Shown here: piece by piece, positions 1 through 22,212 of the stretch
Position numbering within the stretch: position 1 is the first letter of the stretch
Layout of the letters: each line of letters opens with the position of its first letter
Source of the DNA: a virus
IMG/VR virus record: IMGVR_UViG_3300025151_000339
Coordinates: 1-22,212 of that record
Length of the DNA stretch: 22,212 nt
Reading direction: 5' to 3' (one strand)
The notes under the pieces: model-generated
The model's input: only the letters and a program-made list of their open reading frames with translations
Databases searched by the model: none
Told to the model about the DNA's origin: nothing
Program-made: the position numbers and the translations under genes

Positions 1-240
1 GTTGATAGTTTAAAACCAGTAACTTTTGAATGGAATCAAAGAGATGGAAAAAGATTGGGTCTTAAAGACGTAGGGTTTATTGCTCAAGACTTGCAAGATG
101 TTGATGATGAATACACGAGATTAGTGTACGAAAGCAACCCTGAAAGATTAGAAGCGACTTACGGTAGATTAATACCTATTATGGCTAAAGCCATACAAGA
201 GCTTTCTTCAAAAGTAAAAGAACTAGAAAGTAAACAATAA
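1..240 (+). CDS. Tail fibre C-terminus with S74 intramolecular chaperone domain (5'-truncated)
   Basis: The reading frame is open from the first base of the window, so the gene starts upstream; the 79 visible residues are its C-terminus. The pattern (LKPVTFEWNQRDG, then DVGFIAQDLQDV, then a terminal helix ending SSKVKELESKQ) is that of the peptidase S74 / endosialidase-type intramolecular chaperone. This domain ends phage fibres, trimerises them and then cleaves itself off. The catalytic Ser-Asp-x-Arg-x-Lys segment should lie just upstream of the window and cannot be checked. A TTG at 55 could be read as a start, but the family similarity begins before it, so the truncated reading is preferred. 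A second, different S74 domain ends the gene finishing at 14040. The family call is secure; which virion protein carries it is unknown. Confidence 0.85.
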   Translation, partial: VDSLKPVTFEWNQRDGKRLGLKDVGFIAQDLQDVDDEYTRLVYESNPERLEATYGRLIPIMAKAIQELSSKVKELESKQ

Positions 241-255
241 AAAAATATTTAAAAA

Positions 256-483
256 ATGCAATACTACACACAAGAAAGAGCTTTAGTAGACATAAATGCT
301 TCTTTAAGTTCAATTGCAATATGTGAAGAACTTCAAGCAATTGCTGAAGCAGACAGAACAGAAGAAGAAATAGGAATCTTATTAAGAAATAAACTTCATT
401 TAGAATTAAAAATGGATATTCCTTTATTTGTTGAAAACTTAACTGCTGAGCAAAAGTCTGCTATTGAAACAATTATTAATTAA
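256..483 (+). CDS. Small helical protein of unknown function
   Basis: This 75-residue protein opens 15 bases after the fibre stop, behind an A-rich leader (a run of six A just before and into the ATG). I do not recognise a named family. It looks mostly alpha-helical, with an acidic middle (ADRTEEEIG) and a C-terminal stretch (FVENLTAEQKSAIETII) resembling the amphipathic helices of small phage structural or tail-assembly proteins. It has no signal peptide, membrane segment or metal-binding motif. Codon use matches its neighbours, and it sits in an uninterrupted + strand run with only six bases to the next start. That supports a real gene, probably co-transcribed with the late genes. Its function is left open. 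Confidence 0.75.
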   Translation: MQYYTQERALVDINASLSSIAICEELQAIAEADRTEEEIGILLRNKLHLELKMDIPLFVENLTAEQKSAIETIIN

Positions 484-489
484 TATATT

Positions 490-777
490 ATGGCTACAAA
501 AAACGCACCCTCAAGAAAAAAATCCTTAGGTTATTACAGTAAAGTAAAAAAAGGTAAAAAAACTGGTAGCAAAGCAGGTGGCGGTATGTCTAAAAAAGGA
601 GTTGCTAAATACAGGAGAGATAACCCTGGTAGTAAACTTAAAACAGCCGTTACAACCCCTCCTTCAAAATTAAAGAGAGGAAGTAAAGCTTGGAAGCGTA
701 GAAAATCTTTTTGCGCTAGATCTAGAAGTTGGACCTCAGAAAGAGGTAAAGCGGCTAGAAGGAAATGGAATTGTTAA
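490..777 (+). CDS. Very basic small phage protein, DUF6321-like
   Basis: This 95-residue protein is strikingly basic: I count 32 Lys/Arg against two acidic residues. The first third is a Lys/Ser/Gly-rich tail. The rest carries a conserved-looking core with the key segments KGVAKYRRDNPGSKL, then GSKAWKRRKSFCARSRSW, then KAARRKWNC at the very end. I recognise this core from small proteins annotated as DUF6321 in marine phages and some large eukaryotic viruses; the family assignment is from memory. The two cysteines (one in SFCAR, one at the C-terminus) are part of the conserved pattern. The function is not known. The charge suggests binding to DNA or RNA, perhaps inside the virion, but that is inference. 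It lies between a helical protein and the holin-like gene. Confidence 0.8.
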   Translation: MATKNAPSRKKSLGYYSKVKKGKKTGSKAGGGMSKKGVAKYRRDNPGSKLKTAVTTPPSKLKRGSKAWKRRKSFCARSRSWTSERGKAARRKWNC

Positions 778-787
778 ATTTAATATT

Positions 788-1255
788 ATGTCAAAAAGAA
801 AACAAACTTATAAAGAAAAAAACGGCACTACTCGTGTTGGGGATTTCTTAAGAAGTATTGGTAAAGGTAAAGTATTAGATGTTGTCGGTAGTTTAGCTAG
901 TGGTAACATTAAAGGTGCTATAGACGCTATATCTGCAAAAGATAACGGTATGAGTGATCAAGAAAAAGAGTATGCTTTAAAAGTAATGGAATTGGATGTT
1001 GAAGAAATGAAAAGCGTTTCTGAAAGATGGAGTTCTGATATGCAATCTGATTCTTGGCTTTCAAAAAATGTACGCCCTTTAACTCTTATATTTTTAACCG
1101 TGACTACTGTTGCTTTGATATATTTGGATTCTTTTGATAAAAGCGTTTCTGTTCCCGGGGAATGGATTGAGCTTTTAAAATCATTGTTATTAGGTGTATA
1201 TATTGCTTATTTTGGTTCTAGAGGTTTAGAAAAGTACAAAACAATAAGTAAATAA
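788..1255 (+). CDS. Holin-like membrane protein (GTA-type 3TM holin family)
   Basis: The 155-residue protein has a polar, partly helical N-terminal region (residues 1-88), then the conserved-looking motif SWLSKNVRPLT leading into a first membrane segment at about residues 97-114. After a short loop containing VPGEWIELL comes a second hydrophobic segment at about 129-146, ending GSRGLEKYK. The tryptophan/Arg-Pro motif just before the membrane segment and the Gly-x-Arg-x-x-Glu-Lys tail are typical of the family called 'holin of 3TMs, for gene-transfer release'. That family makes inner-membrane holes for host lysis. I see two clear membrane segments; a third would have to come from the weakly hydrophobic stretch near residues 28-49. 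No endolysin gene lies beside it in this window. Membrane location is well supported, lysis function moderately. Confidence 0.7.
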   Translation: MSKRKQTYKEKNGTTRVGDFLRSIGKGKVLDVVGSLASGNIKGAIDAISAKDNGMSDQEKEYALKVMELDVEEMKSVSERWSSDMQSDSWLSKNVRPLTLIFLTVTTVALIYLDSFDKSVSVPGEWIELLKSLLLGVYIAYFGSRGLEKYKTISK

Positions 1256-1258
1256 TAT

Positions 1259-1993
1259 ATGGCTAGAATAAGCACAATACAAGTAGATCGTTCTGTAGAA
1301 TCAACAGATAGGTTATTAGGTTCTAACGGTAATGGCGTTACTAGAAAATTTCAAATGTCAGACATAGCTGAGTTTTTGTCAAATACAAACGCTATGAATG
1401 TTTCTGGTTTTGTGCCTTATAAATATTCTACAGGCTTATTGAACAAAGGGGAAATGACTCTTTCGAGTTCTTTAGAAGAAAAGCTAAGCTTTCCATCGGG
1501 AGACGATATTGTTTTAAAAGTAAGTAAATACCCAAATGGTCAACCGACAAGGTCTACTGTACCGGTTTTAAATACTTATATAAATAAAGAAATAATAGTT
1601 AGTCAAGTTCAAGATCCTAATATATTTGCTGTATATAAAGTTAAAAGTATCCAAGTAGACAACAACCCTAACTTTTATAACATAACTATGGATCACATAC
1701 TCAGTAGTAATGATTCTGCTGGTTATGGTCTATTGGTTAATTTATATTTTAACTTAACACTTTATAGTGGCGCTCAGGATAAAGATTTTAATTTACCCTT
1801 TACAACAAACGATCTTGTTCTTGACAATAATGAATACTATCTTTTGGTAAATCATAACTTAGGAAAATACCCTAACATAACAGTAAAAATAAGTACAGGT
1901 GCCGTTGTTGAAGTACCTATAAAACATATAACTAATAACCAATCTAGGGTTTATTTTAAAGGACTTAACTCTGGAACGGTATACGCAAATTAA
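1259..1993 (+). CDS. Phage virion/tail-fibre-associated structural protein
   Basis: The 244-residue protein begins MARISTIQVDRSVESTDRLLGS, followed by GVTRKFQMSDIAEFL. I recognise this N-terminal pattern from fibre-type proteins of many marine phages, where a short leader precedes beta-rich modules. The rest is Asn/Thr/Tyr-rich, beta-strand-like and without membrane segments or catalytic motifs. The C-terminal part (about residues 180-244: EYYLLVNHNLGKYPNITVKIS, then VYFKGLNSGTVYAN) looks like a beta-sandwich found at the end of fibre proteins. It starts three bases after the holin-like gene, with no Shine-Dalgarno, and precedes a longer fibre gene by 13 bases. It is probably a minor virion or fibre-attachment component; the exact role is inferred from position and composition. 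Confidence 0.7.
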   Translation: MARISTIQVDRSVESTDRLLGSNGNGVTRKFQMSDIAEFLSNTNAMNVSGFVPYKYSTGLLNKGEMTLSSSLEEKLSFPSGDDIVLKVSKYPNGQPTRSTVPVLNTYINKEIIVSQVQDPNIFAVYKVKSIQVDNNPNFYNITMDHILSSNDSAGYGLLVNLYFNLTLYSGAQDKDFNLPFTTNDLVLDNNEYYLLVNHNLGKYPNITVKISTGAVVEVPIKHITNNQSRVYFKGLNSGTVYAN

Positions 1994-2006
1994 TAAAAAA
2001 TAAAAA

Positions 2007-3566
2007 ATGGCCATACAATACCTACATAACATAAATTTAAACGATAACGAACTACAGAATGCTAAGTTACACGTTACAGATTCGGCTCCAACGGCCGCAA
2101 CGGGACAAATTTATTTTCATTCTACTTCCGGTACAATAAGAGTACACAATGGTAGTGGTTGGCAAACTTTATCAACCGATCAAACAGATGATTTTATAAC
2201 GTATTCGACATCGGTTGTAAGTTCATCAGGTATTAAGCTTAGATTAACAGGTACGCCTGTTTCAGGTTCCACAACTACGGACGACGTAAAATTTACAGGT
2301 TCTCAAGGTATAACAATATCAAGAGCAGATGCTAGTACCATTAATATACAAGGCACAACATATACGTCAAGTAGTTTTAATCATGATGATTTAACTGGGT
2401 TTGTTGCTAACGAACATATTGATTGGACAACCGATCAAGGATCTACGAATATACATGCTGGGAATTACAGTAACACTCAGTTAAGTAATTCTGAAGTAGT
2501 TGCTGCTATTGTTGCTAGCACTGGTATCAGTGGTTCTGATAAGTCTACTTTTAGATCAAATATTGGAGCAGGTACGTCTAGCTTTGACGGGGTTTACTCT
2601 TCTCTTAGTGGTATACCATCTACATTCGCTCCTTCTTCACATAATCACAACGATATATACTATACTGAGACGGAGATTGACAACATGGTTGTAAAGCTCA
2701 CTGGTAACCAAAGTATAGCTGGTGATAAAACTTTTAGCGATAACGTAACTGTAAGTGGAAATTTAACCGTTACTGGAACAACCACAACAAATAATGTAGA
2801 AGTTGTATCTACGTCAAACGGTGTAGTATTTGAAGGCAACGCGGCCGACGCAAACGAAGGTACTTTATTAGCAGGCACATTATCAGCTGATAGAACATAT
2901 ACATTACCTAATAAATCCGGTACAGTTGCTATGACAAGCGACATTACTGGTACTAACTCAGGAACAAACACAGGAGATGAGCCTGATGCTAGCACTACTG
3001 TAAAAGGGGTTGTTGAATTAGCAACTAATACAGAAGCAAATGCGGGTTCAGCTACAAATAGAGCATTAACACCGGCTAACTTAGGTGCTTTCACAGGACA
3101 ATCTAATATAGTAACAGTTGGTACAATTACATCAGGTACTTGGCAAGGATCAACAATATCAACATCTTATATACAGAATTTAAGTGGAACAAACACAGGT
3201 GATGAACCTGACGCTACAACATCTACAAAAGGTATTATAGAGATAGCCACAGATTCTGAAGTTAAAACAGGTACGTCAACAAATAAGGCTGTGACCCCTG
3301 CTGGTTTAAGAGTTCCATTTAAAGCTGTAACTATAACAGGTGACGGTAGTGCTACAAGTTTTAATGTAGACCATAACTTTGCTTTGTCAGATCTTATAGA
3401 TGTAAATGTTCAAGTAGTAGATTCTTTATCTTCTTCTGGTACATACGGTCAAACTGTTATGGCAGGAGTAGATAGAACAACGGCTAATAGAGTTGTTGTT
3501 AGCTTTGGTTCTGCACCAGCAAGCGGGCAAACATACAAGGTGCACTGTATACAAATGGGTGTATAA
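2007..3566 (+). CDS. Tail fibre protein with repeated beta modules
   Basis: The 519-residue protein starts MAIQYLHNINLNDNELQNAKL and continues with TGQIYFHSTSGTIRVHNGSGW, the usual N-terminal module of fibres in marine tailed phages. Around residues 212-221 is a His-x-His segment (HNHNDIYYTE), followed by KLTGNQSIAGDKTFSDN, a fibre repeat also common in T4-like long fibres. Two copies of a 42-residue module (SGTNTGDEPDA start, TPA-x-L end) begin at residues 318 and 393 and match at 26 of 42 positions. The C-terminal domain (from about 434) is a compact beta-rich tip with VVSFGSAPASGQTYKV. No S74 domain is present. The leader before the ATG is pure A/T. It is probably a trimeric fibre or fibre part used for host attachment; receptor specificity is unknown. 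Confidence 0.85.
   Translation: MAIQYLHNINLNDNELQNAKLHVTDSAPTAATGQIYFHSTSGTIRVHNGSGWQTLSTDQTDDFITYSTSVVSSSGIKLRLTGTPVSGSTTTDDVKFTGSQGITISRADASTINIQGTTYTSSSFNHDDLTGFVANEHIDWTTDQGSTNIHAGNYSNTQLSNSEVVAAIVASTGISGSDKSTFRSNIGAGTSSFDGVYSSLSGIPSTFAPSSHNHNDIYYTETEIDNMVVKLTGNQSIAGDKTFSDNVTVSGNLTVTGTTTTNNVEVVSTSNGVVFEGNAADANEGTLLAGTLSADRTYTLPNKSGTVAMTSDITGTNSGTNTGDEPDASTTVKGVVELATNTEANAGSATNRALTPANLGAFTGQSNIVTVGTITSGTWQGSTISTSYIQNLSGTNTGDEPDATTSTKGIIEIATDSEVKTGTSTNKAVTPAGLRVPFKAVTITGDGSATSFNVDHNFALSDLIDVNVQVVDSLSSSGTYGQTVMAGVDRTTANRVVVSFGSAPASGQTYKVHCIQMGV
2958..3308 (+). repeat. Two 42-residue fibre modules inside the 519-aa fibre gene
   Basis: The copies are at 2958-3083 and 3183-3308 and encode SGTNTGDEPDA...TPANL and SGTNTGDEPDA...TPAGL. 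By hand alignment 26 of 42 residues are identical, and the start-to-start distance is 75 residues. The DNA is clearly diverged at third positions, so this is an old in-gene duplication kept by protein-level selection rather than a recent DNA duplication. The intervening segment (FTGQSNIVTVGTITSGTW) looks like a beta-strand linker. Confidence 0.8.
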
Positions 3567-3583
3567 AAATTAAATAAAATAAA

Positions 3584-3778
3584 ATGATAATTAAAGTAGA
3601 ATATGATAAGTCAGATGCTACTTTAACGCTCACAAAAGATGATGATATAGTCGCTGTTATCAATGACAACTCAGTTGTTGATAATAGTGATACTTTATCG
3701 TTTGAAATAGCGTTAGATGTATCTCAATATCAAGAACAATATAACGAAGTAATAGCAGATGGCAACAATAACGAGTAA
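3584..3778 (+). CDS. Small acidic hypothetical protein
   Basis: The 64-residue protein starts behind an A/T-only leader 17 bases after the fibre gene. It alternates hydrophobic and charged residues (IIKVEYDKSDATLTLTKDDD, then LSFEIALDVSQYQEQYNEVI), suggesting a small beta-strand domain plus one helix. It is acidic, with no cysteine, membrane segment or known motif. I do not recognise a family. Its last 20 bases overlap the start of the 933-residue G8 protein in another frame, so the two are likely translationally coupled. It could be a small accessory or chaperone of the large adhesin that follows, but position is the only support for that. Confidence 0.65.
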   Translation: MIIKVEYDKSDATLTLTKDDDIVAVINDNSVVDNSDTLSFEIALDVSQYQEQYNEVIADGNNNE

Positions 3779-6560
3779 TTCATCAGGTAACTGGGCTACA
3801 GGCTCTACTTGGGTAGGGGGATCGGTTCCTGCCGCTGATGATTCAGTAGTTATTGCACATGGTCATAAAGTTACTTTAAATACAAACATACAGTCAACAA
3901 GAACTGGAGATGTTACTATAGACGGTAATTTACATTTTGCTACTAATGGTAAAATGCACCTACATGGTCGTATGCTAGTATATAACACTAGTCACAGTTC
4001 AAACAACACTGGTGAATTTGTAGAAGGCACTACCGCATCAGGTTCTCTGCTTAGTATGGCTAATGGTACTGAAATAAAAATATCTGGTAGTAATAGCGAC
4101 CAACATGGTATACAGGTTTATAATAGAAAATGGTGTGGTATTCAAATAGATGGCAGCGAACCAACATTAATAACAACAGTTAATGGTAACCATGCTCCTG
4201 ATTCTTCTTATATAACAGTAGCTGATGCTAGTAACTTCGCAATTAATGATAGAATATCATTATATAAAAGAGAAGAAGATCATACGCTTACAAATGACGA
4301 GTGTTTCTTTATTCATGATATAGACGCTACAAACGATAGAATTTATTTTAAACAATACGTTTGCCCTGAAGCAACGATACAATCAGTTAGTGGATCTACT
4401 ATAACAGTAGACGATGCATCTGTATTTAGAATTAATTATCTATTAATATTTGGCACAGGTAATAATAGAAACGTACTACGGGTCACAGATATAAACTTAA
4501 AAACAAATGTTATTACCTTTGGTAGCTCTGTTGACAACTCTCCCTCCTTAGTTGGTGCAAAAGTATATCAAACCGGCACCGAGAAATATCACATAAACGG
4601 AAAATTTTGTAGAAGAATAGCAAGTGCAATAGCAACAGAATATGTGGGCGCTACTAATCTTAGAACTATTACTCTTAACGACGTAACTGATTTTTCAGTT
4701 GGCGATGAGGTGTATATACACGCGAGTTTTAGCAAGTTTGGTGGTAATCTTGCTAATAATTATTATTATACTTCTAGCGGCTTTGGAAGTACATCACTAG
4801 GTAGCAATGAAGGTATATGGAGGCTTAAAACGAATTATACAGTAACAAGTGTTGATACTAGCGCTAAAACAATAACAGTTGATAGAGACATACTTTTTAA
4901 CGCTGCTGTAGGTGACCCTGTTGTAAAAATGACAAGAGATGTCGTTATTAAAGCTTGCGATACTAGTGGTAATGATGTAGCTGATGGTGACCAAGACACC
5001 GCTAGAGTGTTTTTTAGTGTAAGATATTGGACAAGCACTAGTTGGTATAACGCGCCAACGAGAAGAGTAAAGATAAAATACGTACAGTTTAAAGGATTAG
5101 GGTATAATACTAATGACAGTACAAATTATAGAGCTGGTGTTACAATAGCTGGTTATAATGGTTATTATGATACAACTAGAGATGGTTCATCAGCAGATAG
5201 CAACACAATACATAATGCTAGTGGTGTAACACAAACAGGTGAAAACTATATAGATGGTTGCACCTTTAGTTCTTATAATTTATGTAGTAACGATAATAGA
5301 GACGGTGATGATTATCCATCTATATGCGTAAGACATCCATATGGTATGGTGTCTAGAAATTTAGTTGTTATTGGAGCTGGTAGAGGCGTGTGGCATTGGA
5401 GTAGTCAATACTACAATAAATCGCATGGACATATAACAGCGCACTGCACCTATGCTAGTTCACAAATAGAGGCTGGTTATGAAATGCCTAACGAATATTC
5501 TTATGGTCAGTATTATAACTCTGAAGATTACGGCTTGATGCTTTATAATATAGGTAGACAAAATGACCAAGGTAAAGTAATGCACATGCGTGTTGAAAAT
5601 CATCGTGGTTATGGTTTTTACTTTGGAGGCTCTACAATAAGCCCTAATTATAGAAGATTTTTTGCTAATAGATACAAACAATTATGTAACCTAGCTGATA
5701 GTAATAATAATGTAATAGTAGACAACTCTAAAGTATACCCTAATGATTGGGATGCTACAATGAGCATATATGGTAAAGGCACGGGTTTAATATATCCAAA
5801 TACTTTGCAGAGTCATGGTAGTAGTCATTTAAGTTTAAGAAGAGGTGGTACTGGTTGGAAAGGTACTTATTCTTTTACTGAACAAGGTTTTAAAGAAAAC
5901 GAAAAAGTAACGGTATATCATAATATGACTAAGTTTGAGGGTGTGAAAAACTTACGTAACAACCTTTGGGTTCCTTCTTGGAGTAGTAATCCTATTGGTA
6001 TGGGTATTATTAAAGTTCCGGCAAACTGTACAATTAAAATAAAATCTGTAATATATATACCTACAGACGAGCTTGATGGAACATCATCTAGTTTATCCAG
6101 CAGCCACCCTCCTTACATTGTGGCTTCCTATGCTAACAATATGCTTTATGGTGCGAATGAATATGATGTTAACGACAACAATCATAGGTTTCCTCACGAT
6201 GAATTAGACTTAAATGACTCTAATGAAAATGCAGATTTAAAAAATAGCACGCAAGCTCAAGGTAAATTATATCAAGGTTTTATAGAATATACTCAACACA
6301 CAACAGCTGCCGATGGTGCTTGGGAAACAAAAATATTAACAGTTCAACCGCAATATAGAGCTTATTTTTTAAGATTTGGCTATTATTGTCAAAACCATAG
6401 TTTAGTTCACGAGGGTTTTTACGCTAAAGATATACAAGTTGCAATGTCTATAGCACCTCCAAATGGATTAGAAATGTGGCCTAACAACTTTGCTAAGGTT
6501 ACAGTTAGACCATCAGCAAATTTTGATGTTGGTAAAAAAAGAATATCAGGAAGAATTTAA
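3759..6560 (+). CDS. G8-domain, beta-helix tail/adhesion protein
   Basis: The 933-residue protein opens with a recognisable G8 domain at about residues 8-115: SGNWATGSTWVGGSVPAADD, then VVIAHGHKVTLNT, then a run of short beta turns spaced by glycines. G8 domains occur in secreted and surface proteins such as the hyaluronan-processing CEMIP group, and in phage or bacterial adhesins. Residues 150-410 hold repeated ITVADAS / ITVDDAS / ITLNDVTDFSVGDEVYI segments. From about 430 to 675 the sequence is rich in Asn, Gly and aromatic residues with repeating short strands, as in a right-handed parallel beta-helix of tailspike type. The C-terminal third is beta-rich and unassigned. It has no S74 domain. 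The ATG lies 20 bases inside the upstream gene. A role in binding or degrading host surface polysaccharide is inferred; no catalytic residues can be named. Confidence 0.75.
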   Translation: MATITSNSSGNWATGSTWVGGSVPAADDSVVIAHGHKVTLNTNIQSTRTGDVTIDGNLHFATNGKMHLHGRMLVYNTSHSSNNTGEFVEGTTASGSLLSMANGTEIKISGSNSDQHGIQVYNRKWCGIQIDGSEPTLITTVNGNHAPDSSYITVADASNFAINDRISLYKREEDHTLTNDECFFIHDIDATNDRIYFKQYVCPEATIQSVSGSTITVDDASVFRINYLLIFGTGNNRNVLRVTDINLKTNVITFGSSVDNSPSLVGAKVYQTGTEKYHINGKFCRRIASAIATEYVGATNLRTITLNDVTDFSVGDEVYIHASFSKFGGNLANNYYYTSSGFGSTSLGSNEGIWRLKTNYTVTSVDTSAKTITVDRDILFNAAVGDPVVKMTRDVVIKACDTSGNDVADGDQDTARVFFSVRYWTSTSWYNAPTRRVKIKYVQFKGLGYNTNDSTNYRAGVTIAGYNGYYDTTRDGSSADSNTIHNASGVTQTGENYIDGCTFSSYNLCSNDNRDGDDYPSICVRHPYGMVSRNLVVIGAGRGVWHWSSQYYNKSHGHITAHCTYASSQIEAGYEMPNEYSYGQYYNSEDYGLMLYNIGRQNDQGKVMHMRVENHRGYGFYFGGSTISPNYRRFFANRYKQLCNLADSNNNVIVDNSKVYPNDWDATMSIYGKGTGLIYPNTLQSHGSSHLSLRRGGTGWKGTYSFTEQGFKENEKVTVYHNMTKFEGVKNLRNNLWVPSWSSNPIGMGIIKVPANCTIKIKSVIYIPTDELDGTSSSLSSSHPPYIVASYANNMLYGANEYDVNDNNHRFPHDELDLNDSNENADLKNSTQAQGKLYQGFIEYTQHTTAADGAWETKILTVQPQYRAYFLRFGYYCQNHSLVHEGFYAKDIQVAMSIAPPNGLEMWPNNFAKVTVRPSANFDVGKKRISGRI

Positions 6561-6570
6561 ATAATAAAAT

Positions 6571-9500
6571 ATGTCAATACCATTTTTAAGTAATATAATA
6601 ATAGATGACGCTGGGCACATACAATTTAAAACTTTTGCCGGAGCTGACGCTGGTAAAATAAACCAAGATGGCGATGATTTAGTTTTAAGTAATCCCGTTG
6701 GTGATATTATTATTGGTAACGGTAGCGATGATGTTTATATTGGTGACGGAACAAATACTGTAGATATTAGGTTTGAGCAAAACATGTCTATATATGCAGA
6801 CTCAAGTTCAACCAGGACACTAACTCTAGGTGGAGCTAATACTAATTTAATATTAGATAACCCCTCTGTTGTTGGTGATTTTACATTAGCTAGTAAATTA
6901 AAGTTTACCGGAGCTAATGGTTATATACTGTTTGATCACGAACCATCAAATGATACTGGTGCTTACGAGGGTACAACATCTGTTCCTTTATTAAAAGTAG
7001 ATAGAAATGGTACTGAATTAACAATTTTAGAAAGAGTATCAGAAAATGCAGCTATATTGCTTGGTAACGATGATTCTGTTATAATAGCGGCTGGAGACAC
7101 TAGACATGTTATCAGAACAAATATTGGTGAAAGCGGTGAAAATGTTATTCTTGCTTCTGAATCTGGTTTTCATGCATATGGTTTTCCTAATAATGATACC
7201 ACTTGGTCTAATAGACAAGAGTTTAGATTTTACACCGGGGGAGCAGATAGCAGTTTAAATGGTTTATGGATAGGAGATGGTGGCAATACACAGTTTATAG
7301 ATTTAAATAGAAACTTAAAAAATATAGGCACTATAACCGCTAGTGGTAAAATATCTGGTGGTGAAATAGAAGGAACTAGCTTAGATATAAACGGTAACGC
7401 TGATATATCCGGAAATTTAACAGGCGTAGATAATTTAACAATAAACGGTACTTTATCAGGTGTTAGCACCGCAACTTTTGCAGGAGACGTACAAATACTT
7501 ACTTCATCTGGAGAATATGCTGTATACGCAGCAGCAGATGGACAAACTGCACTTTATAACAACGGTGTAAAAAAGTTTGAAACAACAACTGTTGGTATAG
7601 ATGTTACTGGTGAGGTTCAAGGTGATAGTTTAGATATAAACGGTACTTCTGATGTTTCAGGTAATGCTGTTTTTCATGGCAAAACTGGTTTTGGTGGTGC
7701 TACATCCACTTATAATGTTCATGCTATTGGTACTGGATGGGGTGGGAGCGGGGTAGCTATACAATCAACAACAACAAACGGAGCTGTATTGTCATTAATT
7801 AATACAGCTAGAACTTTTCAAGTAGCATCAAGAGGTAGTAGTTTTGATGTTAGAGACATAACAGCTGGAGATGTAAGAAGGTTTTATATAGATTCTAATG
7901 GTGTATCTAATTTTGAGGGTAACGTACGTTTAACAAGCAATAGCTCTTCTTTTGTAGGACGTAAGTTTGTAGCTAGAGATAGTAATGGTACGGGTCTTTT
8001 TGCTGATGATGCTACTAGTGGATTATCTATTGCAGATAACGGTAATGCAACTTTTACAGGCAACGTAGGTATTGGAATTACTAGTCCTAGCCAAAAATTA
8101 GAAGTTGCAGGTAATGCTTTAATAAATAATTCAGGTGATGGTAAATTATATTTAGGTAGCACATCAGATTATGTAGGTAATATAGGCTCTGATCTTTACG
8201 TTTATTCATCTGGTCAAAATATTTTTTATTCTGGTGGTAGTGAACAAATGCGAATTAAAACTAATGGTAATGTTTTAATACCTAACGGGAACGTAGGTAT
8301 TGGTACTGCATCTCCAAGTGATAAACTACACGTTATTCAAGGAAGCGATGCTTTTAGAGGAATAACCATAGAAGGAACAACTCCTGCTTTATACTTAAAA
8401 GATACACAAGCTACAAACGCGTATCACATAGCGGCTAATGATAATTATTTGTATTTTTTAGAAGACTCAAATCAATCTGGCGGCTATAACAATATACTGG
8501 CGTTTTGGGACCCTTCTAAAAATTTCATATTTCAAACAGGTAACGTAGGTATCGGTACTACTAGTCCTAGTCAAAAATTACACGTTGTATCTGGAGACAC
8601 TAACCACGTAGCCAGATTTGAATCAACAGATTCTATAGCGGAGATAACAATACGAGACAATAGTACATACACTAGACTTTTAAATATAAGTACAGACTTT
8701 AAATTAATGCCAAATAATGGTGGTACTGAATTTATATTTGAAGGCGATACTGGTAACTTTGTTAACCCTGGTCATATAAGACTTGTTGATAATGGTAAAG
8801 TTCAATTTGGTGCTTCTAGCGATTTAGAAATATTCCATAACGGTACAGATTCGACAATAACAAACGCTACAGGTGATTTATATATAACTAATGAGTCGAA
8901 TGACAAAGATATTATATTCAGGTCAGATGATGGATCAGGTGGTGTTGAAACTTACTTTGAGTTACAGGGTGTTTCTGGAGGAGGCTCTCCTTTTACAGTA
9001 TTTCCTGACTTGTCTAATTTAGTTTTTGGTAATGGTCACGACCTTAGACTTTATCATACGGGATCTACAAGTTTTATAGAAAACTATACCGGTGAACTAC
9101 AAATAACAAACTATTCTGATGATAAAGACATAGTACTTAAATCAGATAACGGTTCTGGAGGCGTGGATCCGTACTTAAGGTTAGATGGTAGTATTGCATC
9201 TTTAGTGGTTTACAAAGATATGCTATTTGCTAATGATGGTAATGATGGTAAGCTTAAATTTGGCGCTTCGCAAGATTTAGAAATATATCACGATGGTAGT
9301 CATAGTTACGTTAAAGACACGGGAACAGGTAATCTAACACTGTCAGGTACAAACCTATATCTAACTACTACTGATGGTCAAATTTTATTCAAGGGTATTA
9401 CTGATGCTGAAACTGGTTTGTATTATGACAACTTACTCAAACTAGAAACAACAATTACAGGTATAAATGTTACTGGTGGAGGAAATTTTACAGGAAATAT

Positions 9501-12500
9501 AACACTTGATGGTGACGGTAGGTTATTAAAATTTACCCCAACATCTTATGATGATGTAGAACTTGGTATTGATTCTAATGGCTTTGTAATTTATAATACA
9601 ACAGATGCAAGATATGATTTAAAAATAAATGGTAGTGGCGATGCAACTTTTGGAGGACACTTAAACACTATTGACAATAAAGGAATTTATGTTGGAACAG
9701 GACTTGACTTCGGTATGTATCATGACGGTACTCACACATATATTACAAACGATAGTATACCTGGATCAAATCTTTATATAAGAAATGCTACCAACAATGC
9801 TGATACATATTTTCAAGGAGATGATGGTTCTGGTGGGCTAGCTACATACTTACAATTAGATGGAAGCGCCACTAATATAAAAGTAAGAAAAAACGCGCGT
9901 TTTAGTGATAATATTCAAGCGCAGTTTGGTGATAATGGAGACTTACAAATATTACATGATGGAACAAATTCTGTAATAAGTAATCAAATAGGAGATATAC
10001 AAATAATAAATCATGCAAATGATAAGGATATTAAATTTTATTCTGACGATGGTAGCGGTGGAATAACAGGATATTTTACCTTAGACGGTTCTACTACCCA
10101 TGCTTACTTTTCAAATCCAGGTAGCGTAGGTATTGGTACAACATCCCCTGGAACAATAAATGGAGTTACTTTTAGCGGTGTTGGATTACACGTAAAAGCC
10201 GGTACTCTCGGGAGAACTATAACAGAGGGTACAACTTTCGCTGAATTTATAATGAATCATAGTAATGCATCTGCAGATCAAAGAGTTAAATACTTGATGA
10301 GTAGAGCAGGTGTGCTTGAGCTTGGTTCTATGGATGATGACGGCTCAAGAAGAACACAAGTATCTATTTTAAATAATAATAACGTAGGTATCGGAACTAC
10401 TAGTCCTCAAGCTAAATTGGACATATCATCTACAGGTACTGGTGATTCTATGATAATCCGTAACAATGACGCTTCTAGTTCAGCAGCTCCAGTACTTATG
10501 CTATTAAGAGATAGTGCTAGTGTGGCTAATGGTGATTACTTAGGACAGATAAAATTCAAAGGTAATAGTGACACAGGTGCTGAAAGAGTATACGCGAAGA
10601 TAACAGCTAAGATATCTGATGCAACTAATGGGGCTGAAGATAGTCTTATAGAAACAGCGGTTAGAAATAATGGTTCTAACCTTATAGTATCTAGACAAAC
10701 ACACGATGCCTTAAAGCTAATAAATGGAACTGGTCTTGAAGTAGATGGTGATACAATATTATCAGGTAATTTAACTATAGATGGCGGTATAGTCGTTGCA
10801 GACCCTGATGCTGCTGGTCGAGCTTTCGCATGGAAAGAAAGCGATAGTAGTACGGTAGCAGGGGAACTAAGAACCTATGGTAATAGAGGAGACATTTACC
10901 TATATAAAGATGGTACAAAATTAGTTGAATTATCGCCAGGTACAGATTCTTTCATACCTGCTTTACATATAGGTGGAACAGCAGCTGCAAGCGGTGGAGT
11001 TTTACAGGTTACTGGTGATGCAACTTTTGGAAGTAAAGTTATTATTCCGCAATCAGCCACAACAATTGGTGGATCTAATTTAAGCAACGCTAGCCTTTTG
11101 CTTGGAAGTGCTACAACTGGTATTGGTATTGATACTAATGAAATTGTAAGCAAAGGAGACCATTTATATATTGGTACCGCAACGGACGGTAAGAATATTA
11201 TATTTAGAACTGACGCAACTTCCCAGGTTCTTACTTTAGATTCTTCTCAAAACGCAACTTTTACAGGAAATGTAACATTTGGTGACTCACATTTTATTGG
11301 TAATGATTCGTTTGACAATTTACACATACTATCATCAAGTGGAGAAAACGTAGTTATAGAAGCCCCAAGCGGTAACTCTATAGATTTTAAAACTGCTAGT
11401 GGTTCAGCTTTAAATTTAGACTCTTCCCAAAACGCAACTTTCTCAGGTACTATTAACCTTGATTCAAGTAACATTAATATTGATGGTAATGGCGCTGTTG
11501 TGTTTGACAACACAAACAATAATAATCCTTGGTATATAAGAAACGGAGGTACTAATTCCGCTACTTTACAAATGGGGACAGGATCACCTGGAAGCAATAT
11601 AAAATTTACACTTGACGGGAATGGTAACGTAGGTATCGGTACTACTAGTCCTAGCTATAAATTAGAAGTAAGTGGAAATGCGGCTCTTTCTCTTGGACAA
11701 GATAGATACTTAAGAATAGGTAGTTCTACTAACTATTGGTGGGATTTACAATCTGTATCTAATGATTTTACTATAAAAGAAGCAGGGTCGAACACAAGGG
11801 TAATCGTTAAGTCAGGTGGTAACGTAGGTATTGGTACCGCGAGTCCTAATAGTGTGTTAAATGTAGAAGGCACAAAAACAGTTGCATTAACATCAGCGGC
11901 TCACTTTTTGACTCTTGGTTTATCTATAGATGATAATAATACTTACGATACATTAGGTGCGGGCGGAGGTGTAGCTTTTAGAGGTGTCAATAATAGTTCA
12001 GGAACTCGAATTGTTTATGGTGCTATAGATGCTTTTAAAGAAAGTAGTAACCCGACAGATTATAAGGGTTCATTAAGGTTTTTTACAAATCAAAATTCAA
12101 CAGGTGTTCCATTAGAAAGAATGCGTATTGATTCATCAGGTAACGTAGGTATTGGTACTACTAACCCTACAACTAAACTTCAAGTAGCAGGTAATTCAAC
12201 CTATATAAGTGTAAAAAATACTAGTAACAATAAAGCCGTGGATTTAGGTGCTGATAGTTCAGGTGACGGATTATTACAGTTGCGTAATTCAAATGGCGTT
12301 GAAAAAATTAAAATATATGCAGAAGCTAATTCTAGCAGCTATATTAATAACGGTGGTAACTTAGGTATTGGCACAACTAGTCCTAGTGATAAGCTGGATG
12401 TAGGCGGTAATATTAGAGTAACAAATGTTAATGGCGGGAACGCTGTTGATTCAGGGAGTTTATTGTTTTTAGAAGGCGCAAGTCAAGCCTGGGGGTCTGA

Positions 12501-14040
12501 TGCATATGGCTTTAGAATAAACCATGACGGCAGCGATAACAAGTTGAAAATACAAAGCGCTGCTAGCTCAGCAACAAATGACATCTTAACATTACAAAGA
12601 AATGGTGATGTAGGTATTGGTACTACTAATCCTAATGGTAAACTCTTTGTGATTGATACAACTTCATCTTCATCAGTACAGAAATTTCATGTAGGTAGAA
12701 GTAACAATGCTGGATTAACTATAACCGATACAGATGCAACATCCTTCATTCTAGCTACTCAAGACGAGGATGAGGTTGGGTATGGTAATTTAAGTATACA
12801 AGCAGATGATAGGGGTGATAAAGATGGACACATAAGCCTTGGGCATAGGTCTAGAGGTGAAGCAATGCGTATTACCGATGGCGGTAACGTAGGTATTGGT
12901 ACTTCATCCCCAACTAGAAATCTAAGTGTATATAGAAATACAGCAGGGTCAGTAGCAAACTTCCTGCATTATACAGATGCTAGTAACTTCTCAGGACTAT
13001 ACATTGATGTATCAAATACTGATGAATTAGTAACCCTTACTGCAAGTGGAGATACATCGGCATCGTTTGCTTTTAAAACAGGAAATAATGAGCGTATGCG
13101 TATTACTTCAACTGGTAATGTAGGTATTGGCACTACCAGTCCTGGTCATAAACTAACAGTTATAGGGGGTAATATACAAACTAATGGAATTGTTTATTCA
13201 AATACAGTAAGAGATAATACTGGCGGTAATGTAGTTATTCAAGATAATGGTGGTAATGTAGGTATCGGTACTGCTAGCCCGGATTATAAATTAGAAGTAA
13301 ACGGCACGTTAGGTGTTTCAAGAACAAATGGTATTATTTTTGCTGGAAGCTCCGGAACAGGAACTGGAAATAAAATATATTCAGACACTTCTAATAACTT
13401 TATTATTAGCACCGCTGTTGCATCGGCCCCCTATTCCTCTACGGAAAGGTTTCGTATATTAAATAATGGTAAAGTAGGGATTGGAACCACTAGCCCTATT
13501 GGAAAATTAGACATTGCAAGTGACAGTACTTGGAATAATTCAAAAATAGTAATTAGAAGTACTACTAATGCAAACCCACTACTTAGCTTTCATAGGCCGA
13601 CTGGCTCTGGAAGCAATAGTTACCCTTGGCATTTACAAGCTGGTGATACTGGTAAAAGCTCATCTTTTTTTATAAAAACAGGTAGCGCCGCTGCTCCAGG
13701 TAGTGAAACAGTTTCGCAGGTATTAGAAATAAACCCTAATGGTAATATAACTTCTTCTGGTACAATAACAGCACAAAACTTTATATTATCTTCTGATAAA
13801 AGATTGAAAAATAATATTAAAAATATTATTAACAGTAAAGTAAATGTAAACTGGAAGAGTTTTGAAATGAAGTCTAACGAGGGTCAAAAAAGATATGGGG
13901 TTATAGCGCAAGAGTTAGAAGAAAATCATCCGGAGTTTGTGAGAACAGATGAAGAAGGAATGAAATCTGTAGCTTATGTAGATTTATTGATTGCTAAAAT
14001 AGCCGAGCTAGAAGCTAGGTTAGAAAAACTTGAAAAATAA
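6571..14040 (+). CDS. Giant modular tail fibre with C-terminal S74 self-cleaving chaperone
   Basis: The 2489-residue protein is built from repeated beta modules. Residues 1-340 are a beta-rich head. Fourteen copies of a (V/L)GIG-x3-P motif, usually followed by a KL-x-V-like strand, start at residues 499, 575, 659, 1186, 1272, 1687, 1752, 1859, 1931, 2014, 2107, 2184, 2230 and 2302. Between the third and fourth copies lie five modules of another kind (DLEIYHDG-type strand, then DDGSGG in most) starting at 746, 819, 897, 1041 and 1119. The C-terminus is a complete S74 domain. The segment S2408-D-K-R-L-K2413 has the Ser/Lys dyad five residues apart, as in phage endosialidases, followed by GVIAQELEE and a terminal coiled-coil helix. 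Cleavage before S2408 would release 82 residues. It is the largest gene here and very probably a long side or central fibre that recognises the host. Confidence 0.92.
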   Translation: MSIPFLSNIIIDDAGHIQFKTFAGADAGKINQDGDDLVLSNPVGDIIIGNGSDDVYIGDGTNTVDIRFEQNMSIYADSSSTRTLTLGGANTNLILDNPSVVGDFTLASKLKFTGANGYILFDHEPSNDTGAYEGTTSVPLLKVDRNGTELTILERVSENAAILLGNDDSVIIAAGDTRHVIRTNIGESGENVILASESGFHAYGFPNNDTTWSNRQEFRFYTGGADSSLNGLWIGDGGNTQFIDLNRNLKNIGTITASGKISGGEIEGTSLDINGNADISGNLTGVDNLTINGTLSGVSTATFAGDVQILTSSGEYAVYAAADGQTALYNNGVKKFETTTVGIDVTGEVQGDSLDINGTSDVSGNAVFHGKTGFGGATSTYNVHAIGTGWGGSGVAIQSTTTNGAVLSLINTARTFQVASRGSSFDVRDITAGDVRRFYIDSNGVSNFEGNVRLTSNSSSFVGRKFVARDSNGTGLFADDATSGLSIADNGNATFTGNVGIGITSPSQKLEVAGNALINNSGDGKLYLGSTSDYVGNIGSDLYVYSSGQNIFYSGGSEQMRIKTNGNVLIPNGNVGIGTASPSDKLHVIQGSDAFRGITIEGTTPALYLKDTQATNAYHIAANDNYLYFLEDSNQSGGYNNILAFWDPSKNFIFQTGNVGIGTTSPSQKLHVVSGDTNHVARFESTDSIAEITIRDNSTYTRLLNISTDFKLMPNNGGTEFIFEGDTGNFVNPGHIRLVDNGKVQFGASSDLEIFHNGTDSTITNATGDLYITNESNDKDIIFRSDDGSGGVETYFELQGVSGGGSPFTVFPDLSNLVFGNGHDLRLYHTGSTSFIENYTGELQITNYSDDKDIVLKSDNGSGGVDPYLRLDGSIASLVVYKDMLFANDGNDGKLKFGASQDLEIYHDGSHSYVKDTGTGNLTLSGTNLYLTTTDGQILFKGITDAETGLYYDNLLKLETTITGINVTGGGNFTGNITLDGDGRLLKFTPTSYDDVELGIDSNGFVIYNTTDARYDLKINGSGDATFGGHLNTIDNKGIYVGTGLDFGMYHDGTHTYITNDSIPGSNLYIRNATNNADTYFQGDDGSGGLATYLQLDGSATNIKVRKNARFSDNIQAQFGDNGDLQILHDGTNSVISNQIGDIQIINHANDKDIKFYSDDGSGGITGYFTLDGSTTHAYFSNPGSVGIGTTSPGTINGVTFSGVGLHVKAGTLGRTITEGTTFAEFIMNHSNASADQRVKYLMSRAGVLELGSMDDDGSRRTQVSILNNNNVGIGTTSPQAKLDISSTGTGDSMIIRNNDASSSAAPVLMLLRDSASVANGDYLGQIKFKGNSDTGAERVYAKITAKISDATNGAEDSLIETAVRNNGSNLIVSRQTHDALKLINGTGLEVDGDTILSGNLTIDGGIVVADPDAAGRAFAWKESDSSTVAGELRTYGNRGDIYLYKDGTKLVELSPGTDSFIPALHIGGTAAASGGVLQVTGDATFGSKVIIPQSATTIGGSNLSNASLLLGSATTGIGIDTNEIVSKGDHLYIGTATDGKNIIFRTDATSQVLTLDSSQNATFTGNVTFGDSHFIGNDSFDNLHILSSSGENVVIEAPSGNSIDFKTASGSALNLDSSQNATFSGTINLDSSNINIDGNGAVVFDNTNNNNPWYIRNGGTNSATLQMGTGSPGSNIKFTLDGNGNVGIGTTSPSYKLEVSGNAALSLGQDRYLRIGSSTNYWWDLQSVSNDFTIKEAGSNTRVIVKSGGNVGIGTASPNSVLNVEGTKTVALTSAAHFLTLGLSIDDNNTYDTLGAGGGVAFRGVNNSSGTRIVYGAIDAFKESSNPTDYKGSLRFFTNQNSTGVPLERMRIDSSGNVGIGTTNPTTKLQVAGNSTYISVKNTSNNKAVDLGADSSGDGLLQLRNSNGVEKIKIYAEANSSSYINNGGNLGIGTTSPSDKLDVGGNIRVTNVNGGNAVDSGSLLFLEGASQAWGSDAYGFRINHDGSDNKLKIQSAASSATNDILTLQRNGDVGIGTTNPNGKLFVIDTTSSSSVQKFHVGRSNNAGLTITDTDATSFILATQDEDEVGYGNLSIQADDRGDKDGHISLGHRSRGEAMRITDGGNVGIGTSSPTRNLSVYRNTAGSVANFLHYTDASNFSGLYIDVSNTDELVTLTASGDTSASFAFKTGNNERMRITSTGNVGIGTTSPGHKLTVIGGNIQTNGIVYSNTVRDNTGGNVVIQDNGGNVGIGTASPDYKLEVNGTLGVSRTNGIIFAGSSGTGTGNKIYSDTSNNFIISTAVASAPYSSTERFRILNNGKVGIGTTSPIGKLDIASDSTWNNSKIVIRSTTNANPLLSFHRPTGSGSNSYPWHLQAGDTGKSSSFFIKTGSAAAPGSETVSQVLEINPNGNITSSGTITAQNFILSSDKRLKNNIKNIINSKVNVNWKSFEMKSNEGQKRYGVIAQELEENHPEFVRTDEEGMKSVAYVDLLIAKIAELEARLEKLEK
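8539..8570 (+). repeat. Exact 32-bp direct repeat, copy 1 (partner at 11623-11654)
   Basis: This stretch, from the GGTAAC before the third GIG motif to the CCTAG after it, is identical base for base to 11623-11654. The flanking bases differ on both sides. The copies are 3084 bp apart, exactly 1028 codons, in the same frame. Confidence 0.9.
8806..10092 (+). repeat. Five DLEIYHDG / DDGSGG fibre modules within the 2489-aa gene
   Basis: Modules begin near residues 746, 819, 897, 1041 and 1119. The pattern is FG-x-x-x-DL-x-(I/L)-(Y/F/L)-H-(D/N/T)-G-(S/T), followed after about 20 residues by (D/N)DKDI and then (D/N)GSGG-x-x-x-Y-x-x-L-(D/Q)G. The third copy lacks the DGSGG half and is replaced by a different strand. 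Four of the five units are spaced about 75 residues apart; a 144-residue gap separates the third and fourth. Such modules are common in marine phage fibres. They form an insert-like block between two groups of GIG-type repeats. Confidence 0.8.
11623..11654 (+). repeat. Exact 32-bp direct repeat, copy 2 (partner at 8539-8570)
   Basis: This is identical over all 32 bases to 8539-8570 and lies at the sixth GIG motif of the fibre. Other GIG motifs in the gene use different synonymous codons (for example ATT for ATC in GIG, or GCA/TCT for ACT/AGT in TSP), so the identity is more than the protein motif requires. Confidence 0.9.
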
Positions 14041-14801
14041 TGGGTGTACCAAATACAAACACTTTTTCGCTAGCGGATGTTGTAGCAGTAGTAAACCCAA
14101 GTAGTAATGATTTACAAGAATGTTTTAGCGATGCTATTAGCGGTGCTTTTAACACCACGTATGACGAAGACAAAGATGAGTTAGATGATTTTAGAGATTA
14201 CGGTAATAGTGCTAGTGCACAAAACTTAGTTAGTATTGCTAATAGCAATTATACTTCAGCAACAGCATGTAATGCTACTAGAAGCTATTCCGTATGGAAA
14301 AATAGAAACCCAGCTGTAGTTAAAGACGGTGATAAGTTCTGGTTAAATAGTGGCGGTTCTCCGGGCAGCACTTTCCCTGGAAACACATCTGTACCTGACT
14401 TAGAGTGGTATGGTTTTGGATCTGGGCTAAACTCTGTTAAATTTCAAATAGATTCTTCTGGAGTGGCTTACAACACAACGTTTTGTAGTCTACCATCTTA
14501 CACATTAACCGATGTTTACTACATTTTATCAGGAGGTGGATACAGCACACCGGTAGATTATTATTACAGTAGTACAATAGGTGACGCCTCTAATTTACAA
14601 GTAGGTGATATATTATATGAGGATGCTAATCTAGAAACACCTTTAGAAATACCATCTGGATCTAACGGTAAGAAAGCTTTCCTTCAAGACGGAACAACAG
14701 CTACTACAACAGTGGGTAACGGTGCTTGTGCTAGAACTGAAATAGTTCTATATGACTCTCCGGGTATTATACAAAGAATAGAAACATACAGTATATGTTA
14801 A
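14040..14801 (+). CDS. Virion-type protein coupled to the giant fibre gene
   Basis: The ATG shares its A with the TAA stop of the fibre gene (TAATG), so translation is probably coupled by re-initiation. The 253-residue product begins MGVPNTNTFSLADVVAVVNP, followed by DLQECFSDAISGAF, then DELDDFRDYG. I recognise this N-terminal pattern from structural proteins of Bacteroidota phages and some flavobacterial genes. The remainder is Ser/Gly/Tyr/Asn-rich, beta-like, with six cysteines (one in the N-terminal CFSDA segment, the others in ATACNAT, TFCSLP, GNGACAR and the final SIC). There is no membrane segment or catalytic motif. A role as fibre tip, adaptor or minor virion protein fits its location; the function is unproven. 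Confidence 0.75.
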   Translation: MGVPNTNTFSLADVVAVVNPSSNDLQECFSDAISGAFNTTYDEDKDELDDFRDYGNSASAQNLVSIANSNYTSATACNATRSYSVWKNRNPAVVKDGDKFWLNSGGSPGSTFPGNTSVPDLEWYGFGSGLNSVKFQIDSSGVAYNTTFCSLPSYTLTDVYYILSGGGYSTPVDYYYSSTIGDASNLQVGDILYEDANLETPLEIPSGSNGKKAFLQDGTTATTTVGNGACARTEIVLYDSPGIIQRIETYSIC

Positions 14802-14846
14802 TATAAAAATTAAAACAAAAAATAAATAAACATTAAAACAAAAAAA
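14802..14846 (+). other. A-rich untranslated leader
   Basis: These 45 bases between two genes are almost entirely A with scattered T and only two C. There is no hairpin with a T-run and no Shine-Dalgarno motif. It looks like the A-rich, unstructured 5' leader that Bacteroidota genes use for initiation, here longer than elsewhere in the window. Confidence 0.6.
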
Positions 14847-15185
14847 ATGATTAATTACGATTGGAATTGTAAAACGGTAGACGTGTATACTTCTAAAAAT
14901 GACAACACAAACGTTGTGTATAACGTACACTGGATAGTAACAGGAGAAGATAGCGAAACAAACATTTCGCAAACTTCAATAGGAACTCAATCTCTTAATA
15001 TTGAAGAAATTGAAGAATTTATTGAGTTTGAAAACTTAACTCATGAAACAATTATAGGGTGGGTTAAAGGTTCACTAGGGGAAGAAAAGGTTCAAGCAAT
15101 TGAAGAAGGTATTGCAAAAACAATAGAAGAAGTAGCTAACCCAACAACTTTAACTTTAACAGTAGAAAGTTCAGAAACAGATTAG
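14847..15185 (+). CDS. Small conserved marine-phage protein (DUF7936-like)
   Basis: The 112-residue protein begins MINYDWNCKTVDVYTS, then NVVYNVHWIVTGED, then IGTQSLN, an acidic helix (EEIEEFIEFENLTHETIIGW) and VKGSLGEEKVQAIEEGIAKT. This order (short Trp-containing strand, valine-rich strand with HW, GTQ strand, then a helix with IGWV followed by a LG-x-E-x-V helix) is that of a small family found next to structural genes in cyanophages and other marine phages. I believe it is filed as DUF7936, from memory. It is acidic and soluble, and no function is established to my knowledge. It closes the fibre module, immediately before the gap with the palindrome. Confidence 0.7.
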   Translation: MINYDWNCKTVDVYTSKNDNTNVVYNVHWIVTGEDSETNISQTSIGTQSLNIEEIEEFIEFENLTHETIIGWVKGSLGEEKVQAIEEGIAKTIEEVANPTTLTLTVESSETD

Positions 15186-15261
15186 TATTTTAATTAAAAC
15201 GCTATCTATGTGATAATTATAATATGCAATATTGCATATTAACAATTAAATTAAATAAAAA
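15186..15261 (+). promoter_or_regulatory. Module-border gap with possible promoter elements
   Basis: This 76-base gap separates the fibre module from the assembly and packaging module. It contains TATCTATG at 15203-15210, which matches the Bacteroidota -7 consensus TAnnTTTG at all but one position, but I see no convincing TTG element about 20 bases upstream. It is followed by a perfect palindrome and then an A/T-only leader into the next ATG. A promoter for the packaging operon here is plausible but weakly supported. Confidence 0.35.
15220..15241. promoter_or_regulatory. Perfect 22-bp palindrome (candidate operator)
   Basis: The 20 bases AATATGCAATATTGCATATT at 15221-15240 equal their own reverse complement, and one further T/A pair extends the symmetry to 22 bp. 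As RNA it could fold into an AU-rich hairpin (about 8 pairs, 4-base loop), but no U-run follows, so a terminator is unlikely. Dyad symmetry just downstream of a -7-like box suggests a binding site for a dimeric regulator; this is inference. Confidence 0.5.
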
Positions 15262-15537
15262 ATGAGTAAAGAAGAAAAAACTTTAGACCCACAACCAAAA
15301 ATTAAAGATGAACAGCTGCAGGAATTGCAGAAGCTAGTTGGTAACCTTCAACAAGGGCAAGCTAGCTTAGGTCAATTAGAAATGCAAAAATTTAGTATTT
15401 TAAATGCTGTTCAAGAATTAGACAAGCAACTAAAAGATATTCAAGATAAGCTTCAGGAAGAGTATGGTAGAGTATCTATAGATATTAGTAACGGAGCCAT
15501 TACAGAAATTGAAGATGAAGCTAATAAGGAAGATTAG
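15262..15537 (+). CDS. Small coiled-coil phage protein
   Basis: The 91-residue protein has a short charged N-terminus. Residues 17-68 then form heptad-like helices rich in Leu, Gln and Lys (ELQKLVGNLQQGQASLGQLE, then VQELDKQLKDIQDKLQEEYG). A short tail, VSIDISNGAITEIEDE, closes the protein. The two-helix layout with a central MQKFSILNA hinge looks like a prefoldin-like hairpin. This is a small protein type I have seen in Bacteroidota and marine phages beside packaging genes, often ending in a similar 'VSI-x-I-x-x-G ... I-x-(D/E)E' tail. The leader is A/T-only and follows the palindrome, so this is the first gene of the assembly block. A chaperone or head-assembly role is inference. Confidence 0.75.
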   Translation: MSKEEKTLDPQPKIKDEQLQELQKLVGNLQQGQASLGQLEMQKFSILNAVQELDKQLKDIQDKLQEEYGRVSIDISNGAITEIEDEANKED

Positions 15538-15739
15538 TATTGGTAAAGATTATAAGAACGAAGCTATGCACTACTCCGTGGGCCAACAGGTTTACGGAGG
15601 ACATTGCATATCTGATATTTTGTATGACGACAAAGACGGTTCTTACAATATTTATATAAGAAAAAAAGATGAGATTATACCGTGGAAAAAATTTAATTCT
15701 AATATGGCAGTCTCTATAGAATATAATTTAGAATACTAA
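15509..15739 (+). CDS. Conserved small phage protein of unknown function
   Basis: The 76-residue protein starts 29 bases before the end of the coiled-coil gene, in another frame. Its sequence RKISIGKDYKNEAMHYSVGQ, then GGHCISDIL, then GSYNIYIRKKDEIIPWKKFN and finally VSIEYNLEY reads as a compact beta-rich domain. The GKDYK...AMHY and the 'IPWK-x-FN' segments look like the conserved points of a family I associate with Bacteroidota phages, though I cannot name it. The gene ends TAATG with the next start, so the three genes are tightly coupled. There are no membrane or catalytic motifs. It is real by overlap, codon use and context; the function is unknown. Confidence 0.75.
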   Translation: MKMKLIRKISIGKDYKNEAMHYSVGQQVYGGHCISDILYDDKDGSYNIYIRKKDEIIPWKKFNSNMAVSIEYNLEY

Positions 15740-16362
15740 TGAAAAGTCTATATAGCTTTATAGTAGAACCTAAGAATGGCAGGTATACTAATGAGGTAGA
15801 TTTAAATGGTAAAAAATTAATAATAAACACCACTTTAGAAGACCATAAGTTTGTAAATAGAATAGGTATTATTAAATCTATACCGCTTATAGGTGATACT
15901 GATATAAAAATTGGTGATGAAGTAATTGTACATCATAATGTTTTTAGAAGATTTCATGATGTTCGTGGCGTTGAAAAAAATAGTAGTTCTTATTTTAAAG
16001 AAGATATGTATTTTTGTTATTACGATCAAATATTTTTGTATAAACGTAATAACCAATGGAAAGCTCCAGGTGATTTTTGTTTTGTAAAACCAATAGTTAA
16101 AAAAGAAAAATCAATTGTAAGCGATCAAAAAGAACAAAAGCATATTGGTATATTAAAATACGGTAATAACTCTTTAAAAGCTTTTAAAATAAGCGAGGGA
16201 GACCTTGTAGGCTTTAGTCCTAGTAGTGAATATGAGTTTTTAATAGATAATAATCGTTTGTACCGCATGAGAACCAATGATATTACAATTAAATATGAAA
16301 ATAAAGGAAACGAAGTTGAATATAATCCAAGCTGGGCAAAAGGCTGTGGAAGAACTTATTAA
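15739..16362 (+). CDS. Probable tandem GroES-like (Cpn10-fold) protein
   Basis: The 207-residue protein appears to hold two diverged chaperonin-10-like barrels. Half one (about residues 1-112) has YSFIVEP, then VNRIGIIKSIP, then DIKIGDEVIVHHNVFRRF, ending with YFCYYDQIFLYK. Half two (about 113-198) has DFCFVKPI, then KHIGILKYG, then KISEGDLVGFSPSSEYEFLID, ending NNRLYRMRTNDITIKY. Both follow the GroES order: 'I/V-x-P' first strand, 'G-x-V/I' strand, 'GD-x-V' turn, final 'D-I-x-x' strand. GroES-like phage proteins such as T4 gp31 work with host GroEL to fold the capsid protein. The start shares an A with the preceding stop (TAATG), and the 3' end overlaps the next gene. The fold call is a motif-level inference; the co-chaperonin role follows from fold and location. 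Confidence 0.6.
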   Translation: MKSLYSFIVEPKNGRYTNEVDLNGKKLIINTTLEDHKFVNRIGIIKSIPLIGDTDIKIGDEVIVHHNVFRRFHDVRGVEKNSSSYFKEDMYFCYYDQIFLYKRNNQWKAPGDFCFVKPIVKKEKSIVSDQKEQKHIGILKYGNNSLKAFKISEGDLVGFSPSSEYEFLIDNNRLYRMRTNDITIKYENKGNEVEYNPSWAKGCGRTY

Positions 16363-16570
16363 AGTAGCGAAAGAACCAATAGTAGATTCAGATGATGATA
16401 TTTCGGCAGATAGATTAAAAAATGCTGCTGCTACAAAAAAATTAGCTATATTTGACGCGTTTGAAATACTTACTAGAATACAACAGGAAGAAGATATGTT
16501 AAATGATAGTAAGCCTAAAGAAAGCAAAGAAAAATCTTTCAAAGGTTTTGCAGAAGGGAGGTCTAAATGA
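16295..16570 (+). CDS. Small helical protein, candidate small terminase subunit
   Basis: From ATG 16295 the product is 91 residues. An in-frame ATG at 16277 would add six residues, but the later start sits behind a more A/T-rich stretch and needs less overlap (68 against 86 bases) with the upstream gene. The protein is helical: KLNIIQAGQKAVEELIKVAK, then RLKNAAATKKLAIFDAFEIL, then an acidic-to-basic tail ending KGFAEGRSK. It ends in an ATGA overlap with the large terminase. Sitting directly before terL, with this size and helical content, it is a natural small terminase candidate, but I see no clear helix-turn-helix. It could instead be a separate assembly factor. Gene reality is well supported, function weakly. 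Confidence 0.65.
   Translation: MKIKETKLNIIQAGQKAVEELIKVAKEPIVDSDDDISADRLKNAAATKKLAIFDAFEILTRIQQEEDMLNDSKPKESKEKSFKGFAEGRSK
16556..16561 (+). promoter_or_regulatory. Strong Shine-Dalgarno (GGGAGG) before the large terminase
   Basis: GGGAGG ends five bases before the terminase ATG at 16567, a near-ideal spacing. Every other start in the window has an A/T-rich leader or a coupled overlap without such a motif. The bases also encode the Glu-Gly-Arg end of the upstream gene. Here the motif decides the start, together with the ATGA overlap. Confidence 0.65.
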
Positions 16571-18789
16571 AATATGAACAAACTTTAGTAAAAGTATTAA
16601 AAGACTATATAAAACCACATACTATAAATAAAAACAATAGGTATAATAAGTGGGAATACGGTTATAACAAAGACCATGATATTGTTGTTATATCTAAAAC
16701 AGGTAAAATTGGTGAGATATACGAAATACAAAATTTAAAAATAGCTTTACCTTTAATAGAAGATAGCTATAAAAGATCTAAAAAAGATTTAGAACAGTAT
16801 TGGGAGCCTTTAGAATATCCTAAAGAATTAAGTAAAATAAAGTCTGTTTTTGAATGGGAAGATTATTCGAGCGATTTTAAAGATAAATGGTATGATTATA
16901 TTGATGAAGAGTTCAAAAGAAGGGAAGACGGTTTTACGTTTAATAACAAAGGCGTGCCTACTTATATTACTGGTTCTCACTACATGTACTTGCAGTGGAC
17001 CAAAATTGATATTGGGCTCCCAGACTTTAGGGAATCAAACAGATTATTCTTTATATTTTGGGAAGCATGTAAAGCGGATCAACGATGCTACGGGATGTGT
17101 TACCTCAAGAATAGACGATCTGGATTTTCATTCATGTCATCGTCTGAAATTGTGCACCAGGCAACAACCTCGCGTGACGCTAGATTTGGTATACTCTCAA
17201 AGACTGGAGCTGATGCTAAGAAAATGTTTACAGACAAGGTGGTACCGATCTCAATTAATTACCCCTTCTTTTTCAAACCCATCCAGGACGGAATGGACAG
17301 GCCGAAGACAGAACTCGCGTACAGGGTCCCGGCGTCAAAGCTTACAAGAAAAAAGCTTGATTCAAAAGAGAAACTTAAAGAGATAGAAGGTTTAGATACA
17401 ACTATAGATTGGAAAAATACAGGTGATAACTCTTATGATGGTGAAAAGCTAAAGTTATTAGCGCATGATGAATCGGGTAAATGGGAAAGACCTGACAACA
17501 TATTAAATAACTGGAGGGTTACTAAAACAACTTTAAGGTTAGGTTCTAGAATAATAGGGAAGTGTATGATGGGCAGTACGTCAAATGCTCTTGAAAAAGG
17601 TGGTGATAATTTTAAAAAATTATATTATGACTCAGACGTTAAGCGTAGAAATCGCAATGGACAAACTAGCTCAGGATTATATTCTTTGTTCATACCTATG
17701 GAATGGAACTACGAAGGATACATTGATATGTATGGAGCACCTGTCTTCGAAGTTAGCAGCGAAAAGGTATATGATAGGTACGGAGACGAAATAGATTTAG
17801 GGGTAATAGAGTATTGGGAAAATGAAGTAGATGGTCTTAAAAATGATCAAGACGGTTTAAACGAATATTATAGGCAATTTCCGAGAACAGAAAGCCATGC
17901 GTTTAGAGATGAAGCAAAGTTATCTTTGTTTAATTTAACTAAATTATACGAACAAATAGATTACAACGACGAAATACAAAGACAAGGGGTTGTAACTGTA
18001 GGCAGTTTCCAGTGGCGAAACGGAATTAAAGACACAACGGTTGAATTCATGCCTAATAAATCAGGAAGATTTAAGGTTAGCTGGATACCAAAAATAGAAA
18101 TGCAAAATCGAGTTCGTTTAAAAAATGGTATTAAATATCCCGCTAATGATCATATAGGTGCTTTTGGATGTGACAGTTATGACATATCTGGAACTGTAGA
18201 TGGGGTAGGATCGAACGGGGCATTGCATGGTTTAACTAAATACTCAATGGAAGATGCTCCTTCTAATAGTTTTTTTCTGGAGTACGTTGCAAGACCTCAA
18301 ACAGCTGAAATATTTTTTGAAGATGTTCTTATGGCTTGCGTTTTTTACGGCATGCCTATATTAGTTGAAAATAATAAGCCTAGGCTTTTATATCATTTTA
18401 AAAGGCGTGGTTATAGAGGTTACTCTATGAATCGACCAGATAAAACATATAATAAGCTATCGTCAACTGAAAAAGAAATAGGTGGGATACCTAATTCATC
18501 AAATGATATTAAACAAGCTCATGCAGCAGCTATTGAGTCTTATATTGAAAAATACGTTGGTAGACTAAATGACGGATATGGAGACATGTATTTTACCAGA
18601 ACTTTAGAAGACTGGTCTAAATTTGATATAAATAATAGAACAAAATATGATGCTTCTATAAGCTCTGGGCTAGCTATAATGGCTTGCAATAGAAATTTAT
18701 ATGCACCAACACAAGAAAGACAAATAAAAAGTATAAATCTTGGTATTAAAAGATACGATAACAAAGGTTCAAGATCAAAAATAATTTAA
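16567..18789 (+). CDS. terL: Terminase large subunit (ATPase-nuclease packaging motor)
   Basis: The 740-residue protein matches the large terminases of crAss-like and related Bacteroidota phages in length and in landmarks. These include VPTYITGSHYMYLQWTKID, then LPDFRESNRLFFIFWEACKA, then an ATPase site. Walker A is K181-N-R-R-S-G186-F-S188, a deviant form with the lysine displaced upstream, like lambda gpA. Walker B is LLAH-D301-E302, and a GSTSN segment at 336-340 fits the coupling motif. The RNase H-like nuclease domain starts around 530, with acidic candidates D536 and D539 (GCDSYD), E601 (LVENN) and a later Asp near the C-terminus. It cuts concatemeric DNA and drives it through the portal into the prohead. 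Its ATG overlaps the upstream stop and has a true Shine-Dalgarno. The stretch 16981-17344 has atypical base and codon use. Confidence 0.9.
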   Translation: MKYEQTLVKVLKDYIKPHTINKNNRYNKWEYGYNKDHDIVVISKTGKIGEIYEIQNLKIALPLIEDSYKRSKKDLEQYWEPLEYPKELSKIKSVFEWEDYSSDFKDKWYDYIDEEFKRREDGFTFNNKGVPTYITGSHYMYLQWTKIDIGLPDFRESNRLFFIFWEACKADQRCYGMCYLKNRRSGFSFMSSSEIVHQATTSRDARFGILSKTGADAKKMFTDKVVPISINYPFFFKPIQDGMDRPKTELAYRVPASKLTRKKLDSKEKLKEIEGLDTTIDWKNTGDNSYDGEKLKLLAHDESGKWERPDNILNNWRVTKTTLRLGSRIIGKCMMGSTSNALEKGGDNFKKLYYDSDVKRRNRNGQTSSGLYSLFIPMEWNYEGYIDMYGAPVFEVSSEKVYDRYGDEIDLGVIEYWENEVDGLKNDQDGLNEYYRQFPRTESHAFRDEAKLSLFNLTKLYEQIDYNDEIQRQGVVTVGSFQWRNGIKDTTVEFMPNKSGRFKVSWIPKIEMQNRVRLKNGIKYPANDHIGAFGCDSYDISGTVDGVGSNGALHGLTKYSMEDAPSNSFFLEYVARPQTAEIFFEDVLMACVFYGMPILVENNKPRLLYHFKRRGYRGYSMNRPDKTYNKLSSTEKEIGGIPNSSNDIKQAHAAAIESYIEKYVGRLNDGYGDMYFTRTLEDWSKFDINNRTKYDASISSGLAIMACNRNLYAPTQERQIKSINLGIKRYDNKGSRSKII
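16981..17344 (+). other. Codon-usage / GC island inside the terminase ATPase
   Basis: By hand count 16981-17340 is 159/360 G+C (44%), peaking at 36/60 (60%) in 17281-17340. Nearby 60-base blocks at 16621 and 17401 are 16/60 and 17/60. Third codon positions are G or C in 16 of 20 codons at 17281-17340 but 4 of 20 at 17401-17460. The reading frame and protein family pattern run through without a break. The island covers the Walker A region. Confidence 0.8.
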
Positions 18790-18793
18790 ATAA

Positions 18794-21214
18794 ATGATTA
18801 ATAAAGCTATAAAAAGTTCCTTCCCCAGCCAAGCGGTTAGTGATTTAGAAAAAATGAGTGTTGAATATGGCTCTCAGGTGGGTAGAGCTATAGAGCACGA
18901 GTGGTTTAGTTCTAAGGATGGTTACAACGGTAAAACCGATTCAGGCAGATACTCTACATCAAGGCAATCGTTTCACTCGTTAAGATTATACGCAAGAGGA
19001 GAGCAGTCAGTACGTAAGTATAAAGACGAGCTATCTATAAACGGAGACTTATCATATATGAATTTAGATTGGAAGCCTGTGCCAATTATACCAAAGTTTG
19101 TTGATATTGTTGTAAATGGTATGGCGGATAGGTCTTATGATATAAAAGCTTACTCTCAGGATCCAGCATCGATAAAAGAAAGAACAGACTATGTAACAAA
19201 AATAGCAGAAGATATGGCTGCTAAACCTTTTAATGATACGGTGGCTGCTCAACTAGGTATTGATATATATCAAACAGATCAGTCAAAATTACCTGAAACT
19301 TCCGAAGAACTAGAGCTACATATGCAGCTTGAATACAAGCAAGCTATTGAAATAGCTGAAGAAGAAGCTATTAACAGCGTGTTTGATAAAAATAAATATG
19401 AATTGATATCTAGACGTATAAATAATGATTTAACAGTTATAGGTATTGGTGCAGCCAAAAGTACATTTAATAAAGCCGAAGGTATTAAAGTTGAATATGT
19501 AGATCCCGCTGATCTTGTGTATTCAAATACTGATTCCCCTTATTTTGACGATATATATTATGTTGGGGAAGTAAAAGAAATTTATTTAAATGAACTTAAA
19601 AAAGAATTTCCAGGATTAACAGATGAGCAGTTAGAATCATATAAAGGTTATAATAATAATTATACCAATATGGGTTACAACTCTAAATCTAATGAAAATA
19701 ATAGTGTATCTGTTTTATATTTTGAATATAAAACTTACGCTAATCAAGTTCATAAAGTAAAGAAAACATCAACAGGTGGGGATAAAGCTATTGAAAAAAA
19801 TGATACTTTTAATCCTCCAGCTTCTGATGATTTTAGTAAAGTAGATAGAGCTATTGAGGTCATATACGAGGGTGTTAAAGTGATAGGTAGTCAAGACGTT
19901 TTAAAGTGGGAGCTTAAAAGGAATATGATGCGACCGAAGGCGGATACTACAAAAGCTCAAATGAGTTATGCTATTTGTGCACCTAGAATATATGAAGGAA
20001 GAATAGAGTCACTTGTAAGTCGTATGACTAATTTTGCTGACATGATTCAGCTAACACATTTAAAGTTACAACAAGTGCTATCAAGAGTTGTACCTGATGG
20101 TGTTTACTTAGATGCAGATGCTTTAGCAGAAATTGATTTAGGTAACGGAACAAATTACAACCCTCAAGAAGCATTAAACATGTATTTCCAAACCGGTAGT
20201 GTTATTGGTAGATCAATGACTCAGGACGGAGATATGAATAGAGGAAGATTACCAATTACCGAACTTAATTCTAGTGGAGGTAACAATAAAATAAGCGCAT
20301 TAATAAATACATATAATTATTATTTACAAATGATGCGTGATGTAACTGGATTAAATGAAGCCAGAGATGGTAGTACTCCAGATAAAAACGCTTTAGTTGG
20401 ATTACAAAAATTAGCAGCCGCTAATTCTAATACAGCAACAAGGCACCTATTGCAATCAAGCTTGTTTATAACCCTATCAATGGCAGAGTGTATTGCAATG
20501 CGTGTGTCTGATGTTATAGAGTTTTCTCCTACTAAAGAATCATTTATAAAAACTTTAGGTAAGTTTAATGTATCAACGTTAGAAGAAATGGCTAACTTGC
20601 ATTTACATGACTTTGGTATATTTTTAGAATTAGCTCCAGATGAAGAAGAAAAGCAAAAATTAGAAAATAATATTCAAGTTGCTTTACAATCTGGGCAAAT
20701 TTATTTAGAAGATGCTATAGAAGTTAGAGAAGTGCGTAATATAAAATTAGCGAACCAGCTTCTTAAAATACGTAGGAAAAAGAAACAGCAGTTAGACCAA
20801 GAGCAACAACAAAGAAACATAGAGGCTCAAACACAATCTAATTCACAATCTGCTCAAGCCGCTGCTCAAGCTGATATGCAAAAACAGCAAGCTTTAACAG
20901 AATCTAAAGCGCAATTGGAACAAGTTAAAAACCAATTAGAAATGGCAAAACTTGAAAGAGAAGCCGCTATAAAGAAAGAATTAATGGAGCATGAGTTTAA
21001 TTTGAATATGCGTTTGCAAGAATTGCAGATGCAGCAAGTTAATCAAAAAGATAAATTTAAAGAAGATCGTAAGGACGAAAGAACAAAAATACAAGCGTCC
21101 CAACAAAGCGAGCTTATAAACCAAAGAAAAAATGATACCGCACCTAAAAGTTTTGAATCCGCAGGTATGGATAACTTAGGTGGGTTTGGGCTAGAACAAT
21201 TTGAGCCTAGATAA
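18794..21214 (+). CDS. Portal protein (crAss-like / Bacteroidota phage type)
   Basis: The 806-residue protein starts four bases after the terminase stop. Landmarks of the large portal family of Bacteroidota phages are visible: FHSLRLYARGEQ, then LDWKPVPIIPKFVDIVVNGM at about residues 93-112, then EYVDPADLVYSN, then R515-DVTG-LNEARDGSTPDKNALVGL followed by NSNTATRHL. The last group is the conserved stem/wing region. Residues about 660-780 are a Gln/Lys/Glu-rich helix with heptad character (QQLDQEQQQRNIEAQ, KAQLEQVKNQLEMAKL, NMRLQELQMQQ), a long coiled coil that may project into the capsid. The portal forms the dodecameric ring at one vertex, nucleates head assembly and is the channel for the terminase. 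Its size and long coiled-coil tail exceed the usual 450-600 residues of other phage portals. Confidence 0.88.
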   Translation: MINKAIKSSFPSQAVSDLEKMSVEYGSQVGRAIEHEWFSSKDGYNGKTDSGRYSTSRQSFHSLRLYARGEQSVRKYKDELSINGDLSYMNLDWKPVPIIPKFVDIVVNGMADRSYDIKAYSQDPASIKERTDYVTKIAEDMAAKPFNDTVAAQLGIDIYQTDQSKLPETSEELELHMQLEYKQAIEIAEEEAINSVFDKNKYELISRRINNDLTVIGIGAAKSTFNKAEGIKVEYVDPADLVYSNTDSPYFDDIYYVGEVKEIYLNELKKEFPGLTDEQLESYKGYNNNYTNMGYNSKSNENNSVSVLYFEYKTYANQVHKVKKTSTGGDKAIEKNDTFNPPASDDFSKVDRAIEVIYEGVKVIGSQDVLKWELKRNMMRPKADTTKAQMSYAICAPRIYEGRIESLVSRMTNFADMIQLTHLKLQQVLSRVVPDGVYLDADALAEIDLGNGTNYNPQEALNMYFQTGSVIGRSMTQDGDMNRGRLPITELNSSGGNNKISALINTYNYYLQMMRDVTGLNEARDGSTPDKNALVGLQKLAAANSNTATRHLLQSSLFITLSMAECIAMRVSDVIEFSPTKESFIKTLGKFNVSTLEEMANLHLHDFGIFLELAPDEEEKQKLENNIQVALQSGQIYLEDAIEVREVRNIKLANQLLKIRRKKKQQLDQEQQQRNIEAQTQSNSQSAQAAAQADMQKQQALTESKAQLEQVKNQLEMAKLEREAAIKKELMEHEFNLNMRLQELQMQQVNQKDKFKEDRKDERTKIQASQQSELINQRKNDTAPKSFESAGMDNLGGFGLEQFEPR

Positions 21215-21243
21215 ATTTTTTAACTATTTAATTATATTATATT

Positions 21244-22212
21244 ATGTCAGAAGAAAACCAACAAATTGAAGAAATTGTTGATGATAGTGTTGTAGAAACA
21301 ACACCAACTGAAACAGTTCAAGAAGATATCTCGTATAAAGAGATAAAAAAAGATGGGACTATAAAATTAGATCTCGCTAAATTAAAAGAATTTCAAACTA
21401 AAAAAACAGATCAAGATGCCAAAAGGAGTGAAGTACATGAAAGCCAAGCCCAAAGCGAAGAAGAAAGTAATAAAGAAGAAAGCGAAGAAAGGGAAGAAGT
21501 CAGCTTACTAGAAGAAGTAACTGAAGAAGAAGAACAAGAAGTTATACAGGCAGAAGCTCCAGTAGCTAATACTGTATTTACAGAAAAAACAGAAACCGAA
21601 CCACAAAGAGTTTTACCAGAAAATATTGAAAGCCTGGTTAAATTTATGGAGGATACCGGTGGAAGTATAGAGGAATATGTTAGATTAAACGCTGACTATT
21701 CAAATGTAGACAATGCTACATTGTTAAAGGAATATTACAAGTCAACTAAAAGTCATTTAGACAATGACGAAATAAACTTTTTAATTGAAGATAAATTTTC
21801 ATATGATGAAGATGAAGATGATGATAGAGATATTAGAAAGAAAAAGTTGGCAATGAAAGAAGAAATTGCAAAAGCTAAGAAATTTCTTAATGGTATGAAA
21901 GATGAGTATTACAAAGAAGTCAAGTTGGGTTCTAAGTTATCATCTGAACAACAAGAAGCTATTAACTTTTACAATCAATACAACCAAGAACAGGCTGCTG
22001 CTAGTGAGGTTCAAAAAAAACAGTACAAGCAATTTGAGCAAAGTACCAATAATGTTTTTGACAATAATTTCAAAGGTTTTGATTTTAAAGTTGGAGATAA
22101 AAAATATAGGTACAATGTAAAAAATGCAAGTGATGTTAAGAATTACCAAAGCGACATATCAAATTTTGTAAGGGAGTTCCTTGACGAAAATGATATGATG
22201 AAAGACGCTAAA
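21244..22212 (+). CDS. Acidic scaffold-like protein (3'-truncated by window end)
   Basis: An ATG at 21244, after an A/T-only leader, opens a frame of 323 codons that runs to the last base without a stop. The first about 125 residues are low-complexity and very acidic (EEIVDDSVVE, EEESNKEESEEREE, EEVTEEEEQE), with an embedded KEIKKDGTIKLDLAKLKEFQ segment. After LPENIESLVKFMEDTGGSIE come helical regions (NADYSNVDNATLLKEYYKS, then KKKLAMKEEIAKAKKFL, then QYNQEQAAASEVQKKQY). An acidic N-terminus with a helical body, directly behind the portal, is what head scaffolding proteins look like, and the major capsid gene usually follows. The scaffold assignment rests on position and composition. The segment TGGSIEEYVRLNADYSN resembles helical segments of similarly placed genes in Bacteroidota phages. 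Confidence 0.75.
   Translation, partial: MSEENQQIEEIVDDSVVETTPTETVQEDISYKEIKKDGTIKLDLAKLKEFQTKKTDQDAKRSEVHESQAQSEEESNKEESEEREEVSLLEEVTEEEEQEVIQAEAPVANTVFTEKTETEPQRVLPENIESLVKFMEDTGGSIEEYVRLNADYSNVDNATLLKEYYKSTKSHLDNDEINFLIEDKFSYDEDEDDDRDIRKKKLAMKEEIAKAKKFLNGMKDEYYKEVKLGSKLSSEQQEAINFYNQYNQEQAAASEVQKKQYKQFEQSTNNVFDNNFKGFDFKVGDKKYRYNVKNASDVKNYQSDISNFVREFLDENDMMKDAK

Follow-up and report, generated by a model that had tools for sequence, protein, structure and literature searches.

A repeated 30-nt linker in a giant S74-type phage tail fibre and its proposed part in module shuffling

The giant fibre gene and its core copies

The window, by which we mean the whole 22,212-nt stretch of viral DNA analysed here, carries a giant tail-fibre gene (Table 1) whose product matches the PHROG tail fiber family phrog_18345 (E 8.6e-47) and whose N-terminus matches fibres from other virus contigs. 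A profile search found Peptidase_S74 (PF13884; 34.4 bits, cut-off 22), and SDKRLK near the C-terminus of the translation fits SDxxxK, the catalytic motif of S74 fibres (PMC10769870). On the strength of this domain and motif we class the window fibre as S74 (chaperone of endosialidase) type. At the sequence level it also matches solved Bdellovibrio chains of the MAT (mosaic adhesive trimer) superfamily, Bd2133 (8ond_A, E 5.7e-11) and, more weakly, 8oml, 8ojn and 8ol4; proteins of this superfamily have a signal peptide and a conserved N-terminal domain of ~130 aa (PMC10769870).

A 30-nt core that encodes GNVGIGTTSP occurs 14 times along the gene. The core aligns with the VGI(G/N)T loops of solved MAT chains and reads V-G-I-G-T-T-S-P-x-x-x-L; the MAT capping-loop consensus, V-G-G/N-pi-X-X-P-X-X-X-L (PMC10769870), is as printed one position shorter before the P, perhaps through a lost symbol. 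The core is probably the capping loop of a trimeric fibre. Where modules are shared with other fibres their limits can fall close to cores: the module shared with L117 starts 20 nt ahead of its first core and stops inside its second.

Table 1. Features of the fibre gene in the window; the 14 cores start at 8059, 8287, 8539, 10120, 10378, 11623, 11818, 12139, 12355, 12604, 12883, 13114, 13252 and 13468
Feature	Position	Strand	Basis
Gene for the giant tail fibre (2489 aa, Peptidase_S74 at the C-terminus)	6571..14040	+	ORF, Peptidase_S74 profile, PHROG match
Core copy, first of 14	8059..8088	+	
Core copy	8287..8316	+	
Exact 32-nt repeat, copy 1 (core GNVGIGTTSP plus bases 1 and 2 of a Ser codon)	8539..8570	+	
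Stretch between repeat copies: two more cores (10120, 10378), four modules with H-[DNT]-G motif	8571..11622	+	
Core copy within repeat interval	10120..10149	+	
Module beginning at core 10378, 77% shared with L087/L359 fibre	10376..10768	+	
Exact 32-nt repeat, copy 2, frame as in copy 1	11623..11654	+	
Core copy	11818..11847	+	
Module with cores 12139 and 12355, 79% shared with L117 fibre	12119..12384	+	
Core copy	12604..12633	+	
Core copy, start point of 129-nt homology with L222	12883..12912	+	
Core copy	13114..13143	+	
Module from core 13252 to core 13468, 69% shared with L367, both ends at cores	13252..13485	+	
Peptidase_S74 intramolecular chaperone domain (aa 2408-2457)	13792..13941	+	

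As an earlier note on this DNA had described, two of the cores belong to an identical 32-nt repeat whose copies lie 3084 bp (1028 codons) apart in the same frame. The identity covers exactly 32 nt, with no extension possible on either side, and each copy begins at the first base of a codon in the ORF; by arithmetic on the ORF, deletion between them would leave 2489 - 1028 = 1461 residues with both termini retained. Among exact repeats in the window this pair is the longest, the next in length (21, 20, 20 and 20 nt) all sitting at other copies of the GNVGIGTTSP motif, and the sequence flanking its two copies is unrelated (25-40% identity). The 32-mer occurs at two places in its own IMG/VR record, and a scan of IMG/VR, which may omit records very near the window, gave no exact match elsewhere. 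When codons were drawn from the usage of the gene, a 32-nt run was reached in 0 of 20,000 draws for the whole gene and in 1 of 20,000 with the motif removed; with permutation limited to the codons of the 14 motif copies, 32-nt identity had P = 0.0065; and with all synonymous codons of the gene shuffled, the longest repeat was 28 nt and none of 2000 trials reached 32. By these nulls the DNA identity of the pair exceeds what the protein requires, as the earlier note had claimed. The same note had singled the pair out, and here it did not hold up: since there are 14 cores, with homogeneity that spans gene and genome, the 32-nt pair is not special and is the extreme member among the copies of one 30-nt core.

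Codon-level likeness of the cores

The suggestion that the copies have been homogenised is in agreement with what we found beyond the pair, because cores resemble each other at the DNA level both gene- and genome-wide. Three samples of genes were compared, each among the matches listed, after removal of any ORF that had 60 residues in common with a preceding one. Core codon identity was 0.567 against 0.373 expected in viral set A (excess in 61 of 67 genes), 0.560 against 0.381 in the held-out viral set B (30 of 32) and 0.502 against 0.332 in cellular genomes (75 of 96). For the two viral sets, flanking codons and the conserved L in KLxV stayed near expectation, and the excess ended at the core edges; in the cellular set the flanks were slightly raised (0.387 vs 0.342). 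Core-located exact repeats of at least 30 nt were present, again among the matches listed, in 6/67 genes of set A (L118 31, L121 31, L122 30, L145 32, L146 30 and L174 35 nt), 3/32 of set B (L203 30, L208 32 and L212 30 nt) and 10/96 cellular genes, and a single gene can hold as many as 20 cores (L134).

Copies within one gene share 0.62 of their codons. Between genes from different contigs matched for GC3 the figure is 0.43, barely above the 0.376 expected (ORFs of at least 200 aa); because so little is shared between contigs, we rejected a universal DNA site. Codon-context bias was likewise ruled out by a control, run without L164 and L198, in which the same tripeptides outside the core gave 0.375 vs 0.637 between cores and were lower in 77 of 88 genomes. 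Recurring 4-mers with unrelated flanks had a small codon excess (0.429 vs 0.388), and the codon excess fell off only slightly as distance grew (Spearman -0.11, p 0.056; ORFs of at least 200 aa).

The main rival to recombination as the source of this likeness is codon selection at the loop, specific to a genome or lineage and acting through translation pace or folding, which would make copies alike with no exchange between them. Such selection, too, would be expected to produce the likeness of cores across the ORFs of a contig, which is as high as that within one ORF (0.595 vs 0.569), between L205 and L211, which are alike outside the fibre and have different fibres (0.55 and 0.62 shared in the two larger comparisons), and between the single core of L046 and those of the window (0.63). 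Furthermore, AAC, AGT and GGT are codons that genomes of different origin prefer at the core (L164 being left out of these counts as a duplicate). Against it, tripeptides elsewhere in the core-bearing ORFs of the same contigs do not share codons, the conserved L right after the core shows no effect, and the cores of the window and L087 share 0.456, even though the two have the same GC3 and their neighbour gene is related, compared to 0.63 and 0.62 within each. Crossovers at or inside cores, moreover, are seen directly in L369/L370 and L368 (below), and on balance we consider codon selection an unlikely explanation.

Recent duplication of whole modules, whose bodies later diverged or were replaced, we regard as improbable. 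It would suit the cellular genes with longer copies (L342 96 nt, L294 55 nt and L328 54 nt) and the raised cellular flanks, but both the window and the two viral sets (67 and 32 genes, among the matches listed) have flanks at background, and we infer that bodies diverged to that extent should have been accompanied by saturated synonymous sites in the cores as well.

Module variation in relatives and recombination genes

Neither module order nor fibre length is conserved among relatives, and the variation includes, in keeping with the earlier note, in-frame loss or gain of single modules between cores. L369 and L370 differ by the presence or absence of a single 264-bp module that is in frame and bounded by cores (98.1% identity to the left, 99.6% to the right), and a second assembly, L371, repeats the L370 form with 1 mismatch in 3150 bp. 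L373 and L376 differ by one 315-bp module, and L368 has a relocated module with its crossover within a core. Among the L087-type relatives (excluding L362, L363, L365, L371 and L383, which are repeat assemblies, and L372, L384 and L385), 26 of 51 homology-block ends lay at in-register cores vs 5.5 expected, although these ends do not count as independent, since three fibres supply 18 of the 26; split into two separate fibre groups, the core-located ends were 18/22 vs 4.2 expected and 6/26 vs 0.74. The other 25 junctions were away from any core.

Other comparisons gave weaker or different pictures. The first junction test, which took in every core-bearing gene, gave a weak signal (38/399 vs 25.7 expected), and for the window's own modules homology ends lay at cores no more often than expected (13/96 vs 13.8). 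An in-register count excluding L164, L198, L211 and L225 placed 20 of 383 ends at cores vs 104 of 22110 interior positions, an enrichment partly expected because modules end at cores. In L119/L225 and L205/L211, which are 93-98% identical outside the fibre, fibre blocks are replaced whole, uncut between cores, and L095 and L098 have a swap of ~169 vs 70 bp at other motifs. A scan with the L134 fibre yielded, besides the contig that carries it, two partial relatives.

Could the 32-nt pair be a dedicated switch, deleting 1028 residues to alter fibre length or specificity? In its favour, no exact repeat in the window is longer, the pair is in frame and its deletion would keep the termini, relatives do show module indels at cores, and 1.8-kb in-frame tandem duplications arose in the 6.6-kb fibre gene of EfV12-phi1 in 4/4 coevolved replicates (PMC6365445). 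However, there are 14 cores rather than two, near-identical fibres were equal in length in all seven sets compared (four with at least two cores), and the 1028-residue deletion allele was not seen among the contigs compared. Fibre length was also the same in L186 and L198 over 7369 shared bp and in the cultured Synechococcus phages S-CRES1 and S-CRES2, whose 1317-aa fibre has 11 cores in each. We thus give very little credence to the built-in switch, and neither the existence of the 1028-residue deletion nor frequent switching is supported. Chance codon coincidence or a misjoined contig is just as improbable, for even though the window is a single 22-kb virus record, the nulls above rule out chance, the effect repeats in held-out genes and the L370 form recurs in the L371 assembly.

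An ERF annealing protein is encoded in 11 of 20 related or core-bearing phage records (6/8 and 5/12), including that of L371, and was not found in the other nine, including MW202828; RecT was found in 0/8 and 0/12 records and Rad52 in 0/14. The minimal pairing segment is 23-27 bp for Red-beta and 31-34 bp for RecA, and D3 Erf matches Red-beta in efficiency (PMC3945230).

Proposed mechanism and comparison with known systems

We propose, at a probability of roughly 0.62, that the linker is a recombination-prone coding sequence, homogenised by recombination, that drives slow shuffling of fibre modules. The 30-nt linker GNVGIGTTSP would mark the module borders of the S74-type fibre, and its copies would be usable for recombination because their DNA is kept nearly identical within a genome, over a length sufficient for homologous or annealing recombination. 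Copy-to-copy exchange would always be in frame and would join modules at a structural border, so that a module could drop out, be added, be swapped for another or change place while the fibre stayed intact, and the same exchange would keep the copies alike (concerted evolution), making recombination the cause of core homogeneity. ERF, or host RecA, may carry out the exchange, the window's own 32-nt pair could presumably recombine, and host range may be affected as modules are exchanged.

A broader version, which we hold tentatively and at somewhat less than even odds, is that capping-loop codons form a general self-maintaining linker, with ectopic exchange in phages, bacteria and archaea keeping the 30-nt core uniform per genome and the modules exchangeable in frame, also between fibre genes. 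If true, one short sequence would double as structural cap and shuffling site. More generally, the proposed linker would give a sequence-level answer to how modular phage fibres and cellular fibre-like proteins are rearranged without frame loss or broken folds, and the linker would predict which fibre stretches can be lost or swapped, which bears on the reading of phage host range from sequence.

Literature searches with the core motif strings gave no match, and none of the papers among the matches listed described such a fibre linker, as judged by title and start of abstract. In the gp38-like adhesin, conserved Gly-rich motifs reportedly alternate with variable segments, which are swapped by motif-to-motif exchange. 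The likeness to our proposal lies in that exchange of variable segments between conserved motifs; the differences are that the adhesin is another protein, that the window-type linker reaches 20 copies per gene (L134) and is found also in other ORFs, and that its DNA homogeneity is limited to 30 nt in the viral sets.

The EfV12-phi1 duplications are similar in that the number of repeats within a large tail-fibre gene changes in frame, but they concern a 1.8-kb duplication in the laboratory, and the part of that report available to us describes no short border repeat (PMC6365445). Rad52-like annealing proteins of phages, among them Erf, carry out a relaxed recombination that similarly uses short homologies (23-34 bp) and yields mosaics, although it has been studied on test substrates or in exchanges of a phage with defective prophages, rather than between the coding linkers of one gene (PMC3945230). 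Lastly, the Bdellovibrio MAT fibres are, like S74 phage fibres, long and in one subfamily have an S74 C-terminus, and they repeat the capping-loop motif on the edges of trimeric beta-helices, an arrangement that the window fibre, as a predicted trimer, may share; there, it is tips that have been swapped in evolution, whereas here it is the DNA of the loop itself that we propose as a recombination linker (PMC10769870).

The repeat pair and its gene

The earlier note had singled out two 32-nt copies within the fibre gene of the window, and that observation held up: the copies match exactly, cannot be extended to either side, share one reading frame and are spaced 1028 codons apart, and the sequences flanking them are unrelated to each other. 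Their identity exceeds chance under three concordant null models, since codon resampling reached the repeat in 0 and 1 runs per 20,000, codon permutation among the 14 motif copies gave P = 0.0065, and synonymous shuffling across the whole fibre gene gave a longest repeat of 28 in 2000 trials. The repeat is the extreme end of a graded pattern in which the copies of the 30-nt linker core encoding GNVGIGTTSP lean to the same codons; ATA makes up 57% of the Ile codons in the gene, yet none of the 14 core Ile codons.

Judged by its length, the IMG/VR record (22,212 bases) is part of a larger genome, that of a podovirus-like phage. The terminase shows 66% identity to that of Podoviridae sp. ctfjg026 (MW202828, 60,850 bp) and 46% to those of Flavobacterium phages of the genus Elemovirus, and the 87 matching phage records comprise 68 from Flavobacterium, 15 from Cellulophaga, 2 from Tenacibaculum, 1 from Maribacter and MW202828. 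The two ORFs listed ahead of the fibre perhaps encode further tail proteins.

Features of the window and of related locus L371
Feature	Coordinates	Size	Remarks
ORF ahead of fibre	window 2007-3566	519 aa	BppL_N match
ORF ahead of fibre	window 3759-6560	933 aa	G8 domain, N-terminal
Fibre ORF	window 6571-14040	2489 residues	Peptidase_S74 domain at its end
Repeat copies	window 8539-8570 and 11623-11654	32 nt each	inside fibre ORF
A-rich 20-mer, twice	window 14803-14845	20 nt each, 23 nt apart	between ORF ending 14801 and ORF starting 14847
Tandem duplication	L371 2509-5243 and 5236-7970	2,735 bp	99.85% identity; upstream of fibre; single copy in near-identical L370

Codon likeness of linker cores in other genes

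A scan of IMG/VR with a pattern permitting every synonymous codon of the core gave at least 120 loci (L-numbers below denote loci of this and the other scans), and codon identity was tested in genes with at least two cores. Among the matches listed, the first 80 loci had 61 of 67 genes with identity between copies above expectation (p = 1.4e-10), and the remaining 40, a held-out set that played no part in forming the idea, had 30 of 32 (p = 3e-8). For cellular genes, mostly from metagenome-assembled genomes, the count was 75 of 96 (p = 3e-9). The excess in the two viral sets is limited to the ten core codons; a leucine four codons past the core, common to 78% and 76% of pairs, showed none. Identical tripeptides outside the core did not share the codons. 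Flank identity in the cellular set is slightly raised (0.387 vs 0.342), so some cellular modules are copies. Three cellular genes (L294, L328 and L342) carry exact copies around cores of 55, 54 and 96 nt, the last being the entire stretch compared, and the cellular scan also matched Patescibacteria and archaeal metagenome-assembled genomes.

Cores in other ORFs of one contig are as alike as those within one ORF (0.595 vs 0.569; 18 viral contigs). L205 and L211, which are similar outside the fibre and have different fibres, share 0.55 (12 pairs) and 0.62 (8 pairs) in the two larger comparisons. L046 has one core, and its identity to the window cores is 0.63, against 0.456 for L087, 0.32 for L107 and 0.13 for L096. 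Core homogeneity therefore belongs to the genome or lineage; GC3-matched genes from different contigs show low sharing (0.43 vs 0.376 expected). Homogeneity at this level fits ectopic recombination and, taken alone, would fit codon selection at the core too.

Module differences among related fibres

The N-terminus of the window fibre is present in 20 IMG/VR loci, with 16 fibre frames of 1206-2365 residues, three shorter and one running off its contig, and a scan with the core-rich L087 fibre gave 25 loci, its own contig among them. The loci with this N-terminus have modules in common, at DNA identity of up to 95%, and some of these modules stand in another order. Among the loci of the L087 scan, L369 and L370 are 98.1% identical along the 855 bp that lead to a core and 99.6% identical along the next 271 bp, and L369 has an extra 264-bp module bounded by two cores; the L370 form recurs in a second assembly, L371, with one mismatch. 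L373 and L376 are 99.6% identical along 1614 bp and then differ by one 315-nt module between cores. In L368 one module lies at a different place than in L369 and L370, and the sequence there follows one source up to mid-core and the other thereafter. Of the 51 internal block ends counted across 12 fibres, 26 fall at in-register cores (5.5 expected). By group, with counts inside a group not independent, the excess holds in two, 18 of 22 (4.2 expected) and 6 of 26 (0.74), and not clearly in a third, 2 of 3 (0.57; P = 0.09). Alignments from these L087-type fibres into their neighbours show 83-95% identity overall, below the 98-99% of the fibres' N-terminal blocks; this suggests that phages also exchange modules with one another. 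Separately, the L095 and L098 fibres (1239 and 1206 aa, 98-99% identical) differ by a swap of about 169 vs 70 bp at fibre nt about 1770-1940, adjoining GGTLTGDLTL and VDGVDI motifs, so linkers other than the core may act alike.

Near-identical fibres are equal in length in seven sets (four with at least two cores), as are L186 and L198 along 7369 bp in common and the cultured Synechococcus phages S-CRES1 and S-CRES2 (1317 aa and 11 cores each, 14 mismatches). Exchange is therefore too slow to show in such pairs, although a minor variant would stay hidden in a consensus assembly. For the modules of the window itself, the ends of homology are not enriched at cores (13 of 96 vs 13.8 expected), perhaps because its relatives are distant, and in L119/L225 and L205/L211 a fibre block was replaced at borders without cores. 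The earlier suggestion that the 32-nt pair could be a built-in deletion device is only partly supported: module indels at cores occur in relatives, but no variant of the window's fibre is known and near-identical fibres keep their length. Better supported is the wider pattern, in which each genome keeps the copies of a 30-nt coding linker alike and the linker serves as a junction in module exchange, a pattern of which we found no description in the open-licence papers searched.

Proposed short-homology exchange at the linker

The relatives of the window fibre with solved structures are Bdellovibrio chains. They belong to the mosaic adhesive trimer family, where a similar motif is described as forming capping loops at trimeric beta-helix edges (PMC10769870). 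A junction at the cap would leave both adjoining modules able to fold, and since the motif is conserved as protein, exchange at the core would stay in frame every time. We infer that recombination causes the core homogeneity and that ERF, an annealing protein family, carries it out; two sets of records tested contain ERF in 6 of 8 and 5 of 12 cases, among them Elemovirus and the records that hold L371, L362 and L363. It was not found in MW202828, nor were RecT and Rad52 in the phage records tested. Exchange between cores would probably proceed by pairing over short homologies. Minimal pairing lengths are given as 23-27 bp for Red-beta and 31-34 bp for RecA, with the Erf of phage D3 equal to Red-beta in efficiency; at about 30 nt, the core copies reach the pairing length of Red-beta and come near that of RecA (PMC3945230).
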